Source: Verrucomicrobium spinosum DSM 4136 = JCM 18804 (GTDB taxonomy: Bacteria; Verrucomicrobiota; Verrucomicrobiia; Verrucomicrobiales; Verrucomicrobiaceae). Taken from it: a stretch of 64,000 bases of DNA. Every line of letters begins with the position of its first letter. Position 1 is the first letter of the stretch. Under the pieces are notes generated by a model that was not told where the DNA came from, did no database searches, and saw only the letters and a program-made list of their open reading frames with translations. Shown piece by piece: positions 1 to 64,000 of this stretch. The stretch covers positions 6,109,105-6,173,104 of the forward strand of contig NZ_ABIZ01000001.1 of assembly GCF_000172155.1 (NCBI RefSeq), read 5' to 3'. The position numbers were made by a program, and so were the translations under genes.

Positions 1-232
1 GGGCTTCCGCCAGGAACTCCGCCACTGCATGGGCCACGCCACGGTCTCCCTTGGCGCTGAACATGAAGTACGTCTCCGGCATGGTCTCCTGCGGCTGCTC
101 CCAGGTGAAATAGTGGTTCAGCGTCTCCGCCAGCGCCTCCCGCACATCCGTATCGGTCAGCTCCTCATGATCTTGGGCCAGATCTTCAAGGGCTTGATAC
201 AAATGGCCAACGGCGTCTCTGAGCGAGGTCAT
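1..232 (-). CDS. Hypothetical protein, 3' end cut off by the window edge
   Basis: Reading on the minus strand from the ATG at 232, 77 codons remain open to the window edge, so only the N-terminal part is visible. The peptide begins MTSLRDAVGHLYQALEDL and is acidic and probably helical; it continues with a segment containing NHYFTWEQP and ends in FSAKGDRGVAHAVAEF. No signal peptide or membrane segment is seen. I do not recognise the family. It is the last gene of a minus-strand run that starts at the VOC protein at 2995. The open frame and sensible composition support a real gene, but the function is unknown. Confidence 0.5.
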   Translation of the reverse strand, partial: MTSLRDAVGHLYQALEDLAQDHEELTDTDVREALAETLNHYFTWEQPQETMPETYFMFSAKGDRGVAHAVAEFLAEA

Positions 233-463
233 GGGGGTAGGTGATGAAATATTTTTTTGGCGAACGCAAGAATACCAGGGTGAGCCCTCTGCTCCTGCCC
301 CGACCGCCCCGCCATATCACCCGAACTCCCTGTTGTCCACCCCCTCGCAGCACTTTTACCCGTTCCATCATCCCAAAGCACCACTTTTCCTCTTCAGGCT
401 TTTGGGAAGGGTCCACCCCTGCCAGCATCCCGGCAGACGGTCTCGACAGATCCCGGCGGCGGT

Positions 464-679
464 TCAGGATCTAACTTTTTCTCCTGAAAAAAATCGTCGC
501 AGCCCGATCCAGATCAGGGCCGCATAGACCTCACCTCGGGGGCGCCACACTTCCATGCACGGCTCCTTCCCAGGGAACGGTTGCCGGTACGAGTCACTTT
601 GATCTTTTCTGGCTTTTTTGAATCGAACCGCCCAGACGATCAATGCTGGCCCTGCAAGAAGTCGAAACAAAAAGCGCAC
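464..679 (-). CDS. Possible small membrane protein, unknown function
   Basis: A 71-residue frame with an N-terminal hydrophobic stretch (LFRLLAGPALIVWAV) followed by a very basic segment (RFKKARKDQ). This would suit a small single-span membrane protein with a cytoplasmic basic tail. It lies 30 bases downstream of the broken M28 peptidase relic on the same strand, in a region of decayed genes, so it may itself be a remnant or a chance frame. No family was recognised. The 231 bases between it and the next gene (233-463) hold nothing that I can identify. Confidence 0.3.
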   Translation of the reverse strand: MRFLFRLLAGPALIVWAVRFKKARKDQSDSYRQPFPGKEPCMEVWRPRGEVYAALIWIGLRRFFSGEKVRS

Positions 680-709
680 AGGCCATCTTTCTTTTGCGCA
701 CGACTTTGC

Positions 710-1374
710 TCAGCGTTCACTGCGCCCCTTGGCACCCACCAAATAGCCCACCACCATTTTCGTCACATCCGCCATGGCTTCGTAGTCCAGCATTTCAGGA
801 AGATCGCTAGGCCGATGGTAGTGGGGGTTGCGAAAGTTGGAAGCGCCTGTCCACATGAGCGCCGGCAACCCGGCTTTCCAGAATGGAGTATGGTCGCTCC
901 GCAACAGATCGCCAAAGACCTTCTCCAGGCCGCACAACACCTTCAGCGATACAAGGGGCGAGCGACTGCCCCATGTGCCCACCGCCCGCAATACTTTAGA
1001 TGCGATCCGGTTGGACTTGGAGTTGCTCACGAGACCGATAAAGTTTCCTTGATCCGGAAGGGAGACAGGCAGCCCCTTCGGCTTGCCCTGTGATCCCGGT
1101 GCTGTCGTAAAGGATAGACTCCCTCTGGCGTCCGCTGGTCGCCTTCTATGGACTTTGCCCCCACTGGTTGTCCGCCCAAGGACACTAGATACACCACCAA
1201 GACCTTGTTATGTTTCCACACCGTCAGCGTCCGTTGCGACTTGATTACCACGAGCCGGTCAGCCCTGGTCCCCTTGGGCAACGGTGAGGCTGGCCAGTTG
1301 GCCCACACCAGAAGGAGGACCACCACGCTGGAGCCAGCCAAAACGGCTCGCGATCCAACTTTGAGAAACGACAT
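710..1374 (-). pseudogene. Chimeric relic: L,D-transpeptidase N-terminus joined to M28 peptidase C-terminus
   Basis: Two unrelated gene pieces abut on the minus strand. From the ATG at 1374 to about 1114 the frame encodes a membrane anchor (VGSRAVLAGSSVVVLLLVW) and the first half of a YkuD-type L,D-transpeptidase, including RLVVIKSQRTLTVW and GDQRTPEGVY. The catalytic SxGCxR half is absent. From about 1108 to the stop at 710, in another frame, comes the C-terminal third of an M28 zinc aminopeptidase: PGSQGKPKGLP, then SDHTPFWKAGLPALMW, then ASNFRNPHYHRPSD. The M28 N-terminus with most metal ligands is missing. A deletion between two neighbouring genes would explain this. Neither half should be functional. 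The family assignments come from motif recall. Confidence 0.7.
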
Positions 1375-1443
1375 GATCTCCAAACTGACCGGTCGCTGCG
1401 TCCCGGCAATCGCTTCTCTGTCCTTTGACAAGCACTGCGCTGA

Positions 1444-2154
1444 CTACGGATCCGCCAAGACGATCCATCGATGCAACGTCACCTTGGTTCCGAACCAATG
1501 GTTCTCATCCCGCCTTCCATCCAGCGTCGCTACCTTCTCCAGTCCAGGGTCCGCCTGGATCCAGCGATTCCCACCCACATAGACAAGCACATGAGCTCCA
1601 CCCTGAGTCACTGCCAGATCTCCCGGTTTCAGTCCGGCATAGTCCATCTCCTTCACGGTGCCCTTGCGCCCCAGTGATACCGTGTAGCCCCGGTAGCCTT
1701 CACTCAAGGCCTTCGCGCTGGCGTCATACCACCAATGCTCCAGCGCCATGCGTAACGCGCCGCCATCCGCGTGCCCCGTCCCATAGGCCATCAACGCTTG
1801 GCGCAAAGACCGGCGCGGCAGACCCGAGCAATCAATCCCTCGATACGCCTCCCCTCCCCAATGATAGGGTGAGCCCTCGAACCCCGACAATGCCTCCACA
1901 TAGCGTCGTCGCAGTTCCACTTCGTCCATCTTCCGCCCCGGCAGCAAGAACGGCAGCGCCACCAGTCCCGGCAGCATCGCCCAGCCAAGGCGAAACCCTT
2001 TGCTCGGCCATGCCAGGATCAGCACTCCTAGCCACACCACGGCAATAGAGCCCACCAACGCCAACCGGAGCATTGCGCTGCTCACGGGATTGATCGAGAT
2101 CAACGCCATCGCCAGCACCGCCCCCACCGTCATCAAAATCACCAACCTTCTCAT
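1444..2154 (-). CDS. NlpC/P60 family cell-wall peptidase with N-terminal membrane segments
   Basis: A predicted cysteine peptidase that would cleave peptidoglycan stem peptides. From the chosen ATG at 2154 (MRRLVILMTVG), two or three hydrophobic segments fill about the first 75 residues. The NlpC/P60 domain follows, with the catalytic cysteine in GIDCSGL and the histidine in GGAHVLVYVG; the later region contains PGDLAV, which is usual in the family. GGAGGG lies 12 bases before this ATG, supporting it over an upstream in-frame start that would overlap the preceding gene. The product is probably anchored with its catalytic domain outside the cytoplasm. The next gene downstream was a wall transpeptidase that is now broken, so this may have been a wall-remodelling group. 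Confidence 0.8.
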   Translation of the reverse strand: MRRLVILMTVGAVLAMALISINPVSSAMLRLALVGSIAVVWLGVLILAWPSKGFRLGWAMLPGLVALPFLLPGRKMDEVELRRRYVEALSGFEGSPYHWGGEAYRGIDCSGLPRRSLRQALMAYGTGHADGGALRMALEHWWYDASAKALSEGYRGYTVSLGRKGTVKEMDYAGLKPGDLAVTQGGAHVLVYVGGNRWIQADPGLEKVATLDGRRDENHWFGTKVTLHRWIVLADP

Positions 2155-2173
2155 TGTCGCGTCATACCCTCCA

Positions 2174-2587
2174 TCACTCCTTCGTCGCCCCCCTCTTTTT
2201 CGGATCATCCCGCTCCACCTTGTGCTTGTCCAGGAGACGGTTCATGAGCGACTCCACTACCGGACTGGGAAAGGGTTTAACCTTGTTCTGCGGTACCATC
2301 GCACCGTAAATGGCCAACTCACTGCACTTGAAGCAGATCAGCACGCCTGTTTCACCGTCCGGCAACAAACCGACACCGCCCTCGGGCGATTCCGCCGCAG
2401 ACAACAAACCTCTCAACGCGAACCCGAACCCCAATGCACCGAACCACCCCTTCATATCATTCTTGATCTCAGACAGTCGTAGTAGCACCCCTCCACCAAA
2501 CAGTTTCATATGTCGCAACTCAAACGTCCCACTCTGTGAAACGCCGTGACCGCTATGGTTAAATCTCATTTTGCCCCCATTCTTCAT
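2174..2587 (-). CDS. Hypothetical protein
   Basis: A 137-residue frame ending 19 bases before the NlpC/P60 gene, on the same strand, so the two may be cotranscribed. The start is uncertain. Internal methionines give shorter forms, and the one near 2455 (MKGWFGALGFGFALRGLLSAAES) would start with a plausible signal or anchor sequence. The remainder contains GVLICFKCSELAIYG and ends in a lysine-rich tail. The FKCSEL segment resembles the kind of small secreted or lipid-anchored proteins common in this phylum, but no family was recognised. Confidence rests on the open frame and its place in the operon only. Confidence 0.5.
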   Translation of the reverse strand: MKNGGKMRFNHSGHGVSQSGTFELRHMKLFGGGVLLRLSEIKNDMKGWFGALGFGFALRGLLSAAESPEGGVGLLPDGETGVLICFKCSELAIYGAMVPQNKVKPFPSPVVESLMNRLLDKHKVERDDPKKRGATKE

Positions 2588-2602
2588 CTTGTTAATCCTG
2601 TC

Positions 2603-2995
2603 TTAGGAAGGCACCTCCCCATACACCGCCACTTCCACCAGATTCAGATCCGGATCACGGAAATAAACCGACGTGATCAACCCCATCGCACCCGTCCTCG
2701 GCACCGGCCCCTCTGTGACAAACACATGCTGCGCCGCCAGATGAGCCAACACCACATCCATGGGTGACGTCGTGATCAAACAAAGATCGGCCGAGCCCGG
2801 TGTTGGATGCATGGCGTGCGGAGCCACGGGGGCGGCTGCCGGATGCAAATTGATCTTCTGTTGACCGAACTTAAGAGCCCGACGTCCACCAGCAAACGTC
2901 ACCACCTCCATGCCCAGCACGCGAGCATAGAAGGCGCAGGATGCGTCAACATCACGCACTGTGAGCACGATGTGGTCAAGGCGCTGGATGATCAT
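2603..2995 (-). CDS. VOC family (glyoxalase/dioxygenase superfamily) protein
   Basis: This 130-residue protein fills one vicinal-oxygen-chelate unit pair. It opens with IQRLDHIVLTVRDVDASCAFY, where the histidine is the usual first metal ligand. It continues with the conserved FYARVLGMEVV and INLHP segments and closes with VYFRDPDLNLVEVAVY, supplying the terminal glutamate ligand. The length is typical of small soluble VOC enzymes (glyoxalase I-like or 'virulence protein' subgroup). The substrate cannot be read from sequence. It is the first gene of the minus-strand run that continues into the hypothetical and NlpC/P60 genes, 15 bases upstream of the former. Confidence 0.88.
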   Translation of the reverse strand: MIIQRLDHIVLTVRDVDASCAFYARVLGMEVVTFAGGRRALKFGQQKINLHPAAAPVAPHAMHPTPGSADLCLITTSPMDVVLAHLAAQHVFVTEGPVPRTGAMGLITSVYFRDPDLNLVEVAVYGEVPS

Positions 2996-3189
2996 GGGAG
3001 TCGCATTGGGGGTGAATCGTTGCCACTTTTCTCGCCCTCGACCTCCCTGTTGACATCACAACCGGACTGCAAACCGCCAGGGAATGGTCAAGAATGCTGC
3101 GAAATTTGTTGAAGATCTTTTCAAGACTACCTGCCCCTCTGGTATCACGCAATCAAATCCACCCAATTGCAGTTCAAAACCCCGGGCTG

Positions 3190-4530
3190 TCAGTCCTTCA
3201 ACAATCCGGCCCATCCCGTCTCCAGGAACTTCCCCTTCCATTCCGCCCGGGAAAGCTTGCCGCGCGCGTTCGGCACGAGGTCCTGCCGCAGCCAGTACCG
3301 ACGGGGGCGCTGCCAGCCTGGAAGACGTTCCCCCATCCAGCGCACCAAGTCCTCCTGCCGGACTCCGGCGGAAGCGTCCACATTCACACAGGCCACCGTT
3401 TCCTCGCACCGCACCTCGTCCGCGCTGGGCACGCCGAAGACGACGCAGTGGCGGACACCGTCGCACGTGAGCAGGGCCGCCTCCACCTCGGCAGGGTTCA
3501 GCTTTCTGCCTGCGACATTGATGGTGTCACTGAGGCGTCCCCGCATGGTCACTCCACCGGTCTCGACATTAAGGTCCACCACATCACAGGTGCGAAACTT
3601 CCCGCCCCCCAAGGTTGCACGATCCTCGGTTTCCGCAGGCCAATAGCCCTCCCCCACCGCCGGACTGTGCACACATAGGCACCCGTCCTCCCCCAGCGTC
3701 AGCCCCGCCCCGTGCATGGCCTGGCCGGCGTAGCTGGCATCGCTCCGCGGTTCGGGGCTGGCATCATAGGCAATGCCGCCGCACTCGCTGGAGCCGTAGA
3801 AGTTGTGGATCTTGATCCCGGCCTGCGCAAAGACCTCCTCCTCCAGCTGGAGGGGCAAAGGAGCCCCTGCCGAGATGGCCAGGGCAATGGGCGCATCCTT
3901 CAACAATCCCGCCTGGTGCCAGGCCCGCCACATGGCAGGGACAGCGGGCACTGTGTAGCGAATGCCCAATGCGTGTGCCTGCCTTTTGGATGATGGCATG
4001 GGATCCGGCACCAGCACCATGGGGTGCCCCTGGAGAAGCAGCGGCAGGATCAGGTTGGAAAATCCGTAGCTATGGGCGAGGGAGATCACAGCCAGATTTG
4101 GGCATGAGACGTCCAGACCCATGGTCTGTCGGATGTTTTCCCCGTCCGCCGCCAGCTGGTCGCCGCGAAAGAGCACCCCCCGAGGCTGCCCCGTGGAACC
4201 AGAGGTGAACTTGATGTGGCAGATCTCTGGCGGGAAGCACACCCGCTGACTCGCAGCCTCCGCCAAGAGGGGCGGAGTATCCAGCTCCACCGGGCAGAGG
4301 ACCGCATCGTCTCTCCACGCCCGCAGGCACTCCAGCACGAGTTGTCGCGCCCCGCCCACCCCACGGACGGTGGCCACATGGACCTGCCTGGGCGTGAGTG
4401 GGGGCAACATGGCAACCTCTTCATGCAGAGCAGAGAAGGTCCACTGCTCTCCCGTGGCTGCGTCCCTCACCGCCACAGCATCGGCGTGCCGGTTCAGAGT
4501 CTGCAGCCAGAGGTCGTAGAGAGTGGGCAT
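3190..4530 (-). CDS. AMP-dependent acyl/aryl-CoA (or ACP) ligase of the polyketide locus
   Basis: An adenylate-forming enzyme that would activate a carboxylic acid as acyl-AMP and load it on CoA or an acyl carrier protein. The 446 residues include the phosphate-binding loop TSGSTGQPRG (109-118), the FYGSSE motif (244-249), the hinge region GRLSDTINVAGRKL (331-344) and the C-terminal catalytic lysine in ARGK (about 425). All core motifs are present although the protein is shorter than the usual 500-550 residues. ATG at 4530 is used; a TTG just upstream is possible. It is transcribed away from the ketosynthase genes across a 331-base gap, as starter-unit ligases often are in aryl-polyene-like clusters. 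Confidence 0.85.
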   Translation of the reverse strand: MPTLYDLWLQTLNRHADAVAVRDAATGEQWTFSALHEEVAMLPPLTPRQVHVATVRGVGGARQLVLECLRAWRDDAVLCPVELDTPPLLAEAASQRVCFPPEICHIKFTSGSTGQPRGVLFRGDQLAADGENIRQTMGLDVSCPNLAVISLAHSYGFSNLILPLLLQGHPMVLVPDPMPSSKRQAHALGIRYTVPAVPAMWRAWHQAGLLKDAPIALAISAGAPLPLQLEEEVFAQAGIKIHNFYGSSECGGIAYDASPEPRSDASYAGQAMHGAGLTLGEDGCLCVHSPAVGEGYWPAETEDRATLGGGKFRTCDVVDLNVETGGVTMRGRLSDTINVAGRKLNPAEVEAALLTCDGVRHCVVFGVPSADEVRCEETVACVNVDASAGVRQEDLVRWMGERLPGWQRPRRYWLRQDLVPNARGKLSRAEWKGKFLETGWAGLLKD

Positions 4531-4861
4531 CAATCAAGATAGGCAAGAAGAAGGACTAGACCCGGTGTCGGGCAGCCAGAATAGGAGCGTCCGGAACCAA
4601 ACCGCTAACTAGGCCCATCCAACCCGTTTCGCAAGCAGTCGCCACATCGAAGGCCCCGACATGTGTGTGGATTCAGGGCCCGTCATTGACCATGACAGCG
4701 TCTCTGCCTGATTCCCCCCCGGTCGTCCCGTCACCAAGCCCTCACACTCAACAAACACCCCATGAACGAAACACCATCAAGCACCTGCCCCCCCTCCGTC
4801 CATTGCCAACCTTGAACTCGGACCAAGATCCCCTTGAGCGTCCCTCGCACCCTCGCTAGAG
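4531..4861. promoter_or_regulatory. Divergent intergenic region of the polyketide locus
   Basis: This stretch separates the ligase (minus) and the ketosynthase (plus) and must hold the promoters for both arms. I see no convincing -10/-35 pair, operator palindrome or riboswitch. A GGTGGAGG purine run occurs at 4861-4868, next to the first possible ketosynthase start. The assignment as regulatory rests on gene orientation only. Confidence 0.4.
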
Positions 4862-4891
4862 GTGGAGGTTCATTTCACCCGTCATTCCTCC

Positions 4892-6166
4892 ATGCCGTAT
4901 CCCTCCTCCCCCTCCCCCGGCGCGCCCTTTCGCGTAGCGGTCACAGGTGTGGGCATCATCACGTCCATGGGCATCGGGTGGCGCCAGAATGCCGACGGAT
5001 TCCGTGAGGGGCGGCAGGCACTGCGCCCCATTACCCTCTTCGATGCCTCCAGCCAGCGGGTGCAGCGTGCCGGCGAGGTGGTTTTTGACCAACCCTTGCC
5101 TCCCACCCGGCTAGGTCGGCGGCAACTGGCCCGCTTGGATAGAGCCTCCCGCCTGCTGATTCACGCTGGCACAGAAGCTTTCGCCCAGAGTGGCTGGACA
5201 GCCAATGGTGATGCAGACGGCCCTCCTGCCGCAGAGATTCCCATTGTGCTCGGCACCAGCGCAGGTGCCATGGCGGTGGGTGAGAGCTACTATCGCCAGA
5301 AGGTGGAGACACCGGGCACGGCCCACTCGCTGCCACACAAGGTGATCCTGTACCAACCGCACACACAGGCTCAGTTCCTGGCCGATGCCCTGGGCGTCCA
5401 AGGCCCTGTGACAATGATCTCCAATGCGTGCGCGTCTGGAGCGAATGCGATTGGCCACGCCTTCCGGCTCATCAAAACGGGTCGTGCATCCAGGGCCATC
5501 GCTGGCGGCTACGACGCGCTGGCCCAGATGGTCTTTGCGGGCTTCGACTCGCTTCAAGCTCTGAGCACCACCTTACCTCGCCCTTTCGACGCCCAACGCG
5601 ACGGGCTCGCCTTGGGTGAAGGCGCAGCCGTTTTCACTCTGGAGCGCTATGAAGACGCCGTGAGTCGTGGGGCCACGATCCTCGCAGAAGTCACCGGATA
5701 CGGGGCGGCGACGGATCTCCACCACCTGACTCAACCCCACCCCCAGGGAGACGCAGCGCTCATCAGCATGACCCGCGCCTGCATGGAAGCCGACGTACCG
5801 CCCAGCCAGGTGCAATACATCAATTCCCACGGCACTGGCACGCCGCTCAATGATGTGGCAGAAGGCATGGCCATCCAGCGCTGGGCTGGCCCACACACTA
5901 CGGGCTTGATGGTCAGCAGTACCAAGGGAGCCATCGGTCACCTCCTCGGCGGTGCAGGGGCCGTCGAGGCCGCCATCTGCGTGATCGCCTTGCGCGAAGG
6001 TTTTGTGCCGCCCAATTCGCCAGTCTCAAATCCAGACCCCGTCTGCACCTTCGATCTGGTGCGCGAGCCCCGTCATGCGGAGCTCGACTGCGTCTTGACC
6101 AATTCATTCGGCTTCGGCGGAGCCAATGCCACCCTGGTGCTCCAGAGCACCCCTTCCAGACCGTGA
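4892..6166 (+). CDS. Beta-ketoacyl-ACP synthase (catalytic ketosynthase, KAS II / type II PKS-like)
   Basis: A condensing enzyme that would extend an ACP-bound acyl chain with malonyl-ACP. Counting from ATG 4892, the catalytic triad is complete: Cys180 in SNACASGANAIGHA, His313 in NSHGTGTPLND and His350 in KGAIGHLLGGAG. The N-terminal RVAVTGVGIITSMG and C-terminal NSFGFGGANA are the usual ketosynthase signatures. The length of 424 residues matches the family. A GTG at 4862 gives a form ten residues longer, and the start is unresolved. The stop overlaps the first codon of the next gene, implying translational coupling with the chain-length-factor-like partner. The product is unknown; aryl-polyene-type chemistry is an inference from context. 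Confidence 0.9.
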   Translation: MPYPSSPSPGAPFRVAVTGVGIITSMGIGWRQNADGFREGRQALRPITLFDASSQRVQRAGEVVFDQPLPPTRLGRRQLARLDRASRLLIHAGTEAFAQSGWTANGDADGPPAAEIPIVLGTSAGAMAVGESYYRQKVETPGTAHSLPHKVILYQPHTQAQFLADALGVQGPVTMISNACASGANAIGHAFRLIKTGRASRAIAGGYDALAQMVFAGFDSLQALSTTLPRPFDAQRDGLALGEGAAVFTLERYEDAVSRGATILAEVTGYGAATDLHHLTQPHPQGDAALISMTRACMEADVPPSQVQYINSHGTGTPLNDVAEGMAIQRWAGPHTTGLMVSSTKGAIGHLLGGAGAVEAAICVIALREGFVPPNSPVSNPDPVCTFDLVREPRHAELDCVLTNSFGFGGANATLVLQSTPSRP

Positions 6167-7284
6167 CACCGCCGACTTCCTCCATGTCCCCGTCTTCAGG
6201 TTCTTCCACACCCATCTGTCTCACCGGCTGGGGGGCCGTCTCCCCAGCGGGCTGGAACGCCACCACCCTGGCAGACGCCGTACTGGCGGGAATACCGCTG
6301 CCCCATGCCGCAGAGCGACGCGTCCCAGAGGCCCAGGAGCGGAAGTTCCGACGCGTGCCCCCCATCCCTGTCACGCCAGAATGGATGAAGCTACCCCGTC
6401 TGCGCCGCACCACCTCAGCGGCGCGCCATGCCGTGCACGCTGCCATGCAGGCTCTGGGCGAAGGCAATCTGGAGGCGATCCGCAGCAGCGGACGCCGCAT
6501 TGGCACTATTTTCTGCACCATGAGCGGCTGCGTACAGTTCAGCCGCCGGTTCTACGCCGAAGTCCTGGCAAATCCCCTCCTGGCCAGCCCTATCCTCTTT
6601 CCCGAGACTGTGTACAATGCGCCAGCCAGCCATGTCTCCTCGCTGCTCGGCTCTCCAGAGATGAACTACACGCTGGTGGGAGACTCCGCCCAGTTCCTCG
6701 CTGGGCTGGATCTGGCGGCTCAGTGGCTGGATGACGGTCTGGTCGATGCCTGTCTCGTGATCGCCGCTGAGGAGCTGGACTGGATCTCTGACGAGGCACT
6801 TCTGCTCTTTGCTCCCCACGGGGTGGCCGCAGAAGGAGCCGCTGCGGTGTTGCTGGAGAAGGACACATCTATGTCGGAAACGCCCCCCGGCGTCACTCTG
6901 CACGCGGTCACCGAGGCCTTCAGCTATGGTCAAGGACGCGATCGGGCTCAAGCTGCGGCGGCTGTCCGTGGCACTCTCGAACCCCTTGCCGAGCCGGGCA
7001 CGGTGTTGTGTGAAGGCTCCTACCCCGATACCCAGCCCGGCCCCCGCACCAGAGGTGATACCACCGAACAGAACCTCTGGCAGGACTGGGGCGGTCCTCG
7101 GTACGGGGTCAAGCCAGTGGTGGGAGAGGGCTTCGCCATCACCTCCGGCTGGCAGACGGTGCTCGCATGTGAGCTGCTCCAGCGGGGCCTTGCCAGCCAG
7201 GCCCTCATCAGTGCTGTGGGCCTCACCCAGCAGGCCATGGGCGCTATGCTGAAGGGTTCCCTCCATGAGCCTCTCCAGCCCTGA
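6163..7284 (+). CDS. Chain-length-factor-like ketosynthase lacking catalytic residues
   Basis: A ketosynthase-fold protein that should pair with the upstream active enzyme. The N-terminal PICLTGWGAVSPAGWNATT matches ketosynthases. At the active-site position the protein has VGDSAQFLAG instead of a NACASG-type motif, so the nucleophilic cysteine is gone. The HGTGT motif is replaced by a segment around LCEGSYPDTQPG, and the second histidine region reads VVGEGFAITSGWQ. Loss of Cys/His/His together with retained fold is what chain-length factors and decarboxylase-type KS-beta subunits show. The frame opens with GTG at 6163, overlapping the previous stop; ATG 6184 is an alternative. At 373 residues it is somewhat short for the family. 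Confidence 0.75.
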   Translation: MTPPTSSMSPSSGSSTPICLTGWGAVSPAGWNATTLADAVLAGIPLPHAAERRVPEAQERKFRRVPPIPVTPEWMKLPRLRRTTSAARHAVHAAMQALGEGNLEAIRSSGRRIGTIFCTMSGCVQFSRRFYAEVLANPLLASPILFPETVYNAPASHVSSLLGSPEMNYTLVGDSAQFLAGLDLAAQWLDDGLVDACLVIAAEELDWISDEALLLFAPHGVAAEGAAAVLLEKDTSMSETPPGVTLHAVTEAFSYGQGRDRAQAAAAVRGTLEPLAEPGTVLCEGSYPDTQPGPRTRGDTTEQNLWQDWGGPRYGVKPVVGEGFAITSGWQTVLACELLQRGLASQALISAVGLTQQAMGAMLKGSLHEPLQP

Positions 7285-7352
7285 CCCCCCCTCACAGCAG
7301 ATTCCACCGTATTATTTCGTTCCCCCCTCTTCTTCAAAAGCACCCTTTTTCA

Positions 7353-8081
7353 ATGCCCACAGTCACTCTCATCACCGGCGGCAATGGCGGCCTGGGCATC
7401 GCCCTCGCCACCGCATTTCTCCAGGCCGCCCCTGACAATGTCGTCTGGCTGGGCGTTCGCAACCGCCGGAACAAAGCGGAAGCCCTCGCGGAGGAGCACC
7501 CTAAGCGCTGCCACCTCATCCCGCTAAATGTGACCGTTGATACAGAGTGGACGGCCGCCATTTCAGAGATCCTCAGCGCTTCAGGCAGGCTGGATGTACT
7601 GGTGAACAATGCCGGGCATCACGAGGATGCGCTGTTGGCCACCATGTCCGATGCCATCTGGCAGGACGTCCTGCAGAGCAACCTGACCGGCACCTTCCTG
7701 GGCTGCCGAGCCGTGGTGAAACACATGATGGGACAGCGCTTCGGCCGCATCATCAACATCTCCTCCCTCAGCGCGCTGATGGCCCCCGCAGGCCAGACCA
7801 ACTATGCCGCCGCCAAGGCAGGCATCATCGGTCTCACCCAGAGCTTTGCCAAGGAAGTGGCGCGCGCCGGCATCACCGTGAATGCTGTCTGCCCGGGCTA
7901 CATCGAGACCGACGCCCTGGTCCAGATGTCTCCTGAGGAGCGCCGGGCCGCCGCCATGCGGGTACCCATGCGCCGCCTGGGCAAGCCGGAAGAAGTGGCC
8001 GCCGCCGTCCTTTTCCTTGCATCCCCGTCGGCTGCCTATATCACAGGAGCCGCCCTCAAGATCGACGGTGGCATCCTCTGA
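7353..8081 (+). CDS. FabG-like 3-oxoacyl-ACP reductase (SDR family)
   Basis: A short-chain dehydrogenase/reductase that would reduce the beta-keto group produced by the neighbouring ketosynthase pair, using NADPH. The cofactor loop is TGGNGGLG (residues 8-15) and the NNAG motif is at 85-88. The catalytic Ser138, Tyr151 and Lys155 (ISS and NYAAAKAG) fall at the same numbers as in E. coli FabG. The 242-residue length is typical. The C-terminal LASPSAAYITG and IDGG motifs are also canonical. It sits 68 bases after the chain-length factor and 82 before the ACP, so a single plus-strand operon is likely. Confidence 0.88.
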   Translation: MPTVTLITGGNGGLGIALATAFLQAAPDNVVWLGVRNRRNKAEALAEEHPKRCHLIPLNVTVDTEWTAAISEILSASGRLDVLVNNAGHHEDALLATMSDAIWQDVLQSNLTGTFLGCRAVVKHMMGQRFGRIINISSLSALMAPAGQTNYAAAKAGIIGLTQSFAKEVARAGITVNAVCPGYIETDALVQMSPEERRAAAMRVPMRRLGKPEEVAAAVLFLASPSAAYITGAALKIDGGIL

Positions 8082-8163
8082 GCCCAACACCTCCGATCCC
8101 TCTGCAAGGCCCTCCTCACCCTGCTTCAAAGTTTTCGTCCAACTCCGATCCGACCCCAGCAAA

Positions 8164-8427
8164 ATGGCAGACCTCGACCTCGACGCCCTTCGGCAGCAAA
8201 TCAAAGAAGCCATGGTGGAAGAACTCATGCTCCCCCAGGGTGCAGATGAAATCGCCAGCGATGCCGCCATCTTCAGCCCAGAGGGTCTCGGCCTCGACAG
8301 TGTGGACGCCCTTCAACTCGCCGTCGCCCTGGAGAAACGCTTCGGCCTGAAGCTCGCCGATGCCGCCGCCGCCCGCGAGGTGCTGCGCTCCGTGGACACC
8401 ATCGCCGCCGCCATCCAGGCGAAGTAG
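8164..8427 (+). CDS. Acyl carrier protein
   Basis: An 87-residue acidic carrier protein that holds the growing chain on a phosphopantetheine arm. The attachment serine is Ser46 in LGLDSVDAL; the more common motif is DSL, so the valine is a mild variant seen in carrier proteins of secondary-metabolite pathways. The four-helix ACP pattern is visible: DLDALRQQIKEAM, then the modification loop, then ALQLAVALEKRFG, then TIAAAIQAK. ATG 8164 was chosen because the longer open frame upstream overlaps the reductase and is shadow sequence. It is the last gene of the plus-strand polyketide arm. No phosphopantetheinyl transferase is in view. Confidence 0.85.
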   Translation: MADLDLDALRQQIKEAMVEELMLPQGADEIASDAAIFSPEGLGLDSVDALQLAVALEKRFGLKLADAAAAREVLRSVDTIAAAIQAK

Positions 8428-8913
8428 CTTCCCAGTGCGTCAGTGGGCGGTGCGTCAGCGCGTCATGCCCCCAGCCCCTAAAGGTTGGAGGAGCCAAAGG
8501 ATTCTTATCCCGCTCCGTCGCACGTTCTGAGTTCTCCGCCTCCCCAGATAGGCGGCCTGCATCGGAATGCATCACTCCCGGATCGACCTGTGGCCCCGAT
8601 GCCAAAGGCGTCATACCCCCGGGGATCGGCGAAAACGGCCCCATCCTGATAGGATGGCAGCAAGGTGCAGCCTCGGCATCCACTCCACCAATCTACTCCC
8701 CAACCAGCAACGCGTTTCAACAGGCGCTTGCACTGAATCCCCCTCGCCGCTACCCTATCAGGCAAGCGCAGAGCATGAATAATCAGCTTCAAGAGCCGAT
8801 CCGTCGCAGGGTTGGCGGAAGTCTCTCCCAGCTACCTCCGCTGGTCCGGTTGGCGATGCTTCAACGCAATGCACTCCTTCTCCGGGGTGGCAAGTGGCAG
8901 CCCCCTTCCAACG
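8428..8913. other. Gene-poor stretch after the ACP gene
   Basis: No convincing coding frame is seen. The sequence has low-complexity GTC/GCGTCA phrases just after the ACP stop (8436-8466) and a block around 8590-8700 that reads as a minus-strand frame without family resemblance. It may be degraded intergenic repeat material. No terminator hairpin with a T-run was found. Confidence 0.4.
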
Positions 8914-9386
8914 ATGGAACCCTCGTTCGAAAAGCTGTTGGTGCGCCTGGTTGACGCCGGGGTGCAGTTTGTGGTTGTTGGCGGAGTAGCCGTCCCCTAA
9001 ACGGCTATGTTCGTCTGACTGAAGACGTGGTTCTCCTCTTGGACGGCGCACCCGACAACATCAACCATCTGCTCCAAAGCCTTGCCACCTATGGCGAGGG
9101 ATTCGCGAGTGAACTCACTCTCGATGACTTTGGGGACGAAGAGGGAGCGATCCGCATCGTCGAGGTCACGGAACAGCGCCAAATCGACCTTTTCACCCGT
9201 ATGTCGGGCTTGCACTTTTCCGACCTTCGCCAAGATGCGGAGACTTGGAAGATCAATGGCCGATCAATCTTCTATGCATCGAAGTCTTCCCTTATTCGTT
9301 TGAAGCAATCTTCTCAACGGGAAAAAGACCACATCGACGTCATGGCCCTGAAGCAACTCCTGATTGACCCTCGATCAATGGACTGA
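8914..9386 (+). pseudogene. Nucleotidyltransferase-fold protein broken by a one-base frameshift
   Basis: Two adjacent frames make one recognisable protein. From ATG 8914 (MEPSFEKLLVRLVDAG) the first frame runs into VVVGGVAVP and stops at 8998-9000. The second frame resumes directly with LNGYVRLTEDVVLLLD and continues to the stop at 9386. Adding one C to the CCCC run at 8994-8997 restores a continuous chain with the GG...TxD pattern of small minimal-nucleotidyltransferase proteins. The rest contains RIVEVTEQRQIDLFTRMSG and a lysine-rich C-terminus. The gene stands alone between the polyketide locus and rimO. It may be a true pseudogene or a sequencing error; the substrate is unknown. Confidence 0.6.
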
Positions 9387-9400
9387 GCGTCCAAAAGCAA

Positions 9401-9482
9401 CTCAACCAGCGGAGCGTCTCAACCAGGCGAAGCCGTCTCAACAGGCCGCTTGCGGCCCCCTCAACCAGCGCAGCGTCTCAAC
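9401..9482. repeat. Short irregular repeats, CTCAACC(A)GCG-type
   Basis: Copies starting with CTCAAC occur at 9401, 9418, 9437, 9460 and 9477, spaced 17, 19, 23 and 17 bases. Each is followed by a GC-rich core such as CAGCGGAGCG, CAGGCGAAGCCG or AGGCCGCTTGCGGCC, several of them partly self-complementary. The array lies between the frameshifted nucleotidyltransferase and the end of rimO and ends in a perfect hairpin. Confidence 0.6.
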
Positions 9483-9503
9483 GATCCCGCCCTAAGCGGG
9501 ATC
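9483..9503 (-). terminator. Hairpin at the rimO stop codon
   Basis: An 8-base perfect inverted repeat, GATCCCGC then CCTAA then GCGGGATC, abuts the rimO stop codon (its last base overlaps the stop). It could terminate rimO transcripts, but no T-run follows on the minus strand, so a role as a repeat-unit hairpin is equally possible. Confidence 0.4.
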
Positions 9504-10939
9504 TACTGAGCCATCTTCGGCACCCGCTCACGGAAGGCCTCACGGCCTCCGTCACGCCCATTGAGACCGCCGTGCGCCACGAGGTCGTAGCCGCGCCAGT
9601 CGGAAATCGTCACCTCCGCGAACTCACCCACCGGGAGTGCCGGATCCACAAATACAACGCCATCGATATCGATGGAATCCATGTAGGAGCGGCCTTCGCC
9701 GGGATTCTCCACCAGGACGCGGTAAGTTTTGCCCAACTGGCTGGCGTTGAACTCCTCTGCCCGATGCTGCAAGACACGCATGGCTTCATTCCAGCGACGC
9801 TTGCGGGTGGAGTGGTGCAGATGGCCTTCCATTTTGTCGGCACGCGTTCCTTCTTCACGGGAGTAGTTGAACACACCGGCCCGCTCGAACTTCGTTTCCT
9901 CAATGAATTGGACGAGCTCCTCGAAGTCCGCCTCCGTCTCTCCGGGGAAGCCGACGATGAATGTGGTACGGATCGCGATACCTGGAATGCCCGCGCGCAT
10001 GCGCTGGATGAGTTCGCGAATGTACGCACCATTGGTCTCACGCTTCATCAGCGTCAGCATGTTGTCGCTGATGTGCTGGAGCGGGATGTCCACGTACTTC
10101 ACCACCTTTTCGCACTCTGCCACGGCCTGGATGAGCTCGTCACTCCAGTGCGCCGGGTGCGTGTAGAGCAGGCGGATCCAGAAGTCGCCCTCCAGGGCAT
10201 TCAGCTCCCGGATCAACGTGGCAAGACTCTCGCCGCGGCTGCTGTCCACGCCGCTGCGCGGGTTCGGGCGCTGCCCTTCCCACTTGTCCATGCCAAAGTA
10301 GGTCGTGTCCTGGGAGATCAGGTTGATCTCCTTCACCCCGCTCTTGATGAGCGCCTTGGCCTCGAAGACCACGCTCTCCTGCGTGCGGCTGCGGTGCTTT
10401 CCGCGGATCTTCGGGATGATGCAGAAGGAGCAGGGGTGGTTGCACCCCTCAGCGATCTTGATGTACGCAGTGTGTTTCGGCGTGAGGCGGAAGCGCGGGG
10501 TGTCGTAGTCCGGGATGTACTGCGGCTTCTCCGTGACATGGTTTTCCGGGGCCTCGTCCTCCTCGCGCTTCTTGCCCATGAGCCCCTCGATGATGGGAGC
10601 CACCTTCGTGAGCTGGTCCAGACCGATGAAGGCATCCACCTCAGGCATGAGGTTCGGCAGTTCCTGGGCGAATCGCTGGGCCATGCACCCCGCCACGATG
10701 ATCTTCTGCTTGGCCCGGACTTTTCCGCCCTCCGCACGGCCGTCCACGGCCTCATGCACACTGGCGATGCTCTCCTTCTTGGCCATATCGATGAAGGAGC
10801 AAGTGTTGATGATCAGCACGTCTGCTTCTTCCGCCTGCGGCGTCATGGCCATCCCTGCCTGCTGCAGGTGCCCAATCATGATCTCAGAATCAATGAGATT
10901 CTTCGCACATCCGAGGGAAACGAGGCCGACTTTGGTCAT
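9503..10939 (-). CDS. rimO: Ribosomal protein uS12 methylthiotransferase RimO
   Basis: A radical-SAM enzyme that adds a methylthio group to the conserved aspartate of ribosomal protein uS12. From ATG 10939 the 478 residues start TKVGLVSLGCAKNLIDSE, the RimO-specific opening. The MTTase N-terminal cluster ligands follow in LGCAKN, NTCSFI and VAGCMAQR. The radical-SAM triad is EGCNHPCSFCIIP, followed by GKHRSR. The C-terminal TRAM domain covers the last 70 or so residues (ISDWRGYDLVA). Length and motifs are canonical. It stands alone, with the tail of the repeat array at its 3' side and degenerate sequence upstream. Confidence 0.95.
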   Translation of the reverse strand: MTKVGLVSLGCAKNLIDSEIMIGHLQQAGMAMTPQAEEADVLIINTCSFIDMAKKESIASVHEAVDGRAEGGKVRAKQKIIVAGCMAQRFAQELPNLMPEVDAFIGLDQLTKVAPIIEGLMGKKREEDEAPENHVTEKPQYIPDYDTPRFRLTPKHTAYIKIAEGCNHPCSFCIIPKIRGKHRSRTQESVVFEAKALIKSGVKEINLISQDTTYFGMDKWEGQRPNPRSGVDSSRGESLATLIRELNALEGDFWIRLLYTHPAHWSDELIQAVAECEKVVKYVDIPLQHISDNMLTLMKRETNGAYIRELIQRMRAGIPGIAIRTTFIVGFPGETEADFEELVQFIEETKFERAGVFNYSREEGTRADKMEGHLHHSTRKRRWNEAMRVLQHRAEEFNASQLGKTYRVLVENPGEGRSYMDSIDIDGVVFVDPALPVGEFAEVTISDWRGYDLVAHGGLNGRDGGREAFRERVPKMAQ

Positions 10940-11360
10940 GGGGCGCAAAGTCTAGCACAAATGGCAAGGGAAGAAAGAAATTACAGCAACCCGGGACCAT
11001 TCGCCCGCACATAAGGAGAATCCCGATGGCTTTGGATAGACGTCTTCAGAGCTTTTTGGCATAACCAGAGATTGCCAAAAAAACTGTTCATTTGTACCCA
11101 GCCCCAGATCCCCAATCTCCCCAGCGACCACTTTTCCCCTTTCCTAAGAACTCCGCAAATCCTGTCAATCCAGTCCAAAACCCCTTGGACGGTCACAACA
11201 CCCCACAAAGACGCCTGTGTCCCCAGATTCCTATTCACCTCCCGCTACCGTTTGGAACTCGCGGCCACTGGGAAAAGTCCCTCCACCGCTACACCTGGCC
11301 CAGCGCAGACTAAACCCAAACACCTTGAGGGAATACCATCATCAACAGCATTTGATCAAG
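10940..11360. other. Upstream of rimO: no intact gene, possible decayed coding sequence
   Basis: No supported gene. A plus-strand frame near 11240-11290 contains RYRLELAATGKSP, which resembles the segment preceding the C-terminal module of the paralog family just downstream. This may therefore be the start of the first decayed copy. No promoter motif could be assigned for rimO. Confidence 0.35.
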
Positions 11361-11590
11361 ATGCCTGTCCTGCTCGATGAGTTTGCCCAGGGCATTACCG
11401 CTCACCGGTTGACGCTGATTCAGATCGCGATCAGGCGCTATGACCTCGACCGCGACAAACTCTCAGAGCGATTGGGCGAACTGGTGCCCAAGTATCTTTC
11501 AGCAGTCCCCACCGCCCCTTCACACGGCTGGGTTCCCACTTACTACAGGGATGCCGAAGTCGTCGATCCAATCGGGACGAGCACCGGCAC
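11361..11590 (+). pseudogene. Decayed copy A of the tandem paralog family (C-terminal module)
   Basis: The frame encodes LLDEFAQGITAHRLTLIQ followed by IAIRRYDLDRDKLSERLGEL and VPKYLSAVP. This aligns with ALRRYEVDHHRLPDDLSELS and PAYLSSIP of the intact paralog at 12167-13585. After the module the frame loses similarity (GWVPTYYRDAEVVDP) and there is no credible start. It is a remnant. The repeated pattern RRY-x5-LP-x-L-x-L-P-x-YL-x-x-P is the module signature. Confidence 0.6.
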
Positions 11591-12022
11591 AGCGGCAACT
11601 ACATCGCCAAGCACATTCACCTCCACCTCTCAGAGGTCAATTATGCCCTCTTGCGTTCGATCCTTTCCGCGCACGCCTGGCATGATGTCACCCGCGTCAT
11701 TCTTGCTCTGAGAATTTATGAACTAGAGAAGCAGCGTCTTCCCAGCCAGCTCGCCGACCTCGCCCAGGGCATCCACCCAACCGTGCCATTGGACATTTTT
11801 TCAGGCACACCTCTCAACTGGGATCGCAACACACATACCATCTACTCCATCGGTCCCGATCTCCAATCCAACAACGGCAACGTCACCACCTATCGCGATG
11901 GCGAACATCCCGGCACCCCTGACATTGGCATGAAATACTGGTGGGGCGCCCCCACCCCGGCCAAATCAGAAGAGCCACCACCACCAAGAAACAGCAGTCT
12001 TCCCTTCACTCGAAAGTTCTAG
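11573..12022 (+). pseudogene. Decayed copy B of the tandem paralog family (C-terminal module)
   Basis: A separate frame overlapping the end of copy A carries a second version of the same module. It reads SGNYIAKHIHLHLSEVNYALL, then VILALRIYELEKQRLPSQL, then IFSGTPLNWDRNTHTIYSIG, and ends near DIGMKYWWGAP. The intact paralog shows LQVALRRYEVDHHRLPDDL, LPMRWNPGTQVLYSVG and DIGQYYWWSKA at the same places. The N-terminal membrane anchor and middle domain are missing, so this is a C-terminal fragment left after deletion, although its own reading frame is still open. Confidence 0.6.
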
Positions 12023-12166
12023 TCTTCCCAATCGGGTGTGTCGCCCCCTCACTCTGCATCTACACATCCAGTTTCGGGCACCAGCCACATCTCTGCCAGC
12101 GGCCAAGCCCCATGTCATCATCAATCCCGCAAGACGAGAGTGAGATTAAATCAAAAACATTCCTAC

Positions 12167-13585
12167 ATGCCAGCAATCTCAGATCCCACTGCTGCCCAGG
12201 CACCCACCAGTCGACGTGTGCTCATCGTCGTGGTCACGTTGGCGCTTTCGCTCATTACCACCTTCATCGCCTTCCTGGTGATTTATGACATCGAACCACC
12301 CGATGCCAGCGACATGGCCCCAGTCCCAACCGCGAAAACGTCCGAATCCGGTCAGATCAATCCCCTGGAGAAGTTTCTCACGACGCTTCAGCAACACCCT
12401 GTGGACGCCCCGCCTCCGCGGAAGAAAGCTCCATCGGCAACGGGCCCCTCACCCCAGGAAACTGTTCTGAACAACCGCGCGTTGGTCCTCAAGTCCTATG
12501 AGGAACTTCTACAAACAGACCCCACCTCCTGGCGATGGCCGACGGAGACAGGCGTCTCGCTTGAGGATTCGCTGAATGGACAATTGAGACATCTGATGCC
12601 TGTCGCCAACCTCATCCGGGTGCAGGCAGGTCTCGCGGAATCGATATCCCCTGATGAGAGCATCCGGACAAACCTCTCTCTGGCACGATTCGCCCACGGC
12701 CTGAACAATTCGAGAGGCCTGCTGATTCACAACATGGTAACCGCTGCCATTCAGCGCACCGCCATCCTTCAACTCGAACGCCCTCTGGTTCTCAACGCCA
12801 TTTCTCCCATCACGTTGACATCAGTTCAAAGAGAACTGGATGCCCTGGATCCCTCCCTAGCGGCATTTGCCGAGACATTGAAGGCCGAATACCTGTTTGC
12901 CGCGCAAGCCTACCGGGCCGCCAAAGGCGGTGCGCCGCTGCAAGTGGATGCACGCAAGCTCAACCTTCGTGGCTATCCTGAACCAGTGAGAGGGATGCTG
13001 CTCAAACCCAACCTCACTCTGGCCACCCGCCTTGATCTTCATCGCCAGTTGATCAAGGGGCTTCAATCCAGCTGGAAGTCTGCGCTGGATGCCCATCAGA
13101 TCAGCAGGGGGAATCTTGATAAGATCTACCAATCACCGGTGCGCTTCTGGCTCAACCCCAACACCACCGGCATCGCCTTCAGCGTGTTGGATGCACAGGA
13201 TCTGCAAGACTCACTCATCCGCCAGATGGGTCACGCAACCATCCACAGGCAAGTCATCCTGCAGGTCGCCCTGCGCCGCTATGAAGTGGATCATCACCGT
13301 CTGCCTGATGATTTGAGCGAGCTTTCGCCTGCCTATCTATCCTCTATCCCCCAAGACCCTTTCACGGATTTGCCGATGCGCTGGAACCCCGGCACTCAGG
13401 TCCTATACTCCGTTGGCGTGAATGGCTCTGACGACGGTGGAGCCTTTCGCATACCTGTCACCATCGATGAGCGTGACATCGGTCAATATTATTGGTGGAG
13501 CAAGGCCGCCTCCCAAGCCCGAGACGCGCAACGCCTGGCACCTCCGGAGGAGAGTGGCCGCCCCGGGGTTCCCTCCGCTCGATAA
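12167..13585 (+). CDS. Intact member of a tandem paralog family, membrane-anchored, unknown function
   Basis: From ATG 12167 (MPAISDPTAAQ) the protein has 472 residues. A single membrane segment (RVLIVVVTLALSLITTFIAF) sits near residues 16-36. A proline-rich linker follows, then a long helical middle region and a C-terminal module with ALRRYEVDHHRLPDDLSEL, PAYLSSIPQDPFTDLPMRW and VLYSVGVNGSDDGG. The C-terminal pattern resembles proteins with pseudopilin-like tails known from Planctomycetes and Verrucomicrobia; the function is not known to me. The long upstream extension of the frame is not likely to be translated. Decayed copies flank it on both sides, so this is the survivor of a tandem amplification. 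Confidence 0.75.
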   Translation: MPAISDPTAAQAPTSRRVLIVVVTLALSLITTFIAFLVIYDIEPPDASDMAPVPTAKTSESGQINPLEKFLTTLQQHPVDAPPPRKKAPSATGPSPQETVLNNRALVLKSYEELLQTDPTSWRWPTETGVSLEDSLNGQLRHLMPVANLIRVQAGLAESISPDESIRTNLSLARFAHGLNNSRGLLIHNMVTAAIQRTAILQLERPLVLNAISPITLTSVQRELDALDPSLAAFAETLKAEYLFAAQAYRAAKGGAPLQVDARKLNLRGYPEPVRGMLLKPNLTLATRLDLHRQLIKGLQSSWKSALDAHQISRGNLDKIYQSPVRFWLNPNTTGIAFSVLDAQDLQDSLIRQMGHATIHRQVILQVALRRYEVDHHRLPDDLSELSPAYLSSIPQDPFTDLPMRWNPGTQVLYSVGVNGSDDGGAFRIPVTIDERDIGQYYWWSKAASQARDAQRLAPPEESGRPGVPSAR

Positions 13586-13623
13586 CTCCCTCAATCCCAT
13601 CCCGCTTTCACCTCGTTCCAATC

Positions 13624-14177
13624 ATGAGCACTGCCTCCGCCCCTCCCCGCCGCAAGCGCTCGCTCGGCAAGCGCATTCTGACCTCCCTCGTCATCCTCAT
13701 CCTCGCCGCGATCTACCTCCTCTACTTCCACGACGCCGCACCGCAGGATGACAGGGACATGATGCCGCCCGCCACCCCAGCGCCCACTGAGGCTTCGCAT
13801 AATCCCCTAGAACCCTTCTTCTCCGCGCTAAAGGCCGACCGCATCTCTCTTCACGACGCCCTTCCACAGCCTGCTAAAAAGTTGGAGCCCGGCAGCTCGG
13901 GCAAGGTGCGGGAATTTCTTGATGCCCATGTTGCAAGCCTCCAGTCGTTTGCTGATCTGATAAAAACGGATCCGGCCACATGGCGTTGAAGCTTCTCTCA
14001 CACAGAAAATCTGGTGGAAGATCAAAAGAACACTCCTTGGGGGATGGTCGGCTGCCTGCCGCCCTGCAGGAACTCGTACCCCAATACCTCGAGACCGTCC
14101 CTATCGATCCCTTCAATGACAAACCCATGCGTTGGAATGCATCCCTCCAGTCCGTCTACTCTCGACGCCCAGAATAA
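13624..14177 (+). pseudogene. Decayed copy C of the tandem paralog family
   Basis: From ATG 13624 the frame encodes a basic leader, a membrane segment (LTSLVILILAAIYLLYF) and a linker with DMMPPATPAPTEASHNPLEP, matching DMAPVPTAKTSESGQINPLE of the intact copy. It also has LIKTDPATWR against LLQTDPTSWRW, and then stops at 13989. After a frame change the C-terminal module reappears: DGRLPAALQELVPQYLETVP, then DKPMRWNASLQSVYS, ending at 14177. About 280 codons of the middle region have been deleted. It starts 38 bases after the intact copy. Confidence 0.7.
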
Positions 14178-14237
14178 CAGGACAAGGCAATCGCAATTGC
14201 CCAAAGGGACGTGATTCCCTAATACATTAGTAGTAGC

Positions 14238-15152
14238 TCACCCTTTGACGGGCAGCATACCGAAGGCCTCCAGCACCACACGAGCCGCCGCGGCGACCAC
14301 CTCATTCTGCCACTTCGCATCCGCCGCCTTTTGCGTGTGATAAATTGCGAGCACAATCGGCTTGCGTCCCGGTGGCCAGAGGATTGCAATGTCATTGGCC
14401 GTGCCGTAGTCCCCTGACCCAGTCTTGTCGCCCACCTTCCAGCCGGGGGGCACTGCCGCCCGGATCCTTTTGTCCCCGGTGGTATTGCCTTGCAGCCACT
14501 CCACCAGCTTTGCACGCTGCGCCTCCGGCAGTCCGTCGCCCAAGGCCAGCTTTTGCAAGCTGTGCCCCATCGCCGCAGGGTTCGAGGTATCACGCGGATC
14601 GCCCGGCAACGCAGTGTTCAGTTCCGTCTCCCATCGATCCAGGCGGAACTGCGTATCGCCGATCGAACGCGCATACGCCGTCACCGCGCCAGGTCCGCCC
14701 AGGATCTTCATCAGAAGATTCGCCGCCGTATTGTCACTGTACTGCATGGCGGCCGCGCACAACGCCTCCACCGTCATCCCACCTTCCACATGCTTCTCCG
14801 TGACAGGTGAATAGGTCACCAGATCCTCTTTTGCATAGGAGACCCGCCGCGTCATCAAGCCTGCATCCTGCACACTCTGTTTCAGGATCGCCGCAGTCAG
14901 CATCACTTTGAAGGTGCTACAGACGGGAAACCGCTCCTCCGTCCGACGACTCACCTCCATGCCACTTTCCAGATCCAGTGCATACACACCCAAACGCGCG
15001 CCACTTGAGCCTTCCACCCCCTCGAGCTTGCTGATCGCAGCAGCCAGAGTCGCGGCCGGTTCTTGAGCAGATGAAGTGACGATCCGGAGCACCACCACCC
15101 CCGCCACCCCCAGGTGCCAGAGCGTTTTACAAAAGGACGAGCGCGTCATCAT
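14238..15152 (-). CDS. Class A beta-lactamase, CTX-M-like
   Basis: A serine hydrolase that opens beta-lactam rings in the periplasm. An N-terminal signal segment (LWHLGVAGVVVLRIVTSSA) precedes the mature domain. All class A motifs are present: STFK (active serine, preceded by cysteine), SDN in QYSDNTAAN, the omega-loop glutamate in RWETELNTALPGDPRDT, and KTGSGDYGT. The KTGS tetrad, the preceding cysteine and the overall run closely resemble the CTX-M group and its environmental relatives. ATG 15152 (or the next codon) was preferred over 15185 because the signal sequence then begins directly. No regulator such as ampR or mobile element is adjacent, so it is probably an intrinsic chromosomal gene. 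Confidence 0.92.
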   Translation of the reverse strand: MMTRSSFCKTLWHLGVAGVVVLRIVTSSAQEPAATLAAAISKLEGVEGSSGARLGVYALDLESGMEVSRRTEERFPVCSTFKVMLTAAILKQSVQDAGLMTRRVSYAKEDLVTYSPVTEKHVEGGMTVEALCAAAMQYSDNTAANLLMKILGGPGAVTAYARSIGDTQFRLDRWETELNTALPGDPRDTSNPAAMGHSLQKLALGDGLPEAQRAKLVEWLQGNTTGDKRIRAAVPPGWKVGDKTGSGDYGTANDIAILWPPGRKPIVLAIYHTQKAADAKWQNEVVAAAARVVLEAFGMLPVKG

Positions 15153-15349
15153 GCGGAAGGAGGATCGTACAGTGTTGCAAGCCATCCCGCAAGACCAAGC
15201 CCTTTACCCGACACGGAATGCCGGTTGACAGCACCCGACTCACGACGATCCCCATTCCTGGGCGACGAACCGGACGCCATTACACCACGTTGGACAAACC
15301 CTTGTTGACTATCGTCATGACGTGTGAAACCTCATGGGAAAACCTGCTC

Positions 15350-16792
15350 ATGCATGCCATCTGCCAGTTCTGCGGTGCCCCAAAGGCAAATCCCGTGTAC
15401 TCATGTCCTCAATGCTACCGGATTCCCCAAAGTGATCTGGAGTGTGGAGAGGCCATCCTGCTTTCAAGAGCTTGCATGTCAGACAACGATCTCGCCTCCT
15501 GTGCCGTCCAATTGAAACAAGGCATCCCGATAGGCCTGCCACCAGCCATTATCGCCTCGGTGGCGGCAGACTACCGGAAAGCCCTGACTGATGGCGCGAT
15601 AAAACGCAAAGCCAACGAGCACGCACAGAAGCTAAAGAAAGCCAAGGAGGACGCGCTGATCCGTCGGGTTATTCTGACTTTCGTCGCCATCTTCGTTCCC
15701 GCGTTTTGTTTCTGGCTTGCGTACGAAGCCCCGTCCGTACGTCTTTGGTACGCAAAAAAGCAGGATACTCCCGAAGCCTATTCGAAGGTGATGGCGGAAT
15801 TCGCAGGCACGATTCACGCCATCGAGGCGAAGCGGCGGTACCTTGAGTTGACTGACGACTCCGCCTGGGCTTCAGCTTCCCAAACCAACACCTTGCAAAG
15901 CCTCCGCTCTTACCTCACGGGGTACCCAGATGGCAAACACCACGCGCCCGCCAAGGATGCACTGTTCAGTCTGGCGCTCCCCCTTTGGGAAGAGACCGCC
16001 TCTGAAAAAGTTCCTGAAAATATTGCGGCATTTCCTGAGGGTTTCGAAGAAGTGGCGGAACGCTTTCCCGTGGTTCCCGTCTTGGACAAGCTTTGGAATG
16101 AGATCACCACAGAAAAATCACTTCAAAAGGTCGCCAGCTTTCGCAGACTGCCACCCCCCATCCAATCCCACTGGCCCATCATCGCCACGATGAGAGAACT
16201 GGCCAGTCCTGAATGGGAACAGGTGAAAAAAGCTCGATCCCTCGAAAGGATCGCTGAATTTGACCGGAACTATCCGCAATTGCGGCAGTGGTACAAGGCT
16301 GAAGAGGCCCGGGAGTTGCTCTACAACGATCCCTCATGGGTGAAGGAGCAAGATCAACTGGCACACTATCAACGATTCGTCGCCAGCCACCCGAAGCACA
16401 AAGATACTCCGTCGATGCAGAAGCGCATCATCGACCTGGAAGTAGCGGCAATTGCGGCGGGCGATCACGGAGCGCTTCCCAAAGCCGAAGCTACGGGACA
16501 ATCCCGCGGTGCACGCACAATCATTGCTCTCAAGAATGACACTGGGTATGAACTCACCGTGCGGTTCAGCGGAACGGAATCCACGAAAGTAGTTCTCGCA
16601 CAACGCACTGCGCAATCCGTTGACCTCCCAAACGGTACGTTCAAAGTAGCCGCCTCAGTCGATGCCTCTCATGTCGCAAACTACTATGGCACAGACGTGT
16701 ACAAAGGTGGCGTCTATGACCTTTCGTTCTATATTTCCAGCAGCCCCCTGAACCTCCCAGGCGACTATCTCCCCAGCCCTTTGGAGAACTAG
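15350..16792 (+). CDS. Zinc-ribbon, single-span membrane protein with helical repeats
   Basis: From ATG 15350 (or 15317) the protein begins with a zinc ribbon, CQFC and CPQC at residues 5-8 and 19-22. A cytoplasmic helical stretch rich in lysine follows, then one membrane segment (VILTFVAIFVPAFCFWLAY) near residue 110. The outer part of about 350 residues is built of helical, TPR-like segments, with repeated short phrases such as EKVPENIAAFPEGFEEVAERF, EKSLQKVASFRRLP and ARSLERIAEFDRNYP. It ends in a beta-rich domain (GYELTVRFSGTESTKVVL). No enzymatic motif is visible and I do not recognise the family. It is divergent from the beta-lactamase gene. Confidence 0.7.
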   Translation: MHAICQFCGAPKANPVYSCPQCYRIPQSDLECGEAILLSRACMSDNDLASCAVQLKQGIPIGLPPAIIASVAADYRKALTDGAIKRKANEHAQKLKKAKEDALIRRVILTFVAIFVPAFCFWLAYEAPSVRLWYAKKQDTPEAYSKVMAEFAGTIHAIEAKRRYLELTDDSAWASASQTNTLQSLRSYLTGYPDGKHHAPAKDALFSLALPLWEETASEKVPENIAAFPEGFEEVAERFPVVPVLDKLWNEITTEKSLQKVASFRRLPPPIQSHWPIIATMRELASPEWEQVKKARSLERIAEFDRNYPQLRQWYKAEEARELLYNDPSWVKEQDQLAHYQRFVASHPKHKDTPSMQKRIIDLEVAAIAAGDHGALPKAEATGQSRGARTIIALKNDTGYELTVRFSGTESTKVVLAQRTAQSVDLPNGTFKVAASVDASHVANYYGTDVYKGGVYDLSFYISSSPLNLPGDYLPSPLEN

Positions 16793-17198
16793 GCAGAAGA
16801 CCTCGGTTTGCCCTAGAGACAATCAACCGGTCTCCCCGGGCTGTGCCAGCTACGTTCGGCTCCTGGGACGTCTCTACCCTATCCGCGCCGCCGAAATTTC
16901 CAGCACCGTCCGGAAGCACCGGTTCCAACTCCGTGCATACGGGAAGCTGCCATAGCAGTTCGCATGGCAGGCGTCCGACAGCGCAGCTGCCTGGCCCGAT
17001 GATATCAGCATCGCCCTCCAAATAGTGGATGCTCCTGACTCCTGCGTTCTGCTTCTCCTCCACAAGACGCTACAGTCCACGCCAGAAGCATCAACAAAAC
17101 TGGGACCACTCAGATGCCAGAGCCACACCGAGCACCACTTTCTGGGTGCATCCCGCGCCCCCGCCCGTTAGTCTCACGCTCAGCCCCCAGCCCTCCCC
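16793..17198. other. Non-coding stretch before the glycosyltransferase gene
   Basis: Several short frames exist on both strands, but none has a family signature, a sensible start or conserved motifs. I see no repeat, RNA gene or terminator with a T-run. It presumably contains the promoter of the glycosyltransferase at 17199. Confidence 0.4.
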
Positions 17199-18479
17199 AT
17201 GGCCCACTACCTCCTCGTTCCCTTTGGCAGTGCCGGTGACGTCAACCCATTCATCTGGATGGGCCGTCTGCTCAAGGCGCGCGGACACGATGTGGAGTTG
17301 ATCACCTCCCCGCTCTTCGACGATGCCGCCCGTCGGGCTGAACTCCGTTTTACCGGCGTGGGCAGCAAGGATGAGTACGAGAAGATCCTGAGTCACCCCG
17401 ATCTCTGGAAACCGTACAAGGGCACCGCGCTGGTCTTTGAGATGGCAGGCAAGCTGTTGCGTCCGTTCTATGAAACTATCGCCGGGCGCATCCGCCCCGG
17501 CGAGACCGTCCTGGCCGCACCTTTCACCATGATGGCCGCCCGCGCTGCGAGGGAGAAGTTCAAGTGCCCCCTGGTCACCGTGCATCTGCAGCCCGTCTGC
17601 TTCCTGAGCGTACATGACACACCCATCATCATGCCCGGCACCGAGTGGATGCTGAAGCTGCCGGTTTGGGCCAAGAAGATCCTCTTCTCCCTGCCGAACC
17701 CTTCAGATTTTAAGCTCACGCCCCAAGTCAAAGCGATGTGCCGGGAGATCAACATCCCGAGTCCTCGACGCGTAGTGCCCGACTGGATGCACTCCCCCGA
17801 TGCAAACCTCGCACTGTTCCCGGAGTGGTTCGCCGCCCCCCAGCCCGACTGGCCAGCCAACACCCACACCGTCGGCTTTCCTCTAGCCGACCTCCGCACG
17901 CTTTTCGAGCTCCCGGCCGATCTTGCCACCTGGCTCCAGGAAGGCACCAAGCCGGTACTATTCACCCCGGGAACCGGCAACACCCAGGCCACCGCGTTCT
18001 TCCGTGAGGGGTTGGCAGCGTGCGAGAAACTCGGGCTGCGAGCCTTGCTGGGCACAAGCTTCCCCGAGCAATTACCCTCGCCTCTCCCTTCGTTCGCGCG
18101 ACACTTTGCCTATCTGCCTTTCAGCGAGGTGCTCCCGCACGTCTCCGCCTTTGTCCACCATGGAGGCATCGGCACACTCTCCCAGGGGCTGGCTGCCGGG
18201 GTGCCCCAGCTCATCATGCCCATGGGGCACGATCAACCGGACAACGTGATGCGCCTGCAAAGGCTCGGCACAGGGGATTACCTTGCCCCGAAGCAGTTCA
18301 AAGCCGGGGCCGTGGCAGCGAAGCTCAACCACCTGGTGCGAGATGGAACGGTCAAAGAGGCAGCCGAACGCGCCTCCACCCTGTGCCGTGCTGATGAACC
18401 CGCAGCCAGGGCGGTCGCCGTAATGGAGTCGGCAGGTGCCGCGGCAAGATCAGGACGCTACCTGTTCCAATGTCCTTAA
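17199..18479 (+). CDS. GT1/GT28-type glycosyltransferase (sterol/macrolide UDP-glycosyltransferase-like)
   Basis: A 426-residue GT-B enzyme that would transfer sugar from a nucleotide donor to a lipid or small acceptor. The N-terminal MAHYLLVPFGSAGDVNPFIW carries the glycine-rich acceptor-side loop typical of the family. The C-terminal donor-binding motif is VHHGGIGTLSQGLAAGVPQL followed by MGHDQPDN, the hallmark of UDP-glycosyltransferases acting on sterols, macrolides or rhamnolipid precursors. No membrane segment is present. The stop at 18479 is one base from the stop of the convergent apbE gene. The acceptor is unknown. Confidence 0.85.
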   Translation: MAHYLLVPFGSAGDVNPFIWMGRLLKARGHDVELITSPLFDDAARRAELRFTGVGSKDEYEKILSHPDLWKPYKGTALVFEMAGKLLRPFYETIAGRIRPGETVLAAPFTMMAARAAREKFKCPLVTVHLQPVCFLSVHDTPIIMPGTEWMLKLPVWAKKILFSLPNPSDFKLTPQVKAMCREINIPSPRRVVPDWMHSPDANLALFPEWFAAPQPDWPANTHTVGFPLADLRTLFELPADLATWLQEGTKPVLFTPGTGNTQATAFFREGLAACEKLGLRALLGTSFPEQLPSPLPSFARHFAYLPFSEVLPHVSAFVHHGGIGTLSQGLAAGVPQLIMPMGHDQPDNVMRLQRLGTGDYLAPKQFKAGAVAAKLNHLVRDGTVKEAAERASTLCRADEPAARAVAVMESAGAAARSGRYLFQCP

Positions 18480-18480
18480 T

Positions 18481-19551
18481 TCAGTCTCCCTGCTGGGGAG
18501 CATCCTTGGCGGGCCATTGCCCCCAGTTCATCAGATGGGTCTTGAACCCACCCCCCTGATCCGACTGCCACGTCATCCGCACGTGCATCTGGAGTTCCGG
18601 ATTCGTTTCCCCAAACGCTTCCGTCTTTGCCACTCCCATGACACAGAAGGCGGTGGCATACGCATCCGCCGTGGTAGAATCGGGTGCCACCACACTGCAG
18701 GCGATGCGATCAGTCAGCCCCAGGCCCGTCTTCGGGTCAACGATGTGAGAGTACCGTCTGCCGCCGAGTTCAAGGAATTGATGCAGATCTCCTGAGGTGG
18801 AGCAGCCGCAGTTGCTCAGGGTCACATGCTCGTACCGATCCGCATCCTCCGCGCTTTCAAAAGTGCGGAGTGCCACATCCCACCCTGCTTTCCCGGGGGG
18901 CGGATCACCAAAAGCGAGGTCCCCGCTCGCCGCAACGACAGCCCGGTTCAGGCCGCGATCTCGCAACACTTTCAGCGCAGCATCTGCCGCATACCCCTTG
19001 CCGATCCCTCCTAGATCGATCAGCACGTTCTCGGCAAGCTTCGTGACGGTCCCGTTCCCGGAATCAAGCTGCAACTTGTGCCAGTCCGCCATGGCCACCG
19101 CCCTGCGCGTGTCCGCCTCATCCGGCAGTTGTTTCCTCCGCTTCGCGCGACGCCACTGCTGCACGGCGTACGCCGATGTCACATCGAATGCGCCCTCCGT
19201 CCGTCGCGAGGTCTCAGCCGAACGGGCCAGCAGGGTGAACAGATCACCACTGACCTTCACAGCCTGTCCGGGGAGAGCCCGATTCAGCCGGCTCAGCTCA
19301 CTTTCCGGAAGATAGTCCGAGGCCGCAGCATTGATCTCCTCCACCCTTTTGTAAGCTGCCTCCACCGCCGCTTCAGCCCTTGCCTCATCTGCAGCGTAAA
19401 CCGTGATGGAGAAGACGGAGCCCATTTGGGGGCGGGAATAGTGGTACCGTTTCAGTGCAGCTGCTTCTTCAGCATGCGCTACACAGCCCCACACAAATGC
19501 CAGCACCCCTGCTGCCACGAAGGAAATCGCTCTGCGCAAACCCGTCATCAT
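18481..19551 (-). CDS. apbE: FAD:protein FMN transferase ApbE
   Basis: A periplasmic enzyme that attaches FMN from FAD to threonine in target flavoproteins such as NqrB/C or RnfG. Diagnostic motifs are YSRPQMGSVFSIT at the N-terminus, SDYLPESELSRLN, LIDLGGIGKGYAAD, RRYSHIVDPKTG and STTADAYATAF. The preferred start at 19551 gives a hydrophobic leader ending near VWGCVAHA, which could be a lipobox with an unusual tryptophan-glycine pair before the cysteine, or an ordinary signal peptide. A longer start at 19605 would overlap a hairpin and is less likely. No target operon (nqr, rnf) lies in the window. Downstream it converges with the glycosyltransferase. Confidence 0.9.
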   Translation of the reverse strand: MMTGLRRAISFVAAGVLAFVWGCVAHAEEAAALKRYHYSRPQMGSVFSITVYAADEARAEAAVEAAYKRVEEINAAASDYLPESELSRLNRALPGQAVKVSGDLFTLLARSAETSRRTEGAFDVTSAYAVQQWRRAKRRKQLPDEADTRRAVAMADWHKLQLDSGNGTVTKLAENVLIDLGGIGKGYAADAALKVLRDRGLNRAVVAASGDLAFGDPPPGKAGWDVALRTFESAEDADRYEHVTLSNCGCSTSGDLHQFLELGGRRYSHIVDPKTGLGLTDRIACSVVAPDSTTADAYATAFCVMGVAKTEAFGETNPELQMHVRMTWQSDQGGGFKTHLMNWGQWPAKDAPQQGD

Positions 19552-19567
19552 GAGCCAACGCAAAGGA

Positions 19568-19594
19568 GGCGGCGCTTCCTCAGGAAACGCCGCC
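19568..19594 (-). terminator. GC-rich hairpin between the FGE gene and apbE
   Basis: GGCGGCG at 19568-19574 pairs with CGCCGCC at 19588-19594, with a second small stem (CCT/AGG) in the loop. It lies downstream of the di-heme/FGE gene on the minus strand and just upstream of the chosen apbE start. Termination is plausible but no strong T-run follows. Confidence 0.35.
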
Positions 19595-19639
19595 GCCTTC
19601 ATCAAATCACAATTCTAAAATCAGCAATCCAAAATACGC

Positions 19640-21400
19640 CTACTCTTTCTCCACGCCGTTGTTCCAGTAGTGGAACATTTCCTCGGCACTGGGGATCTCC
19701 AGAGGGCGCACAATGCGGAAGCCGAGGAACTTGGCATCCGTGAGGTACCAGATGCTCTTGGGCAGCTGCGGATCCTGCTGTTTCCAGTCGGGGTTGGAAC
19801 CACGACGCACCGCGGCGCGGAGTCCGATCGCGTCATCGTCATAGGACCCTCCACGAGCCGTCTGGGGATAGGGCTTCGTGGACTTCACGTAGAAGCCCAC
19901 CGACTTGTCACCCAGAGCTGCAAGGTTCTTGTAATAGTCGGGCTGATACTGGTCGATCGTCCATTCGCACACGTTGCCCAGGATGTCATAGAGGCCCCAA
20001 GGGTTGGGCTTCTTCTTGCCCACTTGGGAGTACTGGAAGTTCGGCGCGTTGTCGTAGTACCACTCGTACTCCTTGGCCTGGCCAGCATCGTTACCCCAGT
20101 AGAACGGGGTCGTGGTGCCGGCCCGGGCGGCGTATTCCCACTCCTGCTCTGTCGGCAGGCGGTAGAAGTGGCCCGTCTGGGCACTCAGCCACTGGCAGTA
20201 TTTGTTGGCCGCGTGCTGCGTCATGCAGATGGCAGGATAGCCATCCGTCCCCATGCCGAAGCTCATCTCAGTATAGGGAGTCGTGGGCTGGGAAATAACG
20301 TCCGCAATCCCGTCCGCCGGGTTCGGCTTCTGTTTGGAGCCGTTCTTGTTGCGGCCCACATCCGTGATCATGAAGGGCAGGTACTCGTCCCAGGTCACTT
20401 CGTGCACGCCCATCCAGAAGGGTTTCACCTTCACCTTCACCTGCGGCCCTTCATCGTCCTTGCGGCCCTGTTCAGATTCCGGGCTGCCCATGAGGAACTC
20501 CCCCCCTTGGATCGCAGCCATCTTGTAGCCGATGCCGGTCTTGGGCACCTTGCTGTCGTAGGCTTTCATCTCCCCTTCGGCTTTCTCCTTGGAAGTCTGC
20601 ACGATGAAATCGTGGATCTTCTTCGCCAGCTCCATGTTGTCCAGCGTGTCGCCGGTCGGGGCTTTCTTCTCCTTGGCCTTCAGCGTTACGCCCTCTGGCC
20701 ATACTGCCCCCTGGTCGATCCAGCCGCGCAACAGGTCGAGTTGCTCCTTTTTAAGAGGGCCACCACTTTTGGCCGGCGGCATGAGGTCATCGTGATCCGC
20801 CGGCAGCGAGGCCAGGGAGTACACGGAGCTCTTGGCAGAGTTGAAAGCAATGATCGTCGGCGCATTCTCGCCGGTGGTGAAGGCGTCCTTCTTCGTCGCC
20901 AGGTTCAGGTCACCCTTGGCCTTGTCCGCATTGTGGCAGGAGAGACAGTTTTCCTCGAGAATGGGCTGGATGTGCTTCTCAAAGTTCACGCGTACCGTCT
21001 GCTCCAGCTTCACTTCCTTGGGCCAGTTCGCTCCCTGCTGCACCCAGAGCTTCAGGATTTCTGCTTGCTCAGGAGCCAGCAAACCTTCCTTCTTGGGGGG
21101 CATGACAGCATCCTCATCAGCCGCCAGCACGGTCGTGGTGTAAAGAGGGCTCTTGGCAGGATCGCCCGGCACCAGAGCCGTCCCATTGTCGCCACCTTTC
21201 ACGGTCAGTTCCAGCGTCGTCACATTCAGTCCGCCCTTGTCGGACTTGTCGTTGTGACAGTGCACACAAGCCGCCTCAAGGATCGGCTTCACATGTTGCT
21301 TGAAATCAGGTTTCTCAATCTTGGCGGCCGCTTCAGCGAACACTGAAGCCCCCCCAAAAGGAAGGATGGAAGCGATGGCAAGTAGGGATGTCGGTCGCAT
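19640..21400 (-). CDS. Di-heme cytochrome c domain protein fused to a formylglycine-generating-enzyme-like (SUMF1) domain
   Basis: A 586-residue secreted protein with a signal peptide (SLLAIASILPFGGASVFAEA). Two planctomycete-type cytochrome c repeats follow, each with a heme-binding CxxCH: CVHCH at 45-49 and CLSCH at 152-156. Each is followed by a VMPPKK- or LMPPAKSGG-type segment. From about residue 290 there is a formylglycine-generating-enzyme fold: GGEFLMGSPESEQGRKDDEG, HEVTWDEYLPF, YRLPTEQEWEYAARAG, NVCEWTIDQY and the final FLGFRIVRP. Such proteins are abundant in Planctomycetes and Verrucomicrobia next to sulfatases, but none is adjacent here. Whether the FGE domain is catalytic or only structural is unclear. 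Confidence 0.88.
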   Translation of the reverse strand: MRPTSLLAIASILPFGGASVFAEAAAKIEKPDFKQHVKPILEAACVHCHNDKSDKGGLNVTTLELTVKGGDNGTALVPGDPAKSPLYTTTVLAADEDAVMPPKKEGLLAPEQAEILKLWVQQGANWPKEVKLEQTVRVNFEKHIQPILEENCLSCHNADKAKGDLNLATKKDAFTTGENAPTIIAFNSAKSSVYSLASLPADHDDLMPPAKSGGPLKKEQLDLLRGWIDQGAVWPEGVTLKAKEKKAPTGDTLDNMELAKKIHDFIVQTSKEKAEGEMKAYDSKVPKTGIGYKMAAIQGGEFLMGSPESEQGRKDDEGPQVKVKVKPFWMGVHEVTWDEYLPFMITDVGRNKNGSKQKPNPADGIADVISQPTTPYTEMSFGMGTDGYPAICMTQHAANKYCQWLSAQTGHFYRLPTEQEWEYAARAGTTTPFYWGNDAGQAKEYEWYYDNAPNFQYSQVGKKKPNPWGLYDILGNVCEWTIDQYQPDYYKNLAALGDKSVGFYVKSTKPYPQTARGGSYDDDAIGLRAAVRRGSNPDWKQQDPQLPKSIWYLTDAKFLGFRIVRPLEIPSAEEMFHYWNNGVEKE

Positions 21401-21608
21401 GGGAACCAATGGCTTAGCACAGCGCGGGAGGGAGGAAACCCCAAAGTTCAGAGATCGAGTCTCAACTACGGACCTCCTCTCCCACCGTAAGTTTTTACGA
21501 TGAGTGTTGAAAGAATGACAATCTGACCACGGGTATCCGAAGGTGGCTCACGCCACCTCCCGGCTCCCCCATGCGATTGTTCTCAGCGGTGGAGAACAGC
21601 ACAGGGGC

Positions 21609-22907
21609 TCACGCCTTGATCAGCCCGGGTCGAGCGATTGGGCTTGGCTCAAATTTATCACCCCACTTCAGCGTGGTCTCAGGGGCCAAGTCTTCGTCGC
21701 TGGTGATGGCTTCTTGCCAGGTGATCTTTTTGCCTGAGTAGGCGGACATCCGGCCCATGATGCCCACCATGGTGCTGTGCAGCATCCAGGTGCCGTCGTT
21801 GAGCACCTCGCCCTTGCGGATGGCGGCAAAGAGCTCGTCATGCTCCACCTGATACATGTTTTTCTCCTCGCCGCGGAAACGCCAGCGGTCCTCTCCGTCG
21901 ATGAAGGGCTTGTCGCCACGGCCGATAATGAGAGCCCCTTTGGTGCCCCGGATGTAGTCTGCATTCTCATTGTAGCAGCCTTTGATCTGGCGGCAGCCGA
22001 GATGGGCCATCACGTTGTTGGGGAACTCATAGGCCACATGAAAGTGGTCGAAGATGTTGCCGCCCTCATTGGGCAGCTGACGCCCGCCCGTCGCCACGCA
22101 GGAAATCGGGTCTGCGTCCTTGAGGGCCCAGCAGAGTTTGTCCACGCTATGGATGGCCTGCTCCACGAGCCCATCACCGCTCAGCCAGGAGAAGTTGTAC
22201 CAGTTGCGCACCTGCCATTCCACATCACTCCACTCCGGCTTGCGGGCGGAGGCCTCCGGCATGGGCTTCACCGGACCGGTGTAGTAAGTGGCAAAGACGG
22301 AAGCCAGCTCACCGATCTGGCCATCATGCAGGCGCTTGAAGGCTTCCACACGCGACGCACTGCGACGCCAGCAGTAGCCAGCCACCACACTGAGTTTCTT
22401 CTCCTGGGACTTCTTGATGGCGTCCAGGGCCACACGATAGCCGGCCGGATCCACGGCCATGGGCTTCTCACAAAAGATATGCTTGCCTGCCTCGACAGCG
22501 GCCGCCAGATGGGCCGGACGGAATCCGGGAGGGCTGGCGAGGATCACCACATCACAGATATCAATCAGCTTTTGGTATGCATCCAGCCCGATAAACTGGC
22601 GCTCCTTGGGCACGTCCACCCGTTTGGCAAAGCTGTCACCCAGCATTTTCACGCTGGCCTCAGCCTTCTCCGCAAAGGCATCTGCCACGGCAAAGAGAGT
22701 GGTGTTATAGTCCGCACTCAGCGCCTGCTGGGCCGCGCCCGTGCCACGGCCACCGCAACCCACCAGGCCGATCTTCAAGGTATCAGCATTCTTCGCGTCA
22801 GCGCCCGTCGCCCCCTTCAGGACAAAAGGAAACAACACCGGGGTGAGGGCGGCGGAGTGGCCCAGGAACGAACGGCGGTTGAGCGCTTGCAGTGTAGTGG
22901 GATTCAT
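21609..22907 (-). CDS. Gfo/Idh/MocA family oxidoreductase with twin-arginine-like leader
   Basis: An NAD(P)-dependent sugar or inositol dehydrogenase-like protein of 432 residues. The leader has NRRSFLGHSAALTPVLFPFV, a twin-arginine export signal of the kind typical in this phylum. The Rossmann motif is KIGLVGCGGRGTG. The conserved segment AGKHIFCEKPMAV supplies the EKP lysine, and the C-terminal half has the usual alpha/beta domain with HSVDKLCW. The substrate is not readable. The gene is monocistronic, separated from the FGE protein by about 200 bases without features. A second family member lies at 45993-47243. Confidence 0.9.
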   Translation of the reverse strand: MNPTTLQALNRRSFLGHSAALTPVLFPFVLKGATGADAKNADTLKIGLVGCGGRGTGAAQQALSADYNTTLFAVADAFAEKAEASVKMLGDSFAKRVDVPKERQFIGLDAYQKLIDICDVVILASPPGFRPAHLAAAVEAGKHIFCEKPMAVDPAGYRVALDAIKKSQEKKLSVVAGYCWRRSASRVEAFKRLHDGQIGELASVFATYYTGPVKPMPEASARKPEWSDVEWQVRNWYNFSWLSGDGLVEQAIHSVDKLCWALKDADPISCVATGGRQLPNEGGNIFDHFHVAYEFPNNVMAHLGCRQIKGCYNENADYIRGTKGALIIGRGDKPFIDGEDRWRFRGEEKNMYQVEHDELFAAIRKGEVLNDGTWMLHSTMVGIMGRMSAYSGKKITWQEAITSDEDLAPETTLKWGDKFEPSPIARPGLIKA

Positions 22908-23087
22908 ATGAAGGAAGATTGACGGTGCACAACGAAGTTCGCGCCACCGGCGCTACTTCTTTCCGTCAAATGGCCACGCCTTAAAAGGTGTGACACGCTT
23001 CCTGCAAAAATCGCACACTCCACGGGGGCCGGCTTCGATGCGACTCCCCGGTCTCCCTCTCCTCCGAAATCTCCGTCAACGCGCCCC

Positions 23088-23549
23088 TCAGGACACCACA
23101 TTCGTCAAATTGGGATCCAGACGAGGGGGCTGTGGCAGCCAGTTTTCCTCGTCATCCCCACCGGCCGTTTCACCATTGCTAGGGCTGAGCGCCGCCGCGA
23201 CAAGCAGCTGGGCATCATTCAGGAATGTCTTCACCACTCCCGTCAGGAAATCCGCCTCCTCCTGGCGGGTGTGCAGCAACACCACACTGATATCACCCGC
23301 AAAGACGACCAGGGCATGCACATCTGGGAAGCCCAGCCAAAGGGAGTCCACCAGACGTGTTCCGCCACTTTGAAAATGATCGCGCCCGTCATTGAGCACC
23401 TGCACGAGCTGCTCCACCCGGAAGTCTTCATAAGGCATGAGGCTCACCAGGATCTGCCTACGCCATGACAGGCACAGCCCGTTGACAGATCCCGCGTGTT
23501 TGAGGCGCTCAAGGCTCGCGCGGAGGGAGGGAGTGATGGGATTGGCCAT
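23088..23549 (-). CDS. Hypothetical protein, possibly roadblock/LC7-like
   Basis: A 153-residue soluble protein without signal or membrane segments. The core SVNGLCLSWRRQILVSLMPY and ALVVFAGDISVVLLHTRQEE alternates strands and helices as in roadblock/LC7 (MglB-like) regulators, but the match is weak and comes from pattern only. The C-terminus is acidic and proline-rich (NGETAGGDDEENWLPQPPRL). Ninety-two bases separate it from a second small protein upstream on the same strand with a comparable layout, so the two may form a pair. Confidence 0.55.
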   Translation of the reverse strand: MANPITPSLRASLERLKHAGSVNGLCLSWRRQILVSLMPYEDFRVEQLVQVLNDGRDHFQSGGTRLVDSLWLGFPDVHALVVFAGDISVVLLHTRQEEADFLTGVVKTFLNDAQLLVAAALSPSNGETAGGDDEENWLPQPPRLDPNLTNVVS

Positions 23550-23641
23550 GGGAGTATAATTGCGGGAGGAAGTTGTGATCAGCGCCGACAGGAATCGGAC
23601 TGCCTGCCGACCTTTCAGTCATCTGGGTGGGAGAAAGAGGG

Positions 23642-23965
23642 TCACACTCCCTGCTGCCGCAGGGTCACCAGCAGCTCATTGTTGGAGACATTGGCGTCCA
23701 CCATGGCCCCCACAGCTTGCGTGGCGGGCTTGTCCGCACCCACAGGCAACAGGAACATCATGGAAAACTCCGGCTCATGGATCGCCGCGTACAGAGAGCC
23801 CCCCAGTTCCAGAGCACCACCCACACGGTCCGCGAAATGGCGCAACCCCTGATAGTCGGCAGCGAAATCATCCGCATCCTGCTGGCCAGATTCACTGATC
23901 ACCAGGCCATTCTGAATCTCTAAAACCCGCAGTGAGGGTGCCGTCGCAGGAGAGGAGTCGTACAT
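23642..23965 (-). CDS. Hypothetical small protein, partner of the preceding gene
   Basis: A 107-residue protein beginning MYDSSPATAPSLRVLEIQNG and containing LVISESGQQDADDFA, then GGSLYAAIHEPEFSMMFLLP. The opening 'strand, GLVISESG, acidic helix' pattern is that of roadblock/LC7 domain proteins, where a small subunit senses or tethers a GTPase; no GTPase gene is nearby. The family is uncertain. It precedes the 153-residue protein on the minus strand and is probably cotranscribed with it. The 259 bases upstream to ubiE (23966-24224) contain no gene. Confidence 0.55.
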   Translation of the reverse strand: MYDSSPATAPSLRVLEIQNGLVISESGQQDADDFAADYQGLRHFADRVGGALELGGSLYAAIHEPEFSMMFLLPVGADKPATQAVGAMVDANVSNNELLVTLRQQGV

Positions 23966-24224
23966 GATGGCAGATGTAATTTGTTGCTATCCTCTTTCCT
24001 CTCAAAAAAGGCCCCCTGAGGCAAGAACAAAGCACTGGAGAGGACGGAAAGTGAGCAAGTTGCTAAATTTTAAGATTCGCAGTCGGACATCGAATCTCCC
24101 TTATCCCTCACGGGGGCGTTTTTTTGAGTTTCACATGCCTCTTGACACAAAAGTACCCTCGCTCAGAACCTGGCGGACCACGGTTTCACCTTCCCTACCT
24201 CGCCCACCCCCTGTCCAGATTACA

Positions 24225-24941
24225 CTAGCCAGCTTTCCGAGCGTGATATAGCGAAGCGATGCCAAAACTGAGCGCGGAGGCATCGCTCTTCACGAATCCA
24301 TTCTCGCAGATCATGGCGTTCATCTTCTCACCACTGGGGAAGGCCTCAATGGTACCGCACAAGTACTCGTATGCCGCCCGTTCACCTGTCAACCATCCCG
24401 CCACACGAGGCATCACGTGGCGGAGATAGAAGAGGTGCCCCGTCCGAATCACTCTTGATTCCGGCAGGGAGAAATCCAATACGAACAAATGACCACCAGG
24501 GCGAAGAATGCGTGACATCTCCCTCAGCGCATCCGGCCATGAAGCCATGTTGCGCAAGCCAAAGGCGACGGTCACCACATCAGCACAGGCATCCTGAAGA
24601 GGCAGGTTCATGCCATCCCCCACGACCAGCTGAGTCAGCCCACGTTTCCGGGCCTCCATCAACATGGGCTGGGAGAAATCCACCCCCAGCACCGTCGCCT
24701 CAGGGCAGCGGCTCTGAACCTCCGCAGCAAGATCTCCACTGCCAGTGGCCAGATCCACCACCTGTCTCGGCTCGCAGGCAGCAACATCCCGACCCGTGCG
24801 CCATCGCCAGAGCACATCAATGCCGAGACTCAACACATGATTCGTCAGCACATAACGGCTGGCAATGGAAGCGAACGCCTTCCGGACGAAGCTGGCATCT
24901 TGCCCTTTTTTTGGGGCGCTGTCGCTTGAGGCTGGCTGCAT
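24225..24941 (-). CDS. ubiE: Demethylmenaquinone/2-methoxy-6-polyprenyl-1,4-benzoquinol methyltransferase UbiE/MenG
   Basis: A SAM-dependent C-methyltransferase of quinone biosynthesis, with 238 residues. Motifs include FASIASRYVLTNHVLSLGID (the family's opening), the SAM-binding VVDLATGSGDLAAEV, GVDFSQPML and GDGMNLPLQD. The family's second signature is VTVAFGLRNM followed by LRPGGHLFVLDFSLPE. The C-terminal GEKMNAMICENGF also matches. In a menaquinone-using phylum the methylated product is most likely menaquinone; this is inferred. tRNA-Leu lies 34 bases upstream on the same strand. Confidence 0.93.
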   Translation of the reverse strand: MQPASSDSAPKKGQDASFVRKAFASIASRYVLTNHVLSLGIDVLWRWRTGRDVAACEPRQVVDLATGSGDLAAEVQSRCPEATVLGVDFSQPMLMEARKRGLTQLVVGDGMNLPLQDACADVVTVAFGLRNMASWPDALREMSRILRPGGHLFVLDFSLPESRVIRTGHLFYLRHVMPRVAGWLTGERAAYEYLCGTIEAFPSGEKMNAMICENGFVKSDASALSFGIASLYHARKAG

Positions 24942-24975
24942 GCCACCGCTTTCGATTTAAAAAATAGAATAGTGA

Positions 24976-25060
24976 TGGTGCTCACGAGAGGACTCGAACC
25001 TCCACAGGTCTCCCTACAAGATCCTGAATCTTGCGCGTCTACCAATTCCGCCACGTGAGC
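24976..25060 (-). tRNA. tRNA-Leu (anticodon CAG), CCA encoded
   Basis: On the minus strand the 85-base sequence starts GCTCACGTGGCGGAATTGG and ends with the 3' CCA. The acceptor stem is GCTCACG pairing with CGTGAGC. The anticodon arm is CAAGA-TTCAGGA-TCTTG, giving anticodon CAG. A long variable arm, as expected for a class II leucine tRNA, follows, then a standard T-arm (GGTTCGAGTCC). Confidence 0.95.
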
Positions 25061-25154
25061 ATTTTCATTGCGGCCGGGTCGTGAACATGGACGGGGCACC
25101 AAACTTCTCAACTAGAATTTTGCACTTTTCACATGTTCTTCAGCCCATCGCATT

Positions 25155-26984
25155 TCACCGCACGGGAAACAGCCAGGGAACGACCAGCACCGTCACCAAA
25201 AGCACCAGCAAGGCAAACGGCACCCCCACTCTCACGAAATCCCCAAACCGATAGCGCCCAGGTGCCATGACCAGCGTATTCACCGGAGAAGAAACCGGCG
25301 TCATGAACGCAGCGGAGGCCGCAATCGCCACCGTCATCCCGAAAGCATGAGGTGCCACCTTTAGCTTCTCCGCCAGACCCAGCGCAATGGGAGTCATCAA
25401 CACCGCAGTGGCGGTATTGGAAATGAAAAGCCCAATCATCGCCGTCAGAGCAAACACACCGGCCAACATCCCCCGTGGCCCGGCGTCTCCGAGCACGGTC
25501 GTTAGTCCATTCACCGCCATCTCCACTCCGCCACTGGTCTCCAAGGCCCGGGCAAAGGGCATCATGCCTGCGATAAGCACCAAGCTTTGCCAATGGATGG
25601 AGCGGTAGGCACTCTTGAAATCAACGCAACCGAACGCCCCCATGAGGAGACAGGCGATCAACGCGGCCGTCACGTTCGGAACGGCACCGGCAATCATCAG
25701 CGCCATCATGATCCCCAAAACCACCAAAGCGTAGGGAGCCCGGCTGGCTGCCGGTGCCACTTCATCCATCTCCGCCGGGAGACTGAGCACCAGAAAATTC
25801 TGAATTTGCCCCCGCAGCTTTTGGATTGCCTTCCACGGGCCCGCCACCAGCAGGACGTCTCCCATCTTCAGTTTCTCTTCCAGAATCCCCGTCCTCAGCG
25901 CCGCACCATTCCGCCGCAGCCCCACCACGCTTACCCCATGCTGCGTCCGGAAATGTTGCCCCAGCACCGTCTTCCCAATCAGGGACGACTCCGGGGGTAC
26001 GGCCACCTCCGCCATCCCCACCTCGTTTAACCTCTCCATGAAATAGTGCCCTCGCAACGGCATCCGCTTGAGGCCCATCTTTACACCAAACTCCATCGCA
26101 TTGTGGGCGGCGAAGAAATCCACGAGCAGCACATCCCCTTCCCTCAGCACCGTCTTGCCTGCCGGTTGGAGCAGCTCGGATCGGAAGCGGCCGGGACGCT
26201 CCACAGAGATCAAGTTGGCCCCATGCGTCTGCCGCAGATTCAGCGTCTCCAGTTTTGCCCCGGCCAACGGCGAACCTACAGACACCCGGAATCGGCATCC
26301 ACGGTTCTGAAGTTGGTATTCCTCAATGAAGTGGGACAGACCCCGGCGACTTATGACCGTAGCCGCGGCGTTTTGGTCACCCACCAGCCAGCGCCTGACC
26401 AGCAGCATGTAACCCACCCCCAACCCCAACACAGAAAGTCCCACAGGCGTGAACGCGAAGAACGAAAATCCATCGTGTCCCCGCTGCTTCAATGCCGCAT
26501 CCACCACGAGATTAGGCGGCGTCCCCACCAGAGTCATCATTCCGCTCGTCAGCCCGGCAAAACACAGCGGCATCATCAACCGCCCCGGATGGATCTTGAG
26601 CTTCCTGCTCACACCCAACACCACCGGAATGAAGACCGCCACCACGCCAGTGGAGCTCATCACAGCCCCCAGCCCCGCCACCACCAGCATCAGCAGGATC
26701 AACAGACGCGACTCACTGCTGCCCGCTTTCTTCAACAACCACTCCCCCACCTGGTAGGTCACGCCAGTTCTCACCAGCCCTTCCCCGACCACAAAGAGAG
26801 CGGCAATCAAAATGACACTGGGATCTCCAAAGCCTGCGAACGCCTCCGGCACCGTCATCAGCCCCATCAGGGGCAAAGCGATCATCACCAGCAGGGCCAC
26901 GACATCCATCCGCGGTTTATCGCGCACCAGCATCACCACGCACACAGCCAGCGCGAACAGCACCTTGATCAGATCAGCATTCAT
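25155..26984 (-). CDS. SLC13/ArsB-type sodium-coupled anion permease with two TrkA-C (RCK_C) domains
   Basis: A 609-residue inner-membrane transporter, probably for dicarboxylates, sulfate or related anions. Hydrophobic segments fill residues 1-200 and 415-609. They flank a cytoplasmic region with two RCK_C-type domains, marked by KTVLREGDVLLVDF and KLKMGDVLLVAG. SLC13 hallmarks are STGVVAVFIPVVLG, GTPPNLVV in the first half and SNTATAVLMTPIALG, SSPVNTLV in the second. The internal pseudo-symmetry and central RCK_C pair are standard for bacterial DASS/SLC13 proteins. Ion specificity cannot be assigned. No regulator is adjacent. Confidence 0.92.
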   Translation of the reverse strand: MNADLIKVLFALAVCVVMLVRDKPRMDVVALLVMIALPLMGLMTVPEAFAGFGDPSVILIAALFVVGEGLVRTGVTYQVGEWLLKKAGSSESRLLILLMLVVAGLGAVMSSTGVVAVFIPVVLGVSRKLKIHPGRLMMPLCFAGLTSGMMTLVGTPPNLVVDAALKQRGHDGFSFFAFTPVGLSVLGLGVGYMLLVRRWLVGDQNAAATVISRRGLSHFIEEYQLQNRGCRFRVSVGSPLAGAKLETLNLRQTHGANLISVERPGRFRSELLQPAGKTVLREGDVLLVDFFAAHNAMEFGVKMGLKRMPLRGHYFMERLNEVGMAEVAVPPESSLIGKTVLGQHFRTQHGVSVVGLRRNGAALRTGILEEKLKMGDVLLVAGPWKAIQKLRGQIQNFLVLSLPAEMDEVAPAASRAPYALVVLGIMMALMIAGAVPNVTAALIACLLMGAFGCVDFKSAYRSIHWQSLVLIAGMMPFARALETSGGVEMAVNGLTTVLGDAGPRGMLAGVFALTAMIGLFISNTATAVLMTPIALGLAEKLKVAPHAFGMTVAIAASAAFMTPVSSPVNTLVMAPGRYRFGDFVRVGVPFALLVLLVTVLVVPWLFPVR

Positions 26985-27056
26985 AGGGTCGCCCGACTAT
27001 CCGGAGCCCAAGGGCATTCAGCAACCTTTGGTGAGCGGCTTAGAGCCAGCCCCAAT

Positions 27057-28172
27057 CTAATCTCCCACCTTTCCGCTGCCCACAGTCGAGAGCCTGAAGA
27101 GATAATTCGTCATCGGAGCCTCCGGTGCTGAAAGGGATGCCGTCATCACCTCACCAGCCCGTCCCTTCCGTGAGTTGGTAAAGAAGTAAAGCTTGCCATC
27201 CGTGCCAAAGCACAGACCATCTGGCCAGAACACCCGGGAATCTGTCGCCAGCACTCGGTATTGCTTGGTGCCAGCCGCGATCATCCCAACTCCTTTGGCC
27301 CCGACGTCTGAAACGTAGATGTTACCTTTGGAATCGAGGCTGATGCCGTTGCAAACGGGCTTGCTCGCGTACTCTTCCACCAGCCCGGCCAGCTTGTCCT
27401 GGGCCAGGGCCGTGTTGCGCAGATGTTCCGTGCGGATCCGATAGAGCCGACGCGACCGCATGGGGCCGAAATAGAGCCATTCCCCCTTCCGATCCAAGGC
27501 CAGCGCACTCACCCCGCCCTGGGTATTCGCCACACTGCCATCCAGTCGCAGCGTCTGATGCCGCTGCCCGTCGATCTCAAGCTGGGTGCCTTCCTCAGGT
27601 ACCACCGAGGGATGGCCTTGGAGGATCCGCCGACCAAGTCCAGTGCCAATATCCACGACAATCAACGCTGCGTCCGAACCGTTGGCAGGATCACTGAGGT
27701 ACACAAAGGGGTACTCGGGATCCACTGCAAGATCATGCAGCAAAGAGTCTGGCAGCACTGAAGGAGGAGCAAGATGGATGACACGTTGGAGCTTGTTGTG
27801 GTCAAAGTCCCAAGCCACCAGCTTGGGCGGCAGCTCGCTGCGCCGACCGTTGTCCACCATCCACACCGTCCCATTCTTGTCAGTATGCAAGCCTTCCACA
27901 GCGTCCAATAGCAGCGACTCCTCTTTAGAGGCCTGACTGATCGGCAGGGTCGGGAAGGGACGAGACTCCCCCTTCTTATTCACCGCCACCACCCGGTTCT
28001 GCGGCTTTTCCTGAAAACTGATGCTGAGCAGGAAGGCTCCATCTGGAGCCATCGTCAGTCCCGCAGGGGCCAGAGGAAGCTGAAACACCACCTCCAGCGG
28101 GGGAGCCTCGGATGCAGCCACGAGCGGGAGAGCCGCCATCAAACAACACCCCAAAACTGGCCCGCGAGACAT
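27057..28172 (-). CDS. Secreted major-royal-jelly/SMP-30-like beta-propeller protein
   Basis: A predicted six-bladed beta-propeller, of the L-dopachrome tautomerase-related / yellow protein or gluconolactonase-like superfamily. The frame is open to 28313, but ATG 28172 gives a proper signal peptide (MSRGPVLGCCLMAALPLVAA). Blade motifs include GLHTDKNGTVWMVDNGRR, DPEYPFVYLSDPANGS, LALDRKGEWLYFGPMRSRRL and GISLDSKGNIYVSDVG. The MRJP-type NGSD and NGI segments are visible. The ligand is unknown. It stands alone between the SLC13 gene and a small membrane protein. Confidence 0.75.
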   Translation of the reverse strand: MSRGPVLGCCLMAALPLVAASEAPPLEVVFQLPLAPAGLTMAPDGAFLLSISFQEKPQNRVVAVNKKGESRPFPTLPISQASKEESLLLDAVEGLHTDKNGTVWMVDNGRRSELPPKLVAWDFDHNKLQRVIHLAPPSVLPDSLLHDLAVDPEYPFVYLSDPANGSDAALIVVDIGTGLGRRILQGHPSVVPEEGTQLEIDGQRHQTLRLDGSVANTQGGVSALALDRKGEWLYFGPMRSRRLYRIRTEHLRNTALAQDKLAGLVEEYASKPVCNGISLDSKGNIYVSDVGAKGVGMIAAGTKQYRVLATDSRVFWPDGLCFGTDGKLYFFTNSRKGRAGEVMTASLSAPEAPMTNYLFRLSTVGSGKVGD

Positions 28173-28322
28173 CCTGGCGATCCACTGGCGCAACCGGGTG
28201 TCTCTGCTGAACGCCTGTCGATGCCCCCCCATGGAGGGAGAGCCCCCTTTCCCGCCCCCCCACGCCGTACCTTCATACTGGCTGATGATGTCGGGGGAGT
28301 TCATGGTGCGCATGCTTCAGTC

Positions 28323-28694
28323 TCAAACCTGCTTCCGTGCCACGCGGGCCTGGATGAATGAACGTACACAGAGCACCAGAAAAACAAGGCAAAGAACGCC
28401 CAAACTTCCCTGCGTAATAATCTTTAGCCAATGAGGTTCCCCCAGCAGGCCCTTGATGGCCATCATGAGACCACCCACCGTCCCGAGCAGCGCCACCAAA
28501 GCTGCCACATGCATGACGTGCTTGTTGGCCCCAGGGAACTTTGCCCCAATCAATCCACAGAGGATCAAGACACCGCCAAAGGCAGAAGGGATGATCAACG
28601 CCGTCTTCGCCGCAGCTGTGGCACCAGCCGCCACCCAGCCAGCCACGCCCAGAAGAACCATCAGGATGCCAAAGAGAATCGAGTTTCGTGCCAT
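28323..28694 (-). CDS. Small four-helix membrane protein, unknown function
   Basis: From ATG 28694 (MARNSILFGILMVLLGV) the 123 residues contain four hydrophobic segments: ILFGILMVLLGVAGWVAAG, TALIIPSAFGGVLILCGLIGA, VAALVALLGTVGGLMMAI and GVLCLVFLVLCVRSFI. A short basic tail closes the chain. The shorter start is chosen because the upstream extension of the frame is very basic and overlaps a pseudopilin remnant. No family was recognised; proteins of this type are common and uncharacterised. Confidence 0.7.
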   Translation of the reverse strand: MARNSILFGILMVLLGVAGWVAAGATAAAKTALIIPSAFGGVLILCGLIGAKFPGANKHVMHVAALVALLGTVGGLMMAIKGLLGEPHWLKIITQGSLGVLCLVFLVLCVRSFIQARVARKQV

Positions 28695-28725
28695 AGTGTC
28701 GGCACGATAACCAGATCCTCGCTGT

Positions 28726-28800
28726 TTACCAGTTTTTGATCCAGCTTGCCGTTTTCTGGTGATCCCTTTTGTTGAGACATCCCGACTCACTGTCCCGGAC
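28726..28800 (-). pseudogene. C-terminal remnant of a second pseudopilin gene
   Basis: The minus-strand frame ending at the stop 28726-28728 reads DSESGCLNKRDHQKTASWIKNW. The intact pseudopilin ends DDLNTKKSATATATWIKNW, and the two share an identical 19-base 3' end (28726-28744 and 28997-29015). No upstream pilin-like sequence or start remains, so it is a leftover of a duplication or recombination. Confidence 0.65.
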
Positions 28801-28941
28801 TTTCACATTTGATGGCAGGGAGCCATGGCGTGGTTGCGACCTTCGCTGATTGGAGTCCTCCCACTCTGTAGCCCTTGCCGGATCGCTGCTTCATGAAAAT
28901 CACCTTGGCTTTTTCGGGAACCTCCCTCCCTGGAAACGAGA

Positions 28942-28973
28942 AGGCCTCGCGCCAGAAATCTGGAACGAGGCCT
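28942..28973 (-). terminator. Hairpin downstream of the pseudopilin gene
   Basis: AGGCCTCG at 28942-28949 pairs with CGAGGCCT at 28966-28973, and an inner stem CCAG/CTGG lies in the loop. It follows the pseudopilin stop by 23 bases on the minus strand, and a short pyrimidine tract comes after it. It is a plausible terminator of the secretion operon. Confidence 0.5.
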
Positions 28974-28996
28974 GCAGTCAATACCAACAACTAAGA

Positions 28997-29650
28997 TTAC
29001 CAGTTTTTGATCCAGGTGGCCGTTGCCGTGGCGCTCTTCTTGGTATTCAGATCGTCAGTGGGGGTACCAGAGCTATCTGAGTGGCCAAAGGACCAGATGT
29101 CATAGGTGGGGTTCACAGCAGTAGCCTCGCCACCTTTGGTGTACTGGAAGGGCCGACCAAAACCGTCAATCAAATAGCGACTGCCCGGGGTTCCTCTGCT
29201 CATCCCGCCGGAGAAGATCATTTGAGGAGGCAGATTGCTGTTGATAGAATTCGGCACTTCATCGGCCGACACCTCCCCGTCAGACTCCACCCCTGCCGCT
29301 CCGCTCAACTGAATGTAGGTATTGCCATCACCACTGAGAGCCTGATAGAGCATGGCCGCTGCGGCGCGCTTCACCGTCAATCCGCCATAGGTGCCCGTTT
29401 CAGTAGCCATCCCTGCTGGCACTGCAGGATACTCACCGAACTTTTCCTTGTATTGTTCCAAACCGGACTTGATGGCCGCGAGGGAGGCGGTCGTTTTGTT
29501 GCGGCCCGCGGCCTGCTGGGCGTACTGGAAGCCGCCCAGGGTGAGCGCTGCCAGCAGTGCAATGATGGCAATCACCACCAGGAGTTCAATAAGCGTGAAG
29601 CCGCCTGCTAAATGGCGGTTCAAATGACGGGAAACGGTGCGAATTTTCAT
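28997..29650 (-). CDS. Type II secretion / type IV pilus pseudopilin (GspG-like)
   Basis: A pilin-like subunit with a type III signal sequence. After a basic leader (MKIRTVSRHLNRHLAGG) the prepilin peptidase site is G17 before F18, followed by TLIELLVVIAIIALLAAL with the glutamate at position +5. The mature domain is larger than a minimal GspG (about 200 residues) and has LAAIKSGLEQYKEKFGEYPA, the helical spine of major pseudopilins, then a beta-rich C-terminus with DGFGRPFQY and SFGHSD, a variant of the usual calcium-binding tail. It is followed at 29750 upstream by the GspF-like gene. A truncated second copy of its tail lies at 28726. Confidence 0.85.
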   Translation of the reverse strand: MKIRTVSRHLNRHLAGGFTLIELLVVIAIIALLAALTLGGFQYAQQAAGRNKTTASLAAIKSGLEQYKEKFGEYPAVPAGMATETGTYGGLTVKRAAAAMLYQALSGDGNTYIQLSGAAGVESDGEVSADEVPNSINSNLPPQMIFSGGMSRGTPGSRYLIDGFGRPFQYTKGGEATAVNPTYDIWSFGHSDSSGTPTDDLNTKKSATATATWIKNW

Positions 29651-29749
29651 GACGTTTTACGGAGCAGTTGGGGGTTTGAAGTAAGCCCCGGCCAGTGCAC
29701 ATCAGAAGGCACCGACCAGGGCATGAATTCCACTTCGAAGGTTGTAGAA

Positions 29750-31030
29750 CTAGGTGTTCTGGTTGATCCCCTGGATGATCTGGATCAGCGGCATGAACAA
29801 GGCGAGCACGATCACACCGACCACCACAGCGAGAATCACGATCATCAGCGGCTCAAGCATTGAGGTGAGGGCGGACACCGAGTTGTCCACTTCATCTTCA
29901 TACACGTCAGCCACCTTGAGCAGCATCTCCGGAAGCTGACCCGTTTCCTCACCCACGTCCACCATGCTGATGACCATTGGCGGGAAGACCTTGCTGGCTT
30001 CCAGCGGTGCCACCATGCTCTCCCCTTCCTTCACCGCGTCATGCACCTTATTGATGGCGTCGGACACGACCACGTTGCCAGCGGTTTCACGGGTGATGTT
30101 GAGCGCTTGTAGAATCGGCACACCGCTGGTGACCAGCGTTCCCAGAGTGCGGGTAAACCGGGAGATGGCGCTCTTGCGCTGCACATCCCCGAAGAGCGGC
30201 ATTTTCAACTTGAGCTGGTCAATGACCCGGCGACCACCCTTGGTAGCCTTAACGACCTGCCACAGGACAATCAGCGCTGCAGTGATGGCAGCAAGGATGA
30301 GCAGGTTCCCCTGGATCCATCGGCTGGTGTTGATCACCCACTTCGTCAATTCAGGCAGCTTGTCGCGGGAGCCGAGCATGTCTTCGAAGATCTTCTCGAA
30401 CTTCGGAACAATGACCGTCATGAGGAAGATCATGATGCCCACGGCGATGATCATCACGATCATCGGGTACACCATGGCAGCCACGATCTTGTTCTTCAGC
30501 TTTTGGGCCTTTTCCTGATACTCTGCCAGACGGTTCAACACCAGTTCCAGCACCCCGCCCAGCTCCCCAGCTTTCACCATGTTGATGTAAAGCTTGTTGT
30601 AGATGCGAGGGAACTGCTGAAGACTCTCCGAGAACGTGCTGCCAGTCTGCACCGAATCCGCCAGCGTGTTGATCGTACGCTTCATGATCGGGTTCGGCTC
30701 CTGGCGCCCCAACACTGTCAAACCACGCAACAGCGGAAGACCGGAGTCGATCAGCGTCGCGAGCTGACGTGTGAAAATCATGAGCGTCTTGCCCGCCACC
30801 TTGGCGGATGCAGAGGCTTTGCCCCCGATTTTTGTCTTGCCCTTGGCGGAGGTGCCGCGCGCACGGCGCTTGATCGCGGCGGAGTCCCCCTTGCCTTCTT
30901 CCACGACCTGAGTCGGGTAGAGCTGGCTCCGGCGCAACTGCCCGATGGCTTCCGCCTCATTCGGGGCGTCTATGTCTCCGGCAGTCTCCTGACCGTTCTG
31001 GTCGAGGGCGATGTAGTGAAACTTCGGCAT
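29750..31030 (-). CDS. Type II secretion / type IV pilus inner-membrane platform protein (GspF/PilC-like)
   Basis: A 426-residue polytopic protein that anchors the assembly ATPase. It begins with FHYIALDQNGQETAGDIDAP, the usual N-terminal strand region, and has two T2SSF repeats. Each repeat has a helical cytoplasmic domain: FTRQLATLIDSGLPLLRGL in the first and FTRTLGTLVTSGVPILQAL in the second. Three membrane segments are seen near residues 200 (VYPMIVMIIAVGIMIFLM), 240 and 400 (LEPLMIVILAVVVGVIVL). A basic alanine-rich stretch (AIKRRARGTSAKGKTKIGG) sits between the N-terminus and the first repeat and is longer than usual. It is located between the ATPase and pseudopilin genes. Confidence 0.92.
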   Translation of the reverse strand: MPKFHYIALDQNGQETAGDIDAPNEAEAIGQLRRSQLYPTQVVEEGKGDSAAIKRRARGTSAKGKTKIGGKASASAKVAGKTLMIFTRQLATLIDSGLPLLRGLTVLGRQEPNPIMKRTINTLADSVQTGSTFSESLQQFPRIYNKLYINMVKAGELGGVLELVLNRLAEYQEKAQKLKNKIVAAMVYPMIVMIIAVGIMIFLMTVIVPKFEKIFEDMLGSRDKLPELTKWVINTSRWIQGNLLILAAITAALIVLWQVVKATKGGRRVIDQLKLKMPLFGDVQRKSAISRFTRTLGTLVTSGVPILQALNITRETAGNVVVSDAINKVHDAVKEGESMVAPLEASKVFPPMVISMVDVGEETGQLPEMLLKVADVYEDEVDNSVSALTSMLEPLMIVILAVVVGVIVLALFMPLIQIIQGINQNT

Positions 31031-31154
31031 GGCTGGGGTTCGTCAGTAAATCAGGATTGTATTAACTCTGGGGAAAAGCTTACTGGTTCCGGCGTCAATT
31101 TGTCCACTCTGAAAAAGACGGTTTTTCGCCGGGGTCCATGAGAATGAGGCGCGG

Positions 31155-32825
31155 TTAGGTGTATTTCAGCACTTCTTCGATGGTCGTGACACCGTCATAA
31201 ATATTGCGCAGACCGTCTTCGCGCAGGGTATGCATTCCCAATTCGATGGCTTTTTGGCGGAGCACCAGCGTGGGAGCCTTCTGGGTGATCAACTCCCGGA
31301 GCGGGTCGTTGATGTCCAGAAGCTCATAGATGCCTTTTCGGCCCTTGTAGCCACTGGTGCCACAGGCGCCACAACCTGCACCAGTGAAGAATTTCTTGTC
31401 CCCAATGTCACTTTGGGACAGCCCCAGTTGGTTGAGCACAATTGGGCTGGGCGTGTAGGGAGTGACGCACTCCTTGCAGATGGTCCGCAGGAGACGTTGC
31501 GCCAGGATGCCTTCCAGCGTGGCCGCCACCAGGAAGGGCTCCACACCCATGTCAATGAGACGGGTCACGGCACCAGCGGCATCATTCGTGTGCAGTGTAC
31601 TCAGCACCAAGTGGCCCGTCAGCGACGCCTGAATGGCGATCTGCGCCGTTTCCACGTCACGCATTTCCCCCACCATGATGCGGTCCGGGTCCTGACGCAG
31701 GAAGGATCGCAGTGCCTTTCCGAAAGTCAGGCCCACTGCCTCATTGATCGGCACCTGCATGATGCCCTCGATGTCGTACTCCACCGGATCTTCTGCCGTG
31801 AGCAGCTTCGCATCAATGGTATTGATCTCTTTAAGCGCGGCATAGAGCGTCGTGGTCTTGCCTGCACCCGTGGGCCCCGTCACAATGAAAATGCCGTTGG
31901 GCTTGTGGATCGTGTCCTGAATGTAGTCGTACAGATAGGGTGGCATCCCCAGTGCGGAGAGCGTCAAGTTCACCGAAGAACGATCAAGCACGCGGAGCAC
32001 CACGCTCTCGCCGTACTGGGTCGGCAGGGTGGAGACACGCATGTCCACCGGACGGCCATCCACGACAGTCATAATACGACCGTCCTGTGGCACGCGTCGC
32101 TCAGCGATGTTCATGTTCGACATCACCTTGATACGGGAGATGACAGACATCGCCAGGTGCACCGGCGGAGGAGCCATTTCGTAAAGCGAGCCATCCACCC
32201 GGTAGCGGATCTTGAACTCGTGCTCGAACGGCTCGAAGTGAATGTCAGACGCCTTCTCTTTGATGGCCTGCTCAAGCACCAGGTCCACAAAGCGGACAAT
32301 CGGTGCGCTGTTGGCCTCCGCCTCAACACTCGCCCGGTCGCCCGGCTTGGAGTTGATCCCCAGCTGGCCGAATATATCTTCAATGCTCTGGGTGCCACTG
32401 CCGTAATGCTTGTCGATCAGCGCCTGGATCTGCTCCTTCCGGGCCACCACGGGCACAATGCTCTTGCCCAGACCGAACCGAAGGTCCTCCAGCAACTGGG
32501 GATTGAGCGGGTCAGTCAGTGCAACATACAGGCCATCTGGCCCCAGCTGAATGGGAAGAGCGCCACAGAGACGGGCCATCCCGGCGGGAATCAGTTCCAG
32601 CGTATCCCGCCCAGGCTCGAAGGTTGTCAGATCGTAGTGCTCGGCACCAATCTCTTCCGCCACGAGAGCCCAGAACTCATCCTCGTTGTTAAAGATGCCA
32701 TACTCCACCAGGAGGTCCACCGGGTCTTTCCCCGTCGTCTTGTGGTCCGACAGGATGTCCGCCGCTTGCCCTTCATCGAGCAGGCCCCGGTTCGTCAGCA
32801 GTTCCACCACGCTTTGCGCTGTCAT
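31155..32825 (-). CDS. Type II secretion / type IV pilus assembly ATPase (GspE/PilB-like), copy 1
   Basis: A 556-residue hexameric motor that powers pilin or pseudopilin assembly. The N-terminal MshEN-type domain (VVELLTNRGLLDEGQAADIL, LTDPLNPQLLEDLRFGLG) is followed by the ATPase: Walker A GPTGAGKTTTLYAAL near residue 317, then the Asp box and Walker B region (RSFLRQDPDRIMVGEMRD), and the His box (GHLVLSTLHTND). A zinc-binding tetracysteine motif is present (CKEC and CGAC). It is 124 bases upstream of the GspF-like gene and 107 bases from the second ATPase on the same strand, which suggests one operon. Confidence 0.93.
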   Translation of the reverse strand: MTAQSVVELLTNRGLLDEGQAADILSDHKTTGKDPVDLLVEYGIFNNEDEFWALVAEEIGAEHYDLTTFEPGRDTLELIPAGMARLCGALPIQLGPDGLYVALTDPLNPQLLEDLRFGLGKSIVPVVARKEQIQALIDKHYGSGTQSIEDIFGQLGINSKPGDRASVEAEANSAPIVRFVDLVLEQAIKEKASDIHFEPFEHEFKIRYRVDGSLYEMAPPPVHLAMSVISRIKVMSNMNIAERRVPQDGRIMTVVDGRPVDMRVSTLPTQYGESVVLRVLDRSSVNLTLSALGMPPYLYDYIQDTIHKPNGIFIVTGPTGAGKTTTLYAALKEINTIDAKLLTAEDPVEYDIEGIMQVPINEAVGLTFGKALRSFLRQDPDRIMVGEMRDVETAQIAIQASLTGHLVLSTLHTNDAAGAVTRLIDMGVEPFLVAATLEGILAQRLLRTICKECVTPYTPSPIVLNQLGLSQSDIGDKKFFTGAGCGACGTSGYKGRKGIYELLDINDPLRELITQKAPTLVLRQKAIELGMHTLREDGLRNIYDGVTTIEEVLKYT

Positions 32826-32932
32826 TGTAAGTGTAAAAAGTAAGTCTAGTCTCTGTCGTTGTGCTCCCGGCAGGGTCTGGGGCGGCCGTTTTGCAGTCCG
32901 GCAGGGCCCCGCCCCCAGTTGTCTTCAGATCA

Positions 32933-34588
32933 TCAGTTCGCGTCAGACATGGTGGCTTCAATGACTTCCTCCGCAGTGGTCATGCCTGCCAACACCTTGC
33001 GCACCCCGTCTTCACGCAGCGTACGCATGCCCAGCTCGCGGGCCTTGCGCCGCAGCACCGGAGCCGGCAGCGACTGGTTGATCATTCCGCGCACCTCGTC
33101 ATCCATCTTGAAAATTTCCACGATCGAAAGACGACCTCGGAAACCGTTGCCGCGGCATTTCGGGCAACCGGTCGCATCCATGATGGTCGCTCCATAGGCC
33201 TGGGACGCATCCAGTTGCAGGGAGCGCAGTTCTTTCTCAGTCAGGGAACCTGGCGTCTTGCACTCCGGGCAAAGCTTGCGCACCAGGCGCTGGGCCTCAA
33301 TGGCCCGCACGGAGGATGCGATCAAGAACGGCTTGATGCCAATATCCACAAGACGGGAAACGGCGCTCGGAGCATCATTCGTGTGCAGGGTGCTGAAAAC
33401 CAAGTGCCCGGTCAAGGAGGCGTTGATGGCGATGCTCGCCGTCTCCATGTCTCGAATTTCCCCCAGCATGATGATGTTGGGTGCCTGTCGCAGCATGGCG
33501 CGGAGCGCGGCGGCGAAGGTCATGCCAATGTCCTCCTTCACCATCACCTGGTTGATGCCCGGCAGTTCATATTCGACCGGGTCTTCCACGGTGATGATCT
33601 TGCGGTCCGGCCGGTTGATGAAGTTCAGACAGGCGTACAGGGTCGTCGTTTTACCTGAACCGGTCGGGCCGGTCACCAGGATGATGCCGTCCGGCAGCGT
33701 GATCAGCTTTTCAAACGTCTCCTGGTCATCAGAAAGGAAGCCCAGATCGCTCAGCCCCAGCCGCAGCGAGGACTTGTCCAGAATACGCATGACAACGCTC
33801 TCCCCGTTGCTCGTGGGGATGATGCTGACACGCAGATCCAGCTCCTTGTCTTGGAACTTCATCTGGATACGACCGTCCTGAGGGATGCGCTTCTCATCGA
33901 TGCTCATCGTCCCCGTCATGATCTTCAGACGGGCGATGATCGAGGAATGCAGTTTCTTGGGATGGTGTTCCACATCGTGCATCACCCCGTCAATGCGATA
34001 GCGGATCCGGAGGTCCTTCTCCATCGGCTCGATGTGAATATCCGAGCCCCGGTTTTTGAACGCCTCCATCAGCGTGTTCGTCACCAGGCGAATGATGGGG
34101 GCGTCCGTCTCAGAACTGCCTTCCATGCCCTTCACCACGGTGCCCGCCATATCACCCTCATTTCCGTAGATGCTGCTGGTCAACGTACGTATGGACCCAG
34201 GCGTGCTACAGATGAACTCGATCTCCGTGGAGAGGACGTGCGGCAGCGCGTCCAGAGTCTCGAAGTTGTTGGGATCGCTGATGGCAATCTGGAGACGCCC
34301 GTGCTCGAAACCGATGGGCACCACCTTGTAGCGTCTTGCCACATCCTCAGGCACCACGTTTTTCAGGTCGGGAGAAACGGCGTACCCCGTGAGGTCGATG
34401 AACTCCATCCCGGAGTTCACCGCCATCGTCTGCGCCACGTCTTCTTCAGAAAGCACCCCTCCTTTGATGAGCCCCTCCATAAGGGTCTCGGAAGGTTTCT
34501 TGGTGGTGCGGGCGTGATGGAGATCCTGCTCGTTCACCATCCCGGATTCCCGGAGAAGTTCGAGCAAAAAGTCTTCGTTGGAATACAT
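32933..34588 (-). CDS. Type II secretion / type IV pilus assembly ATPase (GspE/PilB-like), copy 2
   Basis: The second ATPase has 551 residues from ATG 34588 (MYSNEDFLLELLRESGMV). The longer frame begins with a charged stretch that is probably untranslated. It shows the same order as copy 1: MshEN domain, Walker A GPTGSGKTTTLYACL near residue 309, AMLRQAPNIIMLGEIRD, GHLVFSTLHTNDAP and a zinc tetracysteine (CPEC, CPKC). The two copies diverge in the N-terminal domain, so they may drive different filaments or be an assembly/retraction-type pair. A retraction ATPase (PilT) would lack the MshEN and zinc motifs, so both look like assembly ATPases. Confidence 0.92.
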   Translation of the reverse strand: MYSNEDFLLELLRESGMVNEQDLHHARTTKKPSETLMEGLIKGGVLSEEDVAQTMAVNSGMEFIDLTGYAVSPDLKNVVPEDVARRYKVVPIGFEHGRLQIAISDPNNFETLDALPHVLSTEIEFICSTPGSIRTLTSSIYGNEGDMAGTVVKGMEGSSETDAPIIRLVTNTLMEAFKNRGSDIHIEPMEKDLRIRYRIDGVMHDVEHHPKKLHSSIIARLKIMTGTMSIDEKRIPQDGRIQMKFQDKELDLRVSIIPTSNGESVVMRILDKSSLRLGLSDLGFLSDDQETFEKLITLPDGIILVTGPTGSGKTTTLYACLNFINRPDRKIITVEDPVEYELPGINQVMVKEDIGMTFAAALRAMLRQAPNIIMLGEIRDMETASIAINASLTGHLVFSTLHTNDAPSAVSRLVDIGIKPFLIASSVRAIEAQRLVRKLCPECKTPGSLTEKELRSLQLDASQAYGATIMDATGCPKCRGNGFRGRLSIVEIFKMDDEVRGMINQSLPAPVLRRKARELGMRTLREDGVRKVLAGMTTAEEVIEATMSDAN

Positions 34589-34765
34589 GTATGACGAGGC
34601 GGTGGCAGTGAATAATTCGAAAATAGTCCCTAAGGCGCGCCAGATTACCCCGCTGCGAGTTTTCGTGTCAATACTCTCAGGTTTTTTTGACAAAATCTTG
34701 AGAAATAACGCGCTACAGAGCCGTTCGAGTCAGCCGCAAGCACCGTACGCATCCTCCGCTCCCCT

Positions 34766-35821
34766 ATGTCACTCCGCCGCTTCCTGACCACTCTTCTCGC
34801 CTTGGGCTGCCTGTCGTCCCTCTGCCCATCCCGCCTCCAGGCCCACGAGGCAGGCCAGCAAATGGTGGATACTGCCACCGCCCTCCTGAAGGCCCTGCCA
34901 GCGGAGGCCCGCACGAAAGCCCTGTACCCCTTTGAGTCAGAGGAACGGTTCAACTGGCACTTCGTCCCCAGGGAACGCAATGGCCTCTCTTTTAAGGAGA
35001 TGCCCCCGGAGGCCCGGCTTCTCGGGCACGCCCTGCTTACCACCGGGTTGAGCTACCGCGGCTACGTGAAGGCAACCACCATCATGAGTCTGGAGGAGGT
35101 CCTTTTTGGCATTGAAGGGGCTGACCCCGCCAAACGCGACGCCGCCCGGGCCCGTCGCGACCCTGAGAAGTATTTTATCAGCATTTTTGGCGAGCCTTCT
35201 ATGAAGGGCGTTTGGGGCTGGCGCCTGGAGGGGCACCATCTGGCCCTGAATTTCACGGTTAAAGACGGTTCCCTGTTCCGCAGCACCCCTTGCTTCTTCG
35301 GCTCCAACCCGGGCGAAATTCGTCAGGGCCCCCGCACGGGAGTCCGTCCGCTCTCGGCGGAGGAGGATCTGGGTCGCCAGCTGGCCAAGTCTCTCAATGA
35401 CGATCAGTGGAAAATGGCGCTAATCCAGGAAACCGCCTTCAAAGACATCCTCACAGAGGCGAAACGCCAGGTCAGCCCCCTCTCCCCGGATGGCCTCAGC
35501 GATGCCGAGTTGAACGCCGATCAGAAAACTCAGCTCCAAACGCTGCTCAAGGAGCACCTGTTCCGGATCCGCCCGGAGGTGGCCGAAGCCGCCTGGCAGG
35601 AGCTCCTTGCCAGCGGCCCCATCCATTTTGCCTGGGCAGGCAGCCGCGAACCCAGTCAGGGCCACTACTACCGGATTCAAGGCAAGAGCTTCGTGGTGGA
35701 GTATGACAACACCCAGAACAACGCCAACCACGTGCACACCGCGTGGCGCGACTTTGACTCTGACTTCGGGCTGGACCTCCTTGGCGAGCACGTAAAGACG
35801 GCCCACCAACCCACCAAATAA
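34766..35821 (+). CDS. DUF3500 domain protein, secreted
   Basis: A 351-residue protein with a signal peptide (RFLTTLLALGCLSSLCPSRLQA). Family signatures are RFNWHFVPRERNGLSFKEM near residue 70, the segment GVWGWRLEGHHLALNFTV, PCFFGSNPGEIRQGP and the C-terminal YYRIQGKSFVVEYDNTQNNANHVHT. DUF3500 proteins are exported, occur in Verrucomicrobia, Planctomycetes and fungi, and have no experimentally established role that I know of. The histidine-rich C-terminal motif could bind metal (inference). The gene is monocistronic and converges with the parvulin gene through a bidirectional terminator. Confidence 0.88.
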   Translation: MSLRRFLTTLLALGCLSSLCPSRLQAHEAGQQMVDTATALLKALPAEARTKALYPFESEERFNWHFVPRERNGLSFKEMPPEARLLGHALLTTGLSYRGYVKATTIMSLEEVLFGIEGADPAKRDAARARRDPEKYFISIFGEPSMKGVWGWRLEGHHLALNFTVKDGSLFRSTPCFFGSNPGEIRQGPRTGVRPLSAEEDLGRQLAKSLNDDQWKMALIQETAFKDILTEAKRQVSPLSPDGLSDAELNADQKTQLQTLLKEHLFRIRPEVAEAAWQELLASGPIHFAWAGSREPSQGHYYRIQGKSFVVEYDNTQNNANHVHTAWRDFDSDFGLDLLGEHVKTAHQPTK

Positions 35822-35853
35822 CACCGGCCACAACGCCCGTTTTGCCTTTCAAC

Positions 35854-35888
35854 AAAAAAGAGCCCTCTCCACAGAGGGCTCTTTTTTT
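35854..35888. terminator. Bidirectional rho-independent terminator
   Basis: A perfect 10-base stem, AGAGCCCTCT at 35859-35868 and AGAGGGCTCT at 35873-35882, with a CCAC loop. It is preceded by an A-run and followed by a T-run, so it can act on both strands. It lies between the DUF3500 gene (plus) and the parvulin gene (minus), which converge here. Confidence 0.93.
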
Positions 35889-35908
35889 GGAAATTGGCAG
35901 ACTCCGCC

Positions 35909-36808
35909 TCAGCAGTGCCCGCCGCCGCAGCCGCAATCTTCTTCCGGCTCAGTGTCCTCAATTTTGGCCCCGCCCTTGAGCGTTTCCAGGAATTCGTTGA
36001 ACTTGCCATCCCGATACTCCTCCAGGATGCGGGCCCGCACGGCCTCCCGCACCTCGTCCAGAGGCTTGGGCACCGCCGCTTTGCGGTCGGTGAGGCGGCA
36101 GATATGGAACCCCAACTGGGTGGTGAACACCGGGCTGATCTCGCCGTCCCGCATGGAGAAGGCTATGGCCTCAAACTCCTCCATGAACTCACCCTTTTTG
36201 AACCAGCCAAGATCAGGAGACATGTCCTTGTTGGAGTTGTGCTCGGCCGCGAGCGCATCAAAGTCGGCCCCGCCCAGCACCTGCTCCCGCAGTTCCCGCA
36301 TGGTCTGGTACACCTCCGCCCGGCTGCGGGCACCGCTGAGGTTCAAGGAAATATGAGAGACACGGATCTGCTCCTCGGAGAGAAAATGCTTCACATTTGC
36401 CTCATAATAGGCCTGAATGTCCGCCTCCCCAGGCTCCGGCTCGGGCGAGTACACATTCTGGAGCATCTTGTCCATTCTCACCCCGTTTGCCAGATTGTCC
36501 TGAAGCAGGCTCTCATCCTTGAACGGCATCCCAATGCTCATGTAGAACTGCTCCTCACCCCCCGCCTGCTCAATGAGCTTTTCCAACCTCGCTTTGGCCT
36601 CCCCCTCGCTCACCTCAGGGAAACGACGCCGGGACTCCTGCTGGAGGAGGGCCCGGGAGGCGAGATTGTCCTTGGCCATGCCGCGAAATTCTGGATCACG
36701 CTCGCAGCACGAAACTTGAAGCGCCCGCTCGTAGTGCCCCTTGATGTGACGGAATTCTTCCTCAATAATCTCGTCGTCAATTGTCTCGCCGTTGATGATC
36801 AAAGCCAT
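35909..36808 (-). CDS. Parvulin-type peptidyl-prolyl isomerase with Cys/His-rich tail
   Basis: A 299-residue isomerase of the SurA/NifM/PrsA group. The N-terminal helical chaperone part (INGETIDDEIIEEEFRHIKG) is followed by the parvulin core: RVSHISLNLSGARSRAE, FDALAAEHNSNKDMSPDLGW, FKKGEFMEEFEAIAFSMRDG and TQLGFHICRLTDRK. There is no signal peptide, so it looks cytoplasmic, as in the NifM subgroup. The C-terminus is EEDCGCGGGHC, a compact Cys/His cluster of the kind that can bind a metal ion; such tails are found in some metallochaperones. No metalloenzyme operon is adjacent, so the client is unknown. Confidence 0.85.
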   Translation of the reverse strand: MALIINGETIDDEIIEEEFRHIKGHYERALQVSCCERDPEFRGMAKDNLASRALLQQESRRRFPEVSEGEAKARLEKLIEQAGGEEQFYMSIGMPFKDESLLQDNLANGVRMDKMLQNVYSPEPEPGEADIQAYYEANVKHFLSEEQIRVSHISLNLSGARSRAEVYQTMRELREQVLGGADFDALAAEHNSNKDMSPDLGWFKKGEFMEEFEAIAFSMRDGEISPVFTTQLGFHICRLTDRKAAVPKPLDEVREAVRARILEEYRDGKFNEFLETLKGGAKIEDTEPEEDCGCGGGHC

Positions 36809-36899
36809 GGCATGAAGTGTGCGTGTCTGGTGAAAAAGAGCAAAGGAAATCCCGGTTGTGAATACGCTCCGCTCCCGCCATCGTGATCAAGCTCCCCTC

Positions 36900-37961
36900 A
36901 TGAAAACCCAGATCAAGGTGAACCTGGCCATCCTAGCCTCCATTTTCCTCGTGCAGTGCGCCGACAAGCCTGCTCCGATGCCCGCCTACGGGTATCGCGC
37001 TGGCACGGGCCTGACAAACCCTGCAGCAGGTTATGCCGCACCGGCAGCCCCCTCCTACCAGCTGGCCACCTACTCCCAGCCCACGGCGCGGCCGCCCCAG
37101 ATGCCGCCGCCCAATCCCATCTCTCTTTCCGTCCCCCAGCAGGGTCCAGGTTATCCCTCGCCGTACGGAGCGCCGAACTATGGCGCTCCGCAGACCATGT
37201 TGTTTTCCAGCGGTTCGAACGTCGGCAGCGCCCCTCCGATCCGGGCCGAGTCCTTCATCCTCGTGAATGCTGACACCGGAGCCGTCATCGCCGCCCGGAA
37301 TGCGGACACCCAGCGAGGTGCCGCCAGTACCCAGAAAATCCTCACCGCCCTCATTGTGGCCGAGGCCGGGAATCTCGATCAAAGGGTCAGGATCGCTCCC
37401 AGCGATGTGGTGGTGGAGCCCTCCAAACTGGGCGTGAGACCTGGTGAAGTTTACACCCGGCGGGACCTTCTGATCGCTTTCCTGGTGAAGAGCTCCAACG
37501 ATGTCGCCAATGTGCTGGCCCGGGACAACGCTGGGAGCGTGGAAGCTTTCGCGAGGAAAATGAATGCTCGCGCACGATCCCTCGGCGCGGTCAACTCCTA
37601 CTTCACCAACCCCCATGGACTGACGGGAGGAGGCCAGCACTCCACTGCACGTGACCTCTCCCGCATCGCTTGGGCAGCCTACAACAACCCAGTGGTCCGC
37701 GACGCCGTCCGGCGGAGGTACTACACCTTCACCTTCAACAACGGGCGTCGCGTCACTCTTGAGAACACCAACGAGATTCTGGGACGCATGGCGGAGTGCA
37801 ACGGCATGAAGACAGGGTACACCGTGGCCGCCGGCCGCTGCCTCATCTCCACCGCCCATTCCGGTCGCAAGGATGTGATCCTGGTGCAGCTCGGTACCAG
37901 GACCAAGTACATCTGGGACGATGGCATGGTCATGATGCGTTGGGGCCTCCAGCGCTCCTGA
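36900..37961 (+). CDS. D-alanyl-D-alanine carboxypeptidase (peptidase S11), lipoprotein
   Basis: A penicillin-binding protein that trims peptidoglycan stem peptides. From ATG 36900 the leader LAILASIFLVQC contains a lipobox-like cysteine, so the protein is probably lipid-anchored. A proline-rich linker of about 100 residues precedes the S11 domain. The three catalytic motifs are STQK (SxxK), SSND (SxN) and KTG in CNGMKTGYTVAAG. The mature domain ends near YIWDDGMVMMRWGLQRS, and a C-terminal membrane amphipathic helix of DacA-type enzymes is not obvious. The substrate is inferred from the family. It is divergent from the parvulin gene. Confidence 0.9.
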   Translation: MKTQIKVNLAILASIFLVQCADKPAPMPAYGYRAGTGLTNPAAGYAAPAAPSYQLATYSQPTARPPQMPPPNPISLSVPQQGPGYPSPYGAPNYGAPQTMLFSSGSNVGSAPPIRAESFILVNADTGAVIAARNADTQRGAASTQKILTALIVAEAGNLDQRVRIAPSDVVVEPSKLGVRPGEVYTRRDLLIAFLVKSSNDVANVLARDNAGSVEAFARKMNARARSLGAVNSYFTNPHGLTGGGQHSTARDLSRIAWAAYNNPVVRDAVRRRYYTFTFNNGRRVTLENTNEILGRMAECNGMKTGYTVAAGRCLISTAHSGRKDVILVQLGTRTKYIWDDGMVMMRWGLQRS

Positions 37962-38028
37962 TTTCCCGCCCGCACTCGCTGTTTTACAGTGAAGCCACAG
38001 AATGGAGATCAAGGGTGCGCCAGCAGTG

Positions 38029-38706
38029 TCAGCGTCCACCGAAGATGGCACTGCCCACCCTCACGATGGTAGCCCCCTCCTCCACGGCGGTCTCGTAGTC
38101 GCCACTCATGCCCATGCTCAGACCCGGCAGCCGTTTGCCGCTCCGGGTCTCCAGCCGATCCCGTAGTTCACGGAGCTCCGCAAAGTAACGCCGGCTCTCC
38201 TCGCCTGACTCACCAATCGGAGGCACGGTCATCAGGCCCACCAGATTCAGCCTGTCTAGCGCCAGCAACTCCTCCAGCTCCGCCTCCAGCCCGGCGGGCT
38301 CAAAGCCATACTTGCTCGCTTCACCAGAGACATTGACTTCCAAATAGATTTGGGAAACAACGCCAAGCTCCCCGGCGATCCGGTGGATGTTCCGGGCAAG
38401 ATCCAGACTGTCCACGCTGTGGATGGCCTCGACCACGGGAAGCACCTTGCGAACTTTGTTCGACTGCAAGTGGCCGATAAGATGCCAGCGCACATCCGGG
38501 GGCAGCAAGGGCACTTTTGACATTAATTCCTGAACCCGGTTCTCTCCGAACAAATTTTGTCCAGCCACGACAGCTTCGTGAATAATCTCAGGAGAAAATG
38601 TCTTTGTTACGGCAATTAGCTCAATTTGGTCTGAATTCCTTCCAGATCTTGTCGCTGCTGCGACAATTTTTGATTTTACAACGCAAAGATTGTCACGGAT
38701 AAGCAT
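38029..38706 (-). CDS. yggS: YggS/PLPBP family pyridoxal-phosphate homeostasis protein
   Basis: A 225-residue fold-type III PLP-binding protein that helps control free vitamin B6 levels. The PLP lysine is in ELIAVTKTFSPEIIHEA. Further motifs are FGENRVQELMSK, WHLIGHLQSNKVRKVLP, IHSVDSLDLA, IYLEVNVSGEASKYGF and the C-terminal LSMGMSGDYETAVEEGATIV with RVGSAIFGGR. Length and all motifs are canonical. It is divergent from the LysR gene, with only 52 bases between the two starts. Confidence 0.95.
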   Translation of the reverse strand: MLIRDNLCVVKSKIVAAATRSGRNSDQIELIAVTKTFSPEIIHEAVVAGQNLFGENRVQELMSKVPLLPPDVRWHLIGHLQSNKVRKVLPVVEAIHSVDSLDLARNIHRIAGELGVVSQIYLEVNVSGEASKYGFEPAGLEAELEELLALDRLNLVGLMTVPPIGESGEESRRYFAELRELRDRLETRSGKRLPGLSMGMSGDYETAVEEGATIVRVGSAIFGGR

Positions 38707-38737
38707 GCTTTATCAAGTTGGTAATTTATTTGCAAAG

Positions 38738-38743
38738 TATAAT
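38738..38743 (+). promoter_or_regulatory. Possible -10 element for the LysR gene
   Basis: A TATAAT hexamer lies 15 bases before the LysR ATG in a 52-base AT-rich divergent intergenic region. The matching -35 (AAGTTG with a 17-base spacer) is poor, so this is only a candidate. A LysR-type T-N11-A site in the same stretch would be expected but is not decisive. Confidence 0.3.
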
Positions 38744-38758
38744 TAATACCCTAACTTC

Positions 38759-39640
38759 ATGCAGCTGCAAATTTTCAAAATCTTCTGCGATCTCGTTGAG
38801 ACCGGCAGCTTCAGTCTCGCCGCCGCCAAGAACAATATCACTCAAAGTGCAGTGAGCCAACAGATCCGGGTTTTGGAAGAGAAGTACGGCGTGACCTTCT
38901 TCGAGCGTGGCGGCAAGAAGTTCTCCATTACTCCTGAGGGCGAGATCTTTGACAGAGCATCCCGGGAGATTCTGAGCGTGTATGACAGCATCAACTCCCG
39001 TCTCAATGAACTGCGGGATGTGGTGGCGGGCCCGCTCAAGGTGAGCACCGTTTACAGCATCGGTCTGCATGAACTGCCCGCCAAGCTGAAGAAGTTTCGC
39101 GAATCCCATCCCGACGTGGACGTTCAGATCGAGTACAAGCGCTCACCCATGATCTATGACGACGTGGCGGATGGCCGTGCCGACATCGGCCTGGTCGCAT
39201 TCCCGGTTCGAGGCAAAGGCATCATCAGCGATGTCTTTGATGAAGACGAGATGGTGGTCATCTGCGCCCCCACCCACCGCCTGGCCAAAAAGCGCAAGGT
39301 GAAGCTGAAGGAACTGCAGGGTGAGAGCTTCGTGGCCTTTGATCCTGACACCCCCACTCGCAAAGCCATTGATCGCGCCTTGAAGGGGCACGCCATCACC
39401 TTCTTGCAGCAGCATGAATTTGACAACATCGAGACCGTGAAACGCGCCGTCGAGGTGGCAGGCGTTATTTCCATTGTCCCCCGACGCACCGTGGATAAAG
39501 AAGTCGCCGAGGGCCGTCTCGCCGCCGTGAAGGTGGAGGATGCATCGCTCAACCGCCCGTTGGGCATCCTCCGCAAGCAGGCCCGCATCACCACACCCGC
39601 CATGCGGGAGTTCATGAATGTGCTGCTGGGCACCAAGTAA
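38759..39640 (+). CDS. LysR-type transcriptional regulator
   Basis: A 293-residue regulator. The N-terminal winged helix-turn-helix is FKIFCDLVETGSFSLAAAKN followed by NITQSAVSQQIRVLEEKYG, the typical LysR DNA-binding core. The C-terminal effector domain includes VSTVYSIGLHELPAKLKKF, DVDVQIEYKRSP, GRADIGLVAFPVRGKGI and GVISIVPRRTVDKEVAEG, resembling the CysB/CbbR/CysL branch. The effector and targets are unknown. Because LysR genes often control a divergent neighbour, yggS is the obvious candidate, although constitutive expression of yggS is more usual in the family. The EEP gene follows 16 bases downstream on the same strand. Confidence 0.93.
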   Translation: MQLQIFKIFCDLVETGSFSLAAAKNNITQSAVSQQIRVLEEKYGVTFFERGGKKFSITPEGEIFDRASREILSVYDSINSRLNELRDVVAGPLKVSTVYSIGLHELPAKLKKFRESHPDVDVQIEYKRSPMIYDDVADGRADIGLVAFPVRGKGIISDVFDEDEMVVICAPTHRLAKKRKVKLKELQGESFVAFDPDTPTRKAIDRALKGHAITFLQQHEFDNIETVKRAVEVAGVISIVPRRTVDKEVAEGRLAAVKVEDASLNRPLGILRKQARITTPAMREFMNVLLGTK

Positions 39641-39656
39641 GCCCCCCACGACCAGA

Positions 39657-40601
39657 ATGGTTTCCCGGACCGCCATGGATCGAGCGTTGCGCTGGGCGCG
39701 CCGCCCGACCATGGCGGTTCTTCTTTTGGGGGTAGCACTGCATTTGACGGTGCGCGACCGGTACCCCGTCCTGGCCACTGTGTTTTACGGCCTGCCACTT
39801 CCCCTCCTCACACTGGGCTGGTTGGGAGTGGCTCTTGCGGGGAAACAGGGACTCATCAGCCGCGCCGTCAAACTCAGCCTGGGCGTCGCCTGCGGACTCT
39901 GGTGGCATGGCTCATCGTACCAGCAGCATGCCCCCTTGGGGTCCCGCCCCGGTCAGCGCGAGCTAAAGGTCTTGTATTGGAACCTCGCCCATCGCCGCCT
40001 GCCGCACGAGGGCGTCGCCCGTCTGCTGGCTGAACATCACCCCGACATCGCGGGGTTCGTTGAAACAGGCCGCCTTTCCGGGGACCCCAATCCGTTGGTG
40101 ACCTCCCTTCCAGACGGCTACCAGATGCTGAAAACCGCCCACGGGACCGCGGTGCTGGTCCGGGGCAGAGCCCGCGTGCTGAGTGCCCACGTCCTCCCAT
40201 CGAGAAGCAAATACCTCGAACTGGAGCTGACCGTGGACGGCCAGAGCTGGCAGCTTTTCATGGTGGACGGAGTCTCCTCCCCCATCCGTTCCCGGCAGGA
40301 CGTGCTGGAGCAGGTGCTGGCACAGGCCCGGGACAAACCTCGAACCCTCATTGTCGGGGACTTCAACACCCCGCGGGAATCCGTCTGGCTCGCCCCGTGG
40401 CAGGAGGCCTTCCATCACGCCTTCGATGAAGCCGGCCATGGCTGGAGCGAAACCTGGCCCCGCCAGTCACCACTGCCATTGCTCAGTATCGATCACATCT
40501 GGAGTTCCAAGGACCTGCCGCCCTTGATGGCGCAAAAGCTGTGGTCATCTGAGTCCGATCATGCCGCCCTGCTAACGTTGCTCCGGGTGAATACACCGTG
40601 A
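39657..40601 (+). CDS. Endonuclease/exonuclease/phosphatase (EEP) family membrane protein
   Basis: From ATG 39657 (MVSRTAMDRALRWARRPTMA) the 314-residue protein has two membrane segments (MAVLLLGVALHLTV and VLATVFYGLPLPLLTLGWLGVALAG), then a periplasmic-side EEP domain. EEP motifs are VLYWNLAHRR, IAGFVETGRL, IVGDFNTPRESVWL and IDHIWSSKD ending in SDHAALLTLL. The overall layout matches membrane-anchored EEP proteins that may act on phospholipid or nucleotide phosphodiesters. The substrate is unknown. It may be cotranscribed with the LysR regulator. Confidence 0.8.
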   Translation: MVSRTAMDRALRWARRPTMAVLLLGVALHLTVRDRYPVLATVFYGLPLPLLTLGWLGVALAGKQGLISRAVKLSLGVACGLWWHGSSYQQHAPLGSRPGQRELKVLYWNLAHRRLPHEGVARLLAEHHPDIAGFVETGRLSGDPNPLVTSLPDGYQMLKTAHGTAVLVRGRARVLSAHVLPSRSKYLELELTVDGQSWQLFMVDGVSSPIRSRQDVLEQVLAQARDKPRTLIVGDFNTPRESVWLAPWQEAFHHAFDEAGHGWSETWPRQSPLPLLSIDHIWSSKDLPPLMAQKLWSSESDHAALLTLLRVNTP

Positions 40602-40608
40602 GACCTCA

Positions 40609-41283
40609 CTATTTCGGCGCTATCGGCGTCAGCACCACATTCTTGATGGCAGCCGTGGTCTGATACGTGGTGAACGAAAGAGGCTGGTAATCCTCAATCG
40701 GCCCCGGACGCACCCCGATCTTCTTGCCCGCGATATCAACATCGATCATCTTCTCATCGTTGATCCACGCCGTGAGCGACTCAGGCGTGACGCGCAGCTT
40801 GATACGGTACCACTTCTTGTCCTCCAGTTTGCGGAAGTGTCCGGTAGAGTTCTCGGAAGCATCCAGCCCATCAATGCTAGAAATGCCGGTGACACTGCCA
40901 CTCCACCCGCCGACGACCAGCGTGGCGCAGGTCTTCAGGCTTCCGACGGGAAACGTGAGGCCGCAGAAGAAATCGATCCCCTCCACACGTTGGGCCTCCA
41001 GGGTGATCTCATAATTGGTCAGCGGGAGATCTTTGGTCTTCTGATAGATGGTACCGGTGATGGATTCCCCAGAGCCAATGATCATCTGTCCGTCTTTGAC
41101 CGTGATCTCACCACTGCCCCCCGCATCATAGGCCTTCCAGCTGTCCAGGTTCTTTCCGTCGAAGAGCACCACGCCCTTGCTGGTCGCCGGTGCCGTACTG
41201 GCCACCGGGGCGGGCTCAGCCTTCCCGGTCATGGGTGTGAGCAGGGCAACGACGGAGAGAATTGGGGCAAGCAGGACCTTCAT
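40609..41283 (-). CDS. DUF1080 (3-keto-disaccharide hydrolase-like) secreted protein
   Basis: From ATG 41283 the protein starts with a signal peptide (MKVLLAPILSVVALLTPMTG). It then has the DUF1080 jelly-roll core: VVLFDGKNLDSWKAYDAGG, GQMIIGSGESITGTI, TNYEITLEAQRVEGIDFFCG, KKWYRIKLRVTPESLTAWIN and PLSFTTYQTTAAIKNV. The family occurs very widely in Verrucomicrobia and Planctomycetes and is related to laminarinase-like sandwich folds; 3-keto-glycoside hydrolase activity is reported for some members. It is a short single-domain version of 224 residues. It converges with the EEP gene, with stops eight bases apart. Confidence 0.85.
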   Translation of the reverse strand: MKVLLAPILSVVALLTPMTGKAEPAPVASTAPATSKGVVLFDGKNLDSWKAYDAGGSGEITVKDGQMIIGSGESITGTIYQKTKDLPLTNYEITLEAQRVEGIDFFCGLTFPVGSLKTCATLVVGGWSGSVTGISSIDGLDASENSTGHFRKLEDKKWYRIKLRVTPESLTAWINDEKMIDVDIAGKKIGVRPGPIEDYQPLSFTTYQTTAAIKNVVLTPIAPK

Positions 41284-41337
41284 GGGCGGACGAAAACGGT
41301 GGAGAGTAGCGGGGTTGTGTGCTACGAAACAATCGCC

Positions 41338-42021
41338 ATGAGTCTTCCGAGTCAACTCCCCAAATTCGTCATCCTGGCCTTCGCAGGGCTGTCCGCCCTG
41401 GGTCTCTCCAGTTGCAAAACCCTTCAAGTAGCCAAGCAGGACGACTATGACTCACCGGCCTACCGGCCGCAGAGCCTGTCCAATGTACGGGTCAAAGTAA
41501 GCCTGAACAAGCAGATGGTCTATGTGATGGAGGGGGACAAGCCGCTCCTGGTCACCGCGACCTGTGTCGGCACTCCGAGCAACCCAACCCCGAAGGGAAA
41601 CTTCACGGTCTATAAGAAGATCGAGAAGAAGCGCTCCATGAGCTACGGATTTGCCGTGCAGGGGAACGCCATCACCCCCGTGAAAGCCACCAGCATGCGT
41701 GGCGGACGTTACGTCGGCTACCCCATGCCCTATTGGGTGGAGTTCTCCCCGGCCTACGGCTTCCACCAGGGGTATGTGTGGAATGTGCCCCGTTCCCACG
41801 GCTGCCTGCGCCTGCACAAGAATGTGGCCCCCAAATTCTTCGCCCTCACCCGCCTGGGTACCCCGGTGAACATTGCCAACAGCCAGCCGGAAGACAGCAC
41901 GCTTGGAGCCAGCGCCACCCGCCCCGGGCCGGAACATTACCTTGCGCCGGACCCGCCGAACAGCGTACTAATCACTGAGGCCGCCTTCAAGGCCCCTGAC
42001 AAACCCCTCTTTGCCAACTGA
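41338..42021 (+). CDS. L,D-transpeptidase (YkuD domain) lipoprotein
   Basis: A cell-wall cross-linking or anchoring enzyme of 227 residues. The leader FVILAFAGLSALGLSSCK ends in a lipobox. The YkuD domain starts VKVSLNKQMVYVMEGDKPLL, has the conserved TPKGNFTVYKK and the catalytic HxxxxxxxxxxxxxxSHGCxR motif (FHQGYVWNVPRSHGCLRLHK). It lies 54 bases from the divergent DUF1080 start. Unlike the broken transpeptidase at 710-1374, this copy has an intact cysteine active site. Confidence 0.9.
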   Translation: MSLPSQLPKFVILAFAGLSALGLSSCKTLQVAKQDDYDSPAYRPQSLSNVRVKVSLNKQMVYVMEGDKPLLVTATCVGTPSNPTPKGNFTVYKKIEKKRSMSYGFAVQGNAITPVKATSMRGGRYVGYPMPYWVEFSPAYGFHQGYVWNVPRSHGCLRLHKNVAPKFFALTRLGTPVNIANSQPEDSTLGASATRPGPEHYLAPDPPNSVLITEAAFKAPDKPLFAN

Positions 42022-42055
42022 TCCGGCCTTGAGTTCCGTTTTCTGACTCCGATTC

Positions 42056-43348
42056 ATGTCTGCCGCCTCCACCCCTGTGTCCGCTCCAGCCCCTGCCGCC
42101 AAGTCCCGCCGCGTCAATGTCCGCACCCCGGAGGTGATGGAGCGGGTCCAAGCAGAGGTGGAAACGCACTACCGCAGTGTCCTGGTGGAAAACCTGCGGA
42201 AAGCTGGCGGATTCATGACGGTGGGCAACACCACCATCCGTCTGGCGCGGGATTTCGGGTTCTGCTACGGGGTGGAACGGGCCATCGATCTCGCGTATGC
42301 CGCCCGGCGGGTGTTCGCCGACCGGCGGGTTTTTCTCCTGGGGGAGATCATTCACAATCCCGAGGTCAATCGGCAGCTCACGGAAATGGGGATTGTCAGC
42401 ATCCCCATCAGCCAGCACCTCGAGGCCGTTTCCAAGCTCGGGCCAGAGGATGTCGTCATCGTGCCCGCGTTTGGCGCGGAGACCCAGTTGATGAACATCA
42501 TCAGCGAACGTGGCTGCCTGGTGGTGGATACCACCTGCGGCGACGTTATGAGCGTCTGGAAGCGCGTGCGAGGCTACGCCAAGCAAGGCTTCACCTCCAT
42601 CATTCATGGTAAGGCCTCTCATGAGGAAACCCGGGCCACCTCATCAAGAGCCCAGGGGGATGATGGGAAGGGAAATTTCGTGGTGGTGCTCACTCTGGGC
42701 GACGTGGATTATGTCTGCGACTACATCCGCCACGGCGGCAACCGTGAGGAATTCCTGAAGCGGTTTGAAGGAGCGATGTCGCCGGGCTTCGATCCTGACC
42801 AACATCTCAAGCGAGTCGGTGTGGCCAACCAGACGACCATGCTGAAGTCGGAGACTGAGGAACTTCAACGCAGGGTGCAGCAAGCCGTGATTGACCGGGA
42901 CGGCCCGGAACCGGCACAGCAGAACTTCCAGGTCTTTGACACCATCTGCGGAGCCACCCAGGAGCGCCAGGACTCCCTGTTTGAGATGCTCCGCAAGCCA
43001 CTCGACATCCTGCTGGTGGTGGGAGGCTACAACAGCTCCAACACGACTCACCTCGTGGAAATCGGTGAAAAAGAGCTCCCCACCTTCTTCATCCGCACGG
43101 CCGAGCTGCTGAAGAGCTTCACCGAGATCGTGCACTTCGATCTTCACCTGAAGGCGGAAAAGACCAGCTACTCCGAGAAGCTGGCGAGCAAAGAACCCAT
43201 CGTGGTCGGCATCACCGCCGGAGCCTCCTGCCCCAACAATCTGATCGAGGACACGATCCTGCGGGTGTTTGAACTTCGGGACGTGGCCCCCGATCTGGTA
43301 AAGCAGGAAGCCGCCCGTGCCGCCGAGGCACAACAGCGGCCAGAGTGA
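42056..43348 (+). CDS. ispH: 4-hydroxy-3-methylbut-2-enyl diphosphate reductase IspH (long, cyanobacterial/plant-type)
   Basis: The last enzyme of the MEP pathway, which makes isopentenyl and dimethylallyl diphosphate through a [4Fe-4S] cluster. Cluster cysteines lie in FGFCYGVERA, DTTCGDVMSVWKRV and GASCPNNLIED. The catalytic glutamate is in GKASHEETRATSS, the form used by the roughly 400-residue cyanobacterial and plant IspH rather than the roughly 310-residue proteobacterial one. The protein has 430 residues, with a charged N-terminal extension of about 60. Other motifs are FLLGEIIHNPEVN and GYNSSNTTHLVEIG. It follows the L,D-transpeptidase gene by 34 bases. tRNA-Val follows downstream. 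Confidence 0.93.
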   Translation: MSAASTPVSAPAPAAKSRRVNVRTPEVMERVQAEVETHYRSVLVENLRKAGGFMTVGNTTIRLARDFGFCYGVERAIDLAYAARRVFADRRVFLLGEIIHNPEVNRQLTEMGIVSIPISQHLEAVSKLGPEDVVIVPAFGAETQLMNIISERGCLVVDTTCGDVMSVWKRVRGYAKQGFTSIIHGKASHEETRATSSRAQGDDGKGNFVVVLTLGDVDYVCDYIRHGGNREEFLKRFEGAMSPGFDPDQHLKRVGVANQTTMLKSETEELQRRVQQAVIDRDGPEPAQQNFQVFDTICGATQERQDSLFEMLRKPLDILLVVGGYNSSNTTHLVEIGEKELPTFFIRTAELLKSFTEIVHFDLHLKAEKTSYSEKLASKEPIVVGITAGASCPNNLIEDTILRVFELRDVAPDLVKQEAARAAEAQQRPE

Positions 43349-43443
43349 TTTGAGGTCTCAGGCAGAAGCGCAAAAAAACATTTGCGTCCTGCACCACCTC
43401 ATTGTATCAAGCAGGCCGCTTCCAAAAAGAGGAAGCACCGTTT

Positions 43444-43518
43444 GCGCGGTTAGCTCAGTGGTAGAGCACCTCCCTGACACGGAGGGGGTCACAGGTTCGA
43501 ACCCTGTATCGCGCACCA
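43444..43518 (+). tRNA. tRNA-Val (anticodon GAC), CCA encoded
   Basis: A 75-base cloverleaf beginning GCGCGGTTAGCTCAGTGG. The acceptor stem GCGCGGT pairs with ATCGCGC (one G-T wobble). The anticodon arm is CCTCC-CTGACAC-GGAGG, giving anticodon GAC. The T-arm has GGTTCGAACC and the CCA end is encoded. The 264 bases to the next gene hold no other feature. Confidence 0.96.
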
Positions 43519-43782
43519 TTCTTAGCCTCCTTGGCAAGATGTTTTTGTGGCCGACATCGACATGTGTGGCAGCGCTGTTTTCTTGAGCAAAGGGTACTCT
43601 AGTCCGACGAGGCATCATCTTTCATTCGCACATCAGCGGTGCCCTGGTTCACCGACCACTCGACGGGAGAGGTAAGAAAAATCTTGGATCGAGTGTCCAG
43701 CCAACTGGGAACGATTCGTCATGGGGCTGAAGCCTGCTGACCGGGAATTTCCCGCCAGCCCAACGAAACAGGAGAAAAGACC

Positions 43783-44601
43783 ATGAGTACCAACACCATC
43801 GAAAGCCCCTCCCCCCAGCCTCAAACCGCTGTCGAATCGCCCCTATCCAGCCATGAGATCGTCTCTCGCGCCGAGTGGATCGAAGCCCGCAAGGCGTTGA
43901 TCAAGAAGGAAAAAGCTGCCGCGCAGGTGCAGGATGAACTGGCAGAGGAACGCCGCAAACTCCCGTGGGTGAAAGTGGAGAAGAACTATGTCTTTGACAC
44001 CCCAACAGGAAAAAAATCATTGGCCGACCTCTTCGCCGGCAACAGCCAGCTCATTGTGTACCACTTCATGTTTGGTCCGGGCTGGAAGGAAGGCTGTCCG
44101 GGCTGCTCCTTTATGGTGGACCACTTCGATGGACCACACATCCATCTCTTCCATCATGACGTGACCCTCATCGCCGTGTCGCGTGCAACGCTGCCTGAGC
44201 TGGAGGAATACAAAACCCGCATGGGCTGGAAGTTTCCCTGGGTGTCCGCACATGATACGGATTTCAATCAGGACTATCACGTCTCCGCCACCGAGGGGGA
44301 CAAGGCGCGAGGAAAAATGGAGTACAACTTCGAGGAAACAGACCTGGAGATCGACGAACTGCCCGGCGTGAGCGTCTTCTACAAGGACGATCACGGCAAC
44401 GTCTTCCACACCTATTCAGACTACGCCCGCACCACGGAGTCACTGCTGGGAGCGTACCACTTCCTCGATATCACGCCAAAAGGCAGCAACGAAAACGGGC
44501 CCAACTTCAATCTGGGGGACTGGGTCAAGCGGCGCGATGAATACTCCGCGCCAACCTCAGGGACGCCAGCCTGCTGTAGCAATCCCCCGACGGACCGGTG
44601 A
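43783..44601 (+). CDS. DUF899 family thioredoxin-like protein
   Basis: A 272-residue cytoplasmic protein of the DUF899 family, which has a thioredoxin-like fold with a conserved active cysteine pair. Signatures are WIEARKALIKKEKAAAQVQD, KLPWVKVEKNYVFDTPTGKK, VYHFMFGPGWKEGCPGCSF (CxxC), HLFHHDVTLIAVSRATL, KFPWVSAHDTDFNQDYHVS and SVFYKDDHGNVFHTYS. An ideal ribosome site, AGGAG, lies nine bases before the ATG, supporting the start. The function is unassigned; redox roles have been proposed for relatives. It ends 16 bases from the convergent leucine-rich-repeat kinase gene. Confidence 0.93.
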   Translation: MSTNTIESPSPQPQTAVESPLSSHEIVSRAEWIEARKALIKKEKAAAQVQDELAEERRKLPWVKVEKNYVFDTPTGKKSLADLFAGNSQLIVYHFMFGPGWKEGCPGCSFMVDHFDGPHIHLFHHDVTLIAVSRATLPELEEYKTRMGWKFPWVSAHDTDFNQDYHVSATEGDKARGKMEYNFEETDLEIDELPGVSVFYKDDHGNVFHTYSDYARTTESLLGAYHFLDITPKGSNENGPNFNLGDWVKRRDEYSAPTSGTPACCSNPPTDR

Positions 44602-44617
44602 TGCCCTCAGAGAAGGA

Positions 44618-45925
44618 TCAAGCAGAGAGCCCAGTCATAATTTCCTTGAACGAAGGGCGCAGGGCCACGGCGGGCTGACCACAGGCTTCTCGAAGCCGGG
44701 TCAACCTGCCCGTCAATGGGTTGCCACGATCTGGTTCAGGAATCAACCTCACCAGTTCCTCCAGCAGGCAGCCAAATGCCCCCACCTCCAGCCGTTCCAG
44801 CGCCACTGCCAAATCCTCTTCGTCACGGTCATAGTACGCAGCTGCGCCAAAGTCCCCCAACAGGCATTCGCCACTGGGCTTATGGAGAATGTTATGGGCA
44901 TACAGGTCCCCGTGCAGTATCCACTGCTCGTGCAATTGGGCGGCGGCGGAAGCAATGGCAAGGACCATCCGGAAAGCCGCCTCGGGTGCCAGGGTCTGTC
45001 CGGGCGCGTACACATCACGGGTGCAAGTCTCAAAACTCGGCGGCCCAGCCAGCACGGTGTAACCGGGATTGATAAGCTCCATCACCAGACCTTGAGCCCC
45101 TTCAGGATGAGAGGAGACCCTCCCCAGCACCTTGGTGAGGTGGGGATGATCTCCCACGCCAAGGCTTGCCGCCATCTCACTGGCGGGCAGGCCGTCCGAA
45201 GTAATCGCATTCTTGAACACCTTTACGGCGACCAGTCCCGGCGGCGGTGCCGAAATCCAGCGTGCGCGATGGATGATCCCCGATGCTCCCTCCCCCAGCT
45301 TCTCCTGAAGTTCCAGTTCATCCCAAGGAATGCACGGGTCATGAGCCTGATCTACTGAAGGAACACCCCCTGTCATCGGATTTCCCGCGAGAGCCAGCCA
45401 GTAAAGCCGCGGCAGCTTCAACAGCCACCCAGGGAGAGTTTCAAACTGGTTGGCAGCCAGACGCAAGAGCTCGAGGTTTTCACACGCCGCCATCTCCTCT
45501 GGCAGGGAGTGGAGGAGATTCCCAGAAAGCATCAGCTTCTGCAAACGCCCACATTTCCCCAGCGCAACAGGCAGCTCACGGAGCCGGTTCTCTGTGAGAA
45601 TGAGCCACTGCAGATTCTGGGGCAATGCCCCTTCCTCGATCTCCTCGATCTGGTTCGCGCGAAAGCCCACCATGGTCAGGCTTGGGCAGGTGCCCAGCAC
45701 CGCCGGCAACCGGGTGAACTCATTGTTGGAGCAGAAGAGGATGCGTAGCTTCTTCAGGCGTCCTAAATCATCCGGCAGGGAGGAAAGCCGGTTGTTCGAA
45801 AGGTTCAGCACCTCCAGCGTGTCCGCGTGATCGAACACCTCCCGAGGAAACTCGGTGAGTCCCGAGGCAAGATCAATGCGCTTCGCGGGTGGGGCAACGG
45901 AACTGGCAGTATCCTTTACAGACAT
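44618..45925 (-). CDS. Leucine-rich-repeat protein fused to a protein-kinase domain
   Basis: A 435-residue cytoplasmic protein. Residues about 17-190 form eight or so LRR units (LEVLNLSNNRLSSLPDDLG, LQWLILTENRLRELPVALG, LQKLMLSGNLLHSLPEEM). From about 205 comes a Ser/Thr-kinase-like domain: glycine loop LGEGASGIIHRA, VAVKVF (lysine), catalytic loop WILHGDLYAHNIL and activation segment LLGDFGAA. The catalytic loop has HGD in place of the classical HRD, and DFG is retained, so the kinase may be active in an unusual subfamily. This LRR-kinase architecture is known from several bacterial phyla; targets are unknown. No membrane segment is visible. Confidence 0.88.
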   Translation of the reverse strand: MSVKDTASSVAPPAKRIDLASGLTEFPREVFDHADTLEVLNLSNNRLSSLPDDLGRLKKLRILFCSNNEFTRLPAVLGTCPSLTMVGFRANQIEEIEEGALPQNLQWLILTENRLRELPVALGKCGRLQKLMLSGNLLHSLPEEMAACENLELLRLAANQFETLPGWLLKLPRLYWLALAGNPMTGGVPSVDQAHDPCIPWDELELQEKLGEGASGIIHRARWISAPPPGLVAVKVFKNAITSDGLPASEMAASLGVGDHPHLTKVLGRVSSHPEGAQGLVMELINPGYTVLAGPPSFETCTRDVYAPGQTLAPEAAFRMVLAIASAAAQLHEQWILHGDLYAHNILHKPSGECLLGDFGAAAYYDRDEEDLAVALERLEVGAFGCLLEELVRLIPEPDRGNPLTGRLTRLREACGQPAVALRPSFKEIMTGLSA

Positions 45926-45992
45926 TGGAGAGGCGTGGGAACGCCCTTCCTACGCCAAGACCCCGGCCAGCGCAATGCGACAACCGCACTCC

Positions 45993-47243
45993 CTAGATGC
46001 CCACTTCCCAACCCTTGCGATACTTGCGCCCCAGATACTTTTCGGCCTCCGGATTCCCGGTGATCTTTTTCGTCTTGGGGTCGAAGTGCACCATGCTGCC
46101 CGTGCGATAGGCGATGTTGCCCAGGTGGCAAAGCAGGGTGCTCTTCTGCCCTTCATCGATGGGCGAATTGAGCTTCTCGTTGCCACGGATGGCTTCAAGG
46201 AAATTGCCAATGTGTTCCACGTCGCCCCCTTTGCCCTTGCCCTTGGCAATCTCTGTGCCCTTCAGGTCGTAGAACGTGTAAGCGGCCCCTGCGGTGTGCA
46301 GGGAGCCCCCTTCGGCGTAGAAGACGCACTCTCCTGTCTTCTCCACGGGGCGGGGATGGCAGCTGCTCTGCTCCCAGCTCATGCCCACCCCACCAAAGTC
46401 ATACACGGCTGATCCGGTGTCCGGGGTTTCCTGCTTGTCATTGTACCAGTAACGCCCGCCGTTGTAGGTGACGCGCAGGGGATAGTCCACCTGCAGCCCC
46501 CACCGGAGGACGTCCAGGTGATGGATGCCGTTATTTCCCAGTTCCCCGTTGCCCCAGTGCCACAGCCAGTGCCAGTCATAGTGCACATACGGCTCCATGT
46601 TCCGCTCGGCCGCCATCGGCCCCTGCCAGAGATCCATGTCAATCTCAGGTGACGCCGGATTGGCCTTCTGTCCGATCGCCTTGCGATTGGCATTGTAGAA
46701 GGCACGCGCATAGTGCACCCTGCCAATCTTTCCCTCATGAAGCAGGGCGATGGGCTCTTTGAGCCAGGTGCGGCGCTGGTTGCCCATTTGAACCACCCGG
46801 TCATACTTCTTCGCCGCCTCCACGATGAGTTCAGCCTCCTGCATGTTCTGGCTGCCGGGTTTTTCCACGTACACGTGCTTGCCCGCCTTCATGGCCAGTA
46901 CGGCGGCGGGCGTGTGCCAGAAGTTGGGGGTGGCGATGAAGACGGCATCCAGTTCCTTGTCATCGAGGAAGGTGCGGAAGTCCTTCACCCCCACGCAGGA
47001 GACCTGCTGTTTCTCGGCCACCACCTTCAGCCCCCGGTCGAGTCGGACTGGATCCACCTCAGCCAGGTACTTGATCTCCACATTGGGGATCTGCAGAAGC
47101 GCCTGCACATGTCCCATGCCGCGCCCCAGGGCGACCACGGCCACCTTGAGCTTTCGCACATCCCGCTCCTCCTGTGCATGGACTGCGGAGATGGCGAGAC
47201 CGGCCCCGAGGGCGGTCGTGTGTTTGAGAAGGGAGCGTCGGTT
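45993..47243 (-). CDS. Gfo/Idh/MocA family oxidoreductase, exported type
   Basis: From ATG 47243 the protein starts NRRSLLKHTTALGAGLAISA, a twin-arginine-like export signal. The Rossmann domain follows (KLKVAVVALGRGMGHVQALL), and the EKP motif is in AGKHVYVEKPGSQNMQEAE. The C-terminal half includes ELGNNGIHHLDVLRWGLQVD and VFYAEGGSLHTAG. Many exported members of this superfamily occur in Verrucomicrobia and Planctomycetes; the substrate here is unknown. It differs clearly from the other copy at 21609. OsmC lies 78 bases upstream on the same strand. Confidence 0.9.
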   Translation of the reverse strand, partial: NRRSLLKHTTALGAGLAISAVHAQEERDVRKLKVAVVALGRGMGHVQALLQIPNVEIKYLAEVDPVRLDRGLKVVAEKQQVSCVGVKDFRTFLDDKELDAVFIATPNFWHTPAAVLAMKAGKHVYVEKPGSQNMQEAELIVEAAKKYDRVVQMGNQRRTWLKEPIALLHEGKIGRVHYARAFYNANRKAIGQKANPASPEIDMDLWQGPMAAERNMEPYVHYDWHWLWHWGNGELGNNGIHHLDVLRWGLQVDYPLRVTYNGGRYWYNDKQETPDTGSAVYDFGGVGMSWEQSSCHPRPVEKTGECVFYAEGGSLHTAGAAYTFYDLKGTEIAKGKGKGGDVEHIGNFLEAIRGNEKLNSPIDEGQKSTLLCHLGNIAYRTGSMVHFDPKTKKITGNPEAEKYLGRKYRKGWEVGI

Positions 47244-47320
47244 CATAGGAAATAAACTGAGAACAGATTTGCCGGCTGCTTCCGTTTTCACGACCCGGAA
47301 AAATGAGCCCTGGGAGGCAA

Positions 47321-47746
47321 TCAGCCGTTCCAGACAAACTCAATGGGTGCCTGCACGTCGGGATGAAGGCTGCGATGCACCGGACAGCCCCGGGCTGCGC
47401 CTTCAAGCAGTTCCCGGTCTGCGTGATCCTGCGGCAGAGGAATGGTGACAACCACGGGCAGGCGCTCGATGCGACGCGGGGGAGCCGAGGTCATGTGCTT
47501 CTCTACATGCACGGTCATTTGTGGCAGATCATACCCCTTGCGGTTGGCGACGATGGCCATGGTGGTGGCAATGCACGTCGCGAGAGCCGTGGCTACGAGA
47601 TCAGTGGGGGAAAAAGCCTCCCCCTTGCCCATATTATCCTTCGGAGCGTCCGTCGTCAGCACCACGCCGGAGGGACCATGTTGGGCACGGCATCGCAAGC
47701 CGCCATCGTACGTCACATTTACTTCAACCATAGGGCTCTTACGCAA
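47321..47746 (-). CDS. OsmC family protein (peroxide-detoxifying or cysteine-thiol type)
   Basis: A 141-residue OsmC/YhfA-like protein. Signatures are VNVTYDGGLRCRAQHGPSGV, FSPTDLVATALATCIATTMA and VEKHMTSAPPRRIERLPVVV, ending in GCPVHRSLHPDVQAPIEFVW. The reactive cysteines are in ATCIATT and GCPVHRS, as in peroxidatic OsmC proteins. A thiol-dependent peroxidase role is inferred from family. It is 18 bases downstream of the nucleotidyltransferase gene on the same strand and may be cotranscribed. Confidence 0.9.
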   Translation of the reverse strand: MRKSPMVEVNVTYDGGLRCRAQHGPSGVVLTTDAPKDNMGKGEAFSPTDLVATALATCIATTMAIVANRKGYDLPQMTVHVEKHMTSAPPRRIERLPVVVTIPLPQDHADRELLEGAARGCPVHRSLHPDVQAPIEFVWNG

Positions 47747-47764
47747 GAGCCGGACACGGATCTT

Positions 47765-49441
47765 TCAAGAGGCATCTACAGGATTCATCTGGACTTCAGA
47801 CAGCGCCTCATTCGGCACCGTCGAATCCGATTTGGACGGACGGACTGTTGCCACCTTCACGGAGAGCACAGGCAGGCCCAAGGCCCGCGAGTCGCCCGCA
47901 GCCACGTGGGGCAGACAGGCCCAGGAAAGCTCCGCACGACGCCCGCTTTGGTCAGCCACCGCAGACAGGGCGATCGAGAGCGTTAATATCCCCTGTTTGC
48001 CTTTCACACACGACTGCGGGAGGGGCTCCCCGTCCACACTAAACTGAAGGTGCTTGCTGAGATCTGAACTCCAGGCACGCAGCCTGCCCACATCTATCCA
48101 GACCTTGAAGAAGAGCCCTTCGGGAAACGTGAGCCAAACCGTTGCCTCGGGTCGGGACCAGCGCAGCAGCCGATTCCCATAGGGCTCCAGGGGATAAAAG
48201 CCTCTCAGGTCCTCACCCTTAAACTGGCCCACACTTCCAACTTCACGGTGCTGGAGCAGCCTCGGCACCTGACGCATGTACCAGGGGAGCCAGTGTCGAA
48301 ACCAATAGGCGGCCCGCGCCCGGTGGTGCGAGGTGAACTGCCCCGGCAGAAGGTTGTTGACGTGGCGGAAGTACACTGGAAACCCCCTCAACTGACGCCA
48401 CATGCCCTGCCCACGGGAGCAACGCAGGTGATGACTGAAGTCCAGCGGCATCCTGTGCAGCGGAGAAGGGAGGCGCTTTCCCAGCAGTCGGGATTCCCAT
48501 CGTTCCTGAAAAGTTGGCCTCAGATCCCCCAGCCATCGGGATGCCTCTGCCGGAATCTTTACCTCCAGATGCTTCTGCAAATAGTCCAGAGTGCCCTGCA
48601 CCCCCTGAACCGTGCCCACCGCGGGTGCATGCTCCGCCACCCGCCGCCAGTCAATCTTGCCCCCCGCCTGTTGCACGAGGAAATAAGCATCGGCAATCCA
48701 GCGCACCGGCGAGACAGCCTTGTACTGAGGACCATGCGCGCAGGTGTGAAGGAACTGGTCGGTGGCGCAGGGCACCCCGGCGGGCTCGCCATGCAGTTCC
48801 AGGAGCTGTCTGCCCTCCCACAGGGTGCGGTCAAAATCTCTTCCCGCAGGCAGGTGACAGAGGCGCCAGTGGAGATCAATCGTGGCCTCTGCCGCATCCC
48901 GGAACGAACAAGCGTGGATGCTTGCAGGAAGTTCCCGCGGAGCGTGAACCTGCGACTGCCAGCCCAATCCTTCCAAGATGTCCATCGCCTGCCCCACACG
49001 AGAGAGCGGCACCAAAAGATCGAAATCATCCATGGGGCGCACGCCGTGATCACGATAGACTGTGAGAGTCAACCCTGCTCCTTTGAGCAACATACAGGGA
49101 ATCCCTTCTGCGGCCAGGGCCTTCAGCACTGTGCCTTTGCGGCCTAGCACGATCTGATTTTTCGTCCAGAAATTGCGATAGATCCCCCTCAACCTGGGCA
49201 GCAGAGGGTCTGCAGGATCCACCCCCACCCGCACGAGATTCCGGTAAAGCAGGCCCAGGAGCCGGAAAGTCCCGGCCTCCAGATGGTTGATGTCATTTTC
49301 CGCCTTCCAACGGTCCCAGGCCGGCAAGGCCTCATTCGCATCCAGAATCGCAGCCCGCAGCAGCAGTGTTTGCCCCGGCGTGGGCCAGCAGCCTCCGGTC
49401 AAAAGCACGGCGGTGACAGCAGGGGGGGCTGAGATGGGCAT
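47765..49441 (-). CDS. NTP_transf_5-type nucleotidyltransferase family protein
   Basis: From ATG 49441 (MPISAPPAVTAVLLTGGC) the 558-residue protein has an N-terminal helical region. The nucleotidyltransferase core follows: CMLLKGAGLTLTVYRDHGV, PMDDFDLLVPLSRVGQAMDI, IDLHWRLCHLPAGRDF. The acidic cluster MDDFD should carry the metal ligands. The C-terminal 150 residues are a beta-rich domain (EATVWLTFPEGLFFKVWIDV), not typical of the family and of unknown use. Members commonly sit beside PqqD-like and HprK-like genes, as here. The substrate is unknown. The frame extends upstream to 49585, but that part overlaps the divergent PqqD gene start and is unlikely to be used. Confidence 0.75.
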   Translation of the reverse strand: MPISAPPAVTAVLLTGGCWPTPGQTLLLRAAILDANEALPAWDRWKAENDINHLEAGTFRLLGLLYRNLVRVGVDPADPLLPRLRGIYRNFWTKNQIVLGRKGTVLKALAAEGIPCMLLKGAGLTLTVYRDHGVRPMDDFDLLVPLSRVGQAMDILEGLGWQSQVHAPRELPASIHACSFRDAAEATIDLHWRLCHLPAGRDFDRTLWEGRQLLELHGEPAGVPCATDQFLHTCAHGPQYKAVSPVRWIADAYFLVQQAGGKIDWRRVAEHAPAVGTVQGVQGTLDYLQKHLEVKIPAEASRWLGDLRPTFQERWESRLLGKRLPSPLHRMPLDFSHHLRCSRGQGMWRQLRGFPVYFRHVNNLLPGQFTSHHRARAAYWFRHWLPWYMRQVPRLLQHREVGSVGQFKGEDLRGFYPLEPYGNRLLRWSRPEATVWLTFPEGLFFKVWIDVGRLRAWSSDLSKHLQFSVDGEPLPQSCVKGKQGILTLSIALSAVADQSGRRAELSWACLPHVAAGDSRALGLPVLSVKVATVRPSKSDSTVPNEALSEVQMNPVDAS

Positions 49442-49583
49442 GAGATCAGGACGGTGCGGCAGATTCCCACACTTCGCATGACTGCGGCACGAATCATGCA
49501 AACATTTCATTCCTGGACAAAAATTCGGGCTGGAATTCTGCATCCATTGGTGAAGCCTGCGTTCCTCCTTCCGTTTGAACCCC

Positions 49584-50015
49584 ATGTCTCCCCGCTACCG
49601 CCTCAACGAGCCCGATGTCAGTGCCGAAGTCTTCGACGAAGAAGTTCTCGCCATCAATCTAAAGACTGGGCACTACCACAGCCTGAGGGAGTCTTCCATT
49701 TTCCTCTGGCAGACTTTGATGCAGGGCTTTTCCATTGAGGAGACCGCCTCCCGCTTGACCTCCAAGTATCCCGAAATCGCGGCGCAAGCCCTGGCGGAGA
49801 CGGAGACCTTCGCAAAACATTTGGTGGAGGGAGGGCTGGTCGTTGAGGCGCCTGATGCGACAAGCTCTGCAGACGTGCCCCCTGCCGAGCCTGCTGGCAA
49901 ACCTTTCGTCAGCCCGTTGATTGAGAGCTACACAGACATGCAGGATTTGCTCCTCATCGATCCGATCCATGAAGTGGACGTGCAAACCGGCTGGCCTCAA
50001 AAACCGGCTTCCTGA
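49584..50015 (+). CDS. PqqD-like peptide-chaperone family protein
   Basis: A 143-residue protein with a PqqD-type winged-helix core. It opens RYRLNEPDVSAEVFDEEVLA, then INLKTGHYHSLRESSIFLWQ (the family's L/N-x-x-G-x-x-x-x-L-x-x-x-x-x-x-I-W pattern), and continues with helices up to about residue 90 (ALAETETFAKHLVEGGL). PqqD-type domains usually bind leader peptides of RiPPs. The last 50 residues form a proline-rich, probably flexible tail. It is eight bases upstream of the HprK-like gene, on the same strand. No radical-SAM enzyme or recognisable precursor peptide is present, so a chaperone role on an unknown client is inferred. Confidence 0.8.
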   Translation: MSPRYRLNEPDVSAEVFDEEVLAINLKTGHYHSLRESSIFLWQTLMQGFSIEETASRLTSKYPEIAAQALAETETFAKHLVEGGLVVEAPDATSSADVPPAEPAGKPFVSPLIESYTDMQDLLLIDPIHEVDVQTGWPQKPAS

Positions 50016-50023
50016 CCCCGGGC

Positions 50024-51115
50024 ATGGCAGCGACACATTCCCCGGTCGAACCTTCGGAGATTCGAACGAGACTGGACACCTATTTTGAAGCGCTGCTCGC
50101 CGCCTACGAGGAGGCGACCAGGAGATCCCCTGCCCATTCCTACACCCGCGCTCTGGCCGAACGACGCCTTGTCGTGCGCACGGTCGGAAAGGCACTTCAG
50201 GAGGTGTTCACGCCTTCGCTCACTCACCTTCCCACCTTGTCCACCTGCCTTCCTGGCGGGTTGGAGGTGCTCGCGTGGGATGAGGCTGCCACTGGAGTTC
50301 CGCTCCCCGCTCCCCCGTGGCCTCCTCCTCCTGAAGGCACAGCAACCTCGGCCCCAAGACTGACCTTGCCGGCAGGGGGGGAAGACTACCGTATCCAACT
50401 CGCAGAACAGGAAGCGTTCTTCATCATGTACTCCCTGAACAAAAGGCAGGCGGTCATCTGGACGCGCGAAGCGGCCAGCCTCCCCACCTACGTTCACTCC
50501 GCCCCCTTTCCCGCACTCATCCGCTGGTGGTCCCAGCAAAACGCACTTCTCATGCTCCACGCGGGTTGCGTCGGCATCGGTTCCGGAGCTGCATTGCTCG
50601 TCGGCAAGAGTGGCTCAGGCAAATCCACCACTGCTCTTCATTGCGCCCTCTCCGGGTTTCACTACCTGAGCGATGACCTCTGTCTGGTGCGGACCCAGCC
50701 GCACCCCCATGCCTACTGCCTTTTCAACAGTGGAAAGCTCCTGCCCCATACCCTGAGCCAGTTTCCCCAGCTTACATCCCTCGCGGTGGATCCACAGCCG
50801 GGATCAGAGGGCAAGCCAGTGATCTTCATGCACCAGCATTTCCCAGACAAAGTCGCGGGGGAAATGCCTTTGAAGGCGGTGATCGCTCCCCGGGTGGCAG
50901 GCACCCCGGAAACTCGCTCCAGCGTCATTTCGCCGGCGGAGGCGCTCAGGGCATTGGCCCCCAGCACGCTGCTGCCACGCTCGCATCCAGAGCATGCCTC
51001 CTTTCACGACATGGCCCGGCTCGTGCGGCACCTGCCCTGTTATCGCCTCGAACTCGGCACCCGCATGGAGGAGATCCCCGCCGTCATCCGCCAGCTCATA
51101 GAATCCTCGGATTGA
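50024..51115 (+). CDS. HprK-like P-loop kinase (HPr-kinase-related, PqqD-associated)
   Basis: A 363-residue protein related to the C-terminal catalytic domain of HPr kinase/phosphorylase. The key motif is ALLVGKSGSGKSTTALHC, with the P-loop at about residues 194-202. The segment HAGCVGIGSG precedes it and FHYLSDDLCLV follows. The N-terminal 180 residues are unlike true HprK, so it is not the carbon-catabolite kinase. PqqD-linked HprK relatives have been noted as a family beside a PqqD protein and a nucleotidyltransferase ('HPr-rel-A' in my memory of database names). Its stop TGA overlaps the ATG of the first glycosyltransferase, indicating coupling. Its client is unknown. Confidence 0.8.
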   Translation: MAATHSPVEPSEIRTRLDTYFEALLAAYEEATRRSPAHSYTRALAERRLVVRTVGKALQEVFTPSLTHLPTLSTCLPGGLEVLAWDEAATGVPLPAPPWPPPPEGTATSAPRLTLPAGGEDYRIQLAEQEAFFIMYSLNKRQAVIWTREAASLPTYVHSAPFPALIRWWSQQNALLMLHAGCVGIGSGAALLVGKSGSGKSTTALHCALSGFHYLSDDLCLVRTQPHPHAYCLFNSGKLLPHTLSQFPQLTSLAVDPQPGSEGKPVIFMHQHFPDKVAGEMPLKAVIAPRVAGTPETRSSVISPAEALRALAPSTLLPRSHPEHASFHDMARLVRHLPCYRLELGTRMEEIPAVIRQLIESSD

Positions 51116-52224
51116 TGCGCATCCTGCACTGGAACGACGGATACTACCCGCACATCGGCGGCACGGAGTTGCTCGTACGTAGTCTCTGCCATGTGCAACA
51201 GGCAGCCGGTCACCATGTCACCGTGGTGGGGCGGTCTCTTCCTGACTGCCCCGCTGAGGAGGAAATCGACAATATCCCGGTATGGCGGCGCCCGGTGCCG
51301 GAGGAGAGGCTCATTCAGCAGCCTGGCTTGTTGAGCCAGCAGGTCAAGGCATGCGCCGCTTTCAAACGCAGATTTCAGCCGGATGTCATCCATATTCATG
51401 GCTCCCACATGGCGGGCTGGCTCCATCTCCTGACGCGGGAGGCCGTATCCTGCCCCACCATCCTCTCGCTGCACGCCCCCATCCGCCTGCCGGCTCCCGT
51501 GCAGAGAAGGCTCCTCATGGGAGTCGAGGCTGTCGCAGCCGTCTCTGCCAGCATGAAACAGCAGTTCGCCCCCCTGCTGGAAGGGCGCACCGGACTGGTT
51601 CAAGTTGTTCACAACGGCCTGTCCTTTCCCGCCATCTCCCCCGCCCCCCTCCAACAGCCGTTCACCGCCCTGTGCCTGGGGCGCATCGTGCGCGAGAAAG
51701 GTTTTGACATCGCCTTGCAGGCACTCGCGAAGCTGCCACAACTCCGGCTCATCGTGGCTGGAGACGGCGCAGCCCTGCCCACCCTTCAGCAACTGGCACT
51801 TGAGCTCAACATCGCCAATCGCGTTGAATTTCGAGGCTGGGTGCATCCTCACGCTGTGCCAGGGCTCCTCAACGAAGTCAGCGCGGTGGTCATGCCCTCC
51901 CGCTGGGAGGAACCGTTTGGACTCGTTGCACTCCAGGCAGCGCAAATGGGCCGCCCTATCGTTGCCAGCCGTATCGGAGGTCTGCCTGAGATCGTCCATC
52001 ACGGCGAAACCGGGCTGCTCGTTCCACCAGAAGATCCCTCCGCCCTTGCGGATGCCCTGCAATCCCTGTTTGCTGCCCCCAGCACAGCTGCCGCGATGGG
52101 GGCGGCCGCCCGGCTGCATGCGGCAGCCCGCTTCTCGATCGAGCGCTGCGCCTGTCAATACCACGAACTCTACACCCTCGCCGCAAAAACAACACCCATT
52201 GATGAAACTCCTATTCTGGACTGA
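51115..52224 (+). CDS. GT4-family glycosyltransferase 1 of the HprK/PqqD locus
   Basis: A GT-B fold retaining glycosyltransferase of 369 residues. The N-terminus MRILHWNDGYYPHIGGTELL has the glycine loop of the acceptor domain. The donor domain has CLGRIVREKGFDIALQALAK, VAGDGAALPTLQQLA, WVHPHAVPGLLNEVS and the conserved region RWEEPFGLVALQAAQMGRPI. The usual second glutamate of the EX7E motif is a glutamine here. The ATG at 51115 overlaps the stop of the kinase gene. Its 3' end overlaps the start of glycosyltransferase 2 by 23 bases, so the plus-strand genes form one operon. Confidence 0.88.
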   Translation: MRILHWNDGYYPHIGGTELLVRSLCHVQQAAGHHVTVVGRSLPDCPAEEEIDNIPVWRRPVPEERLIQQPGLLSQQVKACAAFKRRFQPDVIHIHGSHMAGWLHLLTREAVSCPTILSLHAPIRLPAPVQRRLLMGVEAVAAVSASMKQQFAPLLEGRTGLVQVVHNGLSFPAISPAPLQQPFTALCLGRIVREKGFDIALQALAKLPQLRLIVAGDGAALPTLQQLALELNIANRVEFRGWVHPHAVPGLLNEVSAVVMPSRWEEPFGLVALQAAQMGRPIVASRIGGLPEIVHHGETGLLVPPEDPSALADALQSLFAAPSTAAAMGAAARLHAAARFSIERCACQYHELYTLAAKTTPIDETPILD

Positions 52225-53306
52225 GTTCTTCCCCCCCCCACATCGGCGGGATAGAGGTCCGCTCCGCAGAACTTGTGTCCGAACTTTGCCGGCAAGGGCA
52301 CGATTGCATGGTGATAACGAGCCGCCTCCCTGCCACCCTTCCCGCGCAGGAGACTTTGAACGGAGCCTTGGTTCACCGCATTGAGTTCCGGCAGGCGATC
52401 GAACGCAAAAATCTTCGCGCCATGCTCGAAGTTCGTGAAAACATCCAGGCGGCAAAACTGAATTTCCAGCCTGATGCGGAAGTTGTTTTTGTTTCCGGCC
52501 CCATGGTTGCCCTCCAGCACATGGCCAACTCCCGGAACGCTGTCCCAACCATCGCCAGCCTCCAAGGAGCCCTTCAGGACTATCTGAGCCCCGGAGGATC
52601 AGTGAGGAAACAGCTCGGGGCTTGCCATGCCATCATCACTGTTTCACAATTCCTCCATCGCGCCGTATGCGGGGCCATGCCAGAGCTGGCCTCCAAGGTA
52701 GTGGCCCTTCCGAACAGCCTTCCTACACCCAGGTGCGCTCCGCAGCCACTGCCATTGGATCCCCCTGTCATTCTGGCGCTGGGGCGTCTCGTCCATGATA
52801 AGGGCTTTGACCTGGCCCTCCGTGCCATGTCCCGTCTCCGGGATGCAGGATCCAACGCCGTCATGGTCATCGCTGGAGACGGACCAGAACGTCAATCCCT
52901 GGAGGCGCTTGCGATGGAACTCCGTCTGCACGATCACGTTCGTTTCATGGGATGGGTGTCGCCAGACCGGGTACCAGAGTTGATCAACACCGCCAGCCTG
53001 CTGGTGGTCCCTTCACGCTGGGAAGAAGCTTTTGGACTGGTCAGCCTCCAGGCAGCCCAAATGGGTCGTCCTGTCGTGGGCTCCCGCATGGGAGCCACCC
53101 CTGAGATCGTGGTCCACGGTGAGACCGGCCTCCTTTTCGAAAACGAGAATGTACCCGAGTTTTCCCATGCTCTCGGCTCTCTGCTAAGCAGCCCGGAGCG
53201 CATGCGCACCATGGGAGAGCTCGCAGAGTCCCGGGCGGCAGCGGAATTCGGATTTGATCGCTACGTCGAGCGCTACCTGCAGGTCTTCGCCAGCCTCACA
53301 CGCTGA
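52202..53306 (+). pseudogene. GT4-family glycosyltransferase 2, out of frame at a poly-C tract (possible phase-variable gene)
   Basis: ATG 52202 opens MKLLFWTEFFPP, the typical GT4 start, but the nine-C tract at 52231-52239 shifts the frame and the protein reads PPHRRDRGPL. Taking one C away gives FFPPHIGGIEVRSAELVSEL, a perfect match to the family and to the sister enzyme. From there the frame is intact to 53306. The donor-domain motif is RWEEAFGLVSLQAAQMGRPV, also with glutamine in place of the second glutamate. A GTG at 52275 could start a truncated product without the N-terminal glycine loop. As sequenced the gene is off; one-base slippage would turn it on. Confidence 0.75.
52231..52239 (+). 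repeat. Nine-base cytosine homopolymer inside glycosyltransferase 2
   Basis: A run of nine consecutive C residues at codon 10 of the gene. Eight C would keep the gene in frame. Runs of this length are well-known hot spots for slipped-strand mispairing and phase variation of surface glycosyltransferases, but also for base-calling errors. Confidence 0.85.
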
Positions 53307-53314
53307 CCCAGGTT

Positions 53315-54034
53315 TCAGCTCTGCGGTTCGCGGGAAGCAGCCGCACGCTGTCTTTCCATGTGCTGCCGGATGAGGTGCATATAGCCGGGAGCAAGTGTGG
53401 GCATCGTCAGCACTGAGTTGGCACCATGAACCCGACGGAGAACTACCAACTCCTGAAAGGTGGCAAACTCCAGCCCCTGGTCGCGGGCCAGGGAGACCCA
53501 TGCCACCAGCTCCGCAATGGAAGTGCCTTCATCAAAAAAGCCCACCTTCTCGAAGGAGTTCCTGCGCAAGAGCAGCCCCCCGGCACCCCAGCATTGAAAT
53601 GCCCTCTCCACCAGAGACGCTGGACAGGCGAGCGCCTCGTCCATTGCACTGTCCGGAACATTGACAATTCTCGCGCTGGCCCCTGCTGCCTCAGGATGGG
53701 CTTCAAGCCCTCCCACCAGAATCTCCAGGGCACCAGGCAGCCAGATGTCGTCGCTGTCGAGGAAACACACCACCTCTCCCACCGCCAGCTTCAGCCCGGT
53801 ATTGCGGGCCGCAGCCGCCCCTCCCCGCACATCCAGCCGTACATACCGAATTTTGTCACCAAAACCGCGAGCCACCTCCACAGTGTTGTCGTCAGACGCA
53901 TCGTCCACAACAATGACCTCCATCGCAGGCAGGCTTTGCCCCAGGATACTCTTCACAGCATCCGCGAGAAACCGCCCGTAGTTCCGGGTTGGGACAATGA
54001 CCGAAACGTTCATGGAGCGGCTCAGGGACGACAT
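53315..54034 (-). CDS. GT2-family glycosyltransferase (GT-A fold)
   Basis: A 239-residue inverting glycosyltransferase. The N-terminal NVSVIVPTRNYGRFLADAVK and DASDDNTVEVARGF are the canonical GT2 start. GGAAAARNTGLKLAVGEVVC is followed by the DxD motif in FLDSDDIWLPGAL. The active-site base region lies in GGLLLRRNSFEKVGFFDEG. It is probably cytoplasmic, with no membrane segment. It converges with GT4 gene 2, their stops eight bases apart, so it belongs to the locus only by position. A likely role is modification of an envelope glycan or a glycosylated client; neither is shown. Confidence 0.88.
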   Translation of the reverse strand: MSSLSRSMNVSVIVPTRNYGRFLADAVKSILGQSLPAMEVIVVDDASDDNTVEVARGFGDKIRYVRLDVRGGAAAARNTGLKLAVGEVVCFLDSDDIWLPGALEILVGGLEAHPEAAGASARIVNVPDSAMDEALACPASLVERAFQCWGAGGLLLRRNSFEKVGFFDEGTSIAELVAWVSLARDQGLEFATFQELVVLRRVHGANSVLTMPTLAPGYMHLIRQHMERQRAAASREPQS

Positions 54035-54079
54035 ACTGTCCTCATCCTTCTGCCAGAATCCTGGCGTGTGCCAGCAAAT

Positions 54080-55054
54080 TTACCGGGGCCCGGCCTGCTG
54101 GGGTGGGGGCGCGAGCTTGTCCGCATCGGGGCGATCCAACGGGAGCTTGAAGTGGACGGTGAAATAACTGCCCAACGCATCGCTCACAGCACGGGAGAAT
54201 TCCACCCGTTTGACCGCAGTGTCCCGATACTCCCCCGGCATCTCCATCTGGATCGCATCCAGCCCCACCCCGTCGCGCGAGCCATGCGTTTCCGTGCTGT
54301 ATCCACCGTTGAAGTAGAGATCATCCGGCTCCAGCTGGCTGGAAGGCGATGGCACACACGAGAAACCGCGCTGCTCCAGCAGAGCCCCAAAACTCGTGGA
54401 GCCCCGGATCAATGCCGCAAAGCTCAAATCGGTACGCCCAGCGAGCAGCCGGATGCTGCTGCGGGTCGCCACGTCTGGCGCGTTGAGCTGTTGATCGTTC
54501 TGCTGCAACTCCCGCGACTTCAGCAGATAGCCCAGCTCAATCCGGGCCTTGGGATGCGCATGCCCGTGAATGTCGAGGAAAATACCTTTGCCGTACTGAC
54601 TCACTACGGCCGACTCAGCGTTACGCAGGAAGCCATGATACTCCTCCCAGGCCACCTGCCCTTTGGAGTTGCCTTGTGCGGCCTCACGCACCTCGCGATT
54701 GCAGTCCAGCTTCACTCTCGCCAGCTGGCACACCACCAGATGCGGAGCCCGGCCAAATTGTTTGAGCATGGCCGCCCGCATCTCCACCGCGAGCTCCAGG
54801 GTGCCCGTGTCCCGCAACAACTTGCCGTAAGGCCGGTTGGGAATGTCCTTGGGGAGCAGTCGCCCCCCATGCGGAGCCGCCAGGACGACGGGCAGTTCCC
54901 CCGGCCAGTATTGAATGTAACCCGTGGTGCCGACCTGCGGATTTTCAGGCAGAGGGCTGTCTGCCCGGACTGGCACGGTGCTCCAGAGCAGGGTTCCCAG
55001 CAGAGCAAGAAAAACCCCTGCTGGAATGGGTAGGCCAGCAGGGGTTGGGCTCAT
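54080..55054 (-). CDS. Secreted N-formylglutamate amidohydrolase-like protein
   Basis: A 324-residue protein with a signal peptide (PIPAGVFLALLGTLLWSTVPVRA). The core resembles the zinc-dependent FGase family: VVLAAPHGGRLLPKDIPNRP, VKLDCNREVREAAQ, GIFLDIHGHAHP, and a conserved FGALLEQRGFSCVPSP segment. The PHGG and DIHGH motifs should supply zinc ligands. The true substrate is probably a peptide or amide outside the cytoplasm rather than N-formylglutamate, given the export signal (inference). It is 48 bases downstream of tatC on the same strand. Confidence 0.75.
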   Translation of the reverse strand: MSPTPAGLPIPAGVFLALLGTLLWSTVPVRADSPLPENPQVGTTGYIQYWPGELPVVLAAPHGGRLLPKDIPNRPYGKLLRDTGTLELAVEMRAAMLKQFGRAPHLVVCQLARVKLDCNREVREAAQGNSKGQVAWEEYHGFLRNAESAVVSQYGKGIFLDIHGHAHPKARIELGYLLKSRELQQNDQQLNAPDVATRSSIRLLAGRTDLSFAALIRGSTSFGALLEQRGFSCVPSPSSQLEPDDLYFNGGYSTETHGSRDGVGLDAIQMEMPGEYRDTAVKRVEFSRAVSDALGSYFTVHFKLPLDRPDADKLAPPPQQAGPR

Positions 55055-55102
55055 CGTCGATGAAGAAGTTCGCAGTGCAACAGCGGAGAGGAACAGTGAA
55101 GC

Positions 55103-56272
55103 CTAGTCCGTGTCCCGCTTGTCAGCGGTCGGATCAGTCTCTGATTTTTCCTCCGGCTTGGATTCATCAGGCGAAGGATCAGGGGAGTTCACCGAGTCGT
55201 CCGGCTTAGGAGCAAAGTCGTTTGCCGTCGAGGACTCAGTAATGACGCTGCTGGCTAGGGCAGGCGTGGCTACTGTCGCCGCAGCAGCCTGCTTTTCCTT
55301 CCGCTTGCCTTCATCGTCTTCCTCTTCCTCATCATCGGAGTCGCCGGTGTTCCAGGGATTGTAGTTCTCATTGTCCCAGTCATCCGCCACTTCCACGGCC
55401 TTGGACTCCTCATCCTGTTCCTTGTAGTACTCGGGATAGAGCTGGCGGTCCTTCTTCTCCATGTAGTAGGCCAGCCAGATGCAAACCTCGTACAGAACGT
55501 ACATGGGCACTGCAAGCAGCGCCAGAGTCAGAGCATCTTGAGTGGGCGTAATGACCGCCGCAACTACGCAGATGATGATGGCAGCCCAGGCACGGGAGGT
55601 CTTCATCACCTTGTAGTTGAGCACGTCCATTTTCACCAGGGCCATCACGACCACCGGCAGCTCAAAGCAGGCTCCGAAAATCAGGACGAACTGGCAGACA
55701 AACTTGACGTATTCCACACGCTCCCAGATCAGCTTGTCAGGAGAGGCCGCGCCTCCCTGGCTGGCACTGAGCTGATCCATGCTCACACTGAATTCATAGA
55801 AGAACAGCAGGGCACGGGGGCTCACCACATAGTACGCAAAGACCACTCCGAGCAAAAACAGTCCGCCACCGACACCAATCGCGGGGAAGATCACTTTCTT
55901 CTCTGTGGTTCGCAGCCCAGGAAGGATGAACTGGAGCAGAAAGTACAACAACAAGGGGAAGGCCAGAATCACCCCTGCCACGAGTGATATGTTCATCACC
56001 GTCATAAAGCCTCCGGTGACTTTCAGGTTCTGCAGGCTGATCTTGTCCCGAATACCCGCCATCACCAGCGGATGCTCGATGATCTGCAGCAGGTACTCAT
56101 AAAAGAAGAACGTCCCCAGGGTCACCACCAGCAGGGTGACGACCATGTTGACGATCATCTTCCGGAGATCATCCAGGTGATCCAGAAACGGCTTTTCTTC
56201 ATCGGCACCGCCGAGATCCACTGCGACTTTTTCACGCAGGGTAACGACTTTTTTGAAGATCCAGTTGAACAT
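55103..56272 (-). CDS. tatC: Sec-independent protein translocase TatC with long acidic C-terminal tail
   Basis: A 389-residue membrane protein, the signal-recognising core of the twin-arginine translocase. It has the six-helix TatC layout: FLDHLDDLRKMIVNMVV (start of the first helix), the periplasmic loop with EHPLVMAGIRDKISL, LLLYFLLQFILPGLRTTEKK, and the later helices around FGACFELPVVVMALVKMDV and ITPTQDALTLALLAVPMYVL. The last 120 residues are a highly charged, acidic and proline/serine-rich tail (DWDNENYNPWNTGDSDDEEE), far longer than the few residues normal for TatC. tatA/B are not in the window. The export-type oxidoreductases elsewhere in the window would use this system. Confidence 0.9.
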   Translation of the reverse strand: MFNWIFKKVVTLREKVAVDLGGADEEKPFLDHLDDLRKMIVNMVVTLLVVTLGTFFFYEYLLQIIEHPLVMAGIRDKISLQNLKVTGGFMTVMNISLVAGVILAFPLLLYFLLQFILPGLRTTEKKVIFPAIGVGGGLFLLGVVFAYYVVSPRALLFFYEFSVSMDQLSASQGGAASPDKLIWERVEYVKFVCQFVLIFGACFELPVVVMALVKMDVLNYKVMKTSRAWAAIIICVVAAVITPTQDALTLALLAVPMYVLYEVCIWLAYYMEKKDRQLYPEYYKEQDEESKAVEVADDWDNENYNPWNTGDSDDEEEEDDEGKRKEKQAAAATVATPALASSVITESSTANDFAPKPDDSVNSPDPSPDESKPEEKSETDPTADKRDTD

Positions 56273-56331
56273 GGGTGGGAATTCGCGGGAATGAGAAAAC
56301 GATAAAGATGCAGGGGTTCGCGTGACAGGAG

Positions 56332-57717
56332 CTAGACCATGCCATGGGCGGCCATCCTTGCAAACAGGGCGAGGGTAAGCGCATCCTGAATCACATGGCT
56401 GGCGACCATCTGGCGCAATTCGGCCCCGGTCACAAGCCGCACTTCGCCAATGTGCTCCCCTCCGACAGGCTGGGGAGTCCGGACGATTCGCACTGGATGA
56501 GCGGCAAACAAATAAACGTGCTCATTGGTAAATCCTTGCGAGCCAAAAAACCAGCCCAAAGGTGTGAGCGTGCCCTCTGGGGCGACCACGCACCCCGCCT
56601 CCTCGTCGAGCTCCCGGTGCACCGTATCCAGGATCGCCTCATGGGTTTCCCCGTCATCCAGCTGTCCGGCAGGGAACTCCCAGAGCGTGCGCTGCACGGG
56701 CAACCGCTCCTGGTGGATGAGGATGAATTTTCCGTCATCCGTGATCGGAGCCACCGCAATGGCGGATTTCCGGTGCGCCACCGTCCAGTGTACGGGAGTT
56801 TCCGGGCGGGCGGGAGTGAGGTAGGCACACTCTTCGATCTGGACGTACTTCCCCGGGTACACCATCTCCCCCGGCAGCTTCTTCCAGTCATCATGGTCCC
56901 TGATTTCGCACAGGGGGAAGGGTAGGGCAGGTTTGCAACCTGTCGGCTGGACAGGATTACATCCTGTCCCCTCCCCGCCACCATCAGGACAATCCCCTTG
57001 GATTACACTTCCGTCGCTCTCAGTTTTCATCACGTTCCGAAGTTCCACGCTGTACTCACCCGTCGACAGACCGGCTTTTTGCGGATTCTGCAGGATGTAA
57101 TCGCGATACCGTTCAAGTTCCACTGCGTCACGCACAATCCGATCATGGCTCTCTTCCATCCAAAGTGAGCCGGAACGGCCCAACTGTTTGTGAATCAATC
57201 GGGCGGCATGCCTTTTCCATCCTCCGACAACGTCGGATAGCTCAACTCCGGGCAACGGTTTGACCAATACATGTGCGTGGTTGGGCATCACCACATAGCC
57301 ATCCAGCAGGTACCGCACTCCGTGGAAATGCCGCAGGGAATCTTCCAAGACTTCACGGAACCGGGTCTGTCCCAAAAGGCACTCCCCATAACCACGATCA
57401 AACCAATCCTCTCTCCCATCTACAAACCGGGCTTGGTACTCAGCGAGAGTCTTCCCTTTCCAAGGCTCAGGATGGTGATGCATCCAGATTTCCAACTCCT
57501 CCTTCCACTGGGCCAGTACGTGAACAGGCAGCGAATCAGCCAGCCTGAAGGTGACGAAGTAGGTTGCACCCTCTTGTCGCCAATGAGGCAGGTGCCTTTG
57601 CTTCACACGGATCGCACGGGTCCAGTCCAAAGGGACAAAGACGTCAGCAGCAGGGAGCGAGGCAGGATGAAATCCTGCCAGCCCCACAGGTTGGAAACCT
57701 GTGCTACGGTTTTTCAC
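56332..57717 (-). CDS. In-frame fusion of REP-associated tyrosine transposase (RAYT) and NUDIX hydrolase
   Basis: A single 461-residue frame. Residues about 30-235 are a RAYT/Y1 transposase: GATYFVTFRLADSLP, the HUH-type pair in VVMPNHAHVLVKPLPGVEL (145-149), SLWMEESHDRIVRD and the catalytic tyrosine region ERYRDYILQNPQKAGL. Residues about 270-461 are a NUDIX hydrolase of the ADP-ribose pyrophosphatase type, with EFPAGQLDDGETHEAILDTV then HRELDEEAGC; the NUDIX box is three residues longer than consensus. The junctions (residues 1-22 and 247-267) are encoded by REP palindromes. Insertion of a REP/RAYT unit into or just before the NUDIX gene, keeping the frame, explains it. Internal starts may still give a free NUDIX protein. 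Confidence 0.82.
   Translation of the reverse strand: MKNRSTGFQPVGLAGFHPASLPAADVFVPLDWTRAIRVKQRHLPHWRQEGATYFVTFRLADSLPVHVLAQWKEELEIWMHHHPEPWKGKTLAEYQARFVDGREDWFDRGYGECLLGQTRFREVLEDSLRHFHGVRYLLDGYVVMPNHAHVLVKPLPGVELSDVVGGWKRHAARLIHKQLGRSGSLWMEESHDRIVRDAVELERYRDYILQNPQKAGLSTGEYSVELRNVMKTESDGSVIQGDCPDGGGEGTGCNPVQPTGCKPALPFPLCEIRDHDDWKKLPGEMVYPGKYVQIEECAYLTPARPETPVHWTVAHRKSAIAVAPITDDGKFILIHQERLPVQRTLWEFPAGQLDDGETHEAILDTVHRELDEEAGCVVAPEGTLTPLGWFFGSQGFTNEHVYLFAAHPVRIVRTPQPVGGEHIGEVRLVTGAELRQMVASHVIQDALTLALFARMAAHGMV
56926..56969. repeat. REP palindrome pair, left end of the RAYT element
   Basis: Two palindromes in tandem: CAGGTTTGCAACCTG at 56928-56942 and GGACAGGATTACATCCTGTCC at 56949-56969. They are translated within the fused frame at the transposase/NUDIX junction. 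They match the right-end pair in inverted order. Confidence 0.85.
57661..57703. repeat. REP palindrome pair, right end of the RAYT element
   Basis: GGCAGGATGAAATCCTGCC at 57661-57679 and CACAGGTTGGAAACCTGTG at 57685-57703. The pair lies at the first codons of the transposase, next to the argH stop. Order and sequence mirror the left pair, so the element ends in inverted REP pairs. Confidence 0.85.
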
Positions 57718-59078
57718 GCCAAACTCTCCCGCCAGTGCCGCAACCTCCCGGCCACATTGGCAGGCGATGGGGCACCGATGCCCTTGCGGGCGGCGAGGGC
57801 GGCATCCATCTTGAGCACGGCAAAAACGTCGTCCCCAAAAGCGTCGCTGAACTGGCGATAGTCCTCCAACGACAGCTCGGGGAAGGGACGACCGGTGCTC
57901 AGGCAGTGGGCCACCAGCTTCCCGATGACCTCATGCGCCTGGCGGAAGGGCACGCCCTTCAGCACCAAATAGTCGGCCAGGTCGGTGGCCAGCAGAAGCG
58001 GATCGCTGGCCGCCGCCGCAGTCCGGTCACGGTTCACATCCATGCCGCGCACCATCTCGGTGAAGACTTCCAGCGCCAGGGTGATCGTTTCCAGCGAGTC
58101 AAACAGAGGTTCTTTGTCCTCCTGCATGTCCCGGTTGTAGGTCATGGGCAGACCCTTGAGTAGGGTCAGCAGGGCCATGAGGTTCCCCACCAGACGACCA
58201 GACTTGCCACGCGTGAGCTCCGCAACATCCGGATTCTTCTTCTGCGGCATGAGACTGGAGCCTGTGGTGTGGGCATCGCTCAGATGGATAAAGCCAAACT
58301 CCGCACTGGCCCAGAGGATGACGTCCTCACTCAAGCGGGACAGATGCACCCCCTGTAGAGCAATGGTGAAGAGCAACTCCACCACAAAGTCACGGTCACT
58401 CACCGCGTCCATGGAGTTTTGCGTCACGCCGTCGAAGCCCAGCTCCCGGGCCACAAATTCGCGATCCAGGATGATCGTGGATCCCGCCAGCGCTCCAGAG
58501 CCCAGCGGCATCACATTCACCCGCTTCCGTGCATCGGCCAGGCGCTCAGCATCCCGGGCGAACATCTCCACATAAGCCAGCAGATGATGGGCAAAAAGCA
58601 CCGGCTGCCCCCGTTGCAAATGGGTGTACCCCGGCATCACAGCATCCGCGCCCCGCTCAGCGCACTCCACCAGAGCGCGCTGGAGTTCCCTGGTCAGGGC
58701 GATCAGGGAATCAATCGCATCCCGCGAATAGAGGCGCACATCCGTGGCCACCTGGTCATTCCGGCTCCGGGCGGTGTGCAACTTCGCCCCAGCGGGTCCG
58801 ATCCGCTTCGTCAGCGTGGACTCGATGTTCATGTGCACGTCTTCCAGCTCCTGGCTCCAGGCAAAGTCGCCGCCCGCGATCTCATCGCGGATCTGCAACA
58901 GCCCGCGCTCGATAGCCTCCCGCTCGGCGGTGGTCAGAATGCCCGCTTTCTCCAGCCCCTTGGCATGGGCGATGGATCCGCGGATGTCGTGAGCGTAGAG
59001 TCTCCAGTCAAATGACACGGACTCGCCGTAGCGCTGCACGAGCGCACTGGTGGGTTGTTGGAAGCGTCCTTTCCACAT
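57714..59078 (-). CDS. argH: Argininosuccinate lyase ArgH
   Basis: The last step of arginine synthesis: argininosuccinate to arginine and fumarate. From ATG 59078 (MWKGRFQQPTSALVQRYGES) the 454 residues include SFDWRLYAHDIRGSIAHAKG, EDVHMNIESTL, the family hallmark AKLHTARSRNDQVATDVRL, MPGYTHLQRGQPVLFAHHLL and the signature loop GSSLMPQKKNPDVAELTRGK with the catalytic serine. Length is normal. Its stop is within four bases of the start of the RAYT-NUDIX frame, so the mobile unit landed right behind argH. Confidence 0.96.
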   Translation of the reverse strand: MWKGRFQQPTSALVQRYGESVSFDWRLYAHDIRGSIAHAKGLEKAGILTTAEREAIERGLLQIRDEIAGGDFAWSQELEDVHMNIESTLTKRIGPAGAKLHTARSRNDQVATDVRLYSRDAIDSLIALTRELQRALVECAERGADAVMPGYTHLQRGQPVLFAHHLLAYVEMFARDAERLADARKRVNVMPLGSGALAGSTIILDREFVARELGFDGVTQNSMDAVSDRDFVVELLFTIALQGVHLSRLSEDVILWASAEFGFIHLSDAHTTGSSLMPQKKNPDVAELTRGKSGRLVGNLMALLTLLKGLPMTYNRDMQEDKEPLFDSLETITLALEVFTEMVRGMDVNRDRTAAAASDPLLLATDLADYLVLKGVPFRQAHEVIGKLVAHCLSTGRPFPELSLEDYRQFSDAFGDDVFAVLKMDAALAARKGIGAPSPANVAGRLRHWRESLA

Positions 59079-59144
59079 GGCTTTTAAGGGGGTGGAATGT
59101 CTAAATGATAGCTCGCAGGAGGGCAATGGGGACTTTGTGTCGAA

Positions 59145-61700
59145 TCAGTCCGCCACCACGGGTGCCGCCGAAACCAAGAGCAACGTGGGCTTACCCTCTT
59201 CCCGGGCCAGAGTCAGATCCACGCGGAACTCCACCTGCCAGTCGTTGATCGCCTCCGCATCCACCAGCACCTGGCAGACTCTCCAGGTGCGCCCATCCTC
59301 CAGCGCCTCCACGTAGGTGTGGCGACCATTCCGGGCCTCCGCATCCAGGAGGATCCGGTCGTGCTCGTCGTAGTAGGGGTCCATGGCCGCCGCAAGCTTA
59401 TCCGCAGTCCATTCCGCTCCCGGGGATCCCAGAGCCTGGATCGCTGCGACGTAGTTCTCGGTCGCCAGAGGTCGCAGGAATTTGAAGATCTCCGTGCGAA
59501 TGAGCGCGGTGAACTCGCGGCGATTGCGGGTGATGTCGGGTGCCTGCTCCGGTTCTTTCCCCTCTTCATCCTCTTCGCCCGGTTTCCAGTTCGGATCCCG
59601 CAGGCGCTCCCACTCATCCAGAAGGCTGGAGTCCGTCCCGCGCAGCACCCCGGCCAGCCAGGCTTCCATCTCCTGCACCGGTTCGGTCTTGAACTGGTCC
59701 GGCACTGTCTGGGCCAGCACCTTGTGAACGGAGGAGAGGTGGCGCAGCAGCACACCCTCCGCCCGATGAAGCTCGTAGTCGTTGATGTAGTCCGTGAAGG
59801 TTCGGAAGTTCTCGTACATCTCCCGCGCGATGCTCTTGGGCCGGATGTTCTCCTGACCCACCCACGGGTGCGTGGCAGAGAACTCATTGAAGGTGCTGTA
59901 CACAAACTCCCGGCAGGGCTTGGGATACTCCAGTTCCTCCAGCCGTTCAATGCGCTCCTCATAGGGCACGCCCTCCTCCTTCATCGCCGCCATGGCCTCG
60001 TCCTTCACCTTGCTGAGTTGCCGGCGCAGGATGGTGTCCGGATTCTCCAGGATCGACTCACAGAGTGTCATCACGTCCGCAGCATAGTTGGGCGAGTTGG
60101 GATCAATGAGGGCCAGCGTGTCGATGAGGTAGAGCGACAAGGTGTAGTTCAAGGAAAAATCATCCTGGAGAGCCACATTCACCCGGAGCTTCTGGCCACC
60201 GGCCTTCTGTTGATCCCTGGGCAGGATCTCGATGATCTTCCGCGTTACCAGGGCACGGAAGAGCTGCCACGCCCGGTCACGGTGCTGTTTCTTGGCCGCG
60301 GCGGTTTCATGCGAATCACGGATCAGCTTCTGCATGGCCCGGCAGCCGTCACTCTCCCGGCTCAGCACCTGCAGCAACATGCCGTGTGATACCTGAAACC
60401 GTGACTGAAGCGGCTCCGGGGCGGCGGATTGCAGCTTCTTGAAGGTGTCCTCACTCCAGCCGACAAAGCCCTCGGGCGGCTTCTTCTTCACCATCTTGCG
60501 CAGCTTCTTGGGGTCCCCGCCCGCCTTGGCGTCCATCTTGGCGTTTTCGATCACATGCTCTGGTGCCTGAGCCACCACGTAGCCAATGTCATCGAACCCG
60601 CGCCGGCCCGCGCGGCCGGTGATCTGGTGAAAGTCCCGTGCCGAAAGCGTGGCCACCTTCTGCCCGCCGTACTTGCTGAGCCGGGTGAGCACCACGGTGC
60701 GGATGGGCACATTCACCCCCACTCCCAGCGTGTCTGTACCGCAGATCACCTTGAGCAGCCCTTTCTGCGCGAGCTGCTCCACCAGCACCCGGTACTTCGG
60801 CAGCAGTCCCGCATGGTGGATGCCGACACCGTGGCTGAGGTACTTTTTCACCTCCTTGCCATACGGGCTGGCAAATTTCACCCCCACCAGATGCTCCTTG
60901 ATCGAGGCCTTCTCCGCCTGGGTGCAGAAGTTCAGGCTCATCAGATCCTGCGCCGCCTGGGCTGCATCGTTTTGGGTAAAGTGCACCAGATAGACCGGCG
61001 CCCGGCAGGCACCCACCAACTCCTGTAGCGTCACATCCACCGAGGTCTCCGCATAGCTGAACTCCAGCGGCACCGGGCGGGTTTGGGAGGAAACGATGGA
61101 AGTCTCAGCCCCAGTCAGCCGGATCAGCTCCTTTTGGAAGAAGTCTGTCGCCCCCATGGTGGCGGACATCAACAAAAAGCGCGATTGGGCCATGGTAAGA
61201 AGCGGCACCTGCCAGGCCACCCCACGCTCGCGATCCGCGTAGTAGTGGAACTCGTCCATGATCACCTCGCGGAACGGAGCATTCTCGCCATCCCTCAACG
61301 CATAGTTGGAGAGAATCTCCGCCGTGCAGCAGAGGATGGGCGCATGGCGGTTCACCGTCGCATCCCCCGTGGCCATGCCCACGTTGTCCGGCCCAAAATC
61401 CCGGCAGAGCGCGAGGAATTTCTCGTTCACCAGCGCCTTGATCGGGCAGGTGTAAACCGACCGACGACCGCGTGCCAGGGAGAGGAAGTGCAAAGCGGTC
61501 GCCACCAAGGACTTACCTGAGCCCGTTGGCGTATTGAGGATGACGTTCTGCCCCTCGAAGAGCGCCAGAACCGCCTCCTCCTGAGCCGGATACAACTCCA
61601 GCTTCTTTTCTGCCACGTAGTCCAGGAACCGGTCCAGCAGCTCATCGTTCGAGCAGTCAGGTGTGGAAGGGAGGCGGCGTAGCAGAGGGTGGTCAGACAT
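59145..61700 (-). CDS. Ski2-like DEAD/DEAH-box helicase with DUF3516 C-terminal region
   Basis: An 851-residue putative RNA or DNA helicase. Motifs in order: [20 protein letters not shown] (Q-like), Walker [28 protein letters not shown] (Ia), [19 protein letters not shown] (II, DEFH), [13 protein letters not shown] (III), [20 protein letters not shown] and [17 protein letters not shown] (V), [14 protein letters not shown] (VI). The long C-terminal region matches DUF3516, found with this helicase core in several bacterial phyla. Specific function is unknown; ribosome or RNA quality control is only a guess. It is 66 bases upstream of argH on the same strand. Confidence 0.92.
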
Positions 61701-61769
61701 GGGGCGGCCCGCAGTGTCGCCAGAAGCGGCCTGCGGGCAACGGAAGAGTGCATCTCCGGCGTGGGGTAC

Positions 61770-62774
61770 TTACATCTTCACCAGTTCCACCCGGCGGTTC
61801 TGAGCACGACCTTCTTCGGTGGAGTTCGTAGCGGCAGGCGCAGCGTAGCTGACGCCGAAGGAAAACAGCCGCTCGGCGCTGATTCCATATTTGGCCTTCA
61901 GTTCCGCCACCACCGCCGCCGCACGACGCTCGGAAAGGCTGCGATTGGGCTCAAAACCACCCACGGTATCCGTATGGCCCACCACCAGCACTTTCAGCGC
62001 CGGGTCTTCGGTCATCAGCTTGGCCACTTCGTCCAGCGCGGGCTTGCTCTCGGGCTTCACCTCGGTGCGATTCGTGTCAAAGAACACGCCATGGAGCGTG
62101 ACGCGACCTTTGGCATTCAGACCGCTGGCCATTTCGGCAGCAGTCAGCGTCACCATCCGCTGTTGACGTGGACGGGCATCGATCACATCCACCTGCACAA
62201 TGACTTGACCTTTTTTCACCGCCACCTTGGGAGTATAGCCATCGCGATACTGCGTCACAAAGATGGCAACGGCCACCTCGCCCTCAGGCCTGATCTGACG
62301 TGCCGCCAGATAGTGGGCTGCCTGGGAACTGTACTCGAACAGCTGCCCGCCCACCCCACCATAGCGATAGCCAAATTCATAGCCTGTGTCAGGGGCCTTG
62401 GCCGACCAGAGAATCTCGTAGCCCTGAGCCTTCAACTCCTCCTCATAGTTCTCATACACCTCCAGGGCTGACCGCCCCATGGGAACGAGGTAGGTGATGC
62501 GCGAAACCTGGCCGCGAAGGACCGTTTCCTTCTCAATCTTCCGGCCCTCATTTATCGCCGGATTCAAAGCCTTCCCCAGCGCAATGGGATACTCGGCAAA
62601 CGCCTGCTGCGAATAGACCGCGATCTCCGCACCATCATAACGCTTGAACAGAGGATGGTCCGCTGAGCCCTCAATGTCTGCCGCATGGGTCATGTCCAGC
62701 GACAGCGAACAAAAGGAACCAAGGGCAAATGCCGCAATCATACGGCCACAACGGATGGCAAAGTTGGTACTCAT
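61770..62774 (-). CDS. OmpA family envelope protein
   Basis: From ATG 62774 (MSTNFAIRCGRMIAAFALGS) the 334-residue protein starts with a signal peptide ending near LDMTHAADIEG. A 200-residue region of unknown fold follows (FKRYDGAEIAVYSQQAFAEY, STLVPMGRSALEVYENYEEE-like repeats). The C-terminal OmpA peptidoglycan-binding domain closes the protein: FDTNRTEVKPESKPALDEVA, VLVVGHTDTVGGFEPNRSLS, ERRAAAVVAELKAKYGISA and AQNRRVELVKM. It should tether the outer membrane to the wall. The N-terminal part resembles nothing I recall. Confidence 0.88.
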   Translation of the reverse strand: MSTNFAIRCGRMIAAFALGSFCSLSLDMTHAADIEGSADHPLFKRYDGAEIAVYSQQAFAEYPIALGKALNPAINEGRKIEKETVLRGQVSRITYLVPMGRSALEVYENYEEELKAQGYEILWSAKAPDTGYEFGYRYGGVGGQLFEYSSQAAHYLAARQIRPEGEVAVAIFVTQYRDGYTPKVAVKKGQVIVQVDVIDARPRQQRMVTLTAAEMASGLNAKGRVTLHGVFFDTNRTEVKPESKPALDEVAKLMTEDPALKVLVVGHTDTVGGFEPNRSLSERRAAAVVAELKAKYGISAERLFSFGVSYAAPAATNSTEEGRAQNRRVELVKM

Positions 62775-62833
62775 GCTGTCTGCATGTGCCCGCACCCCCC
62801 GCCGTGACGAAGCAACTCAAATAATTCCCCCGG

Positions 62834-63781
62834 TCAAACCAACTCCATGCTGCGGGCCGGAACACTCCTCACCACTGGCTTCCGACGTTGCCTGATGGGG
62901 GCGGTTGACTGATCGAAGTCATCCGCCTCCCGGAGCCCGCCAATCATCCTTCCGTCAAGATGGGCCTGCATGGCATAGACCGAACGACGGAAAATGTATG
63001 CCTGGTTCGCCCCACCACGTGGCATGGAGTGGAGAACCGATTCGCCCATCAACAATTTGCGCAGCCTCAATGCAGGATGATCCAGGGCCAGGCCGGCCCC
63101 GGTGCGGATGGCAGCCATGAACTCCAGGCACTTCTCCGCATTGATCTCGTGGTAGAGCACCGCCGCGGCCAGGAAGGAGGCCTGGGAAATGCCCTTTACA
63201 CTCTTCTCTCCCATGAAATCTGTGATGGCCGTAATGGCCACTTTGTGGGTCTCAAGAGCCTGCTTCACCACGCTGTCAGGCGGTGTGCTGCCACTGTTGC
63301 TGGATACGGTACGCCTCGCCAGACAGGTGGCGATCTCCACCCACTTCCGATTGCGCACCTGGCCGGAAAGATAGAGCGCATCAAAGAGACTGCGGCGACG
63401 TTGACGGTCCACCTTTTCCTGGGACGCCACAGGCAGCCCGGTGGTGAGGACCATGGGCACCGTCACGCCCGCTTTGACGATCGCCGACAAACAATGCTGT
63501 CCGTCCACCAGGGTACCTTCCGCATCGAACCCCACCGCCGCGGGCGTGAGCCGCCATTCGTCATTCAGTATTTCCTCGACATACTTCTCCACCACCTGGT
63601 CGGAGAGCTTCCTGTTGCGAACATTGCGCGCCAGCATGGCCTTCGCCGTCTCAGGGCTCAGATACACCGCCAACGATTTCACCCCTGGCACCGGCTCCAG
63701 ATGCCCCAGGTCCAGACGCGCATACTTTCCATTCAGATGAAAGCTGCTTTCGGCGGTGGATGGGGGCAACGATGTTTGCAT
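62834..63781 (-). CDS. ParB/Srx-like domain protein
   Basis: A 315-residue soluble protein. From ATG 63781 (MQTSLPPSTAESSFHLNGKY) the sequence has the ParB-type core in a variant form: NVRNRKLSDQVVEKYVEEIL, NDEWRLTPAAVGFDAEGTL and VDGQHCLSAIVKAGVTVPMV. In most relatives the motif is GQHRL; here arginine is replaced by cysteine. The rest (LARRTVSSNSGSTPPDSVVK, GANQAYIFRRSVYAMQAHL) matches hypothetical proteins often carried by phages or mobile islands. A chromosome-partition role is unlikely since no parA or parS is present. Function unknown. Confidence 0.65.
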   Translation of the reverse strand: MQTSLPPSTAESSFHLNGKYARLDLGHLEPVPGVKSLAVYLSPETAKAMLARNVRNRKLSDQVVEKYVEEILNDEWRLTPAAVGFDAEGTLVDGQHCLSAIVKAGVTVPMVLTTGLPVASQEKVDRQRRRSLFDALYLSGQVRNRKWVEIATCLARRTVSSNSGSTPPDSVVKQALETHKVAITAITDFMGEKSVKGISQASFLAAAVLYHEINAEKCLEFMAAIRTGAGLALDHPALRLRKLLMGESVLHSMPRGGANQAYIFRRSVYAMQAHLDGRMIGGLREADDFDQSTAPIRQRRKPVVRSVPARSMELV

Positions 63782-63909
63782 GGCGGGGAACAATTTCTAC
63801 TCCCGATAATGCGTCAGAGAGACCCGGCTGCACCATTGGTCATGCGCTTTAAGAGCCAGGCAAGAATCACACAGTAAAGCATAAAGATTTCACTTAGCCT
63901 GACCACAAG

Positions 63910-64000
63910 CTACGGCCGGTAAGAACGTCCCCGTCCGGTCACCGGGTCAATCTGCAACGTATAATAGTTGTCGGGTGTGGAGTTCGCCCCTGCCGCAGGA
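63910..64000 (-). CDS. C-terminal end of a hypothetical protein, 5' part beyond the window
   Basis: Thirty codons of an open minus-strand frame end at the stop 63910-63912. The visible peptide reads ANSTPDNYYTLQIDPVTGRG followed by RSYRP. The sequence style, with Asn/Thr-rich strands and a DPVTGRG turn, is that of extracellular proteins of this phylum. Nothing more can be said about function. Confidence 0.5.
   Translation of the reverse strand, partial: PAAGANSTPDNYYTLQIDPVTGRGRSYRP

Follow-up and report, generated by a model that had tools for sequence, protein, structure and literature searches.

Can a locus of only five genes of the polyketide synthase type make a product on its own, or is it the visible part of a larger pathway? 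This question is raised by a gene group in Verrucomicrobium spinosum, located within a contiguous stretch of 64 kb that was analysed as a whole (the window). We consider, with a probability of about 0.7, that these genes form the center of a highly reducing type II polyketide synthase (PKS) pathway, aryl-polyene-like and dispersed over the chromosome, for an envelope-anchored polyene lipid.

A conserved five-gene core

The original prediction of a ligase, a ketosynthase (KS), a CLF-like KS, a reductase, and an acyl carrier protein (ACP) at positions 3190-8427 was confirmed at this place by concordant Pfam matches and motifs. The features of the locus are as follows.

3190..4530, minus strand: AMP-forming acyl ligase (ANL type), from Pfam, motifs, ApeH likeness, and divergent placement in relatives
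4534..4861, no strand: intergenic region separating the ligase from the divergently oriented KS-CLF-KR-ACP run, with a presumed shared promoter (read directly)
4862..6166, plus strand: KS, from PF00109/PF02801, motifs, tree, and AU tests
6163..7284, plus strand: chain length factor (CLF), the non-catalytic KS partner, from alignment, AF2 model, and PstI map
7353..8081, plus strand: FabG-type ketoreductase (KR) of the SDR family, from PF13561, ApeQ likeness, and motifs
7671..7676, no strand: single PstI site, in agreement with how DV025, the strain deleted for the CLF, was genotyped in the literature
8164..8427, plus strand: ACP of 87 aa, from PF00550, ApeE likeness, and Ppant motif

The CLF frame overlaps the KS frame by 4 bases. 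Alternative starts are possible for the ligase (446 aa from ATG 4530 or 447 aa from TTG 4533) and for the KS (ATG 4892), and the ACP starts at ATG 8164 within an over-long open reading frame from 7882. In relatives the divergent arrangement of ligase, KS, and CLF is kept down to identities of 28% (ligase), 33% (CLF), and 48% (KS), and a divergent ligase adjoins the KS at 23 loci out of 28, our own included. Since relatives of the CLF were also found in 40 of 57 genomes, counting that of V. spinosum, the five-gene locus is more than a chance arrangement. In the species-level genome collection, 345 stretches encode a relative of this CLF.

Ligase, ketoreductase, and acyl carrier protein

The ligase matches the Pfam families AMP-binding (PF00501, E 1.7e-24) and AMP-binding_C (PF13193, E 4.9e-9), and a script located the motifs TSGSTG, YGSSE, GRLSDTINVAGRK, and RGK. 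It shares 27% identity with E. coli ApeH (E 2e-10). Among NCBIfam models, those of general acyl-CoA ligases score best. By sequence it is a putative enzyme of starter-acid activation and ACP loading, for which we infer an aryl acid as starter.

KR and ACP are both stand-alone proteins. The former belongs to adh_short_C2/KR (PF13561, E 8.8e-58), carries NNAG and YAAAK as found by script, and is 34% identical to ApeQ (E 8e-37). Among protein models, it exceeds the cut-off of the FabG-type PRK12826.1-2 (234.7 against 222) and also scores, below cut-off, with the FlxB model. The ACP matches PP-binding (PF00550, E 2.5e-7) and contains the Ppant motif GLDSVDA. Its best NCBIfam model is PRK09184 with 45.8 bits, below the cut-off of 70, and among 17 Ape proteins its best match is E. 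coli ApeE (37%, E 4e-11). A match to the ornithine-lipid ACP model was likewise below cut-off.

Ketosynthase and chain length factor

The KS comprises the N- and C-terminal ketoacyl-synt domains (PF00109/PF02801) and reaches 354.7 bits with TIGR03150, below the cut-off of 493.75. Motifs identified by script (NACASG, HGTGTP, and GHLLGG) indicate an intact catalytic Cys-His-His triad, and C190, H323, and H360 were invariant in all 18 sequences aligned out of 27 KSs. A tree was built with 14 of the 26 KSs from relatives; ApeC, three frames that were not KSs, and five of the nine CLFs sampled were not included. In this tree, 15 verrucomicrobial KSs formed one clade with a support of 100/100, and a grouping of KS and FabF was rejected by the AU test (p-AU 0.005). 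The original prediction had named placement among the primary FabF/FabB synthases as the outcome that would speak against it; judged from its sequence, the KS is not FabF and falls outside FabF/FabB. A joint clade with ApeO, to which the KS is 35% identical, was not rejected (p-AU 0.457), but with a weak branch and a long branch for ApeO. Nor was a clade with the Streptomyces highly reducing KS (0.078), so that ApeO does not stand out clearly as the nearest relative.

The CLF scored only 26 bits with the Pfam ketoacyl-synt family (cut-off 20.8). GDSAQ replaces the NACAS of the KS, and the catalytic triad is lost. At the position of KS Cys190 the CLF carries Ser, and none of 25 aligned homologues has Cys there; the alignment was made without L027, L038, L040 (a broken reading of 8 aa), and L058 (the window itself). 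A motif PETV[FY]N.P.SH is conserved, and in 6 of 27 KS loci the CLF is in one frame with the KS. Together with the intact KS and the stand-alone KR and ACP, the missing active-site Cys of the CLF bears out the predicted type II PKS-like nature of the core.

A structural model of the CLF (AF2, pLDDT 84) was compared to the PDB by Foldseek. Ranks 1-3 were occupied by ishigamide CLF chains with about 20% identity and ranks 4-6 by chains of the AntDE complex with 348-355 residues. The latter were taken as CLF because the KS chain of this complex has 443 residues. By its best PDB matches, the predicted fold is thus closest to CLF chains of type II PKSs. ApeC is described as a half-size CLF in PMC8358021. 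Between ApeC and the CLF of 373 aa, profile comparison revealed no detectable relation (hhalign probability 1.6).

The window CLF is very probably VSP_RS24925, the gene deleted in V. spinosum DV025, since the single PstI site agrees with the genotyping of this strain. DV025 is a published deletion strain and one of the earliest targeted mutants described in this phylum. Provided that VSP_RS24925 is the window CLF, the existence of this strain implies that the gene is dispensable.

These data bear on the idea that the locus is a duplicated fatty acid elongation set, with FabF, FabG, and ACP paralogues of ordinary lipid metabolism. FabF models do give the KS its highest scores, which stay below cut-off, and FabG-type models match the KR, once above cut-off. 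We nevertheless regard such a duplication as hardly credible in view of the rejected FabF clade, the genome's own FabF, and the dispensability of the CLF gene under the proviso just given. Moreover, fatty acid synthesis offers no role for a dead KS partner that is retained and sometimes shares one frame with the KS.

Companion genes outside the window

The original prediction of only five genes holds for the window. A tblastn search of the 64 kb with 15 pathway gene types (E up to 1e-4), namely the core genes and accessory genes of relatives and thus neither cyclases nor thioesterases, returned the five core genes only, with no match to the queried types of dehydratase (DH) and acyltransferase. 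For the genome of 8.2 Mb, the prediction does not hold. The core is positioned at 6.114 Mb, and further genes of pathway type were found elsewhere, so that such genes occupy at least four chromosomal places:

3.577 Mb, 2.5 Mb from the core: FabZ-like DH (FabA domain; 3,576,897-3,577,331) and LolA
4.522 Mb, 1.6 Mb from the core: LPLAT acyltransferase (4,522,484-4,523,509)
5.591 Mb, 0.5 Mb from the core: ApeJ-like GT2 and methyltransferase (MT; 5,592,587-5,593,423)

The DH was located with a protein of a relative as query; the ApeI model PF22818 gave only sub-threshold matches in this genome. GT2 is 39% identical to ApeJ over residues 9-242 (E 3e-42), and LolA matches ApeL weakly (E 8e-4). The LPLAT had no blastp match to any Ape protein.

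Several other candidates were discarded. The genome's second KS (L054, 2.937 Mb), considered as a home of the missing genes, is FabF-like and stands alone near murA. A KS match at 4.70 Mb resembles by eye a thiolase adjoining fatty acid oxidation genes. Halogenase-like FAD proteins go with the core in many relatives, but the V. spinosum copy encoded at 2.776 Mb belongs to a different subtype with 42% identity. Open frames around the MMPL exporter gene (L258), inspected by eye, contained nothing relatable to the pathway.

Inheritance of DH, MT, and LPLAT follows that of the core. The separate FabZ-like DH was present in all 40 CLF-positive genomes and in one of 17 CLF-negative genomes; Fisher p-values for such counts ignore the relatedness of the 57 genomes. 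In the single exception (G026) the KS runs off a contig edge, an assembly cut. Corrected for this, the DH occurs in 41 of 41 genomes with the core and in 0 of 16 without it, and these 16 keep only weak-scoring FabZ-type matches. MT and LPLAT, each present in 38 of 40 CLF-positive genomes, follow the core in the same way except in three incomplete assemblies: MT is absent from G002 (76% complete) and G009 (75%), LPLAT from G009 and G020 (85%). Presence and absence were both observed within 4 of 6 families and were concordant each time, even inside one genus (g16), where G040 lacks and G042 has the set.

Other genes follow the core less closely. GT2 (E up to 1e-70) was detected in 28 of 40 CLF-positive genomes, thus missing from 12, and in 0 of 17 CLF-negative genomes, one of which (G053) gave a match as well when the E threshold was relaxed to 1e-15. 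Of the 40 CLF-positive genomes, 13 lack the main halogenase-like FAD protein, V. spinosum among them. The MMPL exporter, tried as a co-inherited part and rejected, is not specific to the core: it occurs in 4 of the 16 true CLF-negative genomes (G040, G044, G051, and G053) and is missing from two CLF-positive ones.

In other species the companion genes adjoin the core or one another. At L234, LolA, DH, ligase, KS, CLF, KR, and ACP follow each other in one run. KS, ligase, MT, deacetylase, LPLAT, and FAD genes lie within 7 kb in G026; DH, a PlsC-type acyltransferase, GT2, and MT are linked in G010; and in G041 and G048 a single open frame covers both GT2 and MT. Several relatives encode halogenase-like FAD proteins next to the core or to its ACP, G031 encodes a PlsC-type acyltransferase with 33% identity to ApeD (E 2e-19), and a patatin gene is found in relatives.

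Taken alone, the window could suggest a self-sufficient minimal set that borrows acyltransferase, dehydratase, and thioesterase from housekeeping metabolism for a short product: it holds no further queried pathway gene type, and the genes flanking the core are mostly not conserved. We judge this very improbable, because separate DH, MT, and LPLAT genes are gained and lost with the core and are its neighbors in other species, and because the 16 genomes without a core retain only the weak FabZ-type matches. The co-inheritance likewise argues against the originally predicted short or incomplete product made with housekeeping enzymes.

Proposed pathway

In the dispersed pathway that we favor, the ligase would activate the starter acid and load it onto the ACP. 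The KS-CLF heterodimer would condense the starter with malonyl units, on the assumption that malonyl loading is provided by FabD of the cell. Each keto group would be reduced by the KR, and each hydroxyl removed by the distant FabZ-like DH, 2.5 Mb from the core. The chain would thereby acquire a series of double bonds, the length of which may be determined by the CLF. MT, the ApeJ-like GT2 (0.5 Mb away), and LPLAT (1.6 Mb away) probably modify and anchor the product, and the LolA-like carrier adjoining the DH may help its delivery to the outer membrane. The expected product is a conjugated polyene acid attached to lipid, most likely aryl-capped and possibly a pigment.

The same machinery could instead use an aliphatic or hydroxy starter, in which case an outer-membrane lipid would receive a specialised fatty acid, either unsaturated or hydroxylated, and no pigment would be formed. 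Long-chain acyl-CoA ligases as best ligase models, the sub-threshold ornithine-lipid score of the ACP, and the link to lipids through the organism's own LPLAT and LolA and the patatin of relatives would be compatible with this. It appears unlikely, however, since KS-CLF combined with KR and DH, with no enoyl reductase noticed alongside, is the pattern of polyene formation, the closest CLF structures derive from polyene and aromatic PKSs, GT2 is ApeJ-like, and the ACP has PRK09184 as its best model and ApeE as its nearest counterpart in the E. coli APE set.

More tentatively, at somewhat below even odds, the aryl-polyene-like pathway may represent a widespread pigment-lipid pathway of the Verrucomicrobiota's own. 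It would have a new full-length type of CLF and genes that are gained and lost together and split over four or more loci in some lineages, and cluster mining would see it as a five-gene fragment. If this is true, physical dispersal does not prevent a pathway of the polyene type from being functionally complete. Genome mining based on neighborhoods would then undercount such pathways and call that of V. spinosum incomplete, and a large phylum would gain a candidate envelope-bound pigment lipid. The idea is testable at once with the existing CLF deletion strain DV025, if VSP_RS24925 is the window CLF.

Comparison with known systems

The aryl-polyene (APE) pathway (apeA-R of E. coli CFT073 and Xenorhabdus doucetiae) shares with the locus a ligase, an ApeE-like ACP, KS-CLF, and KR. 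A FabZ-type DH, ApeJ-like GT2, LolA, LPLAT, and methyltransferase are found elsewhere in the V. spinosum genome, and relatives also have a PlsC-type acyltransferase and MMPL. In contrast to the single APE cluster of about 15 kb, the V. spinosum genes are dispersed over at least four places, and a full-length CLF without detectable relation to ApeC stands against the half-size ApeC. The loci read yielded no counterpart of ApeR, ApeP (best E 0.024), ApeF, ApeK, or a second ACP, and their genes had no blastp match to ApeB, ApeG, ApeK, or ApeN. Since the aryl starter is hypothetical and the CLF differs in type from ApeC, we have not filed the locus as an APE cluster.

PMC9865893 describes Oceaniferula flavus as a yellow verrucomicrobial isolate with an arylpolyene cluster predicted by antiSMASH; the likeness consists in this label. 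Literature searches on Verrucomicrobiota, V. spinosum, and Prosthecobacter brought up, as far as text was available, no APE, flexirubin, or similar pathway beyond that label, and no statement of what color V. spinosum has or which pigment it makes.

Flexirubin and xanthomonadin systems resemble the pathway in the halogenase-like FAD proteins of several relatives and in the sub-threshold score of the KR with FlxB; they differ in that the V. spinosum genome lacks the main FAD subtype. Type II PKS sets on Streptomyces plasmids (NZ_CP134610 and NZ_CP106799), labeled highly reducing in this analysis, likewise combine KR, DHs, and several KSs, and their KS3 is a near neighbor of the window KS in the tree. 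Unlike V. spinosum, they have a KSIII and two DHs within a single cluster; the joint clade lacked support and was not rejected (p-AU 0.078).

The highly reducing type II PKS of ishigamide (iga, Iga11-Iga12) provides the best PDB match to the full-length CLF fold. It follows the same logic of KS, CLF, KR, and DH for a polyene, with Iga13 as KR and Iga16 as DH. The two systems differ in phylum and share only about 20% identity, and the V. spinosum set is distinguished by its lipid-envelope companions.

The five-gene core

Sequence reading and Pfam/NCBIfam scans upheld the coordinates and families of the original prediction for all five open frames:

3190-4530, minus strand: AMP-forming ligase, a short ANL enzyme with all core ANL motifs sought
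4862-6166, plus strand: ketosynthase (KS) with Cys, His and His present
6163-7284, plus strand: chain length factor (CLF), the KS partner, overlapping the KS by 4 bases and missing all three KS catalytic residues
7353-8081, plus strand: ketoreductase (KR), 3' of the CLF, on the strand of KS-CLF
8164-8427, plus strand: ACP, 3' of the KR, on the strand of KS-CLF

The families, the intact KS, the CLF partner, the KR and the ACP also bear out the class originally assigned, a type II PKS-like core. In a profile alignment CLF Ser175 aligns to KS Cys190, and neither this alignment nor a motif script found a counterpart of either KS His motif in the CLF. Cys was present at the active-site position in 0 of 25 aligned CLF homologues. 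A tblastn search for 15 gene types revealed no pathway gene type beyond the five core ones in the 64-kb window (6,109,105-6,173,104 of the 8.22-Mb single-contig genome).

Elsewhere in the window, 14238-15185 (minus strand, not near the core) encodes a member of the class A-type beta-lactamase family (PF13354, E 2.9e-46), and the product of 9503-10948 (minus strand) resembles, by eye, RimO, the ribosomal protein methylthiotransferase. Proteins of 515 and 524 aa (12038-13585 and 15218-16792, plus strand) had no Pfam match at E 0.001. The former belongs to a small group (cluster 23), four copies of which lie side by side in a genome of the same genus (L028).

Placement of the KS and identity of its partner

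According to the original prediction, a KS placed among the primary FabF/FabB fatty acid synthases would have argued against it. In a 39-row tree 15 verrucomicrobial KSs formed one clade (support 100/100), the FabF of the same genome grouped weakly with E. coli FabF (88/42), and a single group of the verrucomicrobial KSs and the two FabFs was rejected (p-AU 0.005). The placement that would have spoken against the prediction was therefore not observed. Grouping with ApeO of the E. coli aryl polyene (APE) pathway (p-AU 0.457) and with Streptomyces highly reducing KSs (p-AU 0.078) was not rejected. Thus, the tree, which has several long reference branches and a weakly supported backbone, fixes no exact KS neighbor.

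An AlphaFold2 model of the CLF (mean pLDDT 84, pTM 0.87) matched ishigamide CLF chains at ranks 1-3 (E 7e-17 to 3e-16) and chains of the AntDE anthraquinone complex at ranks 4-6, which we take to be CLF from their length (348-355 vs 443 for the KS chain); FabF and FabB ranked lower. Identity to the structure matches was 16-20%. No relation to E. coli ApeC was detectable by hhalign (probability 1.6), and a published description puts ApeC at roughly half the length of the KS it pairs with (PMC8358021). From these structure matches, the lack of a detectable ApeC relation and the small size of ApeC, we conclude that the window CLF represents a type of its own with full length.

Spread among relatives

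A relative of the CLF was present in 40 of 57 genomes, the V. spinosum genome included. We read 28 CLF loci (27 in relatives and our own; up to 20 kb around each, some shorter at contig ends). The divergent ligase adjoins the KS in 23 of the 28, and KR and ACP are close by in 12, with the ACP 4 kb further along in one of these (L042). Of the 27 loci having a KS, 6 encode KS and CLF in a single open frame. These fused frames (L029, L039, L043, L049, L050, L052) of about 778-834 aa represent ready-made pairs in one chain.

In GTDB release 220, searched as its species-level collection, 345 stretches code for a CLF relative. Among the best 80 of these, on which all composition figures rest, four were titled merely 'bacterium' and the others carried names of Verrucomicrobiota or of groups belonging to it. 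Within flanks of up to 6 kb, many on cut contigs, these 80 had KS in 77 cases, ACP in 58, KR in 49, ligase in 28, an FAD protein in 19, GT2 in 4, and dehydratase plus LolA in 2.

Genes beyond the core block were mostly not common to relatives. In some relatives the core is accompanied by genes for LPLAT, a methyltransferase (MT), a polysaccharide deacetylase, a patatin, Trp-halogenase-like FAD proteins or a membrane protein resembling flippases. In one genome (G042), reached via such core-side genes of relatives, a FabZ-like dehydratase adjoins an MT and a GT2.

Scattered and co-inherited companion enzymes

The V. spinosum genome encodes such companions far from the core:

3,576,897-3,577,331: FabZ-like dehydratase, preceded at a distance of about 400 bases by a LolA protein
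4,522,484-4,523,509: LPLAT, with a small membrane protein
5,591,279-5,593,423: GT2, lipoprotein-like 207-aa protein (no Pfam match) and MT in a row

E. coli ApeJ matches the GT2 over its residues 9-242 at 38.9% identity (E 3e-42). In the APE pathway ApeJ is described as a glycosyltransferase/acyltransferase, ApeD as a lysophospholipid acyltransferase, ApeL as LolA-like, ApeI and ApeP as dehydratases, and ApeH as an acyl-ACP synthetase (PMC8253772).

Strong matches (dehydratase E <=1e-31, GT2 E <=1e-70, main FAD subtype E <=1e-150) followed the CLF. The dehydratase was found in 40/40 genomes with a CLF relative vs 1/17 without, MT and LPLAT each in 38/40 vs 1/17, GT2 in 28/40 vs 0/17, and the main FAD subtype in 27/40 vs 1/17. 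The exception was G026 in all four cases. Its contig begins within the KS, followed by ligase, MT, deacetylase, LPLAT and FAD gene inside 7 kb. We read the missing CLF as an assembly cut, and the dehydratase split therefore becomes 41/41 vs 0/16. The CLF-containing genomes without an MT or LPLAT match (G002, G009, G020) are 75-85% complete. In core-less genomes even the best dehydratase matches were weaker, at 1e-12 to 1e-16, and lay mostly in frames of about 440-490 aa, presumably LpxC-FabZ fusions; one (G053) had a weak GT2 match at the looser E 1e-15. Both states occurred within 4 of 6 families and once within one genus (g16), and were concordant every time. The Fisher p of 2.9e-13 for the dehydratase ignores the relatedness of the genomes and is not a probability of chance. 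MMPL, present in 43/57 genomes, was ruled out as a core-specific part, as it occurs in 4 of the 16 genomes truly lacking the CLF.

In other species the parts are linked. A Verrucomicrobiales MAG (L234) carries an uninterrupted series of LolA, dehydratase (both identified by Pfam), ligase, KS, CLF, KR and ACP, and in L236 dehydratase and LolA lie within 5 kb of the KR. Core, MT, deacetylase, LPLAT and FAD gene are close together in L047, L048 and the G026 locus (L259). L148 joins dehydratase, PlsC-type acyltransferase, GT2 and MT; in L160 a GT2 frame is combined with LolA, deacetylase, LPLAT and MMPL. GT2 and MT matches share one open frame, an apparent fusion, in G041 (526 aa; L160 6632-8203) and G048 (544 aa; contig C4, 955-2397). 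A GT2 with a weaker match (32-36%) lies near the core in L200, L202, L232 and L243. Hence, for every part claimed as scattered in V. spinosum there is a different species in which it adjoins the core or one of the other parts.

A protein family of about 245 aa, encoded beside the core or elsewhere on its contig (L202 624-1352, L200 598-1326, L236 8213-8968; no Pfam match for the L202 copy), is a possible further pathway member.

In a second locus of G013 (L074 9186-11071) a close copy of the core ACP directly precedes a halogenase-like FAD gene, which suggests that this enzyme acts on the ACP-bound chain. Another FAD subtype than the one tied to the PKS core occurs at about 2.776-2.781 Mb of the V. 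spinosum genome (L070 9811-14249), where two Trp-halogenase-like FAD proteins flank, by eye, a cation/proton antiporter-like protein. This order is repeated in G003 (L089), and three FAD genes of the group stand side by side in G010 (L085). A second FabF-like KS at 2.937 Mb (L054 9173-10438), scoring under the fabF equivalog cut-off, lies about 1.6 kb from murA, and its neighbor looks GtrA-like by eye.

A reported mutant, probably of the CLF

For V. spinosum VSP_RS24925 a deletion strain (DV025) and a Tn5 insertion (DV085) have been reported (PMC12283558). By our arithmetic, the PCR and PstI sizes given there imply that about 1,065 bases were deleted and that a single PstI site lies 412 bases beyond the deletion. 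The CLF fits this map, with a deletion of 6199-7264 inside 6163-7284, PstI at 7671 and no further site in the amplicon span. With both orientations tried, the KS also fitted, provided that the flank names are swapped, as did four placements in a long type I PKS gene, one of them with a second site. Judged from murA (VSP_RS11945, 2.940 Mb), evenly spaced tags would rise by about 4,063 per Mb, which predicts about 24,850 at 6.115 Mb and about 13,600 at 3.34 Mb, where the type I PKS lies, and excludes the type I PKS. Tag spacing has no power to separate the CLF from the adjoining KS; here we favor the CLF on orientation and a weak-KS annotation. Taken with the map fit and tag spacing, these make VSP_RS24925 very probably the window CLF, which as such is very probably dispensable under laboratory conditions. 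Genotyping used primers named LFR_Whi and RFR_Whi (PMC12283558). 'Whi' may, as a hint only, stand for 'white', a word with no occurrence in the main text of that report.

Proposed pathway and comparison with aryl polyene clusters

The five genes form a genuine and conserved type II PKS core, probably of the highly reducing kind, and by analogy it would work like the APE core. In the best supported scheme, whose reactions are deduced from homologous enzymes of the APE and ishigamide pathways, the ligase would load a starter acid onto the ACP, KS-CLF would elongate the chain with malonyl units, the KR would perform keto reduction, and the distant dehydratase would remove water, giving a polyene acid. 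This acid would be methylated, the GT2/acyltransferases would join it to lipid, and LolA-like proteins would take the polyene lipid outward. Of these steps we are least sure of the putative aryl head, because the ligase is far from every model compared.

The small pathway originally envisaged is not supported by this evidence, as dehydratase, MT and LPLAT lie elsewhere in the genome and are co-inherited with the core. It is the dispersal combined with strict co-inheritance that is surprising, and the existing mutant makes the claim of a dispersed pathway testable. In contrast to the APE cluster, the V. spinosum system has no ApeC-type CLF and does not form a single cluster; since both are among the defining features tested, we do not file it as an APE cluster.
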